The translations under genes and the position numbers were made by a program. Source: Haloferax gibbonsii ATCC 33959 (GTDB lineage: Archaea; Halobacteriota; Halobacteria; Halobacteriales; Haloferacaceae). From it: a stretch of 64,000 nt of DNA. The notes under the pieces were generated by a model. That model saw nothing but the letters and a program-made list of their open reading frames with translations. It had not been told where the DNA came from and did no database searches. The DNA lies in NCBI RefSeq assembly GCF_000336775.1, contig NZ_AOLJ01000011.1, positions 88,267-152,266 on the forward strand. The letters are read 5' to 3'. The first letter of the stretch is position 1. Each line of letters starts with the position of its first letter. Below are positions 1 to 64,000 of the stretch, in pieces.

Positions 1-1
1 A

Positions 2-826
2 GACTCGTCTTCCGCCCCGGCCGACGACGGCTCGTCACCGGACGCGGACGCCGACGCCGCGATGTCCGACGCGGAGCTCGCGGCCCTCCGCGAGGAGGTC
101 GAAGCCAAGTACGACTTCGAGAACTTCGGCCCGGCCGACATGGCGAAGATGACCCCCGAAGAGTGGGACGCCGCGTTCGACCCCGACTCGTGGGTTGTCG
201 GCGAGGAGTTGCTCGACCGCGTCGAACAGGAACTCCGCTACCGCGTCGCGATTCGCGAAGTGTTCGCCGTCCTCGAACGCGTGACGGAAAACGGCGAGCC
301 ACGGATTCTCGCGTACTCCGACGAGGGCTACGCCGTCGTCTACCCGGACGGGAGCGTCGAGGGCGAGGGGACCGTCCTCCGCGACGTGAAACCGACCGTC
401 GCGCTCTGTTCGATGGAGGACTTCGAGGTGAACGACGCGCCCGAGACCGTCAGGCTCCCCGAACCCGAAGAGGTCGCACAGGGGACCGGCGACTTCGGCA
501 ACCGAATGCTCCAAATCGTCGCGTTCGGGCAGCTACTCGGCGGGTTCGCGCTCATCGGCGCGTGGCTCGTCCTCCCCGACCTCGATTCGATTATCGCGCC
601 GCTGGCCGGGCTGGGCTTTCTCGTCATCGGCTTTTTCCTCTTCGTCGTCGTGGCGAACGCCCGGCTCTCGGACCGCTTCCGCGCCGAGGAGTACCGAGAC
701 AGGCTCCGCGTCATGGGTCTCGAAGGCGGGTCGCGCCCCGAGTTCGTCCCGACGTTCGACGGGGACGAGAACGTCGCGTCCTTGGTCGAGGCCCCCGAGG
801 GAGACGCCCTCAGTTCTGAGGGCTGA
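2..826 (+). CDS. Membrane protein of the cytochrome b operon (5' partial)
   Basis: The reading frame is open to the left edge, so the true start may lie before the window; the first Met inside is at 62 (254 residues from there). The visible part begins with an Asp/Ala/Ser-rich acidic stretch and a soluble domain. Two membrane segments follow at about residues 150-168 and 175-197 counted from Met62, then a charged tail. It lies 85 bp upstream of a halocyanin gene and in the same direction as the split cytochrome b genes, so a role as an accessory subunit or assembly factor of the quinol-oxidising complex is inferred. I recall haloarchaeal families of unknown function (numbered around DUF7319) at this position, but this was not checked. 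Confidence 0.8.
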   Translation, partial: DSSSAPADDGSSPDADADAAMSDAELAALREEVEAKYDFENFGPADMAKMTPEEWDAAFDPDSWVVGEELLDRVEQELRYRVAIREVFAVLERVTENGEPRILAYSDEGYAVVYPDGSVEGEGTVLRDVKPTVALCSMEDFEVNDAPETVRLPEPEEVAQGTGDFGNRMLQIVAFGQLLGGFALIGAWLVLPDLDSIIAPLAGLGFLVIGFFLFVVVANARLSDRFRAEEYRDRLRVMGLEGGSRPEFVPTFDGDENVASLVEAPEGDALSSEG

Positions 827-878
827 GACCGGCGCGCGCTCACCTCGCAAACACCCTCCGTGACGGCATAGTCGGTGG

Positions 879-883
879 GTTTA
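879..883 (+). promoter_or_regulatory. TATA-like box for the halocyanin/cytochrome b operon
   Basis: TTTAA lies 29 bases before the ATG at 912, the spacing of a haloarchaeal leaderless promoter. Confidence 0.5.
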
Positions 884-911
884 AGCGCGTCCCATCCTGA
901 CGAACGACCGT

Positions 912-1550
912 ATGAAAAGGCGGGAGTTTCTCCGAACGGCTGGCGGTGCGACAGCCGCCGCGACCGCTGCCGCCGGGACCGCTGCTGCGCAGGAAGGCGG
1001 CGGTGGAGCGCAGGTTCAACCCGACTTCGGTGGCTACCTCGACGGCATCGACGGAGGCTACGAAGACCTCCGCGGTCAGAGCGAAGTCACCATCGAGGTC
1101 GGCGCGTCCGGCAACGGAGGTAACCTTGCGTTCGGACCGGCTGGCATCTGGATCGACCCCGGCACGACCGTGACGTGGGAGTGGACCGGCGAAGGCGGCG
1201 GCCACAACGTCGTCGCGAGCGAGGGCGCGTCGCTCGACTCCGGCGCGTCCGTCTCCGAGGCCGGAACGACCTACGAGTTCACGTTCGAGAACGGTGGCAT
1301 CACGAAGTACCACTGCGTGCCCCACGAGGCGCTCGGCATGCTCGGCGCGGTCGCCGTCGGCGACGACGTGGCGACTATCAGCACCGGCGGTGGCGGCGAG
1401 AAGGAACTGCACGAACTCGGCGTCCCGATTCAGGCCCACTGGGTCGGCTCGGCGACGATTCTGGGCATCCTCGTCACCATCATCTACACGTTCTTCATCT
1501 TGAAGTACGGCGAGTCCCCAAATACGGGTAACACCGGAGGTGGCGAATAA
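912..1550 (+). CDS. Halocyanin (Tat-exported, membrane-anchored blue copper protein)
   Basis: 212 residues. The N-terminus has a twin-arginine signal (KRREFLRTAGG) ending in an Ala-rich stretch, so it is exported folded. The plastocyanin-like domain shows the type 1 copper ligands His98, Cys135, His138 and Met143 (CVPHEALGM). A hydrophobic helix near residues 178-197 probably anchors the C-terminus. Halocyanins are mobile one-electron carriers. Placed immediately before cytochrome b, this one is the likely electron acceptor of the complex, replacing cytochrome c. The stop codon overlaps the next start (TAATG). A close paralogue sits at 15844-16467. Confidence 0.93.
   Translation: MKRREFLRTAGGATAAATAAAGTAAAQEGGGGAQVQPDFGGYLDGIDGGYEDLRGQSEVTIEVGASGNGGNLAFGPAGIWIDPGTTVTWEWTGEGGGHNVVASEGASLDSGASVSEAGTTYEFTFENGGITKYHCVPHEALGMLGAVAVGDDVATISTGGGGEKELHELGVPIQAHWVGSATILGILVTIIYTFFILKYGESPNTGNTGGGE
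1536..1543 (+). promoter_or_regulatory. Shine-Dalgarno for the 1550 gene
   Basis: GGAGGTGG lies inside the end of the halocyanin gene, 6 bases before ATG 1550. It supports coupled translation at the TAATG overlap and fixes that start. Confidence 0.6.
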
Positions 1551-1939
1551 TGTCTTCGACCGGCAGCACATACGGCGATATTCACCGATACGAACCGGCG
1601 CGCGAGAGCACCGCAGCGGCCATCGCAATCGTCCTCCTGACGATTATCGAGGTCGTGTTCGTGTTCCTCTTCACCTACGGCTTCGTCTCCGGGTGGGGCC
1701 TGACGGACACGGGGAACATGTTCCTCGGCGGCGTCCTCGCCGTCATCTTCGTGGACCTCGCGTTCATCCTCGCGCTGTACCGCAAGGAGTTCCTCCCCGA
1801 CGTGATGATCGTGAAAAAGCGGCGTCGCAAGTGGGAAGACCTCTACGTCCGCGAGGAGGACGTCGACGGTGTCACCTTCAGCAGCGACGACGCGTGGGAA
1901 CAGGTCAAACGCGCGGTGTACCCCTACTACAAGCGATAA
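1550..1939 (+). CDS. Small membrane protein of the cytochrome b operon
   Basis: 129 residues with two strong membrane helices (about residues 20-45 and 55-77), followed by a basic then acidic cytoplasmic tail. It overlaps the halocyanin stop by one base, has a good Shine-Dalgarno at 1536-1543, and is followed after 3 bases by cytochrome b. The tight coupling suggests a subunit of the same complex. I cannot assign a biochemical function; I recall a haloarchaea-specific DUF near DUF7318 here, unchecked. Confidence 0.85.
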   Translation: MSSTGSTYGDIHRYEPARESTAAAIAIVLLTIIEVVFVFLFTYGFVSGWGLTDTGNMFLGGVLAVIFVDLAFILALYRKEFLPDVMIVKKRRRKWEDLYVREEDVDGVTFSSDDAWEQVKRAVYPYYKR

Positions 1940-1942
1940 ACC

Positions 1943-2737
1943 ATGAGTCTCGAACGCAAAGACGACTACGACCACAAGGCCTGGATGAAAAAGAAGGACC
2001 TCACCCCGGTCGAGGCCACCTTCCTCACCACGCTCATCTGGCTGGATAAGCGACTCCGCATCGTCGATTATCTGGAACTTCTGGAGACGCTCTACTACCG
2101 AGTCAACCTCCAGATGCCGAAGAGCCACACCGAGCAGTACAACCTCGACAACAAGTTCTGGTACTGGTACCCCCTGTACACGCTCGGCTTGTTCTCGACG
2201 CTCGCGTACGTCGTCGCGGCGATAAGTGGTGCCCTTCTCGGGTTCTACTACTCCCCGGCGACGACCGGTGACCCCACGACGGCCTACAGCAGTATCGAAT
2301 TCATCATGCGCGACCTGCAGTTCGGCTTCATGCTCCGCTCCGTCCACCGCTGGGCGGCGCAGGTCATGGTCGCGGCCGTGTTCCTGCACATGCTCCGTGT
2401 CTATTTCACGGGGTCGTACAAGGAACCCCGCGAGCTGAACTGGCTTCTCGGCATCGTCCTGATCAGCCTGACGATGGTGTTCGGGTACACCGGATACCTC
2501 CTCCCGTGGGACCAGCTAGCCTACTGGGCGGGGCAGATCGGCGTCGAGATGTCGCTGTCGGTCCCGCTCGCCGGTGAGTGGGTCGCACAGCTCCTGTTCG
2601 GCGGCTTCTCGCTGAGCCAGTCGACGCTACAGCGCATGTACATCATCCACGTGTTCCTGCTCCCGTTCGTCGTGACGACGCTCATCGCGATCCACATCGG
2701 CATCGTGTGGGTGCAGGGCATCGCGGAGCCGCACTGA
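1943..2737 (+). CDS. petB: Cytochrome b, N-terminal (b6-type) subunit
   Basis: 264 residues, about the length of cytochrome b6 plus an extra N-terminal cytoplasmic region of 60-70 residues. Four haem-ligand histidines are visible: His135 (SVHRW), His149 (FLHML), His236 (IIHVF) and His251 (AIHIG), in helices spaced as in bis-haem cytochrome b. GYTGYLLPWDQ is the conserved loop after the second haem helix. The protein should form the haem-bearing half of a quinol-oxidising complex in the cell membrane. The C-terminal half is the next gene, so cytochrome b is split as in b6f complexes. Confidence 0.93.
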   Translation: MSLERKDDYDHKAWMKKKDLTPVEATFLTTLIWLDKRLRIVDYLELLETLYYRVNLQMPKSHTEQYNLDNKFWYWYPLYTLGLFSTLAYVVAAISGALLGFYYSPATTGDPTTAYSSIEFIMRDLQFGFMLRSVHRWAAQVMVAAVFLHMLRVYFTGSYKEPRELNWLLGIVLISLTMVFGYTGYLLPWDQLAYWAGQIGVEMSLSVPLAGEWVAQLLFGGFSLSQSTLQRMYIIHVFLLPFVVTTLIAIHIGIVWVQGIAEPH

Positions 2738-2741
2738 GGTG
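2735..2741 (+). promoter_or_regulatory. Shine-Dalgarno that decides the petD-like start
   Basis: GAGGTGA overlaps the end of petB and lies 6 bases before ATG 2748. This favours 2748 over the in-frame GTG at 2739, which is itself part of the Shine-Dalgarno. Confidence 0.6.
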
Positions 2742-2747
2742 ACAATC

Positions 2748-3512
2748 ATGAGCGACAACGAACCCGAAAACGAGGAGATTCGATCCGACGGCGCGGGCAT
2801 CGTGGCCCCGGACGACGAGACGCCCACGTGGAGCGAGCGCAAGGCTCGCAAGACGGGGCTCTCCCGGCTCACCTACGAGTACTTCGAGCGCGCACGTCGT
2901 GAAGACCAGGACCTTCGCACGGAGTCCGACTACGTCGAACGCGACGTCTTGGCGTTCCCCACGTGGCCCCACGAGACCGTCCGCAACCTCTCGATTGCGT
3001 CGTTCTTCGTCGGGATGATTCTGTTCCTCTCGGCGACCATGCCGCCGCACATCGGCAACCCCGCGAATCCGTCGAGCACCCCGGCGATTATCCTGCCCGA
3101 CTGGTACCTCTACTGGTCGTTCGGCCTGCTCAAGCTCAACCCGCTGAACCCCGAGCTGGCCATCCTCGGCGGACAGAAGCTGATGGCCGACCGTACCTAC
3201 GGCGTGCTGGCGAACGGCGTCGTCGTCGGCTTCATCGCCATCGTGCCCTTCCTCAACAAGGGCTCGGCCCGGCGACCCGTCGAGCAGCCGTTCTGGTCCG
3301 CTGTCGGCGTCTTCGGCGTGGTGTTCGCGATGACCATCTCGCTTCTGGCCATCAAGAACCTCATGCCGATGAACGTCGACCTGCTGTTCGACCTGACGTT
3401 CCTGCTCCCGTTCGTCTTCGGGACCATCACCTACGCGGTGCTGAAGACGATGCGCGAGGGGTACATGTACAACCTCAACCGCCGCTACTACCGGCTTCGC
3501 CCGCCGAAATAG
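2748..3512 (+). CDS. petD: Cytochrome b, C-terminal (subunit IV-like) protein
   Basis: 254 residues from ATG 2748. The first 80 residues are charged and soluble. A membrane helix follows, then the quinol-oxidation-site motif in the form PDWY (ILPDWYLYWSF), preceding three more helices as in subunit IV/cytochrome b C-terminal domains. PDWY replaces the PEWY of mitochondrial and chloroplast proteins; this variant is known in other prokaryotic complexes. It pairs with the petB product to complete the b-type subunit. No Rieske protein or cytochrome c1 gene is visible in the window; a Rieske gene may lie upstream. Confidence 0.9.
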   Translation: MSDNEPENEEIRSDGAGIVAPDDETPTWSERKARKTGLSRLTYEYFERARREDQDLRTESDYVERDVLAFPTWPHETVRNLSIASFFVGMILFLSATMPPHIGNPANPSSTPAIILPDWYLYWSFGLLKLNPLNPELAILGGQKLMADRTYGVLANGVVVGFIAIVPFLNKGSARRPVEQPFWSAVGVFGVVFAMTISLLAIKNLMPMNVDLLFDLTFLLPFVFGTITYAVLKTMREGYMYNLNRRYYRLRPPK

Positions 3513-3551
3513 AGCGGAACCACTACCAACCGTCCCTTCTTAGCGTCACTG

Positions 3552-3941
3552 ATGACAGACAGCGACGCAACCGGTCGAACCGGCGACGCCGACGAGACGC
3601 GGCGGGGACGCCGCGGCCGGCGCGACATCGTCGTTCCCATGCGGCTCTACAAGACTATCACCGTCTTCTCGACGCTCATCGCCGTCGTCAGCGTGGTTCT
3701 CGGCTTCGTCTTCCTCGACGCCGCGACGCTGCAGGTGAGCGCGCTCCGCGCGGTCATCGCGGGCGCGCTCGGCGCGCTCGGAATCGGCGTCGCGGACGGC
3801 CTACTGAGCACGGCCCTCGCGGTCTTCGGACTCGGCATCATCGCGTTCGGCGCGGTCGTCTACACGCTCGGCACCCGATTTCGCGCCCAAGGAATGGGAA
3901 AGTCTCAAGAGGACTCCGGCGAAGACTCGAACAATGGCTGA
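3552..3941 (+). CDS. Three-helix membrane protein of the cytochrome b operon
   Basis: 129 residues: an acidic then Arg-rich N-terminus, three predicted membrane helices (about 37-58, 63-83 and 87-108) and an acidic tail. It follows petD by 39 bp on the same strand and overlaps the next gene by 8 bp. The function is unknown; context suggests a small subunit or assembly factor of the quinol:halocyanin oxidoreductase. Confidence 0.8.
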   Translation: MTDSDATGRTGDADETRRGRRGRRDIVVPMRLYKTITVFSTLIAVVSVVLGFVFLDAATLQVSALRAVIAGALGALGIGVADGLLSTALAVFGLGIIAFGAVVYTLGTRFRAQGMGKSQEDSGEDSNNG

Positions 3942-4215
3942 CGAATTCATCAAGGGTCTGGGTATCCTGACCGGGTCCGGACTCGCGTGGCTGGTGCTCG
4001 CGTCGTGGTACCGGACGAGCAGTTTCGAGAGCACACAACAGCTCATCGAGCCGCTGTCGTCCGGCGCGACCGAGGGACTGTTCAACATCATCGCCGTCAC
4101 CCTGATGGACGTGTTCCTCTGGTTCGCGCTTCTCGGCGCGCTCACCTTCTGGGTGCTCATCCCGGCGGGTCACCAGATTATGTCCGCGCTCGAAGAGCGC
4201 CGCAACGCGCAGTAA
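3934..4215 (+). CDS. Two-helix membrane protein of the cytochrome b operon
   Basis: 93 residues with helices around 8-24 and 50-78. Its start lies 8 bp inside the preceding gene, so translation is probably coupled. I recognise no catalytic motif. Likely a lineage-specific small subunit of the same complex, by position only. Confidence 0.78.
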   Translation: MADEFIKGLGILTGSGLAWLVLASWYRTSSFESTQQLIEPLSSGATEGLFNIIAVTLMDVFLWFALLGALTFWVLIPAGHQIMSALEERRNAQ

Positions 4216-4349
4216 GCCGACACCGCGCTCCGTTCTCCTCTCATCTCGCTTCGAGTCGACGAAGAACCCCCCACAATAGCGGTCGCCCTCCCCGCCGCTC
4301 CCGCGTCGGATTGGAAAAACTCTAATGAGTCTCGCTCCGACGGTCCTGT

Positions 4350-4793
4350 ATGCACCCACTACAGTTCCTCGTCCCGCTCGACCAGTTGGCGGCGGTCGAA
4401 CCGGTCGTCCCGCACGTGGCGCTCGTGCTCGTGCTTGCGAACTTCGCGACGCGCTTCCTCGGTCACCGGTCGCACGTCCGACAGGCCAAGGAGGGTGGAG
4501 AGGAGGCAGTCTCCCGGTACCTCCCGCACTCGATTAGTTCGGGTGCGCTCGTCCTGACCTCGTTCCTCTACCTGCTCGTCGAGCCGCACGGCGGCATGGT
4601 GCTGACCGTGCTGGTCGTCGGGATGTTCGTCACCGACTTCTTCGAGTTCGAAGCGCGTAAGGTCGAAGCCCGCACCGACAAGCCGCTCGAACGCCCGAAC
4701 GGCTCGCTCGTCGCCGCGACGCTCGTGCTCCTGTACGCGGCGTTCCAGAGCCTCTTCTTCCTCGTCGCGGACTACTGGAACCTCATCGTCTAA
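4350..4793 (+). CDS. Multi-pass membrane protein
   Basis: 147 residues with four likely membrane helices (about 17-33, 50-70, 76-95 and 118-140), separated by a short charged loop after the first and by FEFEARKVEARTDKP before the last. It ends the rightward cluster, 134 bp after the previous gene, and faces a convergent gene at 4908. Function unknown; haloarchaeal relatives at this position are, as I recall, only a DUF family. Confidence 0.78.
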   Translation: MHPLQFLVPLDQLAAVEPVVPHVALVLVLANFATRFLGHRSHVRQAKEGGEEAVSRYLPHSISSGALVLTSFLYLLVEPHGGMVLTVLVVGMFVTDFFEFEARKVEARTDKPLERPNGSLVAATLVLLYAAFQSLFFLVADYWNLIV

Positions 4794-4907
4794 CTCCGCG
4801 ACGCACTCTTCTCCGCGTCGTCACGCTCGCACCGCTCACGAGGAACACGTATTTTCGCCGCGCCGAGCGCCGCCGCTCGGTGTCTGAATCACGGCCGAGC
4901 GAGGCGC

Positions 4908-5639
4908 TCACTCGACGAGGAGCGGAACGCTCCCGTCGCGGTCGATGACCACCGACTCGGACGGGAGAACTTCCCGGACGACCTCGTCGTCGGCGACGAG
5001 GGACACGGGCGCGTCGTCGCGTTCGACCGACAGCCGGACGGGCGGTTGGAGGACCCACGAGTCCGTCTGCGTCGCGTACGGTGAGACGGGGACGACGGCG
5101 AGCCCGGCGGCCGGACCGACGACCGCGCCGCCCGCGGCGCGCGCGTAGCCGGAACTCCCGAGCGGCGTGGCGACGACGACGCCGTCGGCGCGGAACTCGT
5201 CGACCGGCGTCCAGCGCGCCGCCGCGCGCGACTCGTCGGTCGGGTCCGACGAGAAGGGGACCGCGGCCTCCGCGCGGGCGACGCCGTACTCGGAGATGTG
5301 TGCCGGTTCGCTCGTAACGAGCATCGCGTCGAGGAGCGCGCGACCCGCCGCGTCCCCGCCGACGCGGAGCGAGAGCGTCGGGTGGTCGACGACTCGACCG
5401 TCACCCGCCGCGACCGCGGACAGCCGCGATTCGAGTCCGCGCCGCGGGGTCGACCACGGCGCGCCGCAGTCGACGGGGACGACCGGACACGACCACTCGG
5501 AGCCGAGCGCGACCGTCGAGAGCGCCGACTCGCCGACCGCGACGACGGCGTCCGCCTCGGCCGACGTCGGTTCGACCGACGCACCGGCCGCTCTGACGGC
5601 GGTGGCGACCGAGTCGTCACCGACGATACCGAATCTCAT
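4908..5639 (-). CDS. NAD kinase-like protein, motifs degenerate
   Basis: 243 residues. The C-terminal half has the NAD-kinase substrate-loop pattern in altered form (ADGVVVATPLGSSGYARAAG, for the usual DG..ATPTGSTAYS.SAGG) and the following 'PVSPYA' strand. The ATP-binding GGDG motif near residue 36 is replaced by VGESAL, and the late 'DG' is ADDE. So the fold is probably of the diacylglycerol kinase/NAD kinase type, but classical kinase activity is doubtful. It may be a regulatory paralogue or use another substrate. Convergent with the membrane protein ending at 4793. Confidence 0.72.
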   Translation of the reverse strand: MRFGIVGDDSVATAVRAAGASVEPTSAEADAVVAVGESALSTVALGSEWSCPVVPVDCGAPWSTPRRGLESRLSAVAAGDGRVVDHPTLSLRVGGDAAGRALLDAMLVTSEPAHISEYGVARAEAAVPFSSDPTDESRAAARWTPVDEFRADGVVVATPLGSSGYARAAGGAVVGPAAGLAVVPVSPYATQTDSWVLQPPVRLSVERDDAPVSLVADDEVVREVLPSESVVIDRDGSVPLLVE

Positions 5640-5766
5640 CGTCGTCCACCCGCGGCGAGCCCCCGTAGCATCGTCCCGTGCTACGCCGCCGCGAATAAAA
5701 GCCCTCGTGGTTCGGTTGCGCGAGGTCCGGCGCGACCCGAGCGGGACGGGCGCGTCGCCGACCGCC

Positions 5767-7074
5767 TCAGAACGGCCAGTCGCCGGTGACTTTCATCCCC
5801 TCGGCCTGGTCTTCGGCTTCCAGCGCCGCCGCGATGTCCGCCGGGTCGGCGTGGGGAATCTCGCGGTCGGCGTCGGCGAGTTCGACGGTCAGTTCCGTCA
5901 GGAGAATCGCCTGCTCGCGGAGCGTCCGCGATTCCAGTTTCTCGATGGTGTCGGCGTGGGTGTGGCCCCACCCGCGGCCGCGGCCCTCCTTTTCGCTGCC
6001 GACCATGTACGCCGGGACGCCGCGGGCGACGAACGGCCAGTGGTCGCTGTGGGGGAGCTGTTCGGGAAGCGTCGAAATATCGTGGTCGAACCGCTCTGCG
6101 ACGGCGTCGGCGGCGGCTTCGAGCTCGTCGAAGCCATGGGTCGTGAGCTTGAGCGTCCGCCCAGCGACGACGCCGTCGTTGTTGACGATGGCCTTCACGT
6201 TCGCCCGGTCGTCGCCGAGGCGGTCGGCCTCGTAGTCGGAGCCGACGAGCCCGACTTCCTCCGCGCCGAAGCAGACGAAGCGGACGCGCGTGTCGAGTTC
6301 GTCCTCGCGGGCGGCGAGCGCGCGGGCGACCTCGACCACCATCGCGGTGCCCGCGCCGTTGTCCATCGCGCCCTCGGCGATATCGTGGGCGTCGAGGTGG
6401 CTCGTGACGAGCACCTCCTCGTCGGTGTCGGGGCCGAGTTCGGCGTGGACGTTCCCGCTTTCGGCCGCGGGCGTCTCGCAGGTCACGTCGACGGTCACCT
6501 CGTCGCCGTCGAACCGGCGACGGAGGCGCGCGCCGACCTCCTTGCTCACGCCGACGGCGGGGATGTCGCCGATGGGCGCTTCGGCGGTGCCGACGCTCCC
6601 CGTGGGCGGGAGTTGGCCGGGGACGTGGTTGGCGAAGACGAACGCGGCCGCGCCGGCCTCGACGGCGTAGTAGTACTTCTCGCGGCGGTGGATGAAGCGG
6701 TCGTAGTGGTCGGGGACCGTCGTGGAGACGACGACGACCTTCCCCGAGAGGTCGCGGTCGAAGTCCTCGGGCAGCCCGTAGCCGAGGTCGACCAGCTCGC
6801 CGCTCGCTGTTCCGGCGGGGCTGCGCGGGAGCGCGATGCAGTCCTGCGTGGTGTCTGCGGCGTAGAGGGCGCTGTCGCCGCGCTCCCAGCCTTGAATCTC
6901 GAACGGGTCGATGCGGGCGTTGCGCGCGCCGACGCGTTCGAGGGCGTCTCGGGTCGCCTCCATCGCCTCGCGCTCGCCGGGCGAGCCGGTCATTCGGTTG
7001 CCGATGTCGACGAGCGTCTCCAGGTGGTTCCAGCCGACCTCGCTGGTGAACGTGTCGCCTATCCAGTCACTCAT
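5767..7074 (-). CDS. M28 family zinc aminopeptidase
   Basis: 435 residues from ATG 7074 (MSDWIGDTF); the frame stays open further upstream, but that part is unlike protein. Metal ligands are recognisable: LDAHDIAEGAMDNGAG (His and bridging Asp), GAEEVGLVGS (catalytic Glu pair), and HSDHWPF near the C-terminus. A protease-associated (PA)-like domain sits between about residues 110 and 210. There is no signal peptide, so it probably acts in the cytoplasm, removing N-terminal residues from peptides. It is divergent from the thiolase gene across 202 bp. Confidence 0.9.
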   Translation of the reverse strand: MSDWIGDTFTSEVGWNHLETLVDIGNRMTGSPGEREAMEATRDALERVGARNARIDPFEIQGWERGDSALYAADTTQDCIALPRSPAGTASGELVDLGYGLPEDFDRDLSGKVVVVSTTVPDHYDRFIHRREKYYYAVEAGAAAFVFANHVPGQLPPTGSVGTAEAPIGDIPAVGVSKEVGARLRRRFDGDEVTVDVTCETPAAESGNVHAELGPDTDEEVLVTSHLDAHDIAEGAMDNGAGTAMVVEVARALAAREDELDTRVRFVCFGAEEVGLVGSDYEADRLGDDRANVKAIVNNDGVVAGRTLKLTTHGFDELEAAADAVAERFDHDISTLPEQLPHSDHWPFVARGVPAYMVGSEKEGRGRGWGHTHADTIEKLESRTLREQAILLTELTVELADADREIPHADPADIAAALEAEDQAEGMKVTGDWPF

Positions 7075-7276
7075 AGTGGACCGTCTCGCGGGGCCGTGGT
7101 AACCGTTGCGATGGGTCGAAAACGGGCGTCGGACTCGGCGCGAAATCGACCGACACCGACAAGGTTCCCGGTTCGAGTCGCCGCGCCCGCGACGGCGGGA
7201 AAACGGGAGCGAACCGCGGGAGGAGGACCACGGGCGAACGGCAGGTTCAAGGACCATCTATCACGTACGTTCATTC

Positions 7277-8443
7277 ATGACTGACGTGCGAATCGCCGGG
7301 GTCGGACTGACGAAGTTCGGCAGTCACCCCGAGCGAACCGGTCGCGACCTGTTCGCGGAGGCCGCCCTCGCCGCCCGCGAGGACGCCGGCGTCTCCCGCG
7401 ACGACTACGAGGAAATCTTCTACGGCAACTTCATGGGCGAACTCGCCGAGAAGCAGGGCCACCAGGGGCCGGTCATGGCCGAGGCCGCCGGCCTCGACTG
7501 CCCCGCGACCCGCTACGAGCAGGCCTGCGCCTCCGCGGGCGTCGCCTTCCGACAGGCCGTCGCCGCGATTCGGAGCGGCGCGGCCGACGTGGTCCTCGCC
7601 GGCGGCATGGAGCGCATGAACAACCTCGGGACCGCCGAGGTGACCCAGTCGCTCGCCATCGCCGCGGACGAACTGTTCGAGGTCCGCGCGGGCGTCACGT
7701 TCCCGGGCGCGTACGCGCTCATGGCTCGCGCGTACTTCGACGCCTTCGGCGGCGACAGCGAGGACCTCGCGCACATCGCGGTGAAGAACCACGCCAACGC
7801 GATGCACAACGACTACGCGCAGTTCCACCGCGAAATCACCGTCGACGACGCGCTCGAAAGCCCCGTCGTCGCCGACCCGCTCACCCTCTACGACGCCTGC
7901 CCCATCACCGACGGCGCGAGCGCGGTCGTCCTCGTCAGCGACGACTACGCCGAGCGACGCGGCCTCGACGCGCCCGTCTCCGTCACCGGGTCGGGGCAGG
8001 GCGGCGACAAGGCCGCGCTCCAAGACAGACCCCACCTCGCGCGGACGCCCGCAGCGACGAAAGCCGCCGACGCGGCCTACGCGGACGCCGGCATCGGCCC
8101 CGACGACGTGGACGTGGCCGAGGTCCACGACTGCTTTACCATCGCCGAGGTGCTCGCGCTCGAATCGCTCGGCCTCTACGACCACGGCGAGGGAGTCGGC
8201 GCGGCCGCCCGCGGCGAGACGACCCGCGACGGCGACCTCCCGGTGAACCTCTCGGGCGGCCTCAAGGCGAAGGGCCACCCCGTCGGCGCGACGGGGACCG
8301 CCCAAATCGTCGAGATGACGAAGCTCCTGCGCGGCGACCACGGCAACAGCGACGCCGTCCCGGACGCTCGGGTCGGCGTCACCCACAACGCGGGCGGAAC
8401 CGTCGCCAGCGCGGTCGTCCACGTCTTGGAGGTGGACCGATGA
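7277..8443 (+). CDS. Thiolase (acetyl-CoA C-acyltransferase, SCP2-like type)
   Basis: 388 residues from ATG 7277. The acyl-enzyme cysteine is in RYEQACASAG, the catalytic His in KGHPVGATG, and the SCP2-type motif EVHDCFTIAE is present. The usual C-terminal CGGG cysteine loop reads HNAGGT, as in archaeal/SCP2 thiolases. It catalyses thiolytic cleavage or condensation of acyl-CoAs. The next gene, overlapping by 4 bp (ATGA), is a DUF35 zinc-ribbon/OB-fold protein, the known partner of archaeal thiolases, which bridges or channels CoA intermediates. No HMG-CoA synthase is adjacent, so fatty or branched acyl-CoA metabolism is as likely as the mevalonate route. Confidence 0.92.
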   Translation: MTDVRIAGVGLTKFGSHPERTGRDLFAEAALAAREDAGVSRDDYEEIFYGNFMGELAEKQGHQGPVMAEAAGLDCPATRYEQACASAGVAFRQAVAAIRSGAADVVLAGGMERMNNLGTAEVTQSLAIAADELFEVRAGVTFPGAYALMARAYFDAFGGDSEDLAHIAVKNHANAMHNDYAQFHREITVDDALESPVVADPLTLYDACPITDGASAVVLVSDDYAERRGLDAPVSVTGSGQGGDKAALQDRPHLARTPAATKAADAAYADAGIGPDDVDVAEVHDCFTIAEVLALESLGLYDHGEGVGAAARGETTRDGDLPVNLSGGLKAKGHPVGATGTAQIVEMTKLLRGDHGNSDAVPDARVGVTHNAGGTVASAVVHVLEVDR

Positions 8444-8820
8444 GCGACACCGGCTACGACGAGTGGCTGGCCGCAATCGCCGACGGCGAGGGCTACTACC
8501 TCGCGTGTCCGGACGGTCACGGTTCGCTCCCGCCGCGGCGCTCCTGTCCGCACTGCGGCGCGGCCGAGTTGACGGCGGAACCGCTCCCGGAGACGGGCGA
8601 GGTACTCACCTTCACCGAGGTGCACGTCCCCGCGCCGAACTTCGCAGACGAAGCGCCCTACGTGACGGCCATCGCGTCGTTCGGCCCCGTCAAACTCACG
8701 GGCGTCGTCCGCGACCTCCCCGCCGACGAGGTCGACCTCGGAACGACCGTCTCGGTAGACGTGGGCACGAACGCGACGACTGACGAGCGGTTGCTCGTGT
8801 TCCGGCCCGCGAGCGAGTAG
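8440..8820 (+). CDS. DUF35 zinc-ribbon/OB-fold protein, thiolase partner
   Basis: 126 residues. The N-terminal rubredoxin-like zinc ribbon includes CPHCG near residues 31-35, with a further Cys at LACPDGHG. An OB-fold follows (about residues 45-120) with the typical GxVLTFTEVHVPAP pattern. DUF35 proteins bind acyl-CoA and form complexes with thiolases. It overlaps the thiolase stop by 4 bp, so the two are co-translated and probably form one complex. Confidence 0.9.
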   Translation: MSDTGYDEWLAAIADGEGYYLACPDGHGSLPPRRSCPHCGAAELTAEPLPETGEVLTFTEVHVPAPNFADEAPYVTAIASFGPVKLTGVVRDLPADEVDLGTTVSVDVGTNATTDERLLVFRPASE

Positions 8821-8838
8821 CGCCACACTCGTCGCACG

Positions 8839-8982
8839 TTATCTCTCGCGCGCCTCGACGGCCTCCAGCGGCGAGCGCCAGCCGAAGACGTACGAACCGA
8901 GGAGCCACGCCCAGAAGCCGGCCGCGAGGAGCGCGATAGCTCCGTACAGGAACAGCGAGAACAGCGACAGGGAGTCGAACAT
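8839..8982 (-). CDS. Very small single-helix membrane protein
   Basis: 47 residues: MFDSLSLFSL, a continuous hydrophobic helix from about 6 to 34 including GFWAWLLGSYVFGW, then a charged tail ending in EARER. The frame has a proper ATG and stop and lies 78 bp after the stop of the hydrolase gene at 9061, on the same strand. The hydrophobic-then-charged pattern is convincing for a real short protein. No function can be given. Confidence 0.55.
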   Translation of the reverse strand: MFDSLSLFSLFLYGAIALLAAGFWAWLLGSYVFGWRSPLEAVEARER

Positions 8983-9060
8983 CGGTTCAGTTCGGGGGGT
9001 TGGGTCGGGTTGGGTCGGTTCGGCTCGTGGTCGCGGCCGCGGCCGCTGCTTCGGCCCCGT

Positions 9061-9987
9061 TCAGTCGAGGGCGTCGCGGACGGTGTCGACGAAGGCGTTC
9101 GGGAACTCGACGTGCGGGAGCAACATCGCGTCGTCGAAGACGACGAGCGTGCAGTCCGCGGCGTCCGCGAGGTCGCGGCCCCGCTTCAGCGGCGTGATGT
9201 CGCTCTCGCGGCCCCAGACGAGCGTCGTCGGGACGTCGAGAGCCGACAGCGCCTCGCCGAGGTCGACGTCGGTGTTGAGGTAGCCGGAGATGAACGACGC
9301 CGGCGCGAAGCGCGCGCCCTCCTGGTGGGCGGTGCGCCACTCGTACTCCTGCCACTCCTCGCCCGCCTTCTCGGGGTCGTAGTAGCCGTGGTCGGCGTTG
9401 AAGTAGCGAATCGACGGCCGGGAGGCGACGACGTTGAACAGCGCCTCGCCGACGACCGGCGCGCGGACGAGTTCGCGGAGCCACTCCTTGGGGTCCGGGC
9501 CGCCGCGCGACGTGGGACAGACGAGGACGAACCGCGAGACCGACACGTCGTCTCGCTCCGCGGCGGCGACGGCGTAGGCCGCGGTGAGCGACGAGGCGAC
9601 GACCGCGGGGTCGTCGTACTCGGCGAGGAAGTCGCCGACGAAGTCCTCGTAGAGCGCGGGCGAGTAGTACAGCGCCGGCCGGTCCGAAAGCCCGAATCCG
9701 GGGAGGTCGGGCGCGACGACGTGGTAGTCCTCGGCGAGGGTCGAAAACACCTCGCGGAACTCGCCGGACGACCCCGCGGCGTTGATGCCGTGGAGGAAGA
9801 CGAGCGTCGGGTCGTCCTCGTCGCCGGCTTCGACGTACGAGACGTCCATGCCGCGCCAGCGGTACGTCCCGTGGTTTCCGGAGAGCGGCGGTTCGAGGGG
9901 ACCCACGCGTTTCGAGAGGGCGGCGTTGGTCGCGGCGGCGAGACCGACGCCCGCTGCGGCCAGTCCGATGGCTCGTCGGAGTTTCAT
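9061..9987 (-). CDS. Alpha/beta hydrolase
   Basis: 308 residues. An N-terminal hydrophobic stretch (residues 5-22, MKLRRAIGLAAAGVGLA) could be an uncleaved anchor. The hydrolase core follows: oxyanion strand LVFLHGINAAG near residue 63, nucleophile elbow ASSLT, acid in WGRESDITP and His in LLPHVEFP. The elbow departs from G-x-S-x-G (Ala and Thr flank the Ser), as seen in some haloarchaeal hydrolases of this type. The substrate is unknown. Confidence 0.85.
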   Translation of the reverse strand: MKLRRAIGLAAAGVGLAAATNAALSKRVGPLEPPLSGNHGTYRWRGMDVSYVEAGDEDDPTLVFLHGINAAGSSGEFREVFSTLAEDYHVVAPDLPGFGLSDRPALYYSPALYEDFVGDFLAEYDDPAVVASSLTAAYAVAAAERDDVSVSRFVLVCPTSRGGPDPKEWLRELVRAPVVGEALFNVVASRPSIRYFNADHGYYDPEKAGEEWQEYEWRTAHQEGARFAPASFISGYLNTDVDLGEALSALDVPTTLVWGRESDITPLKRGRDLADAADCTLVVFDDAMLLPHVEFPNAFVDTVRDALD

Positions 9988-10072
9988 GTCACGTAGATGG
10001 TGCGCGGTGGCCTTAATTCGCCCGCCCGTGGCGGGGTCGCGGGCGGCGGGAACGTCGGCCCGGCGCTCGGCG

Positions 10073-11188
10073 TCAGTCGTCTCGGTCGTCCAGACACTCC
10101 CGAAGCGGTTCGAGCACGTCTTCGGCGACCGCGTAGGGGTCCGTCTCCTTTTCGACGACCGCCTCGGCGAACGCGTCGACTCCGCCGCGGCGGTCGAGCT
10201 CGGCTTCGAGGAGCCGGTTCACGTCGCTTCGGAGGAGCTGGCGAATCTCTTCTCCCGCGCGCTTGCGGGCCTTCTCCGCCAACTCGCCGGAGGCGTCGAG
10301 GTAGTCGCGGTGGTCGTCCAGCGTCTCGACCAACTCGTCGATTCCCTCGCCGGTCGTGGCGACGGTTTCGAGGACCTGCGGCGTCCAGACGGGCGGTTCG
10401 TCGGCGTCGGAGGGTTCGCCCTCGGCGTCGGCGTCGGTCTCGGCATCGCTCGCGTCCGCGTGCCCGCCGTGTCCGTGACCGGCGTCGTCGAACGCCTCGG
10501 CCCCGTGGTGGCCGGTGTCGAGGTTCGCCCGCGGGTCGTCGCGGAGGTGAATCATCTCCTGTAGCTCGGCGACGGTGCGCGACGCGCCCTCCATGTCGGC
10601 CTTGTTGACGACGAACAGGTCGCCGATTTCGAGGATGCCCGCCTTGAGCATCTGCACGTCGTCGCCGCTGCCGGGTTGGACGAGGACGACGACCGTGTCC
10701 GCGGTCTTCACCACGTCCACCTCGTTTTGCCCCGCGCCGACCGTCTCGATGATGATGCGGTCTTTCCCGAAGGCGTCGAGCGCCTTCACGGCGTCCGCGG
10801 TGGCGGTCGAGAGGCCGCCGAGCTGGCCGCGGGCGCTCATCGACCGGAAGAACACGTCCATGTCGCCGACGTTCGAGGCCATGCGGATGCGGTCGCCGAG
10901 GACGGCCCCGCCGGTGTACGGCGAGGAGGGGTCCACGGCGATGACGCCGACCGTTTCTCCCTGGTCGCGGTAGTGCTTCGCAAGCTTGTCGACGAGCGTC
11001 GACTTGCCGGCACCGGGACTGCCCGTGATGCCGACGACGGAGGCGTCGCCCGTGTGGGCGTGGAGTTCCGAGACGATGTCCCGGTAGCCCGGCGACTGCG
11101 ACTCGATTTTCGTGATGGCCCGCGCGAGCGCTCGGTGCTCGCCGTCGAGGAGTCGCTCGACGAGGTCGGATTCGACCGCCCGGCTCAT
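10073..11188 (-). CDS. meaB: MeaB-type GTPase chaperone of methylmalonyl-CoA mutase
   Basis: 371 residues. The P-loop GITGSPGAGKST is at about 54-64, with switch and base-recognition motifs ETVGAGQNEVDVV and VVNKAD following. MeaB GTPases load adenosylcobalamin onto methylmalonyl-CoA mutase and protect it. The start is 2 bases after the stop of the mutase B12 subunit, confirming the link. An unusual insertion at about residues 222-246 is rich in His (TGHHGAEAF then HGHGGHAD) and is followed by an acidic stretch; it could bind a metal ion. The C-terminus is an all-helical dimerisation region. Confidence 0.93.
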   Translation of the reverse strand: MSRAVESDLVERLLDGEHRALARAITKIESQSPGYRDIVSELHAHTGDASVVGITGSPGAGKSTLVDKLAKHYRDQGETVGVIAVDPSSPYTGGAVLGDRIRMASNVGDMDVFFRSMSARGQLGGLSTATADAVKALDAFGKDRIIIETVGAGQNEVDVVKTADTVVVLVQPGSGDDVQMLKAGILEIGDLFVVNKADMEGASRTVAELQEMIHLRDDPRANLDTGHHGAEAFDDAGHGHGGHADASDAETDADAEGEPSDADEPPVWTPQVLETVATTGEGIDELVETLDDHRDYLDASGELAEKARKRAGEEIRQLLRSDVNRLLEAELDRRGGVDAFAEAVVEKETDPYAVAEDVLEPLRECLDDRDD

Positions 11189-11190
11189 CG

Positions 11191-11610
11191 TCACGCTCGC
11201 TCGGGCGCGTTTTCCTTCACGAAGTCGATGGTCTCCTGCATCGGCGTGCCGGGACCGAAGATGGCGTCGACGCCCTGTTCGAGGAGTCTCGGCCGGTCTT
11301 CTTCGGGGATGATGCCGCCGACGATGACGAGCGTGTCGTCGAGCGCGCCGTACTCTTCGAGGCCGGCCATCACCTTCGGGACGAGCGTGTTGTGCGCGCC
11401 GGAGAGGATAGAGATGCCCAGTACGTCCACGTCCTCTTGGACCGTCGCCTGAATAATCTCGTCCGGAGCGCGATGCAGTCCGGAGTAGATGACTTCGAAG
11501 CCCGCGTCGCGGAAGGCGCGAGAGATGACGTGTGCACCGCGGTCGTGGCCGTCCAGTCCCACCTTCGCGATGAGACACCGGATCGTTCGCTGTTCGGAGT
11601 CCGCGCTCAT
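11191..11610 (-). CDS. Methylmalonyl-CoA mutase, B12-binding (C-terminal) subunit
   Basis: 139 residues, the size of a stand-alone cobalamin-binding domain. KVGLDGHDRGAHVI carries the DxHxxG motif whose His coordinates cobalt, with GISILSGAH and VIVGGIIPEED later in the Rossmann-like fold. Archaea often split the mutase into a large catalytic subunit and this small one; the large subunit gene is not in the window. It is the first gene of a two-gene unit with meaB. Role: interconversion of succinyl-CoA and methylmalonyl-CoA in propionate and odd-chain metabolism. Confidence 0.95.
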   Translation of the reverse strand: MSADSEQRTIRCLIAKVGLDGHDRGAHVISRAFRDAGFEVIYSGLHRAPDEIIQATVQEDVDVLGISILSGAHNTLVPKVMAGLEEYGALDDTLVIVGGIIPEEDRPRLLEQGVDAIFGPGTPMQETIDFVKENAPERA

Positions 11611-11667
11611 AGACGGGGATTCGATGTCCCGCGCTTTGACTCTAACGGAAAATAAGGCAGGTCCGAT

Positions 11668-13494
11668 TCAGTCGTCCGCGGCGGGCGCGCTCCGGACGTA
11701 CTCGTCGAGGAAGTCGGCTATCTGGGAGTACGCCTCGATGCGGTTCTCCAGTTTGGAAAAGCCGTGGCCCTCGTCGTCGAAGATGAGTTCGCGGACGTGG
11801 GCGTGTTCCCTCGCCTCCTCGACGAGTTGGTGGGCCTCGCTGACCGGCACCCGCGGGTCGTTCTCGCCGTGGAGGACGAAAAGCGGCGCGCGAATCTTCT
11901 CGACGTTGTTGATGGGCGAGATGGATTCGAGGAACTCGCGGTCGTCTTCGAGCGACCCGTACTCGGCCTCGCGGAGTTCGCGCCGCCAGTCGCCCGTGTT
12001 TTCGAGGAACGTCACGAAGTTGGCGATGCCGACGATGTCGACGCCGGCGGCCCACAGGTCCGGGTACTCGGTCATCGCCGCGAGCACCATGAACCCGCCG
12101 TACGAGCCGCCCATGGCGACGATTTTGTCGGGGTCGACAGCCGGGTGGTCGTGGAGCCACTCGACGGCGGCTTCGATGTCCGCGACGGAGTCCATCCGCT
12201 TTTCGACGTCGTCGAGGTGGCCGTACGCCTTCCCGTAGCCCGCGGAGCCGCGGACGTTCGGCTCGAAGTAGGCGTAGCCGCGCGAGAGGAAGTACTGCTT
12301 GACCGCCGAGAACGACGGCCGGCGCTGGGACTCCGGCCCGCCGTGGATGTCCACGATGACGGGCGTCTCGCCCTCCGGCGACTCCTCGGGGAGCGTGAAG
12401 AACGCCGGGATGTCGCGGCCGTCGAACGTCGGATACCGGACGAGCTCGGGCGGAACGAACGTGTCCCGCGGGATGCCCGCCGTCGCCGCGAGCGTCCATC
12501 GCTCGGCGTCGCCCGTGGCCAACTCGACCACGTAGACGTTCGCGGTGTCGGCGCTGGCGGTGACGGTGACCGCGGCGCGCTCGCCGTCCGGGGAGAACGA
12601 GACGCCGCCGGCGACACCGTTCGGCAGGTCGGGTTGGGGGAGCACGTCGATGCGGTCGGGCGCGGTGAGTTCGCCGAAGGTGAGTTCCGTGTACCCCTCG
12701 ACGTTCCGGGAGTAGACGAGCCGACGCGACTCGCGGTCGATGCTGATGCCGTCCAGTTCGTGGTCGCCGCCGGTGTCGACGGTCGTGAACTCCCCGGAGG
12801 CGAGTTCGTAGCGGACGAGTTCCAGCGTGTCGCTCCCGCGGTCGGTCACCATGTAGACGTTCTCTCCGTCGGGCCCCCACTCGGGGCTCTGGAAGCGGAC
12901 CGTCCCCTGATGCGGCGTGAGGTGGGTCAGCTCGCCCGTGGCGAGGTCGAGGACCGACACGTCCTGGTCGAAGTTCGAGTACGCCTCTTGGACGATGAGC
13001 TTCGAGTCGTCGGGCGACCATCCGCCGACGGTGAGCCAGCCGTCGCCCTCGTGGACGAGTTCGGCGTCGGTGCCGCTCGCGTCGCGGGCCTGCACGTACA
13101 CGTCGAAGACGGCGTTGTCGCGGCGGTTCGAGGTGAACGCGAACCGCTCGCCGTCGTGGCTCCAGCCGCCCCAGCGGTGCTTGGCGTCCGGGTGTTCGGT
13201 CAGGTTCTCGATGACGCCGGTGTCGGGTTCGAGTCGGAACAACTGCGCGCGCTCGTTGCCGCCTTTGTCCATGCCGAAGGCGAGTTCGGGGCGCTCGGGC
13301 GACCACGAGGCGAAGGTGACGCGTTCCTCGTAGAACGTCCGCTGTTCGGGCCACGCGCCGGGCGAATCGACCGTCCAGACCTGCGGGACGCCCGTCGTGT
13401 CCATGAGGAACGACAGGCGCTCGCCGTCGGCCGAGAACGAGGCGCCGTAGGCGCTCCTGATGTTCAGGTAGCGCTCGATGTCGTACGTTCGCAT
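11668..13494 (-). CDS. S9 family (prolyl oligopeptidase-like) serine peptidase
   Basis: 608 residues: an N-terminal seven-bladed propeller-like region (to about residue 350) with repeated 'WSPDG/FSPDGE' strands, then an alpha/beta hydrolase domain. The nucleophile is Ser464 in GGSYGG, the acid is in HGENDPRVP and the His is in DEGHGF. There is no signal peptide, so it is likely a cytoplasmic acylaminoacyl- or oligopeptidase cleaving short peptides. A monocistronic arrangement is likely. Confidence 0.93.
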   Translation of the reverse strand: MRTYDIERYLNIRSAYGASFSADGERLSFLMDTTGVPQVWTVDSPGAWPEQRTFYEERVTFASWSPERPELAFGMDKGGNERAQLFRLEPDTGVIENLTEHPDAKHRWGGWSHDGERFAFTSNRRDNAVFDVYVQARDASGTDAELVHEGDGWLTVGGWSPDDSKLIVQEAYSNFDQDVSVLDLATGELTHLTPHQGTVRFQSPEWGPDGENVYMVTDRGSDTLELVRYELASGEFTTVDTGGDHELDGISIDRESRRLVYSRNVEGYTELTFGELTAPDRIDVLPQPDLPNGVAGGVSFSPDGERAAVTVTASADTANVYVVELATGDAERWTLAATAGIPRDTFVPPELVRYPTFDGRDIPAFFTLPEESPEGETPVIVDIHGGPESQRRPSFSAVKQYFLSRGYAYFEPNVRGSAGYGKAYGHLDDVEKRMDSVADIEAAVEWLHDHPAVDPDKIVAMGGSYGGFMVLAAMTEYPDLWAAGVDIVGIANFVTFLENTGDWRRELREAEYGSLEDDREFLESISPINNVEKIRAPLFVLHGENDPRVPVSEAHQLVEEAREHAHVRELIFDDEGHGFSKLENRIEAYSQIADFLDEYVRSAPAADD

Positions 13495-13533
13495 ACCTCG
13501 AATTGCCCCGGCGACGAGAAATCGGTTTGGGTG

Positions 13534-14256
13534 TCAGAAGTCCGAAAGCCGCGCGTCCTCGCGGTCGGTCCACCCGCGCATCTTCGCGTAGGCCTCGGGG
13601 TTCGTCGGCACGCCCTCGGTGTTGAGCAGGCGCTCCGGGTACAGTTCGAAGGCGATGCCGATGAGTTGGTACTCCAGTTCTTCGAGGTACGGCCGCGTGT
13701 CGGGGTACGGCCCCTCGGTGCCGACCGCCCACGGTTCGACCCAGAAGTAGACCGGTTCGCGGAGCCGCGGCGGGTCTGTCGAGGCGAACAGCGCGTCCAC
13801 CCAGCGGTCGTACTTCCCCGGCCCGTCGCCGCGGAAGACCGCCGACGAGAGGTCGCCGACGTGGTAGTAGTTCCCGTAGCCCCAGCGCGCGAGCTTTCCG
13901 TCGTTCGTGTCGACGTTCTTGAGGTTGCTGTTGAGGTCGGTGCCGGACGCGCCGAACTTCCCGCACTTGCCGAGGTACCGGGGGACCACCTCGTCGCCGT
14001 CGAGGGTGTACATCATGTAGACGAGCCCCTCGTAGCGGCCCTCGCGTCGGTCGTAGTCGGCGACGACGCGGCCGCCGGCCTCGCGGAGTCGGCGCTCCAT
14101 GCGCTCGCCGCGGCGGAGCGTCCGCCGGCCGGAACGGCCGTACGCGATGGTCTCGACGGTCTCGTCGGCGGCCGTCTCGAAAAGTGAAATCGGGTCCGCG
14201 GCGTCGACGAAGCGGTCGACGAAGCGGTCCCAGAGCGCGCGTTTCGTCTCGGTCAC
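13534..14256 (-). CDS. Hypothetical protein, possibly GIY-YIG nuclease-like
   Basis: 240 residues, no membrane segment. The only suggestive pattern is GLVYMMYT at about residues 77-84, followed by YLGKCGKFG at 94-102, which could correspond to the paired GIY and YIG strands of that nuclease fold. A Glu-rich helix (EELEYQLIGIAFEL) later would fit a catalytic Glu. The N-terminal 70 residues are helical and basic/acidic mixed. Recognition is weak and the protein may belong to another family. It lies between the S9 peptidase and an MTH865-like gene, all leftward. Confidence 0.7.
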   Translation of the reverse strand: MTETKRALWDRFVDRFVDAADPISLFETAADETVETIAYGRSGRRTLRRGERMERRLREAGGRVVADYDRREGRYEGLVYMMYTLDGDEVVPRYLGKCGKFGASGTDLNSNLKNVDTNDGKLARWGYGNYYHVGDLSSAVFRGDGPGKYDRWVDALFASTDPPRLREPVYFWVEPWAVGTEGPYPDTRPYLEELEYQLIGIAFELYPERLLNTEGVPTNPEAYAKMRGWTDREDARLSDF

Positions 14257-14269
14257 GCGACGACCGAAC

Positions 14270-14527
14270 TCAGATCATGTCTTCGGCCTTGAGGCCGGCG
14301 ATGATGTCGTCGACGAGGCTCTCGGCGTCCTCGTACGGGAAGTCCTGGTGCTTGCCGAGCTTCGCGGCCAGCTCCATCGCCGTGATGGTCACGTCGTCGG
14401 CCTTGAACTTCGTGCCCGGACCGTTCGGGAGCGCGGGGACGAGAGACATCTGGTTCTTCACGGGGAAATCGGCGTTCGCGAAGGCGTCCATGAACTGCTC
14501 GCGGAGCTGAGCTTCGGTGTCGGACAT
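14270..14527 (-). CDS. MTH865-like small protein
   Basis: 85 residues matching the whole MTH865 family pattern: a helical N-terminus, FPVKNQMSLVPALPNGPGT in the middle (residues 21-39), then the helical FKADDVTITAMELAAKLG. Its biochemical role is unknown; the fold is a small EF-hand-like helical bundle known from Methanothermobacter. The strong AT-rich promoter block at 14567-14587 suggests high expression. Confidence 0.85.
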   Translation of the reverse strand: MSDTEAQLREQFMDAFANADFPVKNQMSLVPALPNGPGTKFKADDVTITAMELAAKLGKHQDFPYEDAESLVDDIIAGLKAEDMI

Positions 14528-14566
14528 ACCGTGTACCTACGTAGAGAGGTGGAAAAGGGTTCCGGA

Positions 14567-14587
14567 ACAATAATAAATATATTTAGA
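14567..14587 (-). promoter_or_regulatory. AT-rich promoter of the MTH865-like gene
   Basis: An uninterrupted A/T block (ATAATAAATATATTTAGAG on the + strand) centred about 49 bases before ATG 14527. It implies a short leader of about 20 bases. A CTACGTAG palindrome lies between it and the start. Confidence 0.5.
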
Positions 14588-14679
14588 GTTCTTTGCGAGA
14601 CGGCGCGGCGGCCCGCCGAGTGTCGGCACGCTCGCCCGGGACTGATGGACTTATCTACAACGGCAATTCATGCACTCGC

Positions 14680-15726
14680 ATGGACTTCGACTTCGACCGC
14701 CTGAAGCAACTCACCGAGACCAGCGGTGTCCCCGGCTACGAGGACCGAATCCGCGCGCTCGTCCGCGAGGACCTCGAAGCGACGACCGACTCCGTCCGGG
14801 TCGACGCGATGGGCAACGTCGTCGGCACCATCGAGGGCGAAGGCGACTACGAGGTCGCCGTCGCCGCCCACATGGACGAAATCGGCTTCATGGTCCGTCA
14901 CGTCAACGACGAGGGCTTCCTGCAGCTCGACGCCCTCGGCGGCTGGGACCCCCGCGTCCTGAAAGCCCAGCGCGTGACGGTTCACACCGAAGACGAGGAC
15001 CGCACCGGCGTCATCGGTTCGGTCCCCCCGCACACGCTGACTGAAGAACAGAAGCAGAAAGAGCCGAAAGTCGAGGACGTGTACGTCGACCTCGGCCTCC
15101 CCGCAGAGACCGTCGAGGAGACCGTCTCCGTCGGCGACCTCGTGACGATGGAGCAGACGACCGTCCGCATGGGGAACCACGTGACGGGCAAGGCCATCGA
15201 CGACCGCGTCTGCCTGTTCGCCATGCTGGAGGCCGCCCGGCGCATCGAGAACCCCGAGGTGACGGTCCACTTCGCCGCGACGGTCCAGGAGGAAGTCGGC
15301 CTCCGCGGCGCGCAGGCGCTCGGCGTCGACCTCGACCCCGACCTCGCGCTCGGCCTCGACACCACCGTCGCCAACGACGTGCCCGGATTCGACCCCGCAG
15401 ACCACGTCACGAAACTCGGCGAGGGCGCGGGCATCAAGCTCAAGGACTCCAGCGCCATCGCCAACCCGAAGGTCCACCGTCGCCTCCGCAGCGTGGCCGA
15501 GGACAACGACATCGCCTACCAGCTGGAACTGCTCCCCGCGGGCGGCACCGACACCGGCGGCTTCCAGAACAGCTACGGCGCGAAGCCCGTCGGCGCGATT
15601 TCGATGCCGACGCGCTACCTCCACACCGTCACCGAGAGCGTCCACGAGGACGACGTGGTCGCTTACATCGACCTCCTGACGGCCTTCCTGGAGAGCGAGA
15701 CGGGCGAGTTCGACTACACGCTGTAG
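14680..15726 (+). CDS. M42 family (tetrahedral) aminopeptidase
   Basis: 348 residues from ATG 14680 (MDFDFDRLKQL), with TATA-like TTATCTA at 14651-14657 giving a leaderless start. Zinc-ligand motifs of the M42/TET family are AAHMDEIGFM, the bridging Asp in AIDDRVCLF, QEEVGLRGA (catalytic Glu), LDTT and the final His in RYLHT. TET peptidases form 12-mer cytoplasmic tetrahedra that degrade peptides released by the proteasome and Lon. Confidence 0.93.
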   Translation: MDFDFDRLKQLTETSGVPGYEDRIRALVREDLEATTDSVRVDAMGNVVGTIEGEGDYEVAVAAHMDEIGFMVRHVNDEGFLQLDALGGWDPRVLKAQRVTVHTEDEDRTGVIGSVPPHTLTEEQKQKEPKVEDVYVDLGLPAETVEETVSVGDLVTMEQTTVRMGNHVTGKAIDDRVCLFAMLEAARRIENPEVTVHFAATVQEEVGLRGAQALGVDLDPDLALGLDTTVANDVPGFDPADHVTKLGEGAGIKLKDSSAIANPKVHRRLRSVAEDNDIAYQLELLPAGGTDTGGFQNSYGAKPVGAISMPTRYLHTVTESVHEDDVVAYIDLLTAFLESETGEFDYTL

Positions 15727-15843
15727 GCGACCCCCCGGCGGCGCGGCCGATACCGCGGGGCGCCCCCTATATCGAGGCGCGGCACCCCCGACCGGCGGAC
15801 GAGAACCAAAGTATTCACTACAGGCCCACACCAAGCGGCGGAC

Positions 15844-16467
15844 ATGACCGACGGCAACGTGGATATGTCTCGGCGGGCGTTCCTCGGGGCGGCCGCTGGC
15901 GGCGCGGCGGTCGCCGCCACTTCCGGCACGGCCGCGGCGCAGACGGAAGAACCAGACTTCGGTGGCCACCTCGACGGCATCGACGGGGGTTACGAAGACC
16001 TCCGCGGCCAGAGCGAGGTCACCATCGAAGTGGGCGCGGAAGGTAACGGCGGCGCACTCGCGTTCGCGCCCGCCGGCGTCTGGATAGACACCGGAACGAC
16101 CGTGACGTGGGAGTGGACCGGCGAGGGCGGCGGCCACAACGTCGTCGCGAGCGAGGGCGCGTCGCTCGACTCCGGCTCGGCCGTCTCCGAGGCCGGAAGC
16201 ACCTACGAATACACCTTCGAAGAGGGCGACGCGGGCATCACGAAGTACCACTGCGTGCCCCACGAGGCGCTCGGCATGCTCGGCGCGGTCGCCGTCGGCA
16301 GCGACGTGCCGACCGTCAGCACCGGCGGTGGCGGCGGTTCGAACCTCCCGCAGGTCCCCGACAGCGCGAAGTCCCTCGGCGTGGCCACGACGTTCGCGAT
16401 GGTCGCGACGCTCGGCCTCGCGTACTTCTTCATGAAGTACGGTGGCGACTACGACGTCCAGGACTGA
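15844..16467 (+). CDS. Halocyanin (paralogue of the gene at 912)
   Basis: 207 residues; a start at 15865 (MSRRAFLG) is also possible and would give a more typical Tat signal. Copper ligands are His98, Cys137, His140 and Met145, and a C-terminal helix (about 178-197) anchors it. The copper domain is nearly identical to that of the 912 gene at both protein and DNA level, while signal and anchor differ. It stands alone, 117 bp after the M42 gene, and is convergent with a glycosyltransferase. A membrane-bound electron carrier, possibly serving a terminal oxidase. Confidence 0.92.
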   Translation: MTDGNVDMSRRAFLGAAAGGAAVAATSGTAAAQTEEPDFGGHLDGIDGGYEDLRGQSEVTIEVGAEGNGGALAFAPAGVWIDTGTTVTWEWTGEGGGHNVVASEGASLDSGSAVSEAGSTYEYTFEEGDAGITKYHCVPHEALGMLGAVAVGSDVPTVSTGGGGGSNLPQVPDSAKSLGVATTFAMVATLGLAYFFMKYGGDYDVQD

Positions 16468-16563
16468 CGCGGTCGTCACTCCTCTCGATTTTTACCAGTC
16501 ACGAGCGGCCGCACTCGCTCGGGTTCGGTCGCCGCCGCGACAGCCGCCGGCACGGTGGCCGAG

Positions 16564-17622
16564 TCAGAAGAAGCCGTAGTCGTCGCGCTCGGTCTCGTAC
16601 ACCGACTCGTACTGTTCGATGACACGCCGGTAGTCGTAGCTCGCGAAGTCGTCGTCGACCGTCTCGTGGTCGTACCTGCGGGCGGCGACGATTTCGTCCG
16701 CGAGTTCCTGCGGACTCGTGACGAGCGACCCGCGCTCGCGGCCCTCGACGAGTTCGTGGGCCGACGACCGAGCCTGATACTCGACGATGGACACACAGCC
16801 GCAGGCGAGCGCCCACAGCAGGTTCGTCGCGAAAGGCTCGACCGTCGCCGTCTGCGCGAAGACGTGCGCGCCCTTCATGATGGGCACCGCCTCGTCAGCC
16901 GGGAGTTCGCCGAGGAACTCCACGCGGTCGTCGATGCGGAGGTCGCGGGCGGTCTGTTCGGCCGTCGAGCGCTCCGGGCCGTCGCCGATGACGGCGGCGG
17001 ACCACTCCTTGTCGCGGAGTTCCGCGAGCGCGAGGAGGAAGCTCTCGACGTTCGCGTGCTCGTCGAGGTCGCGGGCGTACACCACGTCCGCGCGCTCCTC
17101 GGCGTCGGCGCTCCGGACGAGGTCCATGCTGATGGGCTCGGGGACGAGACGGGTCGCGTCGACCGGCGCGCCGAGTTCGCGGACCTGCGTGCGGACCATC
17201 TCGGAGGGGACCAAGACGGCGTTCGGGGCCTTCGCCGCCCGCCGGTAGGCCCGCGAGCCGCCGCGGTCGTCGCGGGTCCACCAGTCGGCGACGACCGGCG
17301 TCCGGAGGAACCGCGCCGCGGTCTTGACCGCCGCGACGTGCGACGGCGGGTAGCTCGCGACCTGAATCACGTCGGGGGAAACCTCGCGGAGGGCGAAGGG
17401 AACGCGGGAGGCGAAGCCGCCGACGGAGGGCGCGTCGGTCACGCGGTGATAGGTCACCCCGTCTTGTTTGAACTCGACGACCTCGCCGTCCCACCACTTC
17501 GCACAGAGCACCGTCACCTCGTGGTCGCGCTCGGCGAGGAGTTCGGCCGTCCGTCGGAGCCGTCTGGTCGCTCCCGTCTCCTCGTGGTGCGTCGTGTACA
17601 TCGAGACGAGCGCGACTCGCAT
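16564..17622 (-). CDS. Glycosyltransferase family 4 (GT-B fold)
   Basis: 352 residues from ATG 17622 (MRVALVSMYTTHHEETG); a start 8 codons upstream is possible. The N-terminal Rossmann half has the acceptor-side pattern, and the C-terminal half has SAAVIGDGPER and FLGELPADEAVPIM, typical of GT4. The usual E-x7-E donor motif is weak (VEPFATNLLWALACGCVSIV). It probably transfers a sugar from a nucleotide donor in cell-surface glycan or glycolipid synthesis. No other glycan genes are adjacent. Confidence 0.85.
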   Translation of the reverse strand: MRVALVSMYTTHHEETGATRRLRRTAELLAERDHEVTVLCAKWWDGEVVEFKQDGVTYHRVTDAPSVGGFASRVPFALREVSPDVIQVASYPPSHVAAVKTAARFLRTPVVADWWTRDDRGGSRAYRRAAKAPNAVLVPSEMVRTQVRELGAPVDATRLVPEPISMDLVRSADAEERADVVYARDLDEHANVESFLLALAELRDKEWSAAVIGDGPERSTAEQTARDLRIDDRVEFLGELPADEAVPIMKGAHVFAQTATVEPFATNLLWALACGCVSIVEYQARSSAHELVEGRERGSLVTSPQELADEIVAARRYDHETVDDDFASYDYRRVIEQYESVYETERDDYGFF

Positions 17623-17727
17623 ATTCGCCGCCACTACGCCGCGCAATAAAAATCCACAGTTTTCGAGGGCGCGACACGAGCGGCCGCCGGAGCGCCGACA
17701 GAACGGAGCGCGGTCCGGCGACGCGCC

Positions 17728-18369
17728 TCAGAGCCCGACGGCGGGTGCGACGAGCGCGCCCGCGGACTCGACGGCGGTGACCGTGTACTCCCAGCTGTAG
17801 ATGTGGTTGAGAAGCAGGTACGTCACGACGCCGAGGGCGAGCGAGACGAGCCACGCGCCGGCCGCGATGCGGCCGACCTTCCGGTGGGGCGTCTCGGTCC
17901 GGAGTTCGCGCTCGGAGTGGGTTATCCCGAGGATGAGCGCGTAGAGGACGACCGGCACCGAGACGATAGAGAGGATGATGTGAATCGCCAGCATCGCCAG
18001 ATACGGGTAGTACGCGAACGCGGGGCCGACGAACTCCTTGGTGCCGCCGCCGCCGATTTTGGCGAGATACATCACCAGAAAGACGAGGATGAGGCCGAAC
18101 GACGTGACCATCGCGGCCGCGTGCTTCTTGACCTCGTCGCGGCGAATCCAGCGCCAGCCCGCCGCGATGACGAGGACGTTCACCGTGTTCACGACGGCGA
18201 TGGCGTCGGAGAGGTGGTTCACCTGTGGGAGCGACAGGTCGGGGAAGACCCTGCCGGGGACGACGCCGAGGAACGTCCCGATGACGAGGGCGTACCCGAC
18301 GACCGAGAGGACGGCGGTCGCGGCCGCGGGGTGTTCCTTCAGGGGGTTGTCTGCGCTCGCAGTTGCCAT
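17728..18369 (-). CDS. DUF420 membrane protein (cytochrome oxidase assembly-like)
   Basis: 213 residues with five or six membrane helices and the DUF420 pattern: HLSDAIAVVNTVNVLVIAAG, a KKHAAAMVTSFGLILVFLV helix pair, YYPYLAMLAIHIILSIV, and HRKVGRIAAGAWL. In bacteria DUF420 proteins related to CtaM are needed to mature haem-copper oxidases. The conserved His residues in helices could bind haem or metal. An 8-bp hairpin lies just before its start. Confidence 0.85.
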   Translation of the reverse strand: MATASADNPLKEHPAAATAVLSVVGYALVIGTFLGVVPGRVFPDLSLPQVNHLSDAIAVVNTVNVLVIAAGWRWIRRDEVKKHAAAMVTSFGLILVFLVMYLAKIGGGGTKEFVGPAFAYYPYLAMLAIHIILSIVSVPVVLYALILGITHSERELRTETPHRKVGRIAAGAWLVSLALGVVTYLLLNHIYSWEYTVTAVESAGALVAPAVGL

Positions 18370-18638
18370 GGGCGGGGCTTGGGAAGACGGCGTATTCCGT
18401 CTTCGGGTTCCGGACGGCGTTTGAGAGTGGTACCACCAAGACTCGACTCAATCCACGACTGTGCGAAGTCGACTTGCTTCGGTCGGAACCCCGTGTTACG
18501 GAGTCCCGAGAGCACCACGTCGTGTGACACGAAAGCGCGGTACCACGAGCGAGGCCGGAGGCCGAGTCTCGTGGCTTTTTCCCTCCAAGTTTTTGCGCCG
18601 AGTGGTCGCCTCGCGACCCGAGGCGTAAAAAGGTGGGC
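18370..18638. other. 269-bp spacer rich in hairpins
   Basis: Both flanking genes run leftward. The spacer holds a perfect 8-bp hairpin at 18383-18404 (GAAGACGG, six-base loop, CCGTCTTC) in the 5' region of the DUF420 gene, and the palindrome GTGGTACCAC near 18427. On the + strand, CCACGAG (18543-18549) and CTCGTGG (18568-18574) pair and are followed by CTTTTT, like a terminator. A further hairpin, CGCCTCG/CGAGGCG, is near 18608-18626. No convincing protein is encoded. Confidence 0.5.
18627..18631 (-). terminator. Oligo-T terminator after egsA
   Basis: TTTTT on the - strand 7 bases after the egsA stop, followed by a 7-bp GC hairpin. Archaeal termination typically occurs at such T-runs. Confidence 0.4.
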
Positions 18639-19685
18639 TTAGATGACGCCGGTGATGGTCGCGGCCTCGATGGCCGCCTCCTCGCTCACGCCGTTGCCGA
18701 GAATCGTGTAGCGGTCGCGAATCTCGTGCGCGGTCGTGAGCGCCTCGATAATCGTCTCGTCGTCGATGCCGAGTTCGTCCGCGGTCGTCGGCGCGCCCAT
18801 CGTCGACAGGGCGTCGCGGATGTCGGTCCACTCGCCGCGCGCGCCGCTGTGGAAGTACTCGGTCATGATGGAGCCGACGCCGACCTGATGCCCGTGGAGG
18901 GCGCTTCCGGGGGCGATGCGGTCGAGCTGGTGCGAAAAGAGGTGCTCCGCGCCCGACGCGGGCCGCGAGGAGCCGGCGATGGACATGGCGACGCCCGAGG
19001 AGACGAGCGCCTTCGTCACGATCCACGCGGACTCTTCGAGCCCCGGTTTGATGGAGTCGGCGCTACCGACGAGCATCTCGGCGGTCATCTGCGAGAGCGC
19101 GCCCGCGTACTCGGAGTACTCGACGTTCTTCAGGCGGTGGGCCAGCTCCCAGTCTTTGACCGCGGTGTAGTTCGAGATGATGTCGGCGCAGCCGGCGGTC
19201 GTGAGCTCCCACGGAGCCTCCGCGAGCAGTTCCGTGTCGGCGACGACCGCGAGCGGCGGGTCGGCGGCGACCGAGTGGCGGGTGTCGCCCTCGGGAATCG
19301 AGGACCGACCCGAGACGATGCCGTCGTGGCTCGCCGCCGTCGGGACCGAGATGAACCCGCAGTCGAGGCGGTCGGAGGCCATCTTCGCCACGTCGATGGG
19401 CTTGCCGCCGCCGAGGGCGATGAGGTAGCCCGCGTCGGCCTCGCGCGCCGCGTCGACGACGCGCTCGACCGACTCGAAGCTCGCGCGGTCCAAGGAGACC
19501 GAGGAGATACCGTCGAACTGCTCGCGGACCCGGTCGCCGGCGATGCGGTTCGGCGACGGACTCGTGACGAGAAACGGCTCGCCCGAGAGGTACAACTCGT
19601 CGACCGCGGCCGAGAGGTCGTCGAGCACGCCGTGGCCCTGAAGGACGCTCCGGGGCAGCTTTATCCACGTCGATTTGTCGAACAT
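18639..19685 (-). CDS. egsA: sn-glycerol-1-phosphate dehydrogenase
   Basis: 348 residues from ATG 19685 (MFDKSTW). It reduces dihydroxyacetone phosphate to sn-glycerol-1-phosphate, the first committed step of archaeal membrane lipids. The NAD(P)-binding stretch IALGGGKPIDVAKMAS and the zinc-site elements TAASHDGI, SGAEHLFSHQLD and ALHGHQVGVG are all visible. Divergent from the Tat-exported hydrolase at 19886. Identity is secure from the combination of motifs and length. Confidence 0.96.
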   Translation of the reverse strand: MFDKSTWIKLPRSVLQGHGVLDDLSAAVDELYLSGEPFLVTSPSPNRIAGDRVREQFDGISSVSLDRASFESVERVVDAAREADAGYLIALGGGKPIDVAKMASDRLDCGFISVPTAASHDGIVSGRSSIPEGDTRHSVAADPPLAVVADTELLAEAPWELTTAGCADIISNYTAVKDWELAHRLKNVEYSEYAGALSQMTAEMLVGSADSIKPGLEESAWIVTKALVSSGVAMSIAGSSRPASGAEHLFSHQLDRIAPGSALHGHQVGVGSIMTEYFHSGARGEWTDIRDALSTMGAPTTADELGIDDETIIEALTTAHEIRDRYTILGNGVSEEAAIEAATITGVI

Positions 19686-19885
19686 ACGCGGAAATCGGCC
19701 ACGGCGGTTCATAGTGTTTCTCGTCTCGGCGGCCGGACGGCCCCCCGTCTGTCACCCCGAGCGCGACACGGTAACCCGGTTTGGGCCGCCTCGTGGGACA
19801 GTATCTCAACGTACCGAACCGTAGTTTGATTTATCACGTTTCGCTTCGCACGAAAGACACCCGCAGACGCGCGGGTAGACAACCC

Positions 19886-20758
19886 ATGGCACACAGACGG
19901 CAGTTCCTCGTAACGACAGCAGCAGCGCTCTCCGGACTCGCGGCCCTCGGAAGCGGTTCCGCGGCCGCCGCGTCGGTTCCGCACGTCTCGACGCGCGACC
20001 ACTTCGACGACGACGGCTCGCTCGCGTCCGGTCACACCACCCGCGGCTACGACACCTCCGGCGACGTGCCCGGCGTCGACGCCGGGTGCGCCTCCGACCT
20101 GACCGTGTTCGTCCACGGCTGGGACAAGGACGGCGACGACCCCGAGGCGGCCGCCCTCGACAAGATAGCGACGGCCGACGCCGAACTCTCCGCCGCCGGC
20201 TACGGCGGGGCGGTCGTCGGCTACACGTGGGACAACGACAAGGGCGGCGGCTGGGACTACGGCTGGTCCGAGTCGCAGGACATCGCCCAGGCGAACGGCC
20301 GCAAACTCGCGCAGTTCGCCGTCGACCTCAAGGCGGCCTGTCCGGGCGCGACCCTCCGGTTCGCCAGCCACTCGCTCGGCGCGCAGGTCGTCTTCAGCGC
20401 GCTCCGAACCCTCGACGGCCGAAGCGATTGGACCGACCCGGGCCACGAGGTGGCGACCGTCCACCCGTTCGGGGCCGCGACCGACAACGAGGTCCCCGGG
20501 GAGGAAGAAGGGCGAGCCACCTACGAGGCCATCCGCGACCGGACCGGCCACGTTCACAACTACTACAACGAGGCCGACGACGTGCTCCAGTGGGTGTACA
20601 ACACCATCGAGTTCGACCAGGCACTCGGCGAGACCGGTCTCGAAGACGGCGACACGCCGCCCGGGAACTACACCGACCACGACGTGGAGGGGCAGGTCGG
20701 CGACGACCACAGCAACTACCTGAACACGATTGCCGACGACATCGTCGGCGACATGTAG
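19886..20758 (+). CDS. Tat-exported alpha/beta hydrolase (lipase/esterase-like)
   Basis: 290 residues from ATG 19886. The signal HRRQFLVTTAAALSGLAAL ends near SAAAAS, so it is secreted by Tat. The mature domain shows TVFVHGWDKDG (oxyanion strand), the nucleophile elbow SHSLGA, and a C-terminal His in DHDVEGQVGDDHSNY. This resembles extracellular lipases or esterases with a GHSLG-type elbow. The substrate is not evident. An upstream TTTATC near 19829 may be part of a promoter, implying a leader of about 30 bases. Confidence 0.85.
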   Translation: MAHRRQFLVTTAAALSGLAALGSGSAAAASVPHVSTRDHFDDDGSLASGHTTRGYDTSGDVPGVDAGCASDLTVFVHGWDKDGDDPEAAALDKIATADAELSAAGYGGAVVGYTWDNDKGGGWDYGWSESQDIAQANGRKLAQFAVDLKAACPGATLRFASHSLGAQVVFSALRTLDGRSDWTDPGHEVATVHPFGAATDNEVPGEEEGRATYEAIRDRTGHVHNYYNEADDVLQWVYNTIEFDQALGETGLEDGDTPPGNYTDHDVEGQVGDDHSNYLNTIADDIVGDM

Positions 20759-20785
20759 CGGCTCAGAAACTCATTTTTCCGCGCG

Positions 20786-21529
20786 TCAGAGCACGAGCGA
20801 CCGCACCGCGTCCCAGATGGAGACGAGCGCCCGCACCGCGTCCCAGGTGAAGACGAGCGACCGCACCGCGTCCCAGATGAAGACGACGCCGAACCCGCCG
20901 AGAACGACGGCGCTGACGGCGGCGACGGCGGGCGCGAAGGAGTCGACGCGCTGTTCGGCCGCGACGAGCGCCGCGGGGAACCCGGTCACCCAGAGCGCGA
21001 TACCGCCGAAGAAGCCGAGGATGAGCGCCGGGCTGCCCGTCTCGACGATGAGCAGATTCGACAGCGACGCGCCGAGATAGGGCGTGTGGGCGAGCACGTC
21101 GACGGTCCCGGTTTCGAGCAGGCCGACGCCGATGGTGAGCCAGAACAGAATCTGATAGGGGTTCGTCAGCGCGAGCACGAACGCCTTCGTGAAGCCGGCG
21201 CTGTCCTCGTCGGGGTCGGCGGCCTCGCGGAACGTGGTGTCCATCTCCTGTGCCGCGCCGTAGGCGAAGTAGAGCATGAGGACGCCCCCGGCACCGACCA
21301 TGACGGCCTGCACCGTCGGAAACTGCTCGACGAACGCGACGAGGCCGAGCGCCGCGAGGACGAAAAACAGCGCGTCGGCGCTCATCGCGCCGAGTCCGGC
21401 GCGAGCGCCCGCGGTCCACCCGCGGACGACGCTCTCCTCGGCGATGACGGCGTTCATCGGGCCGGGCGGCGCGGCGAGGGCCAGCCCGAACACCAAGCCG
21501 GCACCCAAGGACGGGAGGAGGGTAGACAT
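20786..21529 (-). CDS. LysE/RhtB family exporter with a C-terminal 10-residue tandem repeat
   Basis: 247 residues with six hydrophobic segments. The N-terminus GLALAAPPGPMNAVIAEESV is the conserved LysE motif. Family members export amino acids or related small molecules. Unusually, the C-terminus carries three copies of a 10-residue unit (WDAVRSLVFT, WDAVRALVSI, WDAVRSLVL), from a 30-bp DNA tandem repeat at about 20793-20882. Family members normally end near the last helix, so this is a recent extension. Confidence 0.88.
   Translation of the reverse strand: MSTLLPSLGAGLVFGLALAAPPGPMNAVIAEESVVRGWTAGARAGLGAMSADALFFVLAALGLVAFVEQFPTVQAVMVGAGGVLMLYFAYGAAQEMDTTFREAADPDEDSAGFTKAFVLALTNPYQILFWLTIGVGLLETGTVDVLAHTPYLGASLSNLLIVETGSPALILGFFGGIALWVTGFPAALVAAEQRVDSFAPAVAAVSAVVLGGFGVVFIWDAVRSLVFTWDAVRALVSIWDAVRSLVL
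20793..20882. repeat. 30-bp tandem repeat, three copies
   Basis: Each unit begins ACGAGCG and continues through CCGCACCGCGTCCCAG; copies start near 20793, 20823 and 20853 and differ at only a few bases. The repeat is in phase with the LysE reading frame, adding ten residues per copy. It probably arose by slippage. Confidence 0.9.
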
Positions 21530-21617
21530 GGCTCTCTCTTGGGCGCGATGCCGTGAAAAATGGCGCGGAAGCGACGGCGCAGGGGTTCAGCCCCCCGAAC
21601 AGATAGTCGGCCGCCGG

Positions 21618-22319
21618 TCAGACCAGCGCGAGGACGGCGTCGCTGACGGTGCCGACGAGCGTCTCCCAGACGGAGAAGTCGGTGGCCATGGCGAGCAGGG
21701 TATCGACGGCGAAGAAGCCGAACAGGGCGGCCGCGCCGAGGTACGCCTTGCGCGTGTCGACCCGGCCCGAGAAGCGGTGGAAGAAGTACGCGTTGGCGAT
21801 GCTCACGGGGATGATGGCGAGCATCTCACCCACCCAGATGGCCGAGGTCGCGCCGTACTGCACGGCCAGACCGATGGTGACGAGTTGGGTCTTGTCGCCG
21901 AACTCGCCAGCGGCCATCATGGCGAAGATGGGCAGAAAGCCGCCGAAGCCCTGCGTCGACAGTTCGCGACCGAACACCGTCGGCGCGTCGTCGAACCCGG
22001 AGACGCCGCCGTCGGTGGTCGCGACCTCGCTCCCCGCGGACGCGTCGGGTGCAGCGCGATAGAGCAACACCGCGAACGTGGCGAACAGGACGGCGGTGAT
22101 GGCGTCGAGCGCGGCCGGCGGGAGCGCGCTCTTGAGCGCCTGCCCGAGCATGATTTCGAGGGCCGTCCAGAGTGCGAACGCCGACCCCGCGGCCGCGACG
22201 ACGACCTTCGGGTCGAAGCGGGTCGAGAGGCCCGCGATGATGAACTGGACCTTCTCGCCCGGCAGGACCGCAAGTTGGGAGACGAGGGCGATGACGAGAA
22301 TCTCCCACCAGCCGGTCAC
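21618..22319 (-). CDS. GDT1/TMEM165 family cation transporter
   Basis: 233 residues, six membrane helices in two homologous halves. The second half has the full E-x-G-D-K-T motif (GEFGDKTQLVTIG, about residue 138); the first half has a shortened form (LPGEKVQFIIAG). Family members move Mn2+ or Ca2+ against protons. Its start overlaps the stop of a DtxR-type metal regulator by 4 bp, which favours manganese. The long loop between the halves (about 90-125) is acidic. Confidence 0.88.
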   Translation of the reverse strand: MTGWWEILVIALVSQLAVLPGEKVQFIIAGLSTRFDPKVVVAAAGSAFALWTALEIMLGQALKSALPPAALDAITAVLFATFAVLLYRAAPDASAGSEVATTDGGVSGFDDAPTVFGRELSTQGFGGFLPIFAMMAAGEFGDKTQLVTIGLAVQYGATSAIWVGEMLAIIPVSIANAYFFHRFSGRVDTRKAYLGAAALFGFFAVDTLLAMATDFSVWETLVGTVSDAVLALV

Positions 22320-23011
22320 GCCGGCGACACCTCCTCGCTACTCGGCTCGTCGGGCGGTCGGACGCGAATCGTTCGGGCCACCGACTCCGGGAGGCTCTGC
22401 TCGCGCCCGTCGTCGCCGACGCGCACCGTCACCATTCCGAAGGGGGCGATGTCGGTCACTTCGATGGTCGTGCCGGGCGTGACGCCGGCCTCGGAGAGGT
22501 ACTCCAACTCCGCGGGGTCCCGGTCGCTGACACGGGCGACGACGAGGTGGTCACCGACCTCGCACTCGGAGAGCGCCGACAGCCCCGAGGAGTCCGGCGG
22601 CGTGAGGTCGGCGCTCGGAATGGGGTCGCCGTGGGGGTCGACCTCGGGTTCGCCGAGGGCGGCCGCGACCCGCTTTTCGAACTCCTCGCTGATGTGGTGT
22701 TCGAGCGCGTCCGCCTCGTCGTGGACCTCGCTCCACGAGTAGTCGAGGTGCTCCGTGAGGTACGCCTCCAAGAGGCGGTGGTGGCGGAGGACTTCCAGCG
22801 CGACGGTCTCGCCTTCCGTGGTCAGTTCGACGCCCTTGTACTTCTCGCGGTCGACCAGCCCGCGCTCTTCGAGCTTGCCGACCATGCTCGTCACGGTCGG
22901 CGGCGTCTTCCCGAGGTACTCCGCGATGTCGGAGGTCGAAACCGGCGGTCCCTGCTCCATCTGGAGCGTGTAGATTGCCTTCAGGTAGTCCTCCATCACG
23001 TCGCTCAACAT
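22316..23011 (-). CDS. DtxR/MntR family metal-dependent transcription regulator
   Basis: 231 residues. N-terminal winged helix (MLSDVMEDYLKAIYTLQ, then TSDIAEYLGKTPPTVTSMVG), a dimerisation/metal-binding domain with ALEHHISEEFEKR and HHRLLEAYL (metal-ligand His/Glu pattern), and a C-terminal FeoA/SH3-like domain from about residue 150. It is the first gene of a two-gene unit with a GDT1 transporter. A TTAGA-N4-TCTAA palindrome lies between its own TATA region and start, so it probably represses itself with bound Mn2+ or Fe2+. Confidence 0.93.
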   Translation of the reverse strand: MLSDVMEDYLKAIYTLQMEQGPPVSTSDIAEYLGKTPPTVTSMVGKLEERGLVDREKYKGVELTTEGETVALEVLRHHRLLEAYLTEHLDYSWSEVHDEADALEHHISEEFEKRVAAALGEPEVDPHGDPIPSADLTPPDSSGLSALSECEVGDHLVVARVSDRDPAELEYLSEAGVTPGTTIEVTDIAPFGMVTVRVGDDGREQSLPESVARTIRVRPPDEPSSEEVSPA

Positions 23012-23019
23012 ACCACGGA

Positions 23020-23033
23020 TTAGATGCGTCTAA
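23020..23033 (-). promoter_or_regulatory. Candidate DtxR-type operator, TTAGA-N4-TCTAA
   Basis: Perfect inverted repeat TTAGATGCGTCTAA centred 16 bases before ATG 23011. The TATA-like TTTTAC/TTTAG lies just beyond at about 23034-23040. The TTAG...CTAA ends match the core of DtxR-family operators. A protein here would block transcription start. Confidence 0.6.
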
Positions 23034-23096
23034 AGTAAAAGTCTGATGGAGGTAACGTGGACGTTCGAACGGGGAACCAGCCGGCCGAAGCGGTCC

Positions 23097-24266
23097 TCAG
23101 ACGCCCTGTCCCATCAGGTGACTGCGGAGGATGTCGGCGTTCTTCGTCCCGGACTCGGTGTTGACGACGACGACCGTGTCGTCCTCGTCGAACTCGTCCG
23201 CGAGTTCCCACGCGCCGGCGAGCGCGACGCCGCCCGCGGGACCGACCTCGACGCCGGCGGTCTGGGCGGCGGTGACGGCGGATTCGAGCGCGTCGTCGTC
23301 GCTGACGGCGACGGCCGCGCCGCCGGACTCGCGGACGGCACGGAGCGCGAGCAACCCGCCCGCGGGGTCCGGAATCTCCAGTTCGCCGACGATGGTGTCC
23401 GGGTGGTTCCACGCCTCGTGGGCGTCGCTTTCGGCCTCCCACGCGGTGGTGACCGGCGAGCACCCGACGGACTGCGCGGCGACGAGTTTGGGGACCGACT
23501 CGACCAGTCCGAGTTCGACGAGGTCGGAAAAGCCCTTGTGGACGCCGTAGGCGAGTTCGCCGGTCGAGACGGGGACGACGACCCAGTCAGGCACCGACCA
23601 GTCGAGGCGCTCTGCGACCTCGTAGGCGATGGTCTTCGCGCCGTCGTGGCGGTAGGGGTTGTCGAACTCCTGGAGCGTGTGCCAGTCGCTCTTGAGCTGT
23701 TCGTGGAGCGCCGAGAGGGCGTCGGGGTAGCGCCCGCCGACGACCTTCATCTGGCCGCCGTGGACGTTCACCATGGCCTTGTTCGGGAACGGCGTCCGCG
23801 AGGGGACGAAGCCGTAGGAGCGAGCGTCCACGAGGCCCGCGTAGGAGGCCGCCGACTGCGCGCCGTTGCCGGGCGAGGCGTGCGCGACGACCTCGGCGTC
23901 GGCCTCGCGCGCGGCGGTGACGGCGAGCGAGAAGCCGCGGTCGAGGAACGTCCCGGTCGGGTTGCGGCCCTCGTCCTTGATGAGGAAGGAGCCGACGCCG
24001 GCCTCCTCGCCGAGCGCGTCGGCCGCGACGAGCGGCGTCGCGCCCTCGTTGGCGGTCACCGGCTCCGCGAAGGGGAGCAGTTCGCGGTAGCGCCACATCG
24101 TGTCGAAGGGGCGCTCGGCGAGCGTCTCGGCGTCCCACTCGACCGCGTCGAGGTCGTAGGTGGGGTCAAGCGGCGCGTCGGCGTCGCTCGCGCCGGTCGC
24201 GTCCGCGTCGTACTCGTCGCCGGTCTCCGTGCACACCAGCCCGGAGAAGGTGTCGGACGTCTGCAT
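23097..24266 (-). CDS. Threonine synthase-like protein lacking the PLP lysine
   Basis: 389 residues, fold-type II PLP enzyme by overall pattern: SFLIKDEGRNPTGTFLDRGF matches the threonine-synthase cofactor segment, HASPGNGAQSAASYAG matches the substrate loop, and a late GPAGGVALAG matches the small domain. The residue that should be the Schiff-base lysine (SFKDR in active enzymes) is Leu108; the codon at 23943-23945 reads CTC. The Gly-rich phosphate loop is also altered (PVSTGELAYG), and the final GxGLKD-like motif is ESGTKN. It cannot work as a normal threonine synthase; a binding, regulatory or new catalytic role is open. Confidence 0.82.
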   Translation of the reverse strand: MQTSDTFSGLVCTETGDEYDADATGASDADAPLDPTYDLDAVEWDAETLAERPFDTMWRYRELLPFAEPVTANEGATPLVAADALGEEAGVGSFLIKDEGRNPTGTFLDRGFSLAVTAAREADAEVVAHASPGNGAQSAASYAGLVDARSYGFVPSRTPFPNKAMVNVHGGQMKVVGGRYPDALSALHEQLKSDWHTLQEFDNPYRHDGAKTIAYEVAERLDWSVPDWVVVPVSTGELAYGVHKGFSDLVELGLVESVPKLVAAQSVGCSPVTTAWEAESDAHEAWNHPDTIVGELEIPDPAGGLLALRAVRESGGAAVAVSDDDALESAVTAAQTAGVEVGPAGGVALAGAWELADEFDEDDTVVVVNTESGTKNADILRSHLMGQGV

Positions 24267-24360
24267 GGGCGGGGCTTACGGGGGGAGGGACTAAGCCCTT
24301 CCCGTCGGCCGATGGCCGCCACCCGTAGCGGCTTTGTGTCGCCCGTCCGAGAGACGAGAT

Positions 24361-25638
24361 ATGGACGATAGCCACATCGCGGTCGTCGGTGCGGGCCTCG
24401 CGGGCCTCGTCGCCGCGCGACACCTCGCCGCCGACGGGGCCGACGTGACCGTCGTGGAGCGGCGCGACGACGTCGGCGGACGGGTCCGCACCCGGACGAA
24501 AGACGGCTTCACGCTCGACCGCGGGTTTCAGGTCCTCTTCACCGACTACCCCGCGGTCCGGCGGGAACTCGACCTCGACGCGCTCGACCTCCGGCGGTTC
24601 ACGCCCGGCGCGACCATCTGCCGACCGAGCAGGCGCGCGGTCCTCTCGGACCCCTTCCGCGACATCGGGAGCCTGTTCGAGTCCGTCCGCAACCCCGAGG
24701 TGACGACGAGCGACAAGCTCCGGACGCTGGCGCTCAGACAGGACGTGAGCACCCGCGACGAAGAGGGAATCTTCGCCTCGGCGGACCGGAGCATCCGGTC
24801 GTACCTCCGCGACTGGGGCTTCTCCGAGGACTACATCGAGCACTTCGTCGCGCCCTTCTACGGCGGCATCACGCTCGATCGCTCGCTCTCCTCGTCGAAG
24901 CGGGTGTTCGAGTACACCTTCAAGATGCTCTCGACGGGGAGCACCGCGGTCCCCGCGGCGGGGATGCAGGCGGTTCCCGAGCAACTCGCCGACGCCGCCC
25001 GCGACGAGGGCGCGACCGTCCGCCTCGGCGAGCGCGTCGAGTCGGTCGAGTCCGACGGCGACGGCGCGGTCGTCACCACGGGCCGCGAGTCGCTCGAAGC
25101 CGACGCGGTCGTCGTCGCCACCGACCCCAAGGAGGCGCGGCGACTGACCGGCGTCGGGTCGATTCCGACCGAGGCACACGGCTGCGTCACCCAGTACTAC
25201 ACGCTCCCGAGCGGGAGCGGCCTCGACGCGGGCAAGCGAATCATGCTCAACGCGCCGAGCCCCGACCCCAACACGGTCGTCCCGCTGTCGACCGTCGCAC
25301 CGGAGTACGCCCCGCCGGGCGCTGAACTCCTGAACGCGACGTTCCTCGGCGCGGCCGCACAGGACAACTCCGAGGAGGAACTGTTCGAGAAGACTCGGCG
25401 GACGCTCGAAGCGTGGTACCCCGACCGCTACTTCGACGACCTCGAACTGCTCCACACCGACTACATCTCCTTCGCGCAGTTCGCCCAACCGCCCGGCGTC
25501 CACGAGTCGCTTCCGGACGCCCGCGACGCCCCCGGCCGGGCGTACCTCGCCGGCGACTACACCGCGTGGTCGTCGATTCAGGGCGCGATGCGGAGCGGGA
25601 AAGAGGCGGCCGACGCCGTCCGCGACGACCTCTCCTGA
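24361..25638 (+). CDS. FAD-dependent oxidoreductase (phytoene desaturase/amine oxidase-like)
   Basis: 425 residues from ATG 24361. The dinucleotide-binding motif is at the very N-terminus (AVVGAGLAGLVAARHLA, then VVERRDDVGGRVRT), typical of the flavin amine oxidase/carotenoid desaturase superfamily. A C-terminal FAD segment, AYLAGDYTAWSSIQGAMRSG, closes the fold. The substrate could be a carotenoid or a protoporphyrinogen-like compound; no carotenoid gene is adjacent. Divergent from the threonine-synthase-like gene and convergent with a CPBP protease. Confidence 0.88.
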   Translation: MDDSHIAVVGAGLAGLVAARHLAADGADVTVVERRDDVGGRVRTRTKDGFTLDRGFQVLFTDYPAVRRELDLDALDLRRFTPGATICRPSRRAVLSDPFRDIGSLFESVRNPEVTTSDKLRTLALRQDVSTRDEEGIFASADRSIRSYLRDWGFSEDYIEHFVAPFYGGITLDRSLSSSKRVFEYTFKMLSTGSTAVPAAGMQAVPEQLADAARDEGATVRLGERVESVESDGDGAVVTTGRESLEADAVVVATDPKEARRLTGVGSIPTEAHGCVTQYYTLPSGSGLDAGKRIMLNAPSPDPNTVVPLSTVAPEYAPPGAELLNATFLGAAAQDNSEEELFEKTRRTLEAWYPDRYFDDLELLHTDYISFAQFAQPPGVHESLPDARDAPGRAYLAGDYTAWSSIQGAMRSGKEAADAVRDDLS

Positions 25639-25683
25639 GCCGGTGCGCGCCTTGCGGAGCGGTCTGCCTACCTTCTGTGGCGG

Positions 25684-26571
25684 TCAGTCGAGCGACCGCG
25701 CGGGACCGTCTTCGCGCGGCAGTTCGGCCTTGCGAGTGCGCTCGCCCGCGAACGAGAGCCCGTTCGTCGGGAGCGGCTTCGAAGACAGGCGCGCCGCGCC
25801 GTATCGGTAGACGAGCACGCCGACGAACAGCCACGCGGCCGCGGCCAGAGCGGCCTCGGCGGGGAGCAGGCCGTCACCACTAATTCCCGTCGAGAGGAAG
25901 ACCGAGGTCGCGTTCCAGACCGAGTGGAACGCGACGGGGACGAGGACGCGCCCGCCGGACTCGTTGTAGAGCCAGGTCGTGACGACGCTGATTCCGACGA
26001 CCGACACGAGGTAGAAGGCGAACGACGTGCCCGCCTGCGAACTCCCGGGCATGGCGAAAAGCGGCGCGTGCCACGCGGCCCAGACGACGCCGATGACGAG
26101 GGACGCGCGGAACGCGCCGAGTCGCCGCTGGAGGACCGGCAGTCCGAATCCACGCCACCCCGGTTCTTCGAGTCCGCCCCTGATGAACGACGAGACGAGG
26201 AGCGCCGCGAACAGGGTCGCCGGACCGAGCGCCGCGGACTCGAACGTCCACCCGAGCGCGACGGTGAACGCGAGGGTCGCGCCGAACAGGACCGGGGGGA
26301 GGACCGCGGCGGCGACCCAGACGAACGGCGGCGCGCGGGGACTCACGACGCGACGAAGCCACGGGCGAAGGTCGCCGGTGGCCGCGGCGACGACGATGGC
26401 GGCGAGGAACGGCCCGAATCCGCCCGCGAGGACGAGCAACGACACGGGAACGATGCGCTCGGCGCTGACGAGGAGCGCCGCCGGGACCCACGCGAGCCAC
26501 GTGAAGAGGAACGTCAGCGCGACGAAACTGACGAATCGGTGCGTTCGAACGGCGGTGGCGATGGCGGGCAT
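25684..26571 (-). CDS. CPBP family intramembrane metalloprotease
   Basis: 295 residues from ATG 26571 (MPAIATAVRTHRF), about eight membrane helices. The Abi/CPBP motifs are complete: EEPGWRG (the EExxxR site), WAAWHAPLF (second motif His) and FHSVWNATS (third). This family includes Rce1-like CAAX proteases. The prokaryotic substrate is unknown; roles in processing exported or membrane proteins are proposed. The C-terminal 35 residues are a charged cytoplasmic tail. Confidence 0.9.
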   Translation of the reverse strand: MPAIATAVRTHRFVSFVALTFLFTWLAWVPAALLVSAERIVPVSLLVLAGGFGPFLAAIVVAAATGDLRPWLRRVVSPRAPPFVWVAAAVLPPVLFGATLAFTVALGWTFESAALGPATLFAALLVSSFIRGGLEEPGWRGFGLPVLQRRLGAFRASLVIGVVWAAWHAPLFAMPGSSQAGTSFAFYLVSVVGISVVTTWLYNESGGRVLVPVAFHSVWNATSVFLSTGISGDGLLPAEAALAAAAWLFVGVLVYRYGAARLSSKPLPTNGLSFAGERTRKAELPREDGPARSLD

Positions 26572-26677
26572 GACGACTAGCAGTACGTCGCCGCGAGCCA
26601 AAGCCACCAATCTCGGTTCTCGTCGGGCGAGAAGCAGAAGTCGGTCTCTGCGGGCTAAAACGCCCGGAACCGACGGC

Positions 26678-27397
26678 TCAGAGCAACCGACGGAGCTTCC
26701 CCAGCGGCGGGAACGTGAGCGTCTCGCCCGCCTCCGCGTCGCGGACGAGCGGCCTGAAATCGTCCGCGTCGCGCACCAGCGGCGAGTCGAAGTCGGCCCC
26801 GCGCATCCCGTTTACTTCGACGCCCGCGGCGAGGCGGGTGAACGCCGGGAGCATCAGCACGTCGCCGCCGCGGTAGGCGTCGGGGCCGTAGAGGACGCAG
26901 GGTCGCCGCCGACCCTCGACGGCGAGCGTCGGGTGGTCGTGGCCGACGACGTACCGGTCGGCGTCGCCGTCGGGCTCGCGGTGGCCGTGGCAGACGAGCG
27001 TCCCGTCCGCGAGGCGGTACTCGTCGTGTACGTCTCCCGACCAGCCCTCCGCGAGCATCGTGTCGTGGTTGCCGGCGACGAACACCGGGTCGGCACCGGC
27101 GTCGCCGCACGTCTCCGCGAGGGTTTCGAGGGCCGCGACGTGGCGCTCCGTGACGCGGTCGAACCGGTGGAGCACGTCACCGGCGAAGACGACCTCGCCG
27201 GGGGCGAACTCGGCGCAGTAGGCTCGCAGGCGCTCCGCGAGGTCGGTCCCCTCGCCGAGCGGAAAATCGACCGCCGAGGCGTCCGCTCGGCCGACGTGGA
27301 GGTCCGAGAGGACGAGCGCGTCGGCGTCGGGGAAGAAGACGGCGCGCTCGCGGACGGAGACGCGGGTCACGACCGAATCGAGGGGCGTCGGAGACAA
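26678..27397 (-). CDS. Calcineurin-like metallophosphoesterase
   Basis: 239 residues. Dinuclear-metal motifs in order: LSDLHVGRAD (D-x-H), FAGDVLHRFD (GD), VAGNHDTM (GNHD), CHGHRE, and VGHDHPT (GHxH-type). Such proteins hydrolyse phosphodiesters of nucleic acids or nucleotides; small archaeal members of this type are sometimes linked to DNA repair. Divergent from the regulator at 27512. Confidence 0.88.
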   Translation of the reverse strand: MSPTPLDSVVTRVSVRERAVFFPDADALVLSDLHVGRADASAVDFPLGEGTDLAERLRAYCAEFAPGEVVFAGDVLHRFDRVTERHVAALETLAETCGDAGADPVFVAGNHDTMLAEGWSGDVHDEYRLADGTLVCHGHREPDGDADRYVVGHDHPTLAVEGRRRPCVLYGPDAYRGGDVLMLPAFTRLAAGVEVNGMRGADFDSPLVRDADDFRPLVRDAEAGETLTFPPLGKLRRLL

Positions 27398-27481
27398 ATC
27401 ACCATCGGCGGCGTGCGCCGGGGCGAACGCCCGCGAGAGGCCGGCGGAATTGGAGGTGGAGCCGGCGTCGGAGCAGGGGCC

Positions 27482-27488
27482 TTTTTAG
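27482..27488 (+). promoter_or_regulatory. TATA-like box for the regulator at 27512
   Basis: TTTTTAG 24-30 bases before ATG 27512; leaderless promoter spacing. Confidence 0.45.
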
Positions 27489-27511
27489 TCGGTGCGTCCC
27501 ACGTTCGGCAC

Positions 27512-28291
27512 ATGAGCGGCGCACTGGAGGACAAGCGCACCGCGACCCGCTTTCGCATCCTCGCCGAGATAGCCGACCGGCAGCCGGCGGTGAGTCAGGG
27601 CGAAATCGCCGAGGCGGTCGGGGTGACGAGTCAGGCGGTCTCCGAGTACATCCGCGACCTCGTCGAAGACGGGCTCGTCGAAAAGCAGGGCCGGTCGCGC
27701 TACCGCGTGACGAAAGAGGGCGTCGACTGGCTGTTTCAGGAGGCGCGCGCCCTCCAGCGGTTCGCCGAACACGTCACCGACGACGTGCTGGAGAGCGTCA
27801 ACGAGGACGCCGCAATCGTCACCGACGACGTGGCGGCCGGCGACACGGTGACCCTGTCGCTCCGCGACGGCCTGCTACACGCCACGCCCGGCGACGACGG
27901 GCCGGCCATCGGCGTCGCGACCACCGACGCCGAGGCGGGCGACGCGGCCAGCGTCACCGGCTTCGAGGGCGTCATCGAGATGGAACCCGGTTCGGTCCGC
28001 GTGCTGCAGGTGCCGCCCGCGCGGCTCGCCGAGTCCGACGCGGTCGACGCGGACGCGCTCGCGGCGGCGTGCGACGAGGCCGACATCGTCGTCGCCGCGG
28101 GCGTCGAGGCCGTCGTCGCCTGCCGCGACGCATCGGTCGACGTGCGGACGTGGTTCGCGCCGGGCGAGGTCGCCGCCGACGCCGCGGCCCGCGGACTCGA
28201 CGCCGCGGTCGTCGCCAGCACAGACACCGCCGGGCGCGTGACCGACGCGCTCCGCGACGCGGGCGTGCTGTTCGAAGTGACGGAGCCGTAG
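27512..28291 (+). CDS. Winged-helix transcription regulator with a C-terminal sensor-like domain
   Basis: 259 residues from ATG 27512. Residues 10-75 form a MarR/IclR-like winged helix (RILAEIADRQPAVSQGEIAE, then AVGVTSQAVSEYIRDLVEDG). The rest, about residues 95-259, is an alternating alpha/beta domain rich in Asp and Ala, including repeated DTVTLSLRDGLLHA and AADIVVAAGVEAVVACRDA patterns, with no obvious ligand motif. It may sense a small molecule. The frame is open over a much longer upstream stretch antisense to other genes, but only this part has the promoter and protein character. Confidence 0.83.
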   Translation: MSGALEDKRTATRFRILAEIADRQPAVSQGEIAEAVGVTSQAVSEYIRDLVEDGLVEKQGRSRYRVTKEGVDWLFQEARALQRFAEHVTDDVLESVNEDAAIVTDDVAAGDTVTLSLRDGLLHATPGDDGPAIGVATTDAEAGDAASVTGFEGVIEMEPGSVRVLQVPPARLAESDAVDADALAAACDEADIVVAAGVEAVVACRDASVDVRTWFAPGEVAADAAARGLDAAVVASTDTAGRVTDALRDAGVLFEVTEP

Positions 28292-28333
28292 CTCCGCGCC
28301 GGTTTCGGGTTTTCTCGACGTCGAATTCGCCGC

Positions 28334-28945
28334 TTAACTCTCCGCGTGTTCTCGGGCCATCGTGTACGCCTCCCGTAGCTCGCGGAACCGCTCGCGGTCG
28401 CCGCCGTGGTCGGGGTGTACGTCCTTCACCCGCGCTCGATAGGCGTCTCTGACGGCGTCCGAGGAGGCGTTCGCGGGGAGGTCGAGCCGGTCGAACGCGG
28501 CCGACACGGGGTCGTCGAGGTCGGCCAGTTCGGGCTCGATGTCCGGCACGTCGAAGGGGAGCCGCCGGCCGAGTTGGCCGCCGGGCATCTCGTGTTCGCA
28601 GAGGACGGCGTAGACGCCGGCGCGTTCGAGGCGGAAGAACGCCTGCGCGTCGAAGGTGATGGCGACGCCGCGGTCGGGGAGGAAGAACGCCACCGTCTCG
28701 CCGCGGATCGGGCGGTCCTCGACGAACCGCTCGTCGATGGCGGTGAGGTAGTCGCGGATTTCGTGGCGGCGGCGGCCCGTCCCGTCGACGCGGGGGCCGC
28801 GGGAGACCCGCCGCTCCGGGAAGACACGACCGCCGACGACGAAGACGCCGGCGACGACGACGGAGGCGACCGCGCCCGCGGCGAGGCCGACGATGAGCCA
28901 CGGCGGGAGCAGAAAGACCCACTCCGGAAGCACGCTAGAAGTCAC
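28334..28945 (-). CDS. Membrane-anchored J-domain protein
   Basis: 203 residues. A single membrane helix near residues 15-37, a middle domain of about 100 residues, and a C-terminal J domain (about 148-200) containing VKDVHPDHGG, so the HPD tripeptide that stimulates Hsp70 ATPase is intact. It probably recruits DnaK to the membrane. The middle domain (FFLPDRGVAITFDAQAFFRL) is not one I recognise. No dnaK or grpE gene is nearby. Confidence 0.87.
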   Translation of the reverse strand: MTSSVLPEWVFLLPPWLIVGLAAGAVASVVVAGVFVVGGRVFPERRVSRGPRVDGTGRRRHEIRDYLTAIDERFVEDRPIRGETVAFFLPDRGVAITFDAQAFFRLERAGVYAVLCEHEMPGGQLGRRLPFDVPDIEPELADLDDPVSAAFDRLDLPANASSDAVRDAYRARVKDVHPDHGGDRERFRELREAYTMAREHAES

Positions 28946-29010
28946 GTGGCGAGCGATTATGAACCCCTCGCTGCCCGTACCGATTTGCCGCGGGAGAACG
29001 AAGAGCCGGC

Positions 29011-29259
29011 ATGCGACCGATTCGCTTCGAGGAGGCCGACAGCGCTGAGCGAACCCAAATCGGCGAGGGACTGACGCGACCGGCCGTCGCCGCCGGACGA
29101 CTGGAGACGGGCCGCGCCGAGGGGAAGTACTTCCTCCGACACGACGACGGCTGTGGGGTCTGCGGGAAGCCGGTCGAAGCCGGGTCGCCGTTCTACCTCG
29201 ACCCGGACACCGGCGAAATCCTCTGCGAAGAACACGGACGGGCGCGCCGAGAGTCCTGA
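29011..29259 (+). CDS. Small zinc-ribbon-like protein
   Basis: 82 residues. The C-terminal half has CGVCGKPVEAG and then CEEHG, together a C-x2-C...C-x2-H potential zinc site. The N-terminus is charged and without known motifs. It lies between the J-domain gene (divergent) and ppsA. Function unknown. Confidence 0.7.
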   Translation: MRPIRFEEADSAERTQIGEGLTRPAVAAGRLETGRAEGKYFLRHDDGCGVCGKPVEAGSPFYLDPDTGEILCEEHGRARRES

Positions 29260-29293
29260 GAACGTCCGCCTCCGGGTCGACGCCGCAATTTAA

Positions 29294-29308
29294 TACTCGC
29301 CTTCGAGT
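29294..29308 (+). promoter_or_regulatory. Candidate TrmB site upstream of ppsA (TACT-N7-GAGT)
   Basis: TACTCGCCTTCGAGT, containing the perfect inverted repeat ACTCG-CCTT-CGAGT. Its centre is about 46 bp upstream of the TATA box centre, where a bound protein could activate. The TACT-N7-GAGT form is the TrmB motif I recall from Halobacterium. The same pattern lies before pyk. Confidence 0.68.
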
Positions 29309-29344
29309 GAGTTTTCATTCATACTTGTTTCGTTCGCAAACTTC

Positions 29345-29350
29345 TTTATC
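29345..29350 (+). promoter_or_regulatory. TATA box of ppsA
   Basis: TTTATC, 27-32 bases before ATG 29377; leaderless promoter. Confidence 0.65.
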
Positions 29351-29376
29351 GGGGTGCGGGACCATACGAACATCAC

Positions 29377-31653
29377 ATGGCTGTAGTCTGGCTGGACGAC
29401 GTACGGGCTGACGACCTCGACCTGGTCGGCGGGAAAGGCGCGTCGCTGGGCGAACTAACCGGTGCGGGGCTTCCCGTCCCGCCGGGATTCGTCGTGACGG
29501 CGAGCACGTACCGCGCGTTCATCGAGGACGCGGGCATCGACGACGAGCTGTTCGCCGCGGTCGAGGTCGACCACGAGGACTCCGAGGCGCTGCAGGCGGC
29601 CCACGAGACGGCGCACGACCTCATCATGGAGACGCCGATGCCGGACGACGTGCGGGAGGAAATCCTCGACGCCTACCGGAGCGTCGGCGAGGGCGACGCC
29701 TTCGTCGCCGTCCGGTCGTCCGCGACGGCCGAGGACCTGCCGGACGCCTCCTTCGCGGGCCAACAGGAGACGTTCCTGAACGTCACCGAGGAGGACCTCC
29801 TCGACCGCGTCAAGGAGTGTTGGGCCTCGCTGTTCTCCGAGCGCGCCATCTACTACCGCAACCGCAAGGGCTTCCCCCACGACAAGGTCGACATCGCGGT
29901 GGTCGTCCAGCAGATGGTCGACGCCGAGAAGTCCGGCGTGATGTTCACCCGACACCCCTCGACCGGCAAGAAGGAGATTATCATCGAGGCCGCGTGGGGT
30001 CTCGGCGAAGCCGTCGTCTCCGGCACCGTCTCGCCCGACAACTACGTCATCAGCCGCGAGACCGGCGAGGTCGAGACGGCGACCATCGCGGACAAGAAGA
30101 CGATGTGCGTCCGCGACGAGGAGAGCGGCGAGACCGTCATGCGCGACGTGCCGAGCGACCGCCGCCACGAGCGCGTCCTCACCGACGACGAGGTCTCCCG
30201 CCTGCTCGAACTCGGCGAACTGGTCGAAGACCACTACGAGACGCCGCAGGACGTGGAGTGGGCCGTCTACGAGGGCGAGGTCTACATGCTCCAGTCGCGC
30301 CCGATTACGACTATCGCCGAGGCTGACGACGGCGAGGAAGACGAGGGCGACAGCGGACGTTCGCGGGCGGCCGCGACCGGCGACGACGTGCTCATCCGCG
30401 GCCTCGGCGCGAGCCCCGGCATCGCCTCCGGCCGCGCCCGCATCGTCACCAAGCTCGACCACCTCGACCAGGTCGCCGAGGGCGACATCATCGTCACCGA
30501 GATGACCATGCCCGACATGGTGCCCGCGATGAAGCGCGCCGCCGGCATCGTCACCGACGAGGGCGGCATGACCTCCCACGCGGCCATCGTCTCCCGCGAA
30601 CTCGGCGTGCCCGCGGTCGTCGGTACCGGCGACGGGACGAAGACCCTCGAAGACGGCGAGGTCGTCACCATCGACGGCGACAAGGGAACCGTCCGCGAGG
30701 GCGAAGAGCCCGAGGAGAAACAGCGCCAGCCCGTCGAGGAGGCCCGCCCCAAGACGCCCGTCAAGCCGATGACCGCGACCGAGGTCAAGGTCAACGTCTC
30801 CATCCCCGAGGCGGCCGAGCGCGCCGCCGCGACGGGCGCTGACGGCGTCGGCCTGCTCCGCATCGAGCACATGGTCCTGACGCTCGGCAAGACCCCCGAG
30901 CGGTTCATCGAGCAGAACGGCGAGCGCGCCTACGTGGACGAAATCGTCTCTGGCGTCCGCGAGGCCGCAGAGGAGTTCTACCCGCGGCCGGTCCGCGTCC
31001 GCACCCTCGACGCGCCGACAGACGAGTTCCGACAGCTCGAAGGCGGCGAGAACGAGCCGCGCGAGCACAACCCGATGCTCGGCTACCGCGGCATCCGTCG
31101 GGGCCTCGACAACCCGAGCGTTTTCCGCCTCGAACTGCAGGCGTTCCGCCGCCTGTTCGACATGGGCTACGACAACCTCGAAGTCATGTTCCCGCTCGTC
31201 AACGACGCCGAGGACGTGCTGCGGGCGAAAGAGCACATGCGCGAGGCCGGCATCGACCCCGAAAAGCGCGAGTGGGGCGTCATGATAGAGACGCCGGCCG
31301 CGGCGCTCTGCATCGAAGAGCTCGCCGACGCCGGCATCGACTTCGCCTCGTTCGGCACGAACGACCTGACGCAGTACACCCTCGCGGTGGACCGCAACAA
31401 CGAGCACGTCGCCGACATCTACGACGAACTGCACCCGGCGGTGCTCAAACTCATCGGCGACACCATCGAGACGTGCCGCGAGGTCGGCGTGAAGACGAGC
31501 ATCTGCGGGCAGGCCGGCTCGAAGCCCAAGATGGTTCAGTTCCTCGTCGACAAGGGCGTCAGCTCCATCTCGGCCAACATCGACGCCGTCCGCGACGTGC
31601 AACACGAGGTCAAGCGCGTCGAACAGCGGCTCCTCCTCGACTCGGTTCGCTGA
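29377..31653 (+). CDS. ppsA: Phosphoenolpyruvate synthase
   Basis: 758 residues, full length for the family. Converts pyruvate, ATP and water to PEP, AMP and phosphate, the entry to gluconeogenesis. Domains: N-terminal ATP-grasp (GGKGASLGEL at 18-27; VAVRSSATAEDLPDASFAGQ near 110), the swivelling phosphohistidine domain with GGMTSHAAIVSRELG (His about residue 401), and a C-terminal PEP/pyruvate TIM barrel with TSICGQAGSKP (catalytic Cys about 710). An acidic linker sits at about 308-330. The promoter has a TrmB-like site shared with pyk. Confidence 0.97.
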   Translation: MAVVWLDDVRADDLDLVGGKGASLGELTGAGLPVPPGFVVTASTYRAFIEDAGIDDELFAAVEVDHEDSEALQAAHETAHDLIMETPMPDDVREEILDAYRSVGEGDAFVAVRSSATAEDLPDASFAGQQETFLNVTEEDLLDRVKECWASLFSERAIYYRNRKGFPHDKVDIAVVVQQMVDAEKSGVMFTRHPSTGKKEIIIEAAWGLGEAVVSGTVSPDNYVISRETGEVETATIADKKTMCVRDEESGETVMRDVPSDRRHERVLTDDEVSRLLELGELVEDHYETPQDVEWAVYEGEVYMLQSRPITTIAEADDGEEDEGDSGRSRAAATGDDVLIRGLGASPGIASGRARIVTKLDHLDQVAEGDIIVTEMTMPDMVPAMKRAAGIVTDEGGMTSHAAIVSRELGVPAVVGTGDGTKTLEDGEVVTIDGDKGTVREGEEPEEKQRQPVEEARPKTPVKPMTATEVKVNVSIPEAAERAAATGADGVGLLRIEHMVLTLGKTPERFIEQNGERAYVDEIVSGVREAAEEFYPRPVRVRTLDAPTDEFRQLEGGENEPREHNPMLGYRGIRRGLDNPSVFRLELQAFRRLFDMGYDNLEVMFPLVNDAEDVLRAKEHMREAGIDPEKREWGVMIETPAAALCIEELADAGIDFASFGTNDLTQYTLAVDRNNEHVADIYDELHPAVLKLIGDTIETCREVGVKTSICGQAGSKPKMVQFLVDKGVSSISANIDAVRDVQHEVKRVEQRLLLDSVR

Positions 31654-31780
31654 CCCCGGCGAACGTCGAGGTCGAACCACCCTCTCCCGTCTTTTCTCGT
31701 CCGGGTAGCGACGCCATCGGCTGGGCGACGCGGCGCAATGGAGCGGAACCGATATACTGGGTGTGGTTATAGTGGGATGC

Positions 31781-32854
31781 ATGCAGCGCGCGGCACCGCA
31801 GGAGTTCGACCGCGTCCTCTCTTCGATGTGCACCCGACCGCACCCGGCCGCCCGGAAGGCCGCAGAGCGGTTCTTTGCCACCAACCCCGGCGACCCGGCG
31901 ACCTATCAGGCCGTCGCCGCCCTCGAAGAAGACGCACTCTCGTACCTCGGCGACATCACCGGCCTCTCGGCCCCCCACGGCTACGTGACAAGCGGCGGGA
32001 CCGAGGCCAACATCCAGGCCATCCGAGCCGCGCGCAACCACGCCCGCGACGACGACCCGAACGTCGTCGCCCCCGAGAGCATCCACTTCAGTTTCCAGAA
32101 GGCCGCCGACGTGCTCGACGTGGAGCTCCGAATCGTCCCCGTCGACGACGACTACCGCGCGAACGTCGCGGCCGTCCGCGAGGCCGTCGACGACCACACC
32201 GTCCTCGTCGCCGGCGTCGCCGGCACGACCGAGTTCGGCCGCGTCGACCCGATACCCGAGCTGACCGCGGTCGCCCACGACGCCGGCGCGCTGATGCACG
32301 TCGACGCCGCGTGGGGCGGGTTCATCCTCCCCTTCACCGACCACGAGTGGTCGTTCGCTCACGCGCCAATCGACTCGATGACCATCGACCCCCACAAGTA
32401 CGGGCAGGCGGTCGTCCCCGCTGGCGGCCTGTTGTTCCGCGACAAGTCGGTCGTCGACTCGCTGGCGGTCGACACGCCGTACCTCGAATCCGCGTCGCAG
32501 GCGAGCCTCACCGGCACCCGAAGCGGCGCGGGCGTCGCCTCCGCGGCCGCCGCGATGCGCGAACTCTGGCCCGACGGCTACCGCGACGCCTACGAGCGCC
32601 AGCAGACGAACGCCGAGTGGTTCTACGACGAACTCCGCTCTCGGGGCTACGACGCGGTCGAACCGGACCTCCCGCTGGTCGCCGCGAGCGTCCCCGACGG
32701 GCAGTTCGAGTCGCTTCGGGACCTCGGCTGGCGTATCTCGCGGACCGCGAGCGGCGAACTCCGCATCGTCTGCATGCCGCACGTCTCCCGCGAGTCGCTC
32801 CGGGCGTTCCTCTCGGACCTCGACGACCTCCGGTCGGGGCCGACGCGCAACTGA
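31781..32854 (+). CDS. mfnA: PLP-dependent aspartate/tyrosine decarboxylase (MfnA type)
   Basis: 357 residues from ATG 31781 (MQRAAPQEF). Group II decarboxylase motifs: [23 protein letters not shown] and DPHKYGQAV, where Lys206 forms the internal aldimine with PLP. In methanogens MfnA makes tyramine; in halophiles without methanofuran the homologue is thought to act as an aspartate 1-decarboxylase giving beta-alanine for coenzyme A. The latter is the more likely role here. It follows ppsA by 127 bp. Confidence 0.9.
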
Positions 32855-32903
32855 GCCGGTCCGAACCTGAAAACTTACAACCGACTGGCTTCGACCCTCT
32901 CGT

Positions 32904-33470
32904 GTGTCTCTCACCGCGTTCGCATCGCTCGCAGACCTGACGCTCAGTCTGTACCCCGACTTCTCGTGGCTCTCGTCGCTCGTCGAGACGGCCACCGGCT
33001 GGGTCGGGCTGGTCATCATCTTCGCGTACTCGTTTCTCATCGCCTTCGCCCTCCCGGGCGTGAGCGAAATCGTCCTCGCCGCCCCGCTCGACCTCGGGCT
33101 CCCCTACGGCGCGAAGCTGGCGGTCATCATCCTCGTCAGCGGCGCGGGCAAGGCCGCAGGCAGCGTCTTCGCCTTCTACATCGGCCGTCAGACGACGGAG
33201 TCGGGCTACGTCGAACGGGCGCTCGAACGGCTCCCGGTCGACGTGATGGGGTGGACCGAGCGCAAGGCCGTCCAAATCGCACAGAACTGGGGCTTCGCCG
33301 GACTCGCGGCCGCGCTCTGCGTGCCGGGCTTTCCCGACACGCTCTCGATTTACGCGTTTTCGGTCCTCGAAGACGACTACCTCAAGTTCGCGGCCGCGAC
33401 GTTCGTCGGCTCCTGCGGCCGACTCATCGTGACGGTCATCGGTATCGAGGCCGCGCTGGCGTTCCTCTGA
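32904..33470 (+). CDS. DedA/VTT-family membrane protein (YqaA-like)
   Basis: 188 residues with a GTG start at 32904 (VSLTAFASL). About five hydrophobic segments. The VTT/SNARE-associated pattern is visible: LPGVSEIVLAAPLDLGLPYG, the glycine-rich GAGKAAGSVFAFYIGR, and the C-terminal CVPGFPDTLS...GRLIV. DedA-type proteins are linked to lipid scrambling and proton-dependent transport. The exact role is unknown. Confidence 0.82.
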   Translation: MSLTAFASLADLTLSLYPDFSWLSSLVETATGWVGLVIIFAYSFLIAFALPGVSEIVLAAPLDLGLPYGAKLAVIILVSGAGKAAGSVFAFYIGRQTTESGYVERALERLPVDVMGWTERKAVQIAQNWGFAGLAAALCVPGFPDTLSIYAFSVLEDDYLKFAAATFVGSCGRLIVTVIGIEAALAFL

Positions 33471-33531
33471 GCGGGGCGCGCGCGGGTCGGCTCACCTCGC
33501 TGTCGTCGTCGCGCCGCCGTCAGTACCGCTG

Positions 33532-33885
33532 TCAGCCACTCGCTTCGGAGCCTGTCGCGGACTCCGAGGTCGCCTCGAACGACTCGACGGACGCGTAGTT
33601 GACGACGACGAACGCGACGAAGAGGACGGCCGCGAGCGCCGCGAACGACAGCGACAGTGTCCGGCACGTGGCCGCGGACAGGCCGAGGCGTCGGCCGACC
33701 GACTCGATTGCGAAGACACCGGCGAGCGCGAGCGAGACGCCGATGGCGAGAATCCAGCCGCCGCCGAGCGGCGACTGCGGGACGAGAAGGAGACCGTAGC
33801 CGGAGACGAACAGCCCGAGGAGGATGGCGAACACGGCGGCGAAGCCGACGCTCCGGGCGGGTTGGGAGGCGGTAGTCGTAGTCAC
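33532..33885 (-). CDS. Small membrane protein with four helices
   Basis: 117 residues from a GTG at 33885 (VTTTTASQPARS); no Met codon fits. A TATCT-like box about 30 bases upstream supports this leaderless GTG start. Hydrophobic segments at about 12-33, 38-58 and 68-92, then an acidic Ser/Glu tail (SFEATSESATGSE). No family recognised. Confidence 0.62.
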   Translation of the reverse strand: MTTTTASQPARSVGFAAVFAILLGLFVSGYGLLLVPQSPLGGGWILAIGVSLALAGVFAIESVGRRLGLSAATCRTLSLSFAALAAVLFVAFVVVNYASVESFEATSESATGSEASG

Positions 33886-34237
33886 GCCGAACAGGGCGTC
33901 GGCCGACGAGATAGCGGTTGCGTGACTCGTGCTGGCGCGTCGCCGTCGCGGTCGTCCGCAGCCCGGTCGTCCGCAGCCAGTCGAGTGCGGCGGTCCCGAG
34001 CGGTCCCGATAATTTATAGGCGCGCTCGGCTTCAGTACCGGTGTGACCGCGACGGGTCTCCCCGACAACATGCGTATGCGCGCTCCCTTTTAGCCGCGGG
34101 TGGACCCGCCTCCGGCCGTCGCCTCGGTAACGTGAGACGACGGTCGGGTCCGGCGAACCTCGGGGCGATATCGCACCGCCAGACAGACGCATCCGAAGCG
34201 GCGGGCTTTAGGCCCGCTTCCGAGATACACGACACAT
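33886..34237. other. 352-bp region upstream of metG, with an orphan promoter and hairpins
   Basis: AATTTATA at 34011-34018 is a strong TATA box on the + strand with no annotated gene after it. A GTG at 34043, 27 bases on, opens a 16-codon frame ending TAG. Two hairpins follow: GCGGGT-gga-CCCGC and a longer stem near 34119-34150 (GCCGTCG...CGACGGT). The metG TATA-like TTTA (34207-34210) sits in the loop of a perfect 6-bp inverted repeat, GCGGGC/GCCCGC (34201-34217). A leader RNA or small RNA is possible. Confidence 0.45.
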
Positions 34238-36430
34238 ATGAGTCACGAGGACTTCCCCACGGAGAAGCCAGCGGTGGTGACGTGTGGACTGCCGTACGCC
34301 AACGGCGACCTCCACATCGGCCACCTCAGAACGTACGTCGGCGGCGACATCTACAGTCGCTCGCTGCGAACACTCGGCCAAAAGACGGCCTTCGTCAGCG
34401 GGTCGGACATGCACGGCACGCCCGTCGCCGTCAACGCCGAGAAGGAGGGCGTCACGCCCGAGGAGTTCGCGCTCCGCCACCACGAGAAGTACGAGGCGAC
34501 GTTCCCCCGCTTCAACATCGAGTTCGACAACTACGGCCACACCCACGACGAGACGAACACCGAACTGACCCAGGAAATCGTCCGCACGCTCGAAGCCGAG
34601 GGCTACGTCTACGAGAAGGAGATTCCGGTCGCCTACGACCCCGAGGCGGACCAGTGGCTCCCCGACCGCTTCGTCGAGGGCACCTGTCCGTACTGCGGCG
34701 CGCACGCCCGCGGCGACGAGTGCGACGAGGGCTGCGGCCGCCACCTCGAACCCGGCGAAATCGAAGACCCGACCTCGACGCTCACCGGCAACGCCGCGGA
34801 GTACCGCGAGCGCGAGCACAAGTTCTTCGCGGTCTCCGACCTCCAAGACTACCTCCAGGAGTTCATCGACCGCCTCGAAGGCACCTCGAACGCCCAGAAC
34901 CAGCCCCGCGAGTGGATAGAGGGCGAACTGCAGGACTGGTGTATCACCCGCGACATGGACTGGGGCATCGACTACCCCGGCGTCTCCGAATCCGCCGAGG
35001 ATTCGGAGGCAGACCAGACGGAGTCTGGGCGTGACGATAGCGACGACCTCGTGCTGTACGTCTGGGTCGACGCGCCAATCGAATACATCTCCTCGACCAA
35101 GCAGTACACGGAGCGCGTCGGCGCCGACACATTCGACTGGGAGGCCGCGTGGAAGGACGCCGGTGTCTCTGAATCCGACGCGGGTTCGGAGGCTCGCCGG
35201 ACGGAGTCCGGCGGTGACATCGTCCACATCATCGGCCGCGACATCATCCAGCACCACACCGTCTTCTGGCCGGCGATGCTCCGCGGCGCGGGCTACGTCG
35301 AGCCGCGCGCGGTCATGGCCTCCGGCTTCATCACGCTCAACGGCAAGGGCTTTTCCACCTCGCGCAACCGCGCCGTCTGGGCCGACGAGTACCTCGACGA
35401 GGGCTTCCACCCCGACCTGCTGCGGTACTACCTCGCCACCAACGGCGGATTCCAGCAGGACGTTGACTTCTCGTGGTCGAAGTTCAAAGACCGCGTGAAC
35501 AGCGAACTCGTCGGTACGGTCGGCAACTTCCTCTACCGGTCGATGCTCTTCGCGTACCGCAACTTCGAGGGGACGCCCGAGGCTGAGGTGTCCGAGGAAG
35601 TCGAAGCCCGCATTCAGGAGGCCATCGACGAGTTCGAAGCCGGCATCAACGACTACTCGGTCCGGAAGTCCGGCAACGCCGCCGTCCGCCTCGCGCAGTT
35701 CGGCAACGAGTACATCCAGCACAACGAGCCGTGGAAGCTCACCGACGAGGACCCCGAGGCCGCGGCGCAGGTCATCCGCGACTGCGTCCAAATCGCGAAG
35801 GCCATCGCCGTGCTGTTCTTCCCCGTCGCGCCGGGCAAGATGCAGGCGCTCTGGGAGCAACTCGGCGAGGACGGCTCGGTGACCGACACCGGCGTCGACG
35901 ACGCCTTCGAAGCTCCACCGGCGTCCTTCGGCGAGCCCGAGGCGCTGTTCGAGAAAATCGAAGACGAGCGCGTCGAGGAACTCAACGAGAAGCTCGAAGC
36001 GCGCGTTGCCGAGACGGAATCCGAAAGCGACGAGTCCGACGAGGACGCCGAGGAGGATATGGACGCAGACTCCGACTCTGACGCCGACATCGACTTCGAA
36101 CCCCTCGCCGACGACCGCATCTCCTTCGAGGACTTCCAGGAGCTCGACATCCGCGTGGGCGAAATCGTCGCCGCCGAGGGCATCGACGGCGCGGACAAAC
36201 TCGCCAAGCTCACCGTCGACATCGGCGTCGAAGAGCGCCAAATCGTCGCCGGCATCAAACAGCTTCACGACCTCGACTCGCTCGCCGGGTCGAAGGTCAT
36301 CATCGTCGCCAACCTCGAGAAGGCCGAGCTGTTCGGCGTCGAGTCCAACGGGATGCTGTTGGCCGCGGGCGACGAGGCCGACATCCTGACGACCCACGGC
36401 GACGCCGTCCCCGGCACGAAAGTCCAGTAA
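34238..36430 (+). CDS. metG: Methionyl-tRNA synthetase with two in-frame repeat insertions
   Basis: 730 residues. Class I synthetase: PYANGDLHIGHL (HIGH motif), a zinc-binding knuckle (CPYCGAHARGDECDEGCG), and the archaeal KMSKS equivalent GFSTSRN. An acidic linker at about 590-620 joins a C-terminal EMAP-II-like tRNA-binding domain (from about residue 625). Two related insertions of 19 residues (GVSESAEDSEADQTESGRD and GVSESDAGSEARRTESGGD) interrupt the catalytic domain 61 residues apart, at about residues 248-266 and 309-327. The flanking catalytic sequence is otherwise typical, so the inserts probably loop out from the surface. Confidence 0.97.
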   Translation: MSHEDFPTEKPAVVTCGLPYANGDLHIGHLRTYVGGDIYSRSLRTLGQKTAFVSGSDMHGTPVAVNAEKEGVTPEEFALRHHEKYEATFPRFNIEFDNYGHTHDETNTELTQEIVRTLEAEGYVYEKEIPVAYDPEADQWLPDRFVEGTCPYCGAHARGDECDEGCGRHLEPGEIEDPTSTLTGNAAEYREREHKFFAVSDLQDYLQEFIDRLEGTSNAQNQPREWIEGELQDWCITRDMDWGIDYPGVSESAEDSEADQTESGRDDSDDLVLYVWVDAPIEYISSTKQYTERVGADTFDWEAAWKDAGVSESDAGSEARRTESGGDIVHIIGRDIIQHHTVFWPAMLRGAGYVEPRAVMASGFITLNGKGFSTSRNRAVWADEYLDEGFHPDLLRYYLATNGGFQQDVDFSWSKFKDRVNSELVGTVGNFLYRSMLFAYRNFEGTPEAEVSEEVEARIQEAIDEFEAGINDYSVRKSGNAAVRLAQFGNEYIQHNEPWKLTDEDPEAAAQVIRDCVQIAKAIAVLFFPVAPGKMQALWEQLGEDGSVTDTGVDDAFEAPPASFGEPEALFEKIEDERVEELNEKLEARVAETESESDESDEDAEEDMDADSDSDADIDFEPLADDRISFEDFQELDIRVGEIVAAEGIDGADKLAKLTVDIGVEERQIVAGIKQLHDLDSLAGSKVIIVANLEKAELFGVESNGMLLAAGDEADILTTHGDAVPGTKVQ
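34979..35035 (+). repeat. In-frame palindromic mini-element in metG, copy 1
   Basis: 57 bp encoding GVSESAEDSEADQTESGRD. It has two hairpins: TCCGAATCC (34985-34993)/GGATTCGGA (34999-35007) with a 5-base loop, and CCAGAC (35014-35019)/GTCTGG (35023-35028) around GGA. It aligns without gaps to the copy 183 bp downstream. Confidence 0.82.
35162..35218 (+). repeat. In-frame palindromic mini-element in metG, copy 2
   Basis: 57 bp encoding GVSESDAGSEARRTESGGD. The first stem is TCTGAATCC (35168-35176)/GGGTTCGGA (35182-35190), where both differences from copy 1 give G-U pairs. The second is CCGGAC (35197-35202)/GTCCGG (35206-35211) around GGA: the A-T pair of copy 1 is a G-C pair here, a compensated change. 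Confidence 0.82.
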
Positions 36431-36562
36431 GCGACCGTCTGCGACCCGATACGCGACCGCTCGCGACCCGATTTTTTCCGACGCGCCGTCTCGACCGCCC
36501 CACCGCCCTCGTATCAGGCGTGGACCACAGCGCCTAACTGCGCCGACTCCCGAGCGTCGCCC

Positions 36563-36868
36563 ATGCGAATCGGAAGACGGGAAGCGGTCGGAATCGTCGT
36601 CGCGCTCGCGGTGTTCGCGGGCGTCGTCGCCGCGGTCACGGGCGGCGGCGCGGGCACCCTGACCGTCGAGCGCGTGGACGAACTCCCGCAGGGACAGGGC
36701 GCGGTGGCCTTCGGCAACCTCGACCCCGACCAACGCGAGACGTTCGAGGAGGCAGTCTCGACCGGCGAACCGGCGGCGATACCGAACGAGGCCGCGAGAA
36801 ACGAGTTCGCCGACCCCGGCTACGTCCGGTACGACGGCGACATCTACCGGACGACCGTCTCCGACTGA
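36563..36868 (+). CDS. Membrane-anchored small protein (tandem paralogue 1)
   Basis: 101 residues. An N-terminal membrane helix (about 9-27) is followed by an external domain with VERVDELPQGQGAVAFGNLD and, near the end, [20 protein letters not shown]. The same domain is in the next gene, which has a lipoprotein signal instead. The domain family is unknown to me. Probably cell-surface. Confidence 0.75.
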   Translation: MRIGRREAVGIVVALAVFAGVVAAVTGGGAGTLTVERVDELPQGQGAVAFGNLDPDQRETFEEAVSTGEPAAIPNEAARNEFADPGYVRYDGDIYRTTVSD

Positions 36869-36938
36869 GTCGGCGTTCGACGCTCGAATCCCGCGTCGCA
36901 ACCGGAGCCGATTTGAGCGGCGACGCTGGAGCGCCGCC

Positions 36939-37226
36939 ATGCGACTCAGCGTGTTACTCGCCGCGGCGCTCGTCGTCTCGACGGGCTGTCTCGGCGGCGC
37001 GAGCGGGACCGCGAGACTGAGCGTCGCCCGGGTCGACGACCTCCCGCAGGGCGAGGGGGCCGTCTCGTACCAGAACCTCGCGCCGGCCCAGCAGTCGGCG
37101 TTTCGGGAGGCGCTCGGAGGCGAGACCGTGACCCTTCGGGAGGGAACGGACAGAAACGAGTTCCGCGACCCCGGCTACGTCAGATACGACGGAGAAATTT
37201 ACCGAACGACCATTATAGTTTCGTGA
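36939..37226 (+). CDS. Lipoprotein-like small protein (tandem paralogue 2)
   Basis: 95 residues. The signal ends in VVSTGCLGG, a lipobox with Cys at about residue 19. The mature domain ([20 protein letters not shown] and [19 protein letters not shown]) is homologous to the preceding gene product. The two genes are 70 bp apart and in tandem, so they come from a duplication with a change of membrane anchor. Confidence 0.75.
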
Positions 37227-37284
37227 CGGCGACCGAGCGGTCAGTTCGACGGGCGAACTATAGAGAGTACGTATGCGAACCCGT

Positions 37285-37299
37285 TACTCGACACCGAGT
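37285..37299 (+). promoter_or_regulatory. Candidate TrmB site upstream of pyk (TACT-N7-GAGT)
   Basis: TACTCGACACCGAGT, with inverted repeat ACTCG-ACAC-CGAGT. Same half-sites and spacing as the ppsA site but centred about 25 bp upstream of the TATA box centre, closer to the BRE. Confidence 0.68.
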
Positions 37300-37314
37300 T
37301 CATCATCGGGCTTT

Positions 37315-37320
37315 TTTATC
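37315..37320 (+). promoter_or_regulatory. TATA box of pyk
   Basis: TTTATC preceded by a T-run, 21-26 bases before ATG 37341. Confidence 0.62.
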
Positions 37321-37340
37321 AGTCACTCGTAGGCGACGCC

Positions 37341-39101
37341 ATGAGAAACGCAAAAATCGTCTGCACCCTCGGTCCCGCGTCCTTCGACCGGGAGACGATT
37401 CGCGGGCTCGCCGACGCCGGCATGAGCGTCGCCCGGATGAACGCGAGCCACGGCAACGTCGAACACCGGTCCGACGTCATCGACAGCATCCGCGCCGTCG
37501 ACGACGCGACCGACGAACCGCTCGCGGCCATGCTCGACCTGCAGGGCCCCGAGGTCCGAACCGCCGACATCGACGAGGACATCTACCTCGAAACCGGAAG
37601 CGAGGTCCGCTTCTACGAGGGCGACGACGCCACGCCCGAGGCGGTCGGGCTGTCGTACTCCATCACCGCCGCGGAGTCCGGCGACACCATCCTCCTCGAC
37701 GACGGCCGCATCGAGGCCACCGTCGAGCGCGTCGAGGACGACTCGGTCCACGCGACCATCGTCTCCGGCGGGAAGCTCAGTTCGCGCAAGGGCGTGAACG
37801 TCCCCGGCGTCGACCTCGACATCGACCTCATCACCGACTCCGACTACGAGAACCTGAAGCTCGCCGCGAAGAAGGAAGTCGACTACGTCGCCGCCTCGTT
37901 CATCCGCGACGCGGAGGACGTTTACACCATCAGCGACACCCTCGAGAACCTCGGCGCGGAGATTCCCATCATCGCCAAAATCGAGCGCGCCGGCGCGGTC
38001 GAGAACCTCGACGAAATCATCCAGGCGGCCCACGGCGTGATGGTCGCCCGCGGCGACCTCGGCGTCGAGTGCCCCCTCGAAGAGGTTCCCATCATCCAGA
38101 AGCGCACCATCCGCAAAGCGCAGGCCGCGGGCGCGCCGGTCATCACCGCGACCGAGATGCTCGACTCGATGGTCCGCTCGCGCCGCCCGACCCGCGCGGA
38201 GGCGTCCGACGTGGCCAACGCCGTCCTCGACGGCACCGACGCCGTGATGCTCTCCGGCGAGACCGCCGTCGGCGACCACCCCGTCCGCGTCGTCGAGACG
38301 ATGTCCCGCATCGTCGAGGAAGTCGAAGAGAGCCCCGAGTACGACGAGAGCCAAGAACAGCGCGTCCCGACCGCCGACGAGGGCTCCCGCACCGAGGCGC
38401 TGGCCCGCTCGGCGCGCTACCTCGCCCGCGACGTGAACGCCGCGGCCGTCGTCGCCGTCTCCGAGTCCGGTTACACCGCCCGGAAGACCGCGAAGTTCCG
38501 CCCCGGCGTCCCCGTCGTCGCCGTCACGCCGAACGACCGGACGCGCCGTCAGCTCGCCGTCTCGTGGGGCGTCTCGGCGCAGTACGCCGACTACAGCCCG
38601 AGCGTGGAGGGCGTCATGGACGACGCCGTCACCGCCGCGCTCGACGCCGGCGTCGCGGAGTCCGGCGACACCATCGTCGTCCTCTCCGGCATGATGACGG
38701 AGCTCGAAGGGACGAACACGACGAACATGCTCAAGGTTCACGTCGCCGCCGAGCCCGTCGCCACGGGCCGGAAAATCGTCAGCGGCCGGGTCGCCGGCCC
38801 CCTCTACCGCACCGAGGACGGCGACCTCACGGACGTGCCCGAGGGCGCGATTCTCGCGCTGTCGGCCGAGTTCGACGGCGAGTTCGACGGCGACGCCGAC
38901 AAGCTCGCCGGAATCGTCGACGCCCGCGCGGGCATGACCGGCTACCCGGCGCTCGTCGCGCGCGAACTCGACATCCCGATGGTGTCGGGCGCGCCGCTCC
39001 CGAAGACCATCAAGCAGGGCGCGACCGTCACGCTCCACGCCGAGCGCGGTATCGTCTACGAGGGCGACGTCATCAGCCACGACCGCGGCAACCGGCAGTA
39101 G
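37341..39101 (+). CDS. pyk: Pyruvate kinase with a C-terminal PEP-utilising-like domain
   Basis: 586 residues; the core is about 470, so there is an extra C-terminal domain. Transfers phosphate from PEP to ADP, the last step of glycolysis. Motifs: [10 protein letters not shown] at the N-terminus, RMNASHG, the ADP/K+ site, [17 protein letters not shown] (catalytic Lys), [10 protein letters not shown] and TATEMLDSM. The extension (about 480-586; [15 protein letters not shown] and [18 protein letters not shown]) resembles the phosphohistidine domain of PEP-utilising enzymes but lacks the catalytic TSHA-type His, as in Bacillus-type enzymes. The promoter carries a TrmB-like site. Confidence 0.96.
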
Positions 39102-39142
39102 TGCGGTAGCCCTTTCCCGCCGCGACGCCTACCCACGATTCG

Positions 39143-39373
39143 ATGTCCCGCGCACCCTCTCCCGAGGCCGAAGACGACCGCGACGGCGACGGCGAGTGGC
39201 GCTTCGGCGTCGACGACGTCGGCCCCGACGGCATCGTCGACGACGAACCCGAGATCGAACAGCTCCCCATCGAGCCCGGGTCACCGCGGGCCGAAAACGT
39301 CGCGTTCGTGTTCCTCGGCGTCCTCCTCGCGGTCGGGCTCATCGTCATCACCGTGTTCCCGGGCGCGGTCTGA
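39143..39373 (+). CDS. Tail-anchored small acidic protein
   Basis: 76 residues: an acidic N-terminal half with the D/E-rich GEWRFGVDDVGPDGIVDD, then a single C-terminal membrane helix (about 51-73). I recall a haloarchaeal DUF (near DUF7312) with this layout, unchecked. It follows pyk by 41 bp and may be co-transcribed. Function unknown. Confidence 0.7.
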   Translation: MSRAPSPEAEDDRDGDGEWRFGVDDVGPDGIVDDEPEIEQLPIEPGSPRAENVAFVFLGVLLAVGLIVITVFPGAV

Positions 39374-39512
39374 CCGCCCAACGGCGCGCCGGTCGCGAGC
39401 CGCCGCGAGGTCCGAACCTCGACCATCCGACTTTCCGTTTTGATAATCGGGACTGTTGATTTATGTGACCCCGAGGGGAACCACCGTCAACCCCCCGACC
39501 GGGACACACCAA

Positions 39513-41267
39513 ATGAGTTACGCAGTCCGCGCACCCTCCGTGTTGGTCGCCGCGTTGATTCTCCTCGCGGCGCTCTGGGTTCCGACGCCCGCAGTCGCCG
39601 CCGACGAGCCGACCGCGTCGTTCGGCGAGGACGTTACCACCGTCACCCGCGGCGACGTCGTCGAGATACGTGTCCAGCACTCCCAGCCGGGCACGCTCCA
39701 CATCGGCGGCGACGGTTACGGCTACCACCTGACCGTCGCCCTCGTCGGGTCGGGGACGACCACCCTGACCGTCGACACCTACAACTCGACCGGCGCGCCC
39801 GAGACGTACGTCTCCGGCGGCGGCAACAAGACGCTCCACACCGGTCACCTCGGCGAGCCCATCGAGCCGGCGACGTACATGATGAACGTCACCATCGACG
39901 GCGTCGAACGCGCCATCGGCCAACTCGACGTCGCGGAGCGCGGGAACACGTCGGCGACGACCAACGTCGCGCCCGCGAGCCTGAACGACTCCGACGCGTC
40001 GGTGTCGCCCGGGGACGTTCGGGGCGTGATGACCGAGCGGACGACCGTCGCCAAGGGCGACCTCGCGGTCGTCCGCCTCGACGAGAGCGGGCTCGAATCG
40101 GCGCTGAACCCGGACGACGTGACCGGCGGCGCGAACGCGCGCGGCATCGAAATCACGCTGAATCAGCTCGAAGTCCGGCCGAACCGAGAACAACAGACGT
40201 TCCTCGCGACGCCGGAAAACGGGACGACCGTCGTCACCGACTTCGAGAACGACGAGGTGTTGGTCGTCTGGGACACCTCGGAGCTCCCGCTGGAAGGTGA
40301 CACCGAGGAGTACGAACTGCAGGTGACGCTCCGCGGCGACCACAGCGACTTCGTCGACGAGGACACCATCACGGCGCGCTCGCGGGTGCGGCTCGTCGAA
40401 CCGACCGTCTCCATCGAGGTGCGAAACGAGACGGTGTACCCGTGGGAGTCACTGCGGGTGAACGTCACCGGTGAGACCACCCTCGCGCCGAACAGCGTCG
40501 TCGAACTCCGGGCGCGCGCCCCCGGCCAGCCGTTCTTGAGGCTCGTGCCGATGACGGTCACGGCGAACCGGACCGTCTCGCAGAACCTCACGTTCGCGCC
40601 CGAGGACCGCGGGCTCACGTTCCCGCTTTGGGTGCGCGACTACCGCGACGAGACCGAACACACGATGCGCATCCTCGACTCCGAGGCGAACCTCCGGTTC
40701 GTCGACCAGGAGACCGACGGGACGTTCGTCACCATCAGCCGCGTGAACCTCTCGGTCGGCGGCTTCGTCGCCGTCGAGACCGCCGACGAGGAGCCGCTGG
40801 GGACGAGCGCGTACCTCCCGCCGGGGACGCATCGAAACGTCGTCGTAGACTTCGACCGCCGACAGTTGGCCGACGCGGAGTTGCTCGCCATCGCCTACGC
40901 GGACCGCGACCGCGACGGGAACTTCTCGGTCGCGGTCGACGCGCCGTACCGGACCGGCGGCGACGGTAATGGTACCGACGGCAACGCGACCGCGGACGAC
41001 AACGAGACGGTCGGCACCATCGTCGCCGACGACGCGATGGTCCGACTCGAACCCGGCGCGAAGACGCCGACGCCGACGGCCACGCCGACCGCGACGACAA
41101 CAGAACCGACCGCGGAAACGACAACCGAGACGCCGTTCCCGGTCGTCGAACGGACGCCGCTGGAACCGGCCGCCGCCGGAACGAACACTGGAATCCCGTT
41201 CTCGCCGGGGCTGACGGTCGTCGCGCTCGTCCTCACCGGACTGGCCGCGCGGCGACTGCGACGCTGA
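39513..41267 (+). CDS. Secreted surface protein with Ig-like domain and Thr-rich stalk
   Basis: 584 residues from ATG 39513. Sec-type signal (VLVAALILLAALWVPTPAVA, cleaved after about residue 31). The mature protein begins with a beta-rich domain resembling the haloarchaeal S-layer/BGTF-type region (SFGEDVTTVTRGDVVEIRV), then further beta domains with several N-x-S/T sites. A Thr/Pro/Glu stalk (TPTATPTATTTEPTAETT) precedes a C-terminal helix and RRLRR. The end resembles a sorting signal but lacks a clear PGF motif (FSPGL), so it may remain as a simple anchor. Likely a glycosylated envelope protein. Confidence 0.82.
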   Translation: MSYAVRAPSVLVAALILLAALWVPTPAVAADEPTASFGEDVTTVTRGDVVEIRVQHSQPGTLHIGGDGYGYHLTVALVGSGTTTLTVDTYNSTGAPETYVSGGGNKTLHTGHLGEPIEPATYMMNVTIDGVERAIGQLDVAERGNTSATTNVAPASLNDSDASVSPGDVRGVMTERTTVAKGDLAVVRLDESGLESALNPDDVTGGANARGIEITLNQLEVRPNREQQTFLATPENGTTVVTDFENDEVLVVWDTSELPLEGDTEEYELQVTLRGDHSDFVDEDTITARSRVRLVEPTVSIEVRNETVYPWESLRVNVTGETTLAPNSVVELRARAPGQPFLRLVPMTVTANRTVSQNLTFAPEDRGLTFPLWVRDYRDETEHTMRILDSEANLRFVDQETDGTFVTISRVNLSVGGFVAVETADEEPLGTSAYLPPGTHRNVVVDFDRRQLADAELLAIAYADRDRDGNFSVAVDAPYRTGGDGNGTDGNATADDNETVGTIVADDAMVRLEPGAKTPTPTATPTATTTEPTAETTTETPFPVVERTPLEPAAAGTNTGIPFSPGLTVVALVLTGLAARRLRR

Positions 41268-41351
41268 CGAACACCGAGGCGACAAGATGACACACGACCG
41301 ACGCGGACACGACCGACGACCCGCCCCCGACGGACCGGAGGGACGCGAACA

Positions 41352-42500
41352 GTGACGAGACTCGTCGAACTCGAACCGACGAAGTTCGTCCACTTCCTCT
41401 CGGACCTCTGGACCCAACGGAACTGGCAGACGAACGCCCAGCCCCGAGGCGAAGGTCGATACCTCGTACAGGGGCAGCGCGGCGACGGCACGAAAGGGCT
41501 CATGCTCGTGCTCCCGTCCGTCGAGACGACGGTGGGAACGGGGCACGTCAAGGGGTTCGTCGCGCACGCGAAAAAACGCGGCATCGACACCGTCGTCGTC
41601 GCCACGCAGGGCGAGTTCGACGACTCGGTCCGCGGGTTCGCCACGAACCACGACGTGACGCTGCTCGACCGCGACGAACTCGGCGAGACCGTCGCCGACG
41701 AGGGACTCGAACAGACCGTCAAACAGTACACGGACGGCGAGGTGTTCGAGACGGCGGAGGTCGAGTTCGGCCTGCCGTTCGACCTGCCCGAGCCGGTCGA
41801 AGAGGCGTTGGCGTCGCTCCCGATAGCCGCCGTACGCGAACGGCTCGCCGGGCTCACCGGCGACGGCGACGGGGGTGGGGGCGGCGGCGACGACTCCTCG
41901 GGCGGTTCGCTCCGCGACAGGCTGCCGTCGTCGGTCGACGACCTGAAGTCCGGGTCGCCGCCGAGCGTCCGCGTCGTCGTCGTCGCCGTCCTGTTGCTCG
42001 TCCTCGCGCTCGGTTCCGTGGCCGTACTCGGGCCGATGGTGGACGGGCTCGGCGGGTCGAGCGCCGGCGGAAACGGCGTCGCCGTCTCCGCGCTCTCGGG
42101 CGCGAGCACCGACTCGGCCGACCTGGTCGCTCGGTGGAACGCGCGGACGGCAGACTCGCTTCAGGTGGGTAACCAAACGTACGCCGCGCCGGAGGGAGAG
42201 CGGTTCGTCGTCGTCGGACTCAATGCGACGGCCGCGAGCGGCTCACCCGGGAACCTACCGCAGTCGGCGCTCGTGTTCGAGTCTGACGGCGTCAGCTACG
42301 GTCACCAGCCGCTGTCGAACGCGACCGGCTTCGACAACGGCGCGCTGTTCGCTCCCGGCGAGAGCACGCACGTCTGGACCGTCTTCGCCGTGCCGACGAA
42401 CGCGACCACCGGGACCGTCCTCGTCCAGCCGACGAACGAGGACACCGTGGCGTTCGTCCACGACGACACCGTCTCGACCGACCCGAACGGCGACGACTGA
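41352..42500 (+). CDS. Mrr-like nuclease-fold domain fused to a membrane helix and outer domain
   Basis: 382 residues with a GTG start at 41352. Residues 1-115 form a restriction-endonuclease-like domain of the Mrr type: FLSDLWTQRNW, then GFVAHAKKRGIDTVVVATQG and VTLLDRDEL. A linker with a Gly/Asp run follows, a membrane helix at about 208-235, and an external beta domain (about 250-370) of the DUF4352 type (PEGERFVVVGLNATAAS...). The nuclease-type catalytic D...ExK pattern is not clear. This places a DNA-binding-like fold inside and a sensor-like domain outside. It sits between a surface protein and the NfeD-SPFH pair. Confidence 0.78.
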   Translation: MTRLVELEPTKFVHFLSDLWTQRNWQTNAQPRGEGRYLVQGQRGDGTKGLMLVLPSVETTVGTGHVKGFVAHAKKRGIDTVVVATQGEFDDSVRGFATNHDVTLLDRDELGETVADEGLEQTVKQYTDGEVFETAEVEFGLPFDLPEPVEEALASLPIAAVRERLAGLTGDGDGGGGGGDDSSGGSLRDRLPSSVDDLKSGSPPSVRVVVVAVLLLVLALGSVAVLGPMVDGLGGSSAGGNGVAVSALSGASTDSADLVARWNARTADSLQVGNQTYAAPEGERFVVVGLNATAASGSPGNLPQSALVFESDGVSYGHQPLSNATGFDNGALFAPGESTHVWTVFAVPTNATTGTVLVQPTNEDTVAFVHDDTVSTDPNGDD

Positions 42501-42602
42501 GCGCGGGCGAGTCCGCCCCGCCACGGGAATCGCGCACCGACCGCGGCCCCCGCGACGAATTCGACCCTCAATCCTTAATCGGGCGACGGCCCTAGAGCCG
42601 GT

Positions 42603-43205
42603 ATGGCATACCTGCCGTTCCCGTTACAGACCGGTCTCATCACCCCCGAGACGCTTCCGCTGTTGCTCGTGCTCGCGGGGCTCGGCCTGTCGCTCGCGGA
42701 GGCCATCGCCCCCGGCGCACATTTCGTCGTCCTCGGCGTCGCCCTCCTCGCGGCGGGACTGGCCGGCCTCCTCATCGCGCCGCTCGCGACCCCGCTTATC
42801 CTGGGTCTGCTCGTCTTCGTCTTCGGCGCGCTCGCGCTCTACGGCTACCGAGAGCTCGACCTCTACGGCGGGAAAGGAGAGGGAAAGACGAGCGACTCGG
42901 ACGCGTTGACGGGGAAGATGGGGCGCGTCACCGAGCGCGTCACGCCGACCAGCGGCGAGGTCAAACTCGACGAGGGCGGCTTTAACCCCTACTACGCCGC
43001 CCGCTCCGTCCACGGCGAACTGGAGGAAGGAACCGAAGTCATCGTCGTCGACCCCGGCGGCGGCAACGTCGTGACCGTCGAGGGAGTCGGCCCCGGCGAA
43101 GACGAAATCGACCGCGAACTCGCCCGCGAGCGGGCGCGGCAGCGACGCGAGGAGTCCGCGGAGCGCGAAGAAGAACTCGAACGAGAGGGTACCGAAGGCG
43201 TCTGA
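42603..43205 (+). CDS. NfeD-like membrane protein
   Basis: 200 residues: three clustered helices (about 15-35, 40-58 and 60-83), then a soluble OB-fold-like domain (about 100-165, GKMGRVTERVTPTSGEVKL, then GTEVIVVDPGGGNVVTVEGV) and a charged coiled tail. NfeD proteins are usually encoded with stomatin/SPFH proteins and act with them in membrane microdomains or proteolysis. The SPFH gene follows after 125 bp with its own promoter. Confidence 0.88.
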   Translation: MAYLPFPLQTGLITPETLPLLLVLAGLGLSLAEAIAPGAHFVVLGVALLAAGLAGLLIAPLATPLILGLLVFVFGALALYGYRELDLYGGKGEGKTSDSDALTGKMGRVTERVTPTSGEVKLDEGGFNPYYAARSVHGELEEGTEVIVVDPGGGNVVTVEGVGPGEDEIDRELARERARQRREESAEREEELEREGTEGV

Positions 43206-43298
43206 CCGGCGGCCGCCGCGCGCCGACCGGCGCGGTTCGGGCCGACTGCGCCCTCGTCGCCGCCGAAATCGTCCGACGTGACGGCCGCACCACACGAA

Positions 43299-43308
43299 TA
43301 CTTATCAT
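43299..43308 (+). promoter_or_regulatory. TATA-like box of the SPFH gene
   Basis: ACTTATCATT, 23-32 bases before ATG 43331; the SPFH gene can be transcribed separately from nfeD. Confidence 0.5.
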
Positions 43309-43330
43309 TCGTCCAACCCAACACGGGCGT

Positions 43331-44605
43331 ATGGACTTACTTGCCCTCCAGGCGGGACTGGGCATCGGAGGCGTCGTCGTCGGCCTCCTCGTGCTCGTCC
43401 TCGCCATCGTGACGGTGTATCAGATGGTCGAAATCGTGGACGCCTACGAGAAGAAGGCGCTCACGGTGTTCGGGGAGTACCGACGCCTCCTCGAACCGGG
43501 TATCAACTTCATCCCGCCGTTCGTCTCTCGGACCTACGCGTTCGACATGCGGACCCAGACGCTCGACGTGCCCCGACAGGAAGCCATCACGCGCGACAAC
43601 TCGCCGGTGACCGCCGACGCCGTCGTCTACATCAAGGTGATGGACGCGAAGAAGGCGTTCCTCGAGGTCGACAACTACAAGCGCGCCGTCTCCAACCTCG
43701 CCCAGACGACCCTCCGGGCCGTCCTCGGCGACATGGAGCTCGACGACACGCTCAACAAGCGTCAGGAAATCAACGCGCGCATCCGCAAGGAACTCGACGA
43801 GCCGACCGACGAGTGGGGCGTCCGCGTCGAGTCCGTCGAGGTCCGCGAGGTCAACCCCAGCGCCGACGTGCAGCAGGCGATGGAACAGCAGACCTCCGCC
43901 GAGCGCCGCCGCCGCGCCATGATTCTCGAAGCGCAGGGTGAACGCCGCTCCGCCGTCGAGACCGCGGAGGGTGAAAAGCAGTCGAACATCATCCGCGCGC
44001 AGGGTGAAAAGCAGTCGCAGATTCTCGAAGCGCAGGGTGACGCAATCTCGACGGTCCTCCGCGCGAAATCCGCCGAGTCGATGGGCGAGCGCGCCATCAT
44101 CGACAAGGGCATGGAGACGCTCGAACGCATCGGACAGGGCGAGTCCACGACGTTCGTCCTCCCGCAGGAGCTCACGTCGCTCGTCGGCCGCTACGGCAAA
44201 CAGCTCACCGGCTCCGACGTGCAGGACATGGAAGGCCTCTCCAGCAAGCAGTTCGACGAGGAGACCCGCGAACTCATCGGGCTCGACGACATCGAGGAGA
44301 TTCTCGGCCAGATAGACCAGGCCGCCGAGATGGACGTCGAACAGCTCGAACAGGAGGCCGAAGCCATCAAGGCCGGCGCCGAGGTCAACGACATCAAGTC
44401 GCCCGACGAGGTCATCGCCGAGGCCGACGAGGAAGAAGACCCCATCAAGTCGTCCGACGAGGTCGTCGCCGAAAGCGAGGGCGACGACGACGCGGCCGCG
44501 ACCGGCGGGTCGGCGGACACGGAGACCGCGAGCAACGGGCAACCCGACGCCGACGGTGACGGCGACGACGAAAGCGAGATGTCCTTCGAGAAGGACCTCG
44601 AATAG
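43331..44605 (+). CDS. SPFH/stomatin (band 7) family protein
   Basis: 424 residues. An N-terminal helix (about 13-35) anchors it, then the SPFH domain (about 40-200; AYEKKALTVFGEYRRLLEPG, PADVQQAMEQQTSAE) and a coiled-coil region with repeats of the pattern EAQGE/RAQGEKQSQ (about 200-245). A very acidic C-terminal tail (about 370-420) is lineage-specific. Such proteins form oligomeric rings at the membrane and regulate proteases or channels. Pairs with the upstream NfeD. Confidence 0.92.
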   Translation: MDLLALQAGLGIGGVVVGLLVLVLAIVTVYQMVEIVDAYEKKALTVFGEYRRLLEPGINFIPPFVSRTYAFDMRTQTLDVPRQEAITRDNSPVTADAVVYIKVMDAKKAFLEVDNYKRAVSNLAQTTLRAVLGDMELDDTLNKRQEINARIRKELDEPTDEWGVRVESVEVREVNPSADVQQAMEQQTSAERRRRAMILEAQGERRSAVETAEGEKQSNIIRAQGEKQSQILEAQGDAISTVLRAKSAESMGERAIIDKGMETLERIGQGESTTFVLPQELTSLVGRYGKQLTGSDVQDMEGLSSKQFDEETRELIGLDDIEEILGQIDQAAEMDVEQLEQEAEAIKAGAEVNDIKSPDEVIAEADEEEDPIKSSDEVVAESEGDDDAAATGGSADTETASNGQPDADGDGDDESEMSFEKDLE

Positions 44606-44687
44606 TCGCATCGGCGGACGGTCCCGGACTCGGACGGTTGTAAATGCCGAAGCCCTTTTCTTCGCGCCGTCTCGTATGTGGGAGTAG

Positions 44688-45311
44688 ATGTCGAACCGCC
44701 GGGTAGACGAAGACAAGCGCGCGACCCTCCGTCGGTTCGCCGCGCTCGGGGCCGCCACGCCGCTCGTGGGCCTCGGGGGTGGCGACGACAGCGAGGACGA
44801 CTCGTCCGGGTCGAGCGACGCGCGGGACGCCATCGTCGGCTACGTCGCGTCCACGCCCGGCGCGCACTTCTCGAAGGTCCGCGACGACCTCAAGTTAGGG
44901 ACCGGCGAGACGCAGTACCACCTCCGGAACCTCGTCGACGACGACACGCTCGAAGTGCGCCGCGACGGCGACTACAAGCGGTTTTTCCCCGCGAGTCGGT
45001 TCTCCGAGTTCGAGCAGGTCGCGCTCGGCTATCTCCGCCGCGACACGCCGCGCGGGATGCTCGTCCACCTGCTTCGCGACCCCGACGCGACGGGAAGCGA
45101 ACTCGCCGACCGCCTCGGCGTCTCGCGGGCGACGGTGAGCACGTACGCGAAGAAACTCGACGCCGTGGGCCTCCTCTCGCGCGAGGACGGCTACGCGGTC
45201 CGCAACCCCGAGACGGTCATCACGCTCCTGATTCGCTACGCCGACTCCTTCGGCTCCGACGCCGCGGCGTTCGCCGACGACGCGGCCGAACTCATCCGGT
45301 TCGACCCCTGA
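44688..45311 (+). CDS. Transcription regulator with two winged helices and a hydrophobic N-terminus
   Basis: 207 residues. A first winged helix at about 50-100 (IVGYVASTPGAHFSKVRDDL, TGETQYHLRNLVDD) and a second at about 108-165 (VHLLRDPDATGSELADRLGV, SRATVSTYAKKLDAVG) match haloarchaeal two-domain HTH proteins. The first 35 residues look like a Tat signal or anchor (KRATLRRFAALGAATPLVGLGG), odd for a DNA-binding protein. The start used here is the one after the TGTAAATG-like promoter region. Confidence 0.82.
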   Translation: MSNRRVDEDKRATLRRFAALGAATPLVGLGGGDDSEDDSSGSSDARDAIVGYVASTPGAHFSKVRDDLKLGTGETQYHLRNLVDDDTLEVRRDGDYKRFFPASRFSEFEQVALGYLRRDTPRGMLVHLLRDPDATGSELADRLGVSRATVSTYAKKLDAVGLLSREDGYAVRNPETVITLLIRYADSFGSDAAAFADDAAELIRFDP

Positions 45312-45557
45312 CGAGGTCGGACGAGTCGAGGCCGGCGGTCGAGACGGGCGACTGACGCTGTACCGTGTGACGGTTCCGTGTCCATACCGACTCCCAGCGG
45401 CGGGGCTGGGACGCGAGAAAACCCAAAAAACGGGGATGGAACGACGCGTGGGTGGGAGACGACGGCGTTCCGGGTGGGAGCGGCGCGAGGGAGGACGCGC
45501 CGGGGTGCACGCCGAGGACGGCGTGCGGCGGGGCCTGAGTGAAACGTCAGCGGGGGC

Positions 45558-45827
45558 TCAGACGGTCACCTTCCACGTGGTGCCCGAGGAGTAGCCCCAC
45601 TTCTCGACGCTCACGTCGAAGTCGCCGTCGAGGATGGGGCGCATGTTCGCGCCGACCTCCTTCGCCGAGAGGTCGAGGTCGTCGGCGATGAGGCGGGACT
45701 TGAAGTACGTCTTCGCCCCGGCGTTGGAGCGGAGGTAGTCGAGGATGCGGCGCTGTTTCTCCGAGAGACTGCGGTTGGCGTCGAGGACCTCGCCCTCGAC
45801 TGCGGTCGCGGAGGCGGTCGTGCTCAT
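45558..45827 (-). CDS. DUF7123-type small HTH-like protein
   Basis: 89 residues from ATG 45827 (MSTTASATAVEG). LSEKQRRILDYLRSNAGAKT, then LIADDLDLSAKEVGANM form a winged-helix-like region, followed by a short beta C-terminus ending TTWKVTV. I recall this as a haloarchaeal family called DUF7123, unchecked. It may act as a small transcription factor. Confidence 0.78.
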   Translation of the reverse strand: MSTTASATAVEGEVLDANRSLSEKQRRILDYLRSNAGAKTYFKSRLIADDLDLSAKEVGANMRPILDGDFDVSVEKWGYSSGTTWKVTV

Positions 45828-46139
45828 ACCTACACAGAGAGACGAGACGCCTATCAGGGGTTTGGTACGGGAACTTAACACGGCGCTGTCTTGCGATTTT
45901 CACCGAAAACGAGCCGCCGGGAGGGCTTCACCGAGCCGTCGCAGGTACAGTCGCCTAACACCCACGCGACGCGGACACACCAACGAGGGAACAGGCCGGA
46001 CGCATCGGAGCGCGTCGGGCCGCGCCGGGGCGCATCGAAGCGGCCGCCGAACACCCGAACGTTCCGAACTGTCCGTCTCACGGACCGTACCTGTTCCAAG
46101 ACAGAAAATTCATACGCGGATAGCGGCCATACGACGACA
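45828..46139. other. 312-bp divergent spacer between the DUF7123-type gene and the aglD-like gene
   Basis: Holds AAAATTCATA at about 46106-46115, a TATA-like box 25-34 bases before ATG 46140. The rest is GC-rich with no recognisable gene or repeat. Confidence 0.4.
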
Positions 46140-48014
46140 ATGGGTCGCCCGACAGAACGACGCCCGGCCGCCGCGACCGCGGCCGGCGTCGAAGTGAGCG
46201 TCGTCCTCCCCGCCTACAACGAGGCGCGGACCATCGAAAACACGGTCCGCGTCACCGTCGAGACGCTCGAATCGTTCCTCCCCGCCGACGCCTTCGAAGT
46301 CATCGTGGCCGAAGACGGCTGCGACGACGAGACGCCGGAGATAGCCGACCGGTTGGCCGCCGAGGACGACCGGATTCGCCACTACCACAGCGACGCCCGC
46401 CTCGGTCGCGGCGGCGCGCTCGAACGCGCCTTCGAGGCCGCCCGTGGCGACACGCTCGTCTACTTCGACACGGACCTCGCGACGGACATGCGCCACCTCG
46501 AAGAGCTGGTCGAGCGCGTCCGCTCCGGCGAGTACGACGCCGCGACCGGGTCGCGCTGGATGCCCGACCGCGTCGCCGACCGCCCGCGGAAACGCGGCGT
46601 GCCGAGCCGGGCCTACAACGGGCTCGTCCGCCTGTTCCTCCGCTCGGACCTCCGCGACCACCAGTGCGGCTTCAAGGCGTTCAGCCGCGAGGCGTTCGAG
46701 GCGCTCCGCGACGACGTGGAAGACAACCACTGGTTTTGGGACACGGAGATGCTCGTCCGCGCCCAGCGCGCGGGCTTTCGGGTCGCCGAGTTCCCCGTGG
46801 ACTGGGAGCCGAAAGGCGACACGAAAGTCGACCTCGTCCGCGACATCCTCGGGATGGGGAGCCAGATTCTCCGGACGTGGTGGCAGCTCACGGTCCGGCC
46901 GCGCATCACCCGCCGGGTGACCATCGTCGCCGGCCTGCTTTTGACCGTCCTCGCGCTCGCGCTGATGACGCTCTACATCGACCCCTCGGAGGTCATCGCG
47001 GTCCTCGGCGAGGCCGACCCCGCGCTCGTCGCGGCCGCGGCGCTAATCTACGTCGTCTCGTGGCCGCTTCGGGGGATTCGCTACCGCGACATCCTCGCCG
47101 AGCTCGGCTACCGCGAGAAGGCGGGCTTCCTCACGGGGGCGATATTCATCAGTCAGACCGGGAATCTCGTGTTCCCCGCCCGCGCGGGCGACGCCGTGCG
47201 CGCCTACGTCGTGAAGGCACGCCGGAACATCCCGTACCCCTCGGGCTTCGCGTCGCTCGCGGTCGAGCGCGTCTTCGACCTGCTCACCATCGCGGGGCTC
47301 GCGGGCGTCGTCCTCGTCGGCCTCGCGGCGACCGGCGGCCTCGACGACATCGCCACGGTGCTCGCGACCGGCGTGAGCGGCGGCACGGTCGACGTGTCCG
47401 CCGACGACGTGCGCACCGTCGCCTACGTCGCCACCGGCGTCGGCGTCGTCGCCATTCTCGGCGTCATCGGCATCGCGCTGTCGGCCCGCGCGGACCGGAA
47501 CGTCGTCCGGGCGTTCGTCGGCCGGTTCTCGTCGGACTCCTACGTCGAACTCGTCGCGGGCGTCATCGAGCAGTTCGTCTCCGACCTGCAGGCGGTCGCC
47601 GGCAACCGCGCCGCCTTCGGCCGCGTCGGCCTGACGAGCCTCGCCATCTGGACCGTCGACGTGGTGACGGCCGTCGTCGTCCTGCTCGCGCTCGGCGTCG
47701 ACATCGACCCCGTCGTCCTCGTCGGCGTCTCGTTTTTCGCCGTGAGCGTCGGCAACCTCGCGAAGGTGCTCCCGCTCTCGCCCGGCGGCGTCGGCCTCTA
47801 CGAAATCGCCTTCACGGTGTTCATGGCCGCCCTCGCGCCGATTACGCCCGCGGCCGCGCTCGCCGCGGCGGTCCTCGACCACGCGGTGAAAAACGCCGTC
47901 ACCATCGTCGGCGGCGTCGCGTCGATGCTGTCGCTCAACGTCTCGCTGACGACCGCGGTCGAAGAGAGCGCCGACGTGCGCGACCGCGACCACGAACTCG
48001 CCGAGTCGGAGTAA
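46140..48014 (+). CDS. aglD: AglD-like glycosyltransferase with flippase-type membrane domain
   Basis: 624 residues from ATG 46140; the frame is open upstream but that part lacks protein character. The GT2 domain (about 20-240) has SVVLPAYNEARTIENTV, AEDGCDDET and the DxD-like YFDTDLATDM, as in dolichyl-phosphate sugar synthases. From about residue 262 a multi-helix domain of the AglD/lysylphosphatidylglycerol-synthase membrane type follows (SWPLRGIRYRDILAELGY, FPARAGDAVRAYVVKARRN, SPGGVGLYEIAFTVF). In Haloferax AglD charges dolichol phosphate with the terminal mannose of the S-layer N-glycan. The symbol rests on architecture, length and my memory of the neighbourhood. Confidence 0.85.
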   Translation: MGRPTERRPAAATAAGVEVSVVLPAYNEARTIENTVRVTVETLESFLPADAFEVIVAEDGCDDETPEIADRLAAEDDRIRHYHSDARLGRGGALERAFEAARGDTLVYFDTDLATDMRHLEELVERVRSGEYDAATGSRWMPDRVADRPRKRGVPSRAYNGLVRLFLRSDLRDHQCGFKAFSREAFEALRDDVEDNHWFWDTEMLVRAQRAGFRVAEFPVDWEPKGDTKVDLVRDILGMGSQILRTWWQLTVRPRITRRVTIVAGLLLTVLALALMTLYIDPSEVIAVLGEADPALVAAAALIYVVSWPLRGIRYRDILAELGYREKAGFLTGAIFISQTGNLVFPARAGDAVRAYVVKARRNIPYPSGFASLAVERVFDLLTIAGLAGVVLVGLAATGGLDDIATVLATGVSGGTVDVSADDVRTVAYVATGVGVVAILGVIGIALSARADRNVVRAFVGRFSSDSYVELVAGVIEQFVSDLQAVAGNRAAFGRVGLTSLAIWTVDVVTAVVVLLALGVDIDPVVLVGVSFFAVSVGNLAKVLPLSPGGVGLYEIAFTVFMAALAPITPAAALAAAVLDHAVKNAVTIVGGVASMLSLNVSLTTAVEESADVRDRDHELAESE

Positions 48015-48023
48015 CGGAGCGAC

Positions 48024-48545
48024 TCAGTACAGTTCACACCGGAAGGGCGCGAACGCGCCCGTCACGGCCGATTCGAGCGCGTCGGTTCGGGTGAGCCGAC
48101 CGCCGGTGAACACGCCCGCCGCGCCCTCGTTTTTCGCGATGTCGTCGGTGCCGAGCACGTCGTCCATCACCGGCCCGAGTTCCTCGCCCGCGTCGATGCG
48201 GTCCACGATGCGGGCGGGGAGCGGGAGGCTCGGCCCCGCGGCGCGACCGACGCGCTCGCCGTCGGTCACGGCCGCCCACATCACGAGATACGTGTCCCGC
48301 CCGTCGGTGCCGTCGCCGGCCGGGAAGGTCGCGACGCCGCCCTCAATGCCGACGCCGAAGTCGTAGTCGCCCGCGTCGAGCGCCCGCTCCGCGCGGGTGA
48401 CCGCGCCCGCGATGGTCTCGTCGTTCCCCGTCGGCTGTTCGGAGACGCCGGAGTCGACGGCGACCGCCGCCACGGAGGCGTCGGGGCAGGTTCGTTCGAC
48501 CGCGCGCCGCTTCACCGGGTTGCCGCTTCCGACCGCGATGTCCAT
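48024..48545 (-). CDS. Inosine/xanthosine triphosphatase (DUF84, YjjX-like)
   Basis: 173 residues from ATG 48545 (MDIAVGSGNPVKRRA). The N-terminal GSGNPVKRRAVE, the DSGVSEQPTGNDETIAGAV loop and FGVGIEGGVA are diagnostic of the DUF84 NTPase family, which hydrolyses ITP and XTP to protect nucleic acids from deaminated bases. The C-terminus KNEGAAGVFTGGRLTRTDA completes the fold. Convergent with the aglD-like gene by 9 bp and followed upstream by the cobalamin-binding protein gene. Confidence 0.9.
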   Translation of the reverse strand: MDIAVGSGNPVKRRAVERTCPDASVAAVAVDSGVSEQPTGNDETIAGAVTRAERALDAGDYDFGVGIEGGVATFPAGDGTDGRDTYLVMWAAVTDGERVGRAAGPSLPLPARIVDRIDAGEELGPVMDDVLGTDDIAKNEGAAGVFTGGRLTRTDALESAVTGAFAPFRCELY

Positions 48546-48565
48546 GTCGGTAGCGCGTCGCCCGG

Positions 48566-49354
48566 TTATTTCCCTTCGTCGGATTCGGTCGCGGTCGCGG
48601 GCTCCCACGGCTCGGGGAAGTCGGCGTCGGGGTGTAGCAGTCGCGCGAGGCGGTCGACGCCGGAGACGACCGCCGGGCTCGGCTGGTTGAGAAGCGAGTC
48701 GTCGACGGCGTGGACCGCGGCGTCGAGATTCCACCCGCGGGCCTCGAACGCCTCGGGGTCGCCGCGCTCGCCCTTCCCGCAGGGGTGGAGAACAACGTGG
48801 TCGGGGTCGGCGGCCGCGACGGTCTCGGGGTCGACTTCGGCGGACCGCTCGCCGGGCGCGACGAGCGGGGCGGACCCGCCGGCGGCGCGGACGAGGTCGG
48901 GGACCCAGTTGCCGGCGGCCATCGGCGGGTCGGCCCACTCCTCGCAGTAGACGGTCGGGCGGTCGCGGTCGTCGACCGCGTCGGCGACGCGGGCGAGGTG
49001 GTCGCGGCAGTCCTCGGCGAGCGTCGCGCCGGCGCTGGCGTCGCCCGCGGCGTCGCAGACGACGGGAAACGAGTCGAACACCTCGGCGAGCGTCGCGGGC
49101 GCGACGTGAAACACGTCGTAGCCGCGGTCGCGGGCCGCCGCCGCGACGTCCGACTGGAGGTCGTCGCAGGTGCAGACGGCGTCGGCGTCGAGTTCGTCGA
49201 CCCGGTCGAAATCGGGGTTCAGCCAGCCGCCGACGACCGGCTTGTCGGTCGGCGAGTGAGCGGTCGCCCCGACGACGTGAGCGTCGAGACCGGCGGCATC
49301 GAGGATGGCCGTCGCGCTCGGCGCGAGCGAGACGACGCGGGGGTGGGCGGCCAT
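48566..49354 (-). CDS. Cobalamin-binding (BtuF-like) protein without a signal peptide
   Basis: 262 residues from ATG 49354. Helical-backbone metal/corrinoid-binding protein pattern: RVVSLAPSATAILDAAGLDA at the N-terminus, HSPTDKPVVGGWLNPD, DADAVCTCDDLQ and VYCEEWADPPMAAGNWV. No signal peptide or lipobox is visible, so it may be cytoplasmic, unlike transport-linked BtuF. It ends 20 bases before the ITPase start, same strand. The window also encodes the B12 subunit of methylmalonyl-CoA mutase. Confidence 0.85.
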   Translation of the reverse strand: MAAHPRVVSLAPSATAILDAAGLDAHVVGATAHSPTDKPVVGGWLNPDFDRVDELDADAVCTCDDLQSDVAAAARDRGYDVFHVAPATLAEVFDSFPVVCDAAGDASAGATLAEDCRDHLARVADAVDDRDRPTVYCEEWADPPMAAGNWVPDLVRAAGGSAPLVAPGERSAEVDPETVAAADPDHVVLHPCGKGERGDPEAFEARGWNLDAAVHAVDDSLLNQPSPAVVSGVDRLARLLHPDADFPEPWEPATATESDEGK

Positions 49355-49523
49355 GCGTAGTCGTGGCAACGCCCCTTCGAGAAAAGTATGTATCGCGTTA
49401 CGGTCGGTGGGAAGCCGCCGCTGAGTGACCGGTGAATCGCCGAATCCCTCATGAACCTCAATCACCCGTGCGACGGCCTCACACAGCCAAACGAGGCCGC
49501 TCGCCGAAAGCGATACCAAACCA

Positions 49524-49530
49524 TTTATGC
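49524..49530 (+). promoter_or_regulatory. TATA-like box of the TFB gene
   Basis: TTTATGC about 90 bases before ATG 49619. Unlike most genes here this implies a leader of about 60 bases. Confidence 0.45.
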
Positions 49531-49618
49531 GGTCGTCTGCGGTTGCTGGTGTTACGGACAGCATCCGGGTTCTAGCCGCCTCTAACCACCCCATCCCGGA
49601 GCACCCGCCGTCGTATCC

Positions 49619-50626
49619 ATGAGTGAACGAATCTGGACCCGAAACCCCGGCGCACAGGAGCAGGAACGAAACACGCAGAACGGCCGACAGGAGGCCGAAA
49701 CCGAACAGGAAGACACGAAGGGCGACACGCTGCAGTGTCCCGAGTGCGGCGGTCACGTCGTCACCGACGACGAACACGGCGAGACCGTCTGTAACGACTG
49801 CGGACTCGTCGTGACCGCGGACTCCGTCGACCGCGGCCCCGAGTGGCGCGCGTTCGACGCCCGCGAGAAAGACGAGAAGTCCCGCGTCGGCGCGCCGACG
49901 ACCAACACGATGCACGACAAGGGCCTGTCGACGAACATCGACTGGCGCGACCGCGACGCGTACGGGAACTCCCTCGGCGCGCGCCAGCGCCAGAAGATGC
50001 AGCGGCTCCGCAAGTGGAACGAGCGGTTCCGCACCCGCGACTCCAAAGAGCGCAACCTGAAGCAGGCGCTCGGCGAAATCGACCGCATGGCCTCCGCGCT
50101 CGGCCTGCCCGAGAACGTCCGCGAGACGGCGTCGGTCATCTACCGCCGCGCGCTCGACGACGACCTGCTGCCCGGCCGCTCCATCGAGGGCGTCGCCACG
50201 TCGTGTACCTACGCCGCCGCCCGCATGGCCGGCGTCCCGCGCTCGCTCGACGAAATCGCGGAGGTCTCGCGCGTCGAGAAGAGCGAGGTCGCCCGCACCT
50301 ACCGCTACATCGCCCGCGAACTCTCGCTGGAGGTCAAGCCCGCCGACCCCGAGCAGTACGTCCCGCGGTTCGCCAGCGAACTCGGCCTCTCCGACGAGTC
50401 GAAGATGCGCGCGCGCCAACTCCTGAAGAACGCCAAGGAGAAGGGCGTCCACTCGGGTAAGTCGCCGGTCGGCCTCGCCGCCGCCGCCGTCTACGCCGCC
50501 GCCCTCCTCACCAACGAGAAGACCACGCAGGCCGCCGTCAGCGACGTGGCCGACATCTCCGAGGTCACCATCCGCAACCGCTACCACGAACTCCTCGAAG
50601 CCGAGGAGAACCTCGGCCTCGTCTGA
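49619..50626 (+). CDS. tfb: Transcription initiation factor TFB
   Basis: 335 residues. Zinc ribbon (LQCPECGGHVVTDDEHGETV, CNDCG; four Cys), a B-finger region (EWRAFDAREKDEKSRVGAPT), and two cyclin-fold repeats (about 130-215 and 225-320; second ends VTIRNRYHELLEA with the BRE-reading helix). TFB bridges TBP-DNA and RNA polymerase. The 40-residue N-terminal extension before the ribbon is Gln/Glu-rich, as in haloarchaeal TFBs. Haloarchaea have several TFBs; which one this is cannot be told here. Confidence 0.97.
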   Translation: MSERIWTRNPGAQEQERNTQNGRQEAETEQEDTKGDTLQCPECGGHVVTDDEHGETVCNDCGLVVTADSVDRGPEWRAFDAREKDEKSRVGAPTTNTMHDKGLSTNIDWRDRDAYGNSLGARQRQKMQRLRKWNERFRTRDSKERNLKQALGEIDRMASALGLPENVRETASVIYRRALDDDLLPGRSIEGVATSCTYAAARMAGVPRSLDEIAEVSRVEKSEVARTYRYIARELSLEVKPADPEQYVPRFASELGLSDESKMRARQLLKNAKEKGVHSGKSPVGLAAAAVYAAALLTNEKTTQAAVSDVADISEVTIRNRYHELLEAEENLGLV

Positions 50627-50827
50627 GCACGCGCGCCGGACGACCGCGCCGGACGGCGGTTCGAATCGGACGAGACGACTCGATTTTCGGTTATTCGCTC
50701 GCCAGCGGCGGCGCTCGACGCGGCGAGCGGCCGGCCGGGGCTTCGAACCGCGGGGACCGGCGGCGCGGGGGCGACCGGCTCCGCACCGAGGCGAAGGGTT
50801 TTGTTTCGGGGCGAACACGTCCGTACG

Positions 50828-51922
50828 ATGCGCACGACTCACGCCCTCACGGTGGGCGACGCCGCCGACACCGGACTCGCCGACGAGAGCGTGAACCTCG
50901 TCGTCACGTCGCCGCCGTACCCCATGATAGAGATGTGGGACGACCTCTTTTCGGCGCGCGACGACGCCGTCGCGGCGGCGCTCGACGAGGGCGACGGCGA
51001 CGCCGCGTTCGAGGCGATGCACGAGCAGCTCGACGCCGTCTGGGACGAGGTGGCCCGCGTGCTCGCCCCCGGCGGGCTGGCTTGCGTGAACGTCGGCGAC
51101 GCGACCCGGAGCCTCGACGGGTCGTTTCGCCAGTACCCCAACCACGCCCGCGTGCTCACCGCGCTCGGCGAGCGCGGGCTGACGCCGCTTCCGGACGCCG
51201 TCTGGCGCAAGCCGACCAACAGCCTGACGAAATTCATGGGGTCGGGAACGCTCCCGACGAACGCCTACGTCACGCTCGAACACGAGTACGTGCTCGTGGT
51301 CCGCAAGGGCGAAGCGCGGTCGTTCCCGCCGGGCGACGACCGGCGCTACGAGAGCGCCTTCTTCTGGGAGGAGCGAAACCGCTGGTTCTCCGACCTCTGG
51401 GAGTTCGGCGGGACCGACCAGCGCCTCGATTCGGGCACTAGAGAGCGCTCGGCGGCGTTCCCCGTCGAGCTTCCGCTCCGGCTGATTCGGATGTACTCCG
51501 TCTACGGCGACACCGTCTTCGACCCCTTCGCCGGGACCGGGACGACGACGCTCGCGGCCATGCTCGCGGGCCGGAACTCGGTCGGCTACGACCTCGACGC
51601 CGACCTCGTCTCCGGGTTCGAAACGCGGCTCGACGACCTCCCGGAACGCTCGCGCGCGGAGGTCGAACGCCGGCTCGACGACCACCGGGAGTTCGTCGCC
51701 GACCGCGACGAGCGCCCCGGCCACGACGCCGAGCACTACGACTTCCCGGTCGTGACGAAACAGGAGCGTCGCATCCGTCTGTACCGCGTGACGTCGGTCG
51801 AGGCGTCGGCCGACGGGTCGGACCGCGAGTTCGTCGTCGAACACGAACCGCACGACGGGGCCGGGGCCGCCAGCGCCGCGGGGACGACGCCGACTTCGGA
51901 AGACGCGCAGACGACCGACTAA
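50828..51922 (+). CDS. Orphan DNA methyltransferase (beta class; CTAG N4-cytosine candidate)
   Basis: 364 residues from ATG 50828 (MRTTHALTVGDAADTG). The catalytic motif TSPPY is near residue 36 and the SAM motif DPFAGTGTTT near 240, the order of beta-class amino-methyltransferases; a target-recognition region lies between. TSPPY suits N4-cytosine (and some N6-adenine) enzymes. No restriction gene is adjacent, so it is an orphan. I recall the Haloferax homologue at this position (HVO_0794) being assigned to CTAG methylation. CTAG is visibly rare in this window. Confidence 0.88.
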   Translation: MRTTHALTVGDAADTGLADESVNLVVTSPPYPMIEMWDDLFSARDDAVAAALDEGDGDAAFEAMHEQLDAVWDEVARVLAPGGLACVNVGDATRSLDGSFRQYPNHARVLTALGERGLTPLPDAVWRKPTNSLTKFMGSGTLPTNAYVTLEHEYVLVVRKGEARSFPPGDDRRYESAFFWEERNRWFSDLWEFGGTDQRLDSGTRERSAAFPVELPLRLIRMYSVYGDTVFDPFAGTGTTTLAAMLAGRNSVGYDLDADLVSGFETRLDDLPERSRAEVERRLDDHREFVADRDERPGHDAEHYDFPVVTKQERRIRLYRVTSVEASADGSDREFVVEHEPHDGAGAASAAGTTPTSEDAQTTD

Positions 51923-52038
51923 CCTCGAAACGCTCGAATCCGGGGCGTTCGAACGCGTCCCGTCGGGCTTCGGTTCCGGTTAACTGACTATCGGATAATC
52001 CAGACGTTTAAGAGTGCGGACGACGACGCCAACGAACA

Positions 52039-52434
52039 ATGCCCGATGCTCGTCGTCGCGCGTTCGTCGCAGCCCTCGTCGGCGTGGTTGGTGCCTCGCT
52101 CGGAATCGCCGGGGCGGGCCACGTCTACCTCCGCGAGTGGCGACGCGCGATTGCGTGGTTCACCTTCGTCGTCGGCGCGGGGCTGGTGTTGCTCTCGACG
52201 TTCGCCGACCCGGCGACCGTGACCGTGGACTCGGTTCCGAGAGAGGTGCTGATTCCCGTCCTCGGACTGCTGTTCCTGAGCGCGTTCGACGCCTACCGCG
52301 TCGGGATTCGCCCCCGCGGCCGCAACGCGAACGGCGAGCCGACCTGTCCGGTCTGCGGCGGCGAACTCGACCGAAACCTCGACTTCTGTCCGTGGTGTGC
52401 GACGGAACTCGAGTGGTACACGGTCGAAGGATAA
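52039..52434 (+). CDS. Two- or three-helix membrane protein with a C-terminal zinc ribbon
   Basis: 131 residues. Helices at about 9-30, 37-56 and 68-83, then CPVCGGELDRNLDFCPWC (residues 103-120), a C-x2-C...C-x2-C zinc ribbon facing the cytoplasm. A TTTAAG box at 52008-52013 gives a promoter of leaderless spacing. No function known. Confidence 0.8.
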   Translation: MPDARRRAFVAALVGVVGASLGIAGAGHVYLREWRRAIAWFTFVVGAGLVLLSTFADPATVTVDSVPREVLIPVLGLLFLSAFDAYRVGIRPRGRNANGEPTCPVCGGELDRNLDFCPWCATELEWYTVEG

Positions 52435-52479
52435 GGCGCTCGCGTCGGCGGTCCGCCCCGAAAAAACGGTTCTCCGGAA

Positions 52480-53658
52480 TTACTTCTCGATGATGCTCTC
52501 TTCGACGGCCTCGCCGAAGTGGCGAGCCGTGTCCTCGTAGTAGATGAGCATCTCGTCGCCGGGTTCGAGGTCCGTGACCGCGGTCCGTCCCTCACGGGTG
52601 TGGACCTTGATGGTCTCGGCGTTCTGCAGGAGCGTGGTGACGCGGTCGCCTTCGTAGTCGGCGGAGATTCGGAACATCGGTCGCTTTTCTATCTTCACGC
52701 GCCCGACGATGGCCTCGCGGGTGTTCCCGTTCGTGTCGATGAGCTGCACCTCGTCGCCGCTTTCGAGTTCGGAGAGGTAGACGGTGCCGCCGTCGGGGGT
52801 CCGCGCGTAGGCGTGGACCGCGCCGGCGTTGACCCTGAACGGCCGAGACGCGACGTACGGGGATTTCGCCGTCTCGGCGTGGACAAAGAAAAGGCCGCGA
52901 GCCATCGAGCCGACGAGCATCCCCTCGTCGTGGTCCATGATGGTGCCCGTGTCGACGCAGACGCGGTCGGCCATGCCCGTGCGTTCGACCTCCGTGACCT
53001 CGGCCCAGACGAGGTCGAGCGACTCGCGTTCGGCCTCGTCGCGGACCTCGACGGTCTTTCGAATCTCGTCTGGGTCGTCGCTGTCGAGGAGGACGCCGTC
53101 GGAGCCGAGTTCGAGCGTCTCGAAGGCGGTCTTGGCCTCCTCGGCGGTCGTGACGCCAGCGATGAGGTCGGTCTCGTCGCCGATGCGGGCGATGAGGTTC
53201 TCCAGCGGGATGATGGTCCAGTCCTCGCCGATGACGATGGTGTAGTCGCCGTCGCGGGCGGCCTCCTCGGCGAACGCCTCGTAGTCCTTGCTCAGAATGC
53301 GGACGTACGACCCGTTTGCGAGGTCGTCGCCGCGGCGGAGCGTCGTCAGGTCGGCAGAACCGGAGAAATCGGAGGGGAGTTCGACGGTCGCGTCGCCCTC
53401 GCCGTCCTTGCCGACGATATAGGCGTCGGCGAGCGCCTCGGGGTCCGCGTCGTCTTCTTCCGCTTCCATCACGTGAACGTCGGCGTCGGTCCGGAACGCG
53501 GCGATGTTGACGTCACCGAGTTCGCGCACCTTCTCGACGTCGGCCTCGTCGACGAGAACCCAGTCGACGCCGGCTTCCAGTCCGGCCGTGATGCGTCGCT
53601 TCCGCGTCTCCCAGTCGCCGACCGCGTCGTCGGCTTTGAGCCAGACGCTTCGTGTCAT
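52480..53658 (-). CDS. aroB': 3-dehydroquinate synthase II (archaeal)
   Basis: 392 residues from ATG 53658 (MTRSVWLKADD). Family-specific stretches: SVWLKADDAVGDWETRK, VIGEDWTIIPLENLIARIG, VCVDTGTIMDHDEGMLVGS, and SPYVASRPFRVNAGAVHAY. It converts 2-amino-3,7-dideoxy-threo-hept-6-ulosonate to 3-dehydroquinate by oxidative deamination, replacing the bacterial route. The partner enzyme is at 54962-55762. Confidence 0.95.
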   Translation of the reverse strand: MTRSVWLKADDAVGDWETRKRRITAGLEAGVDWVLVDEADVEKVRELGDVNIAAFRTDADVHVMEAEEDDADPEALADAYIVGKDGEGDATVELPSDFSGSADLTTLRRGDDLANGSYVRILSKDYEAFAEEAARDGDYTIVIGEDWTIIPLENLIARIGDETDLIAGVTTAEEAKTAFETLELGSDGVLLDSDDPDEIRKTVEVRDEAERESLDLVWAEVTEVERTGMADRVCVDTGTIMDHDEGMLVGSMARGLFFVHAETAKSPYVASRPFRVNAGAVHAYARTPDGGTVYLSELESGDEVQLIDTNGNTREAIVGRVKIEKRPMFRISADYEGDRVTTLLQNAETIKVHTREGRTAVTDLEPGDEMLIYYEDTARHFGEAVEESIIEK

Positions 53659-54462
53659 TATCGACTTCACTCGGTGGGTGGGCTTGAACGTGGCGAATGA
53701 ATCAACGGACGGCGAACGGGTCCCTCGGGGTCGGTGCGGCCGCGCCCCGCAATTCTATATCGCGCTATACGATTTATTTTGGGGAACCCGGGTCGAAATT
53801 CGGAGTCGAACGACCGATTCGAACGCGCTGACGCGAGTCCGAGGCTCCGGGCTGTTGGGTCCGGAAAACGGTTCGTAGAGCACACGGTGGTTACGGCCGA
53901 GTTCGGAGGGTAACCCGCGGTCGAATCGAAGACTTCGACCGGGGCTGTCGAGTCCAAAACGTCGTTCAGATAGGACGATGACTGAGACGCAGTTCGGAAC
54001 GAAATTTCGCGGTCAGACAGGTCGACCGCGGCGGTCAGTCGAGAGACGAATCGACTGCACGGCCCGGAATCGATTGTGATGCCCGAACCTCCGACGGGTT
54101 GGGAGGCGAGTTCGACCGGGCTATCCCGGTACTGACTCCAGGCACAGAATCGGTCGGAACCGTACACGCACCACCCGACATTCCGCACGAAACTCCGGGG
54201 GTTGCGGTGGGAAAGACGCACGGCCGTCACCGTCATCGACAGAGGGCCGGTGACTCGGGTCGCGTTCCGGGAACGGTACGCCGTCGCCGACACAGAAAGA
54301 CGGAGCAATCGAATGCGGGCCGAGCTGGACCGTTCGGCGAGCGCCGGACGGGAAGTCGAACTGTGTTGGGTTCGACCGAGGGTCGTCGAGAAATACTAGC
54401 CCGCGCGGCGGTTCCCGACCAAATCGAAGCTCGATAAACCAGTTACGGCGATATGAAATCGG
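53659..54462. other. 804-bp region without a convincing gene
   Basis: Lies between two leftward genes (aroB' and ogt). Possible frames are Arg/Ser-rich rather than acidic and resemble no family I know. An AT-rich cluster at about 53751-53780 (CTATATCGCGCTATACGATTT) could be a promoter on either strand. The aroB' promoter is in the first 50 bases. A non-coding RNA or the decayed remains of a gene are possible. Confidence 0.5.
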
Positions 54463-54873
54463 TTAGAACGCGTCCAGCCCCGTCTGGACCGCGCCGCGCT
54501 CGTGGTCGAGGAGCGCGCGCTTCAGTTCGACGCCGGCGGCGGCGGAGAAGCCGCCGAGGGAGTCCGCGCCGACGACGCGGTGACACGGGACGACGAGCGG
54601 GACCGGGTTCCGCCCGCAGGCCTGGCCGACGGCGACCGCGTGGCTGTCGAGTTCGGCCGCGACCTCGCCGTAGGTGCGCGTCTCGCCGTACGGAATCGAC
54701 GCCATCACGCGCATCACGTCGCCGGTAAAGGAGTCGGGAAATCGCACGTCCACGTCGAACTCGCGTCGCTCCCCGCGTTCGTACTCGGCGAGCTGTGTTC
54801 GGAGCGAGTCGGTCGGACATCCGAGGAGTCGTTCGTCCACGTCGACCGCGAACTCCCACATCGTGACGCGCAT
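54463..54873 (-). CDS. ogt: Methylated-DNA-protein-cysteine methyltransferase
   Basis: 136 residues, short for the family. The DNA-binding domain IPYGETRTYGEVAAELDS and active site NPVPLVVPCHRVVG are present; Cys97 accepts the alkyl group from O6-alkylguanine. A Met at position 5 is an alternative start. It lies 88 bp downstream of the ADH synthase gene. A second MGMT-like protein at 58798 lacks the Cys. Confidence 0.95.
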   Translation of the reverse strand: MRVTMWEFAVDVDERLLGCPTDSLRTQLAEYERGERREFDVDVRFPDSFTGDVMRVMASIPYGETRTYGEVAAELDSHAVAVGQACGRNPVPLVVPCHRVVGADSLGGFSAAAGVELKRALLDHERGAVQTGLDAF

Positions 54874-54961
54874 GCTCGGGGTTCGCGCTCGGCAGGTATC
54901 TATCTGTAGGCTGGATGCCGAAGGGAGCCGAAAACAGAACCGTCGTCCGAAGAGGCCCGCG

Positions 54962-55762
54962 TTACGCTTCGATTCCGAGGCCGGCGCGTTCGAGAGCCGT
55001 ATCGGCGTCGGCGTCGTCGTGGATGACGGCGCTCACGGCGCGGGTGATGGCTTCGGGGTTCTCGTGTTGGAAGATGGAACGGCCCATCGAGACGCCGGCC
55101 GCGCCGGCGTCCATCGTGCCGCGGACCATCTCGACCGTCTCGCGGTCGGTGCCGCGGCTCCCGCCGGCGATGACGACCGGCAGGCGCGTGGCCTCGACGA
55201 CGCGGCCGAAGGAGTCGGCGTCGCCGCTGTAGGCCGTCTTCACCACGTCGGCACCGACTTCCTCGGCGAGGCGGACGGCGTGGGCGAGCGCCTCGGGGTC
55301 CTGTTCGTCGATGCCGGGGCCGCGGGCGTAGGACATCGCGAGCACGGGCACGCCGAAGTCGGCGGCGCGGGAACAGAGGTCGGCGAGCTGGGTCATCTGG
55401 TCGGGCTCGTAGTTCGAGCCGACGTTGATGTGGAAGGAGACGGCGTCGGCACCGACGCGGAGGGCGTCTTCGACGGTGCCGGTGAGTCGCTTGTCGTTTT
55501 CGTCCGGGCCGATGACGGTCGAGCCGTTTACGTGGACGATGTAGCCTTTACCGTTCTTGTTCGGGTGGACGCGCGGGGCGGTGCCCTTGTGCGTGAGGAC
55601 GGCGTCCGCGCCGCCGCGGGTGATGCCGTCGATGGTGGATTCGATGTCGACGAGGCCCGTGACCGGGCCGAGGGTGATGCCGTGGTCCATCGGGACGATG
55701 AGGTATCGCCCGTCTGTGGAGATGCGTTCGAGTCGTGCGGAGAGTCCGATGTCTGTGTTCAT
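54962..55762 (-). CDS. aroA': 2-amino-3,7-dideoxy-D-threo-hept-6-ulosonate synthase (archaeal shikimate step 1)
   Basis: 266 residues, class I aldolase fold. Motifs: VPMDHGITLGPVTGL (Schiff-base barrel start), HKGTAPRVHPNKNGKGY, VKTAYSGDADSFGRVV (active-site Lys) and VIAGGSRGTDRETVEM. Together with aroB' it makes 3-dehydroquinate from aspartate semialdehyde and a 6-deoxy-5-ketofructose phosphate. It starts 24 bp after trpA on the same strand, so it is probably the last gene of the trp operon. Confidence 0.93.
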   Translation of the reverse strand: MNTDIGLSARLERISTDGRYLIVPMDHGITLGPVTGLVDIESTIDGITRGGADAVLTHKGTAPRVHPNKNGKGYIVHVNGSTVIGPDENDKRLTGTVEDALRVGADAVSFHINVGSNYEPDQMTQLADLCSRAADFGVPVLAMSYARGPGIDEQDPEALAHAVRLAEEVGADVVKTAYSGDADSFGRVVEATRLPVVIAGGSRGTDRETVEMVRGTMDAGAAGVSMGRSIFQHENPEAITRAVSAVIHDDADADTALERAGLGIEA

Positions 55763-55786
55763 GTATGAGAAAGGGTGGCAGAGCGG

Positions 55787-56619
55787 TTATGTGCGTTCCG
55801 GATGCGGTGGGCGTTGCGAGGCGCCGGCCACTGCACCTTCTTTCAGTTCGCGGGCGAGCGTTTCGAGGCGGTCGGCGACCGTCTCGGCGTCGTCGCCGTT
55901 CTCGTGGCCGTCGGCGACTATGTCCACGAGCGCGCTGCCGACGATGATGCCGTCGGCGCCGCTCGCGACGATGCGCTCCGCGTGGTCGCCGCTGCTGATA
56001 CCGAAGCCGACCGCCTTGGGCACGTCGTAGTCGGCGAGTCGTTCGAGCGACGAGCCGGTCTGGTCGGAGACGCTCGACTGCGCGCCCGTCGTGCCGAGAC
56101 GCGCCTGCACGTAGACGTAGCCCGAGACCTGTTCCATCATGCGGTCGAGGCGCTCGCCGCGGGTCGTCGGCGCGACGATGAAGACGAGGTCGAGGCCGAA
56201 CTCGTCGCAGGCCTCGCGGAGCGGGCCGGCCTCCTCGGCCGGCAGGTCGGGAACGACGAAGCCCTCGATGCCGACTTCGGCCGCCTTCTCGACGAACGGC
56301 CGCGGACCGGACTCCTCGCCGTAGCGGTAGATGAGGTTGTAGTAGGTCATACAGACCAGCGGCACCGACACGTCGAGGTCCTCGACGAACTCGAAGAAGC
56401 GCGTCGGCGTCATGCCGCCTTCGAGCGACCGAACCACCGCGTTCTGGATGGTCGGCCCCTCGGCGATGGGCTCCGAGAACGGAAGCCCGAGTTCGATGAT
56501 ATCCGCGCCGCCGCGTTCGAGCGCCTCGACGTATTTCAGCGAGGACTCGTAGTCGGGGTCGCCGGCGGCGAGGTACGGGATGAACGCCGGGCCGTCGGCG
56601 AAGGCGTCTTCGAGCGACA

Positions 56620-56620
<1 letters not shown>
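55787..56620 (-). CDS. trpA: Tryptophan synthase alpha subunit
   Basis: 277 residues from ATG 56620, overlapping the trpB stop by one base (TGATG). TIM barrel with [19 protein letters not shown]; the general-base Glu is residue 43. The second catalytic acid (Asp60 of Salmonella, in PLADGP) is Glu54 here. It splits indole-3-glycerol phosphate and passes indole to TrpB. Confidence 0.95.
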
Positions 56621-57884
<1,264 letters not shown>

Positions 57885-57888
<4 letters not shown>

Positions 57889-58640
57889 TGTGTGAGTGTC
57901 TCCGTGTTCTGTCGTACGTCGCCGTCCATGATGGCGGTCCCGACGAGGAGGGCGTCGGCACCGGCCTCGCGCATCCGCCGCGCCTCTTCGACCGTCTTCA
58001 CGCCGCTTTCGGCCACGAGAAGCACGTCGTCGGGCGCTTCCGGCGCGAGTTCCTCGAACGTGCCGAGGTCGACTTCGAGTTTCCCGAGGTCGCGGTTGTT
58101 GATGCCGACGATGTCGGCTCCGGCCGCGAGCGCCGCGGTGAGTTCCTCGCGCGTGTGGACCTCCACGAGCGGCTGGAAGCCGCGGTCGCGAGCCGCCTCG
58201 ACGAGGTCCGGGAGGTCATCGCCAACGAACCGCGCGATGAGGAGCACGAGGTCGGATTCCACGACGTCCAGTTGGTCCTCGTTCATGATGAAGTCCTTGC
58301 GGAGGACGGGCACGTCGACGGCCTCCCGGATTTGCCGCAGCGACTCGGCCGAGCCGCCGAAGTGCTCGGGCTCTGTGAGGACCGACAGCGCCGTCGCGCC
58401 GCCGGCGACCATCTCGCGGGCCAGTTCGACCGGGTCGTCCTCGCGGACGCCCTCGGTCGTCGGACTCGTGGGCTTCACCTCGGCGATGACCGGGACCCGG
58501 CCCGCGGCCTCCGTTTCGGCCACGGCCTCGGGGAACGACCGCGCGTCGACCGACACGCGCGTCTCCCCGCCGGGTCGCTCCCGCGCGGCCTCCAAGATGG
58601 CGCGCACGTCGGGAGCTAATTCGTCTCCACTAGCGTTCAT
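57885..58640 (-). CDS. trpC: Indole-3-glycerol phosphate synthase
   Basis: 251 residues. [10 protein letters not shown] (catalytic Lys), [12 protein letters not shown] (second catalytic Lys), [12 protein letters not shown] and [14 protein letters not shown] are all standard. It closes the indole ring from CdRP. It is the first gene of trpCBA, preceded by two TGTACA boxes and a TATA-like box. Confidence 0.96.
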
Positions 58641-58643
58641 TGA

Positions 58644-58669
58644 TGTACACTAACGCACGTATTTGTACA
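58644..58669 (-). promoter_or_regulatory. Twin TGTACA boxes in the trpC promoter
   Basis: Palindromic hexamers TGTACA at 58644-58649 and 58664-58669, centre to centre 20 bp (two helical turns). The distal box overlaps the TATA-like TTATGTA on the - strand, about 30 bases before ATG 58640; the proximal box covers the likely transcription start. TGTACA is the TRP-box recognised by TrpY in methanogens. Confidence 0.6.
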
Positions 58670-58797
58670 TAAGGCTTGCGTCGTCGGGGACACTCACCGT
58701 CTCTCGCGTGCACGCGGGCGAGCGGCGCGCGGAGACGGACCCGAAACCGAGCGCCGTCGCCGGAAGGGTCAAGCGTCCGGCGACGGGAGCCGAACGT

Positions 58798-59253
58798 ATG
58801 CCCGTCTCGGGAATCTACGCGCGCGAATCGTCCACGCTCGGTCGCCCCGTGCAGGTCGGCGTGGTCAGCGGAAAGGTCATCAACGTCTCGTTTCCGGACT
58901 CGCTGCCGGCGGACGCCGAGTCGGACCACGACCACCTCGACGCCGTGTTGGCCGCCATCGACCGGGGCGAGACGGACCTCTCGTCGGTCCCCATCGGTCT
59001 GACCGTCCCGACCGACCAGCGGAGCGTGCTGGAGTCGCTTCGCAACGTCCCGCGAGGAGACACCGTCGACGTGGCCCTGCTCGTCCGCATGTCCGGCCTC
59101 GACCCCGAGGACGACGACTCCGAGCGCGTCGTCCGCGAGGCGCTCGCGGCCAATCCCGTTCCGGTCGTCGTCCCCGACCACCGCGTGAAAGACGGCCCGA
59201 GCGCCGCCCCCGACGACGTGGTCGAGGCGCTCCGGAAGTCGGAAGGAATCTAG
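58798..59253 (+). CDS. MGMT-like protein with Asp instead of the acceptor Cys
   Basis: 151 residues from ATG 58798. The C-terminal half (about 70-150) is homologous to the Ogt domain: VPTDQRSVLESLRNVPRGDT is the DNA-binding part, and NPVPVVVPDHRV corresponds to NPVPLVVPCHRV of Ogt in this window. Asp127 replaces the alkyl-accepting Cys, so it cannot repair directly. It resembles alkyltransferase-like proteins, which bind O6-alkylguanine and recruit other repair, though those usually carry Trp there. The N-terminal half (about 1-65) is a small beta domain. Divergent from trpC. Confidence 0.82.
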   Translation: MPVSGIYARESSTLGRPVQVGVVSGKVINVSFPDSLPADAESDHDHLDAVLAAIDRGETDLSSVPIGLTVPTDQRSVLESLRNVPRGDTVDVALLVRMSGLDPEDDDSERVVREALAANPVPVVVPDHRVKDGPSAAPDDVVEALRKSEGI

Positions 59254-59321
59254 TTTTCGGTCGTTGTCGCAACCGCGGTCACCGCCGTCATCGTCGCGGT
59301 CACCGTCGCAGTCGCCGGAAG

Positions 59322-59660
59322 TCAGAAGGGCATCGCGTCGGTCTCCCGGCGGAGCGCGAGGTAGCCGAGCAGGCCGCCGAGGAGGAACAGCGTGCTCGCG
59401 AGGCCGACGGAGCCGACGCCGGTCGCGAGTTCGGCGAACTGTGAGATGCCCGCGAGGACGAAGCCGCCGCCGGCGACGTACTTGAGTCGGCTGTCGACCG
59501 GAATCCTGAGCGTGACGACGCCGAGGAGAATCGCCGTCAGTCCGAAGGCGGCGTCGGCCGCGAGTCGGAGCGTCGGGTTCCCCGTGGCGAACGCCGCGAC
59601 GACGAGCGCCAGATAGCCGATGAGCCCCGCCTGCGTCAACTGCCGCGTATCGATATCCAT
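59322..59660 (-). CDS. Four-helix membrane protein
   Basis: 112 residues from ATG 59660 (MDIDTRQLTQAG); a start eight codons upstream is possible. Helices at about 9-26, 34-52, 60-77 and 83-102. No motif recognised. It lies 96 bp downstream of the CPBP protease gene, same strand, and may share the lonB transcript. Confidence 0.68.
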   Translation of the reverse strand: MDIDTRQLTQAGLIGYLALVVAAFATGNPTLRLAADAAFGLTAILLGVVTLRIPVDSRLKYVAGGGFVLAGISQFAELATGVGSVGLASTLFLLGGLLGYLALRRETDAMPF

Positions 59661-59756
59661 ACTGGCTACGCGTGATGCGGGCACTTGAACGCATCCCCGC
59701 GCCGCCGCCGCGACGGCGAGCGGTTCGGCGGGACTCGGCGGCGCGTCCGACGCCCG

Positions 59757-60797
59757 CTACCAGCCGAACAGTTCGTGGCCGGCGAACTCCAGCGCGTTCA
59801 CGAGGTAGTGGGCGACGACCACGACCAACAGGCTCTCGGTGAGGACGAACGCCGCCGCGAGGACGAACCCGAGGAGGCCGGTGACGATGATGCCGAGTCG
59901 GCCCTGCGCACCGTGACCCGCGCCGAAGGCGGCCGACGACACCGCCGCCATGAGCCACGGCGACACGTCGAAGCCGGCGGCGACCGCCCCCACGAGCGCC
60001 CCCCGAAACAGCAACTCCTCGAAGCCGGCGATGAGCGGAAGCGCGACCGCGAACAGGAACACCCAGCCCGCGGTCGTCCGCGGCGTCAGCGACTCGCGGA
60101 CCGCCTCGTCGGGCGCGACGCCGAACCGCTCGCTGACCGTCGAACCGACCCGGTTGGCCCCGTAGAGCGCGAGTCCGAGTCCGGCGCCGACGACGAGTTG
60201 CGTCGGGAGGTCGGCGGCGGAGAGGCCGAGCGCCGCGGCCGGCACGCCCGCGTACCACGCGCCGAGGCCGAGAAAGCCGCCGAGAAAGGCCTGCGAGAGC
60301 GCGACGTTAGCCAGCAGGAGGTGCGGCGGGAGGTCCTCGGCGGAGCCGGAGCGTTCCGAGACGGCCGAAACGGGGGCCGCGGTGACGCCGGGGGGTGTCG
60401 CTCGGTCGGAGTCGGTGTCGGACTCGGGTTCGGATTCGGACTCAGGGGCGGCGTCAACGTCAGCGTGGTCGTCCGCAACGTCGCCCTCCGCGGGCGTCGA
60501 CGACTCGGGACGCGGTGACGCGTCGGTCGAATCGACCGAAAAGGAAGCCAGAGAGACGGTGTCGAGTTCGGCCGAGTGGTCGGTCTCGTCCGACTCGGCA
60601 GCGGTCGAAACGGAGTCGCCCGCGGCAGTCGCTCGGGAGTCGGAATCGGAAGCGCCGTCGCCCGGAGCGGCGGGCGCGTCGAGTGCGTCGGAGCCGGTCC
60701 CCTCCGCGTGCGGGACGCCGCGAGAAAGGTGCGCGAGAGAGAGTAAGACGGCGAGGACGAGGCCGGTGAAGCCTGCGAACGCCGCCCAGTCGGTCAT
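59757..60797 (-). CDS. CPBP family intramembrane protease with a long acidic insert, downstream of lonB
   Basis: 346 residues. The N-terminal helix is followed by a low-complexity Ser/Asp/Glu/Ala region (about 30-150), then the protease part: EELLFRGAL (EExxxR), FGAGHGAQG (second motif) and VAHYLVNALEF (third). The insert is unusual for the family. The start is 6 bases after the lonB stop, so lonB and this gene are almost certainly one operon. Confidence 0.88.
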   Translation of the reverse strand: MTDWAAFAGFTGLVLAVLLSLAHLSRGVPHAEGTGSDALDAPAAPGDGASDSDSRATAAGDSVSTAAESDETDHSAELDTVSLASFSVDSTDASPRPESSTPAEGDVADDHADVDAAPESESEPESDTDSDRATPPGVTAAPVSAVSERSGSAEDLPPHLLLANVALSQAFLGGFLGLGAWYAGVPAAALGLSAADLPTQLVVGAGLGLALYGANRVGSTVSERFGVAPDEAVRESLTPRTTAGWVFLFAVALPLIAGFEELLFRGALVGAVAAGFDVSPWLMAAVSSAAFGAGHGAQGRLGIIVTGLLGFVLAAAFVLTESLLVVVVAHYLVNALEFAGHELFGW

Positions 60798-60803
60798 CCG
60801 GCG

Positions 60804-62888
60804 TTACTGCGGGCTGGGGCTGGACGGCCCCTTGACGCCCTTGCCCTTGTTGAGGGCGGAGCCGGTGATGCTCTTGAGGCGGTCCACGAGCGAGTCCTTC
60901 TCGGGTTCGCCTTCGAGGGCGACGTCGAGGACCTCGCTGATGTGCGAGACGGGGATGATGTCGACCATCTCCTTGTACTCGTCTTCGATCATCACGTCCT
61001 GCTCGTTGGCGGCGGGGATGATGACCGTCGAACAGCCGGCCTTCGCGGCGGCTTCGATCTTGTGGGTGACGCCGCCGACCGGGAGCACGTCGCCGCGCAC
61101 CGACAGCGAGCCGGTCATGGCGACAGACTGGTCGATGGGGATGTCCTCCAGCGCGGAGATGACGGCGGTCGCGACCGTGATGGACGCGGAGTCGCCGTCG
61201 ACGCCCTGCTGGCCGGTCTGGACGAACTGCACGTGCACGTCCATCTCCGAGAGGTCCTGGTTGGAGAACTTCTTGATGATGGCCGAGACGTTCTGGACGG
61301 ACTCTTCGGCCATCTCCTTGAGCTGGCCGGTCGCGATGACCTGACCGGGGCCCTGCGAGGGCGTGACTTCGGCCATCACGGGGAGCATGATGCCGGAGTC
61401 TTCGCCCATGACGGCGAGGCCGTTGACGCGGCCGGTGACGAAGCCGTCGTTGACCGAGAGCTCGTAGTCCTTGCGGCGCTCGATGTACTGGTCCGCGATC
61501 TGCTGCTCGATGGAGCGCGCGCGGCGCTTGGCCTGCAGCACGTGGTCGCGGGTGGTCAGCTCGGCGTTCTCGCCGCGGGCGATGTCGCCAGCGACGCGGA
61601 CGAGGCCGCCGAGGTTGCGGAATTCGAGGGTGAGGTGGCCCTTGCGGCCGGCGCGGCGGCGGGCTTCGAGGATGAGCTCCTCGACCGCCTCCTCGGTGAA
61701 GTGCGGGAGCCGGCCGTCGTTGGTGACCTCCTGGGCCACGAAGCGCGCGTACTTGCGGCGCATCTCGGGGGTGTCCTCGATGGTGTCGTCCATGTACACC
61801 TCGTACCCGTACCCCTTGATACGGGAGCGGAGCGCGGGGTGCATGTTCTCCATCGCGTCGAGGTTACCCGCGGCGATCATGATGAAGTCCGTCGGGACGG
61901 GTTCGGTCTGGACCATCGCGCCCGAGGAGCGCTCGGACTGGCCCGTGATGGAGAACTCGCCCTCCTGGATGGCCGTCATCAGGTGCTGCTGGCTGCGCAC
62001 GTCGAGGGTGTTTATCTCGTCGACGAACAGGACGCCCTTGTTCGACTTGTGAATCGCGCCGGGTTCGACGCGGTCGTGGCTGGGCGTCTCCATGCCGCCG
62101 GACTGGAACGGGTCGTGGCGGACGTCGCCGAGGAGGGCACCCGCGTGGGCACCCGTCGCGTCCTGGAAGGGCGCGGACTTCTGGTCCGCGTTGTTCACGA
62201 TGAGGTTCGGAATCATCGCGTCGCTACCGCGCGAGCCGTAGCGGAACGCGAGGTAGATGATACCCGCGGCGAGGATGCCGAGCAGGACCTGCTGGGCGAT
62301 GATGAGCGAGTAGCCCAGCACGACCGCAATGATGATCCACATGAGGAACGAGCGCATCTGGTTGCGCTTGCGTGCTTCCTCTTTGTGCGCCTCGACGATT
62401 TGGTCACCCTTGCCCGCGGGGACCGTGCGGACCTTGGGGCGATTGCCGTCGTCGGGGTTGTGGTAGACGAGCACGTCCTGAAGCTCCTCGCGGGGGAGAA
62501 GCTCGGACATCGCCTTGGCGAGCATCGACTTCCCCGTCCCCGGGGAGCCGATCATCATGACGTGGCGGCGCTGCTTGGCCGCCTTCATGATGACGTCGCG
62601 GGCGTGCTCCTGCCCGATGACTTGGTCGACGAGGCGGTCCGGAACGGGAATCTCGTCGGTCGTCTCTATCCGGAGACCACCGAGGAGGTCGTCTTCGTCC
62701 ACGTTCTCGGCCACGTCGGCGTCGATTTCGACATCGCTCCCGAGGTCGTCGATCGTCTTCTTGTCGACCTCTTCGGCCTCGTCGTGCTGGAGCGTCCCCC
62801 CGTCGTCGATGCCCTCTTCGGAGGGCGCGTCGTCGGGTGAATCCTCCCGCTCGTGGAGGCTGTCGTCGGTGTTCGTATCGTTACTCAT
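60804..62888 (-). CDS. lonB: Membrane-anchored archaeal Lon protease (LonB)
   Basis: 694 residues from ATG 62888 (MSNDTNTDD). The acidic N-terminus (to about 75) is followed by the AAA+ domain: Walker A IGSPGTGKSML (about 115), Walker B VLFVDEINTL, two membrane helices inserted in the ATPase domain at about 180-215 (IIIAVVLGYSLIIAQQVLLG), and the protease domain with the catalytic Ser567 (GDSASITVA) and Lys610. LonB is an ATP-dependent protease for damaged and regulatory membrane-associated proteins; in Haloferax it is essential and regulates phytoene synthase. No intein is present. Confidence 0.97.
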   Translation of the reverse strand: MSNDTNTDDSLHEREDSPDDAPSEEGIDDGGTLQHDEAEEVDKKTIDDLGSDVEIDADVAENVDEDDLLGGLRIETTDEIPVPDRLVDQVIGQEHARDVIMKAAKQRRHVMMIGSPGTGKSMLAKAMSELLPREELQDVLVYHNPDDGNRPKVRTVPAGKGDQIVEAHKEEARKRNQMRSFLMWIIIAVVLGYSLIIAQQVLLGILAAGIIYLAFRYGSRGSDAMIPNLIVNNADQKSAPFQDATGAHAGALLGDVRHDPFQSGGMETPSHDRVEPGAIHKSNKGVLFVDEINTLDVRSQQHLMTAIQEGEFSITGQSERSSGAMVQTEPVPTDFIMIAAGNLDAMENMHPALRSRIKGYGYEVYMDDTIEDTPEMRRKYARFVAQEVTNDGRLPHFTEEAVEELILEARRRAGRKGHLTLEFRNLGGLVRVAGDIARGENAELTTRDHVLQAKRRARSIEQQIADQYIERRKDYELSVNDGFVTGRVNGLAVMGEDSGIMLPVMAEVTPSQGPGQVIATGQLKEMAEESVQNVSAIIKKFSNQDLSEMDVHVQFVQTGQQGVDGDSASITVATAVISALEDIPIDQSVAMTGSLSVRGDVLPVGGVTHKIEAAAKAGCSTVIIPAANEQDVMIEDEYKEMVDIIPVSHISEVLDVALEGEPEKDSLVDRLKSITGSALNKGKGVKGPSSPSPQ

Positions 62889-63057
62889 AGAACTGTCGTC
62901 GCTACTTCTAACGTAGGCCCTGCGACTGATATACTTTCTCCCCGGGTGCATCCGGCGTACCTTGCCGTAACCTCGCGTTTCGACGGCCCTACCACCAGAA
63001 TACCGGAATTCTCGTGACTCGGCGTATTTATAAGTAATCCGGACTAACGCCCGATGC

Positions 63058-63609
63058 ATGCGGGGGTTCTACATCGGCCGGTTCCAGCCGTACCACAACG
63101 GCCACCACCGAATGGTCGAAGAGATTGCCACCGAGGTCGACGAGCTCGTCCTCGGCATCGGGTCCGCGGGCGACTCGCACTCGCCGCGGAACCCGTTCAC
63201 CGCGGGCGAACGAATCATGATGGTCAACAAGGCCGTCTCGGATTTCGACATCGCGACCTACGCGGTCCCCATCGAGGACCTCGACCGCAACTCGGTGTGG
63301 GTCAGCCACGTCCAGTCGATGTCCCCCGCCTTCGAGGTGGCGTACTCCAACAACCCGCTCGTCATCCAACTGTTCAAAGAGGCGGGCGTCGAGGTCCACC
63401 AGTCGCCCATGTTCAACCGCGAGGTGCTGGAGGGCACGGAGGTTCGCCAGCGCATGATCGAAGACCGCGACTGGGAGTCGCTCGTCCCCGACGAGGTGGC
63501 CGACGTGGTCCGCGAAATCGACGGTATCGAGCGCCTCCAGCGCGTCACGGCCACCGACGGGTCGGAGCGCGTCGGCGACGACGGGAGCCGCGACCCGAAC
63601 CCCTGTTGA
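63058..63609 (+). CDS. nadM: Nicotinamide-nucleotide adenylyltransferase (archaeal NadM type)
   Basis: 183 residues. GFYIGRFQPYHNGHHRMVEE contains the GRFQPxHxGH nucleotidyl-transferase motif; the C-terminal ISSTR-like site is replaced by GTEVRQRMI as in archaea. It makes NAD+ from NMN and ATP. The last 20 residues are an acidic tail. The next gene starts one base after the stop. Divergent from lonB across 169 bp. Confidence 0.95.
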   Translation: MRGFYIGRFQPYHNGHHRMVEEIATEVDELVLGIGSAGDSHSPRNPFTAGERIMMVNKAVSDFDIATYAVPIEDLDRNSVWVSHVQSMSPAFEVAYSNNPLVIQLFKEAGVEVHQSPMFNREVLEGTEVRQRMIEDRDWESLVPDEVADVVREIDGIERLQRVTATDGSERVGDDGSRDPNPC

Positions 63610-63610
63610 G

Positions 63611-64000
63611 ATGATTACGCTCGCGTCCGACTTCGGGCTGGCGTACCCGGCCGCGATGAAGGGCGTCGTCCTCTCGCGGACCGACGCGCGACTCGTGGAC
63701 GTGGCTCACGACCTCCCGCGGCAGGACGTTCGCGCGGCCGCCTTCTGGCTCCGCGAGACGCTTCCGTACTTCCCGCCCGCGGTCCACCTCGTCGTGGTCG
63801 ACCCCGGCGTCGGGACCGACCGGCGCGCGGTCGTCCTCCGCGTCGGCGACCACGTTCTCGTCGGCCCCGATAACGGCGTTCTCCGCCCGCCAGCGAGACG
63901 CGTGGTCGACGCCCTCGGCGACGCCGACGCACCGGTCGAAGCCTACGAAATCGACGTTCCGAACCCCGACTCGACGACCTTCCACGGGCGGGACGTGTTC
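63611..64000 (+). CDS. SAM hydrolase/DUF62 family protein (3' partial)
   Basis: 130 codons are visible (MITLASDFGLAYPAAMKGVV to the window edge). The N-terminal TLASDFG, VDVAHDLPRQDVRAAAFWLR, VHLVVVDPGVGTDRR and VGPDNGVL are the conserved stretches of the SAM hydroxide adenosyltransferase (chlorinase-fluorinase-like) family, which split SAM to adenosine and methionine. Same strand as nadM with a one-base gap; co-transcribed. Confidence 0.88.
   Translation, partial: MITLASDFGLAYPAAMKGVVLSRTDARLVDVAHDLPRQDVRAAAFWLRETLPYFPPAVHLVVVDPGVGTDRRAVVLRVGDHVLVGPDNGVLRPPARRVVDALGDADAPVEAYEIDVPNPDSTTFHGRDVF

Follow-up and report, generated by a model that had tools for sequence, protein, structure and literature searches.

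Two in-frame hairpin inserts in metG of Haloferax gibbonsii, probable copies of a mobile mini-element found in many haloarchaeal genes

To our knowledge, selfish palindromic DNA lying in frame within genes has been seen as peculiar to Rickettsia and Wolbachia, together with a few cases in Methanocaldococcus jannaschii, whose repeats are reportedly mostly extragenic with few coding copies. Acidic extra peptides in loops of essential tRNA synthetases are also familiar from halophiles, as halophile-specific insertion peptides. The palindromic elements of Rickettsia are 105-146 bp long; in Rickettsia and Wolbachia such elements lie in frame in conserved protein genes, as well as between genes, and the host protein tolerates them (PMC2229807). 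As far as the same article reports them, the M. jannaschii palindromic repeats have coding potential and some are fused into protein genes (Suyama et al. 2005, via PMC2229807). CGTC REPs have stems of 8-9 bp with loops of 4-5 nt, an unpaired CGTC tag and a CCA-like tail, and form head-head dimers; some are intragenic and most are extragenic (PMC3733652). The PATEs of Haloquadratum walsbyi, which are terminal-only IS605 remnants, have palindromic ends, show no target duplication and measure about 52 bp at their shortest (PMC3119063).

We analysed two inserts in the methionyl-tRNA synthetase (MetRS) gene of the window, by which we mean the whole 64-kb stretch of DNA under analysis. The features discussed below are:

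34238..36430, + strand: metG, methionyl-tRNA synthetase, 730 aa, the open reading frame that hosts both inserts
34982..35032, + strand: unit A, 51-bp in-frame insert VSESAEDSEADQTESGR, cleanly missing from 12 of 15 Haloferax genomes
34982..35010, + strand: unit A hairpin 1, GTCTCCGAATCC-GCCGA-GGATTCGGAGGC, helix 1 of the 33-copy alignment
35014..35028, + strand: unit A hairpin 2, CCAGAC-GGA-GTCTGG, helix 2 of the 33-copy alignment
35165..35215, + strand: unit B, 51-bp in-frame insert VSESDAGSEARRTESGG, missing from 11 Haloferax genomes
35165..35193, + strand: unit B hairpin 1, from folding and the nine-copy and 33-copy alignments
35195..35213, + strand: unit B hairpin 2, CGCCGGAC-GGA-GTCCGGCG, from folding and the same two alignments

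An earlier note on this DNA had described two gapless 57-bp units, in frame in MetRS and 183 bp apart, each folding into two hairpins of fixed geometry. The units are indeed at 34979-35035 and 35162-35218, and the fold was reproduced for both. Units A and B align without gaps over 62 nt with 79% identity. The first stem of unit A has 10 bp (12 with one G-U) and a 5-nt loop, and its second stem, of 6 bp around GGA, lies 5 nt beyond the first; unit B has the same geometry, except that its second stem is 8 bp. Unit A is flanked by the host codons GGC (5') and GAC (3'), unit B by GGT/GGC (5') and GAC (3'). The predicted tryptic peptides are DMDWGIDYPGVSESAEDSEADQTESGR for unit A and DAGVSESDAGSEAR for unit B.

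The MetRS reading frame is colinear with those of Haloferax and other haloarchaea, and also with Pyrococcus MetRS (PDB code 1RQG), alignment to which places both insert sites in loops between conserved motifs. An AlphaFold2 model of the protein has a mean pLDDT of 79.8, with both inserts (residues 250-268 and 309-323) below 50. The inserts are thus predicted to sit in disordered loops, and the element is probably near-neutral for MetRS.

The window contains one hairpin pair with stems of at least 9 and at least 6 bp, against 0.28 expected at its composition. The geometry of a single unit is weak evidence when taken alone, and is not extraordinary in 64 kb. Hairpin pairs at 9597, 16394 and 21385 of the window were rejected, as they resemble ordinary coding DNA.

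Related sequences are common elsewhere. A blastn search with copy B against 171 genomes of the family returned matches in other genera, within RFC, CbiX-like and HMG-CoA reductase genes. A first covariance model, built from nine copies and with 14 candidates scored per genome, gave matches at E<=0.01 in at least 193 of 392 Halobacteriales genomes (one genome per species) and at least 60 of 95 genera; deeper scoring of 14 genomes, by a second model, gave 2 to 30 matches per genome. All 27 genomes that matched at E<=0.001 in a 345-genome sample of the phylum fall in Halobacteriales. We read 129 in-frame copies of the unit's family and one related family, at 85 or more distinct sites. We named the host genes from their sequence context; among them are NadB-like, DNA ligase, RFC, PheT, MetRS (site A), SdhA, RibE, PEP synthase, a DUF255/YyaL-like protein, UDP-glucose epimerase and HMG-CoA reductase. 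Annotated RefSeq genes that hold the unit, whole or in part, encode an S9 peptidase in Halorussus salilacus and a P-type ATPase in Halomicrobium urmianum. The 48-bp cores can be 92-98% identical between unrelated genes of different species and even of different families, as in the pairs G208/G384, G326/G237 and G290/G237.

The covariance search that the earlier note had called for thus places the unit, in frame, in many more genes and genera. Copies are abundant in other haloarchaea, and the window genome has the two metG units alone: neither an exact or near-exact hairpin pattern nor the covariance model detected a third copy there. Since its copies are the two in metG, copying inside this genome is not directly visible. 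With one genome per species, the comparison likewise showed no insertion event inside a species. No copies were found in viral contigs or phage collections, and a search of plasmids with the type-1 consensus returned nothing relevant. Rfam gave no match at the gathering score; the only sub-threshold hit, a CRISPR repeat at 21.8 bits, was disregarded.

Extragenic copies and reverse-orientation copies also occur, and intergenic ones may be under-sampled because coding copies were used to train the covariance models. In G322, a genome of the genus Halorussus, near-identical 59-bp intergenic copies are REP-like and type-2-like (L263, L264, L266, L328 and L329). Several genera share a conserved intergenic sequence of 53 bp that forms two hairpins and has conserved flanks (ggtcgggg...cgaggcgg; L211, L231 and L318-L323). 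In places it lies downstream of a gene for a PIN-domain protein or upstream of one for an RPA-like protein. It has no Rfam match, and may be either a non-coding RNA or the element in its extragenic form.

We compared metG across 15 Haloferax genomes, as the earlier note had proposed, and found species with both units, only A, only B or neither. The MetRS alignment is colinear around both sites apart from the inserts. Unit A is carried by 3 of the 15 (the window genome, Q22 and marisrubri) and unit B by 4 (the window genome, Q22, denitrificans and massiliensis), so that the window genome and Q22 have both; the other 10 species have neither, and their gaps are clean. H. denitrificans carries unit B and its sister sulfurifontis does not; marisrubri carries unit A, which is missing from prahovense and G014. 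The earlier note had set out what would be seen if both inserts were ordinary loops, namely that they would always be present; since the units are patchy among Haloferax metG genes, this is not the case. The blastn search with copy B also located a copy at site B of MetRS in Halegenticoccus soli.

The distribution of the units on the metG tree requires several gains, losses or exchanges. A single insertion in metG could have been duplicated or gene-converted and then spread within Haloferax by homologous recombination, in which case transposition would not be needed in metG. Recombination is frequent in Haloferax, the similarity of A and B is compatible with duplication, and the departure from a simple metG tree fits recombination or loss. 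However, the linker and second stem of B (GCTCGCC...) resemble those of the Halegenticoccus copy at this site and of the family consensus, while A differs (GCAGACC...), and the family is dispersed over at least 85 sites elsewhere. This history would account for the spread of alleles and not for the origin of the units, and we consider it unlikely.

The earlier note had argued from the two copies that base pairing is preserved. That argument is too weak alone, as 7 of 200 synonymous recodings of unit A and 23 of 200 of unit B fold as well as the natural sequence; the claim itself is upheld by covariation over 33 copies. In the 33-copy alignment, which was fitted to the model and so somewhat favours pairing, 97.6% of cells are paired (helix 1, 98.1%; helix 2, 97%) compared with 86.0% after shuffling. 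A nine-copy alignment built without the model agrees, with 96.6% paired. Double-sided changes occur over the 33 copies at 12 of 20 pairs, in 71 cells (17.4 when shuffled). None of 500 shuffles equalled the observed pairing or covariation, and slid controls fall to 32-49% paired. Synonymous recoding of 97 in-frame copies with local codon usage gave a mean folding-energy z of -2.7, and 40 of the 97 were unbeaten by any of 200 recodings. Chance is excluded by the presence and absence of the units among species, their occurrence in other genes and the covariation over 33 copies taken together.

The same data bear on whether the inserts are ordinary hypervariable acidic loops, that is, low-complexity coding indels with chance hairpins. 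Sites A and B do vary in length across all haloarchaeal MetRS, several of the other loops found there lack a clear hairpin, and in coding DNA of high GC content the hairpin geometry of one unit is no rarity. Such loops would not be expected to present the same DNA unit in unrelated genes, covariation, the recoding result, clean empty sites and intergenic copies; this reading is already contradicted, and we give it almost no credence.

The hairpin loops of all families are often C-GNA-G triloops (GGA or GAA), and in type 4 they account for 36 of 59 triloops. The C-GNA-G triloop fold is unusually stable in single-stranded DNA.

Comparison with empty orthologues defines the insertions. The HMG-CoA reductase gene has 48 extra bp in one of 16 congeners (genus Halorussus), absent from the other 15; a YyaL-like gene has a 45-bp insert in three genomes and a third gene a 45-bp insert in two, both at GAC|GGC junctions. 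No target duplication was found at metG A, metG B, the YyaL-like site or the third-gene site. Insertion is thus shown to be clean, without target duplication or base loss, and mostly between GRN|GRN codons: GRN codons are on both flanks in 79 of 97 copies, compared with 7% of neighbouring codon pairs. Core lengths run from 42 to 57 bp in steps of 3, and cores of the window's family have the ends GTC...GGT.

Nearly all copies lie in the same codon phase, and the peptide of 14-19 residues that they encode is acidic and flexible. Sense-strand phase 0 was called automatically for 93 of 111 matches and assigned by inspection to 6 more; about 9 of the 111 are intergenic, and at two acetyl-CoA synthetase-like loci (L234 and L238) the unit is reversed yet in frame. 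Phase 0 is open in every copy, acidic (+2.9) and low in hydrophobic residues, and the other sense frames are basic, one of them frequently with stops. As phase 0 alone combines a constantly open frame with acidity and few hydrophobic residues, selection after insertion is enough to explain the codon phase; a target preference in codon register may be another source.

Conserved hairpins in coding sequence could also reflect functional mRNA structure, selected in each gene for translational pausing, bypassing or regulation. The coding-RNA hairpins have energies of about -20 to -40 kcal/mol and their stems covary, as this would predict. Against it, the units are patchy among sister species, their location varies by gene, intergenic copies exist, and Rfam gave no match; moreover, every copy has an open frame 0 and a length divisible by 3, which would not be expected for bypassing. 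We judge a role of this kind very improbable.

We conclude that the metG units are very probably two copies of a non-autonomous mobile hairpin mini-element of haloarchaea. New copies might arise when a hairpin-forming single strand is copied into a new place, with a trans-acting HUH/Y1 transposase, or template switching during replication or repair, as candidate movers. Insertions in genes would survive only in surface loops, and only in the single frame that never closes and that encodes acidic, non-hydrophobic sequence. Copies would depend on the hairpins for their spread and so retain them, perhaps with intrastrand template correction as an aid. The search for a mobilising enzyme found none. 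Y1 transposases are present in 6 of the 9 genomes searched, the window genome among them, and the unit was not found at the ends of their 18 Y1 loci. One IS200 transposase is itself invaded by a two-hairpin insert, which we count against the mobilisation link.

More specifically, the inserts could be terminal-only IS200/IS605 derivatives (PATE-like) or REP-type sequences moved by a Y1 (HUH) transposase. Their hairpin architecture without target duplication, the 52-bp terminal-only PATEs of Haloquadratum (PMC3119063), the Y1 transposases in those six genomes, the abundance of C-GNA-G triloops and an extragenic two-hairpin unit close to one IS200 copy are all consistent with this. It is opposed by the ends of the 18 Y1 loci, which have no strong R2 match, by three of the nine genomes having no Y1 match, two of which (G208 and G247) are among the most copy-rich, and by a target that is GRN|GRN in codon register rather than a fixed tetranucleotide. 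We regard such a derivation as doubtful.

The mini-element can now be set beside the known systems. The earlier note's likening of it to Rickettsia palindromic elements holds in kind, as the unit is repeated at unrelated loci and in frame in conserved genes with empty orthologues; the likeness need not reflect common descent. The haloarchaeal unit falls below the Rickettsia length range, is GC-rich with two hairpins, and occurs in archaea in one fixed codon phase with an acidic peptide, across an order rather than one genus. Like the M. jannaschii repeats it is an archaeal palindrome, and by their description it would differ from them in its many coding copies. Like CGTC REPs it is a short palindrome, and some units begin with CGTC; however, its GTC is paired, its 3' end is GGTGRC, it has no CCA tail and its two distinct hairpins are in direct order. 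The string 'halo' does not occur in the text of the GTAG/CGTC REP paper (PMC3733652). PATEs are similar in length and in the absence of target duplication, but the haloarchaeal unit is mostly in frame within genes, and palindromes shared with IS200/IS605 ends were not seen at the 18 Y1 loci. With core ends GTC...GGT and no target duplication at four sites, it also lacks the terminal inverted repeats plus duplication that define MITEs. In contrast to halophile-specific insertion peptides, the peptide here arises as a side product of DNA that is repeated in many genes. The unit therefore has the full defining features of none of the Rickettsia elements, intragenic REPs or PATEs. We found no earlier description in haloarchaea in the open-access papers searched, and the hairpin mini-elements apparently form an undescribed class that has spread into many genes across haloarchaea.

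In-frame palindromic elements are thus now known from a free-living, genetically tractable archaeal order, where about half the species sampled have them. Essential genes are affected, and natural filled and empty alleles exist within Haloferax, so movement, coding tolerance and a role in protein evolution can be tested in the laboratory. Annotators should be cautious, as mobile DNA may have left behind many annotated 'halophile-specific acidic insertions'. A broader proposal, which we make tentatively and with opinion nearly balanced, is that the mini-elements are still active and pervasive in haloarchaea, with several families of one design that prefer protein-coding genes and spread as single strands in a codon-compatible, duplication-free manner, giving acidic linkers. 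If true, they would be a continuing source of protein loop evolution for an entire archaeal order.

Related families of the same design were found at MetRS and beyond. In Halorubrum and in Haloarcula vallismortis, site A of MetRS is occupied by a type-4 two-hairpin unit; its hairpin 1 is GAGGCGAC-GGA-GTCGCCTC, followed by GGCGGT-GAA-ACCGCC, and its peptide is GEASETPREGGETAD. The type-4 model R3, which had two edited training rows (a linker shortened, a nested insert removed) and served as a search tool only, found in-frame copies in many genes, with 26 of 30 loci automatically called phase 0 at 48-51 bp. R3 matches were counted only at E<=1e-8, as its E-values are too optimistic, which gave about 148 of 293 genomes by hand count; a tally of 235 genomes was set aside owing to false window matches at 1.7e-4.

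In an IS200/Y1 transposase of Haloferax denitrificans (L277, G001:C2:119150), an in-frame 51-bp two-hairpin insert follows HIVFVPK, with hairpins GCGGAATC-GAA-GATTCCGC and GCGGAAC-AGA-GTTCCGC and the peptide SGGIEDSADLAEQSSAQ; it apparently represents another family of the same design. At MetRS site A of Halegenticoccus (L058 and L061), the GAA loop of the second hairpin of a type-4 unit is interrupted by a nested two-hairpin insert, GCGGAGC-GTA-GCTCCGC and GCGGGC-GAA-GCCCGC. A further 36-bp in-frame insert adjoins unit A in Haloferax Q22 and marisrubri (L033/L107 and L036/L049) and forms a 10-bp hairpin, GTCGGACGGC-AGTTCGTC-GCCGTCCGAC; a relative lies at the same MetRS site in Halogranum rubrum (L056). 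Haloferax larsenii has an 18-bp hairpin insert at site B.
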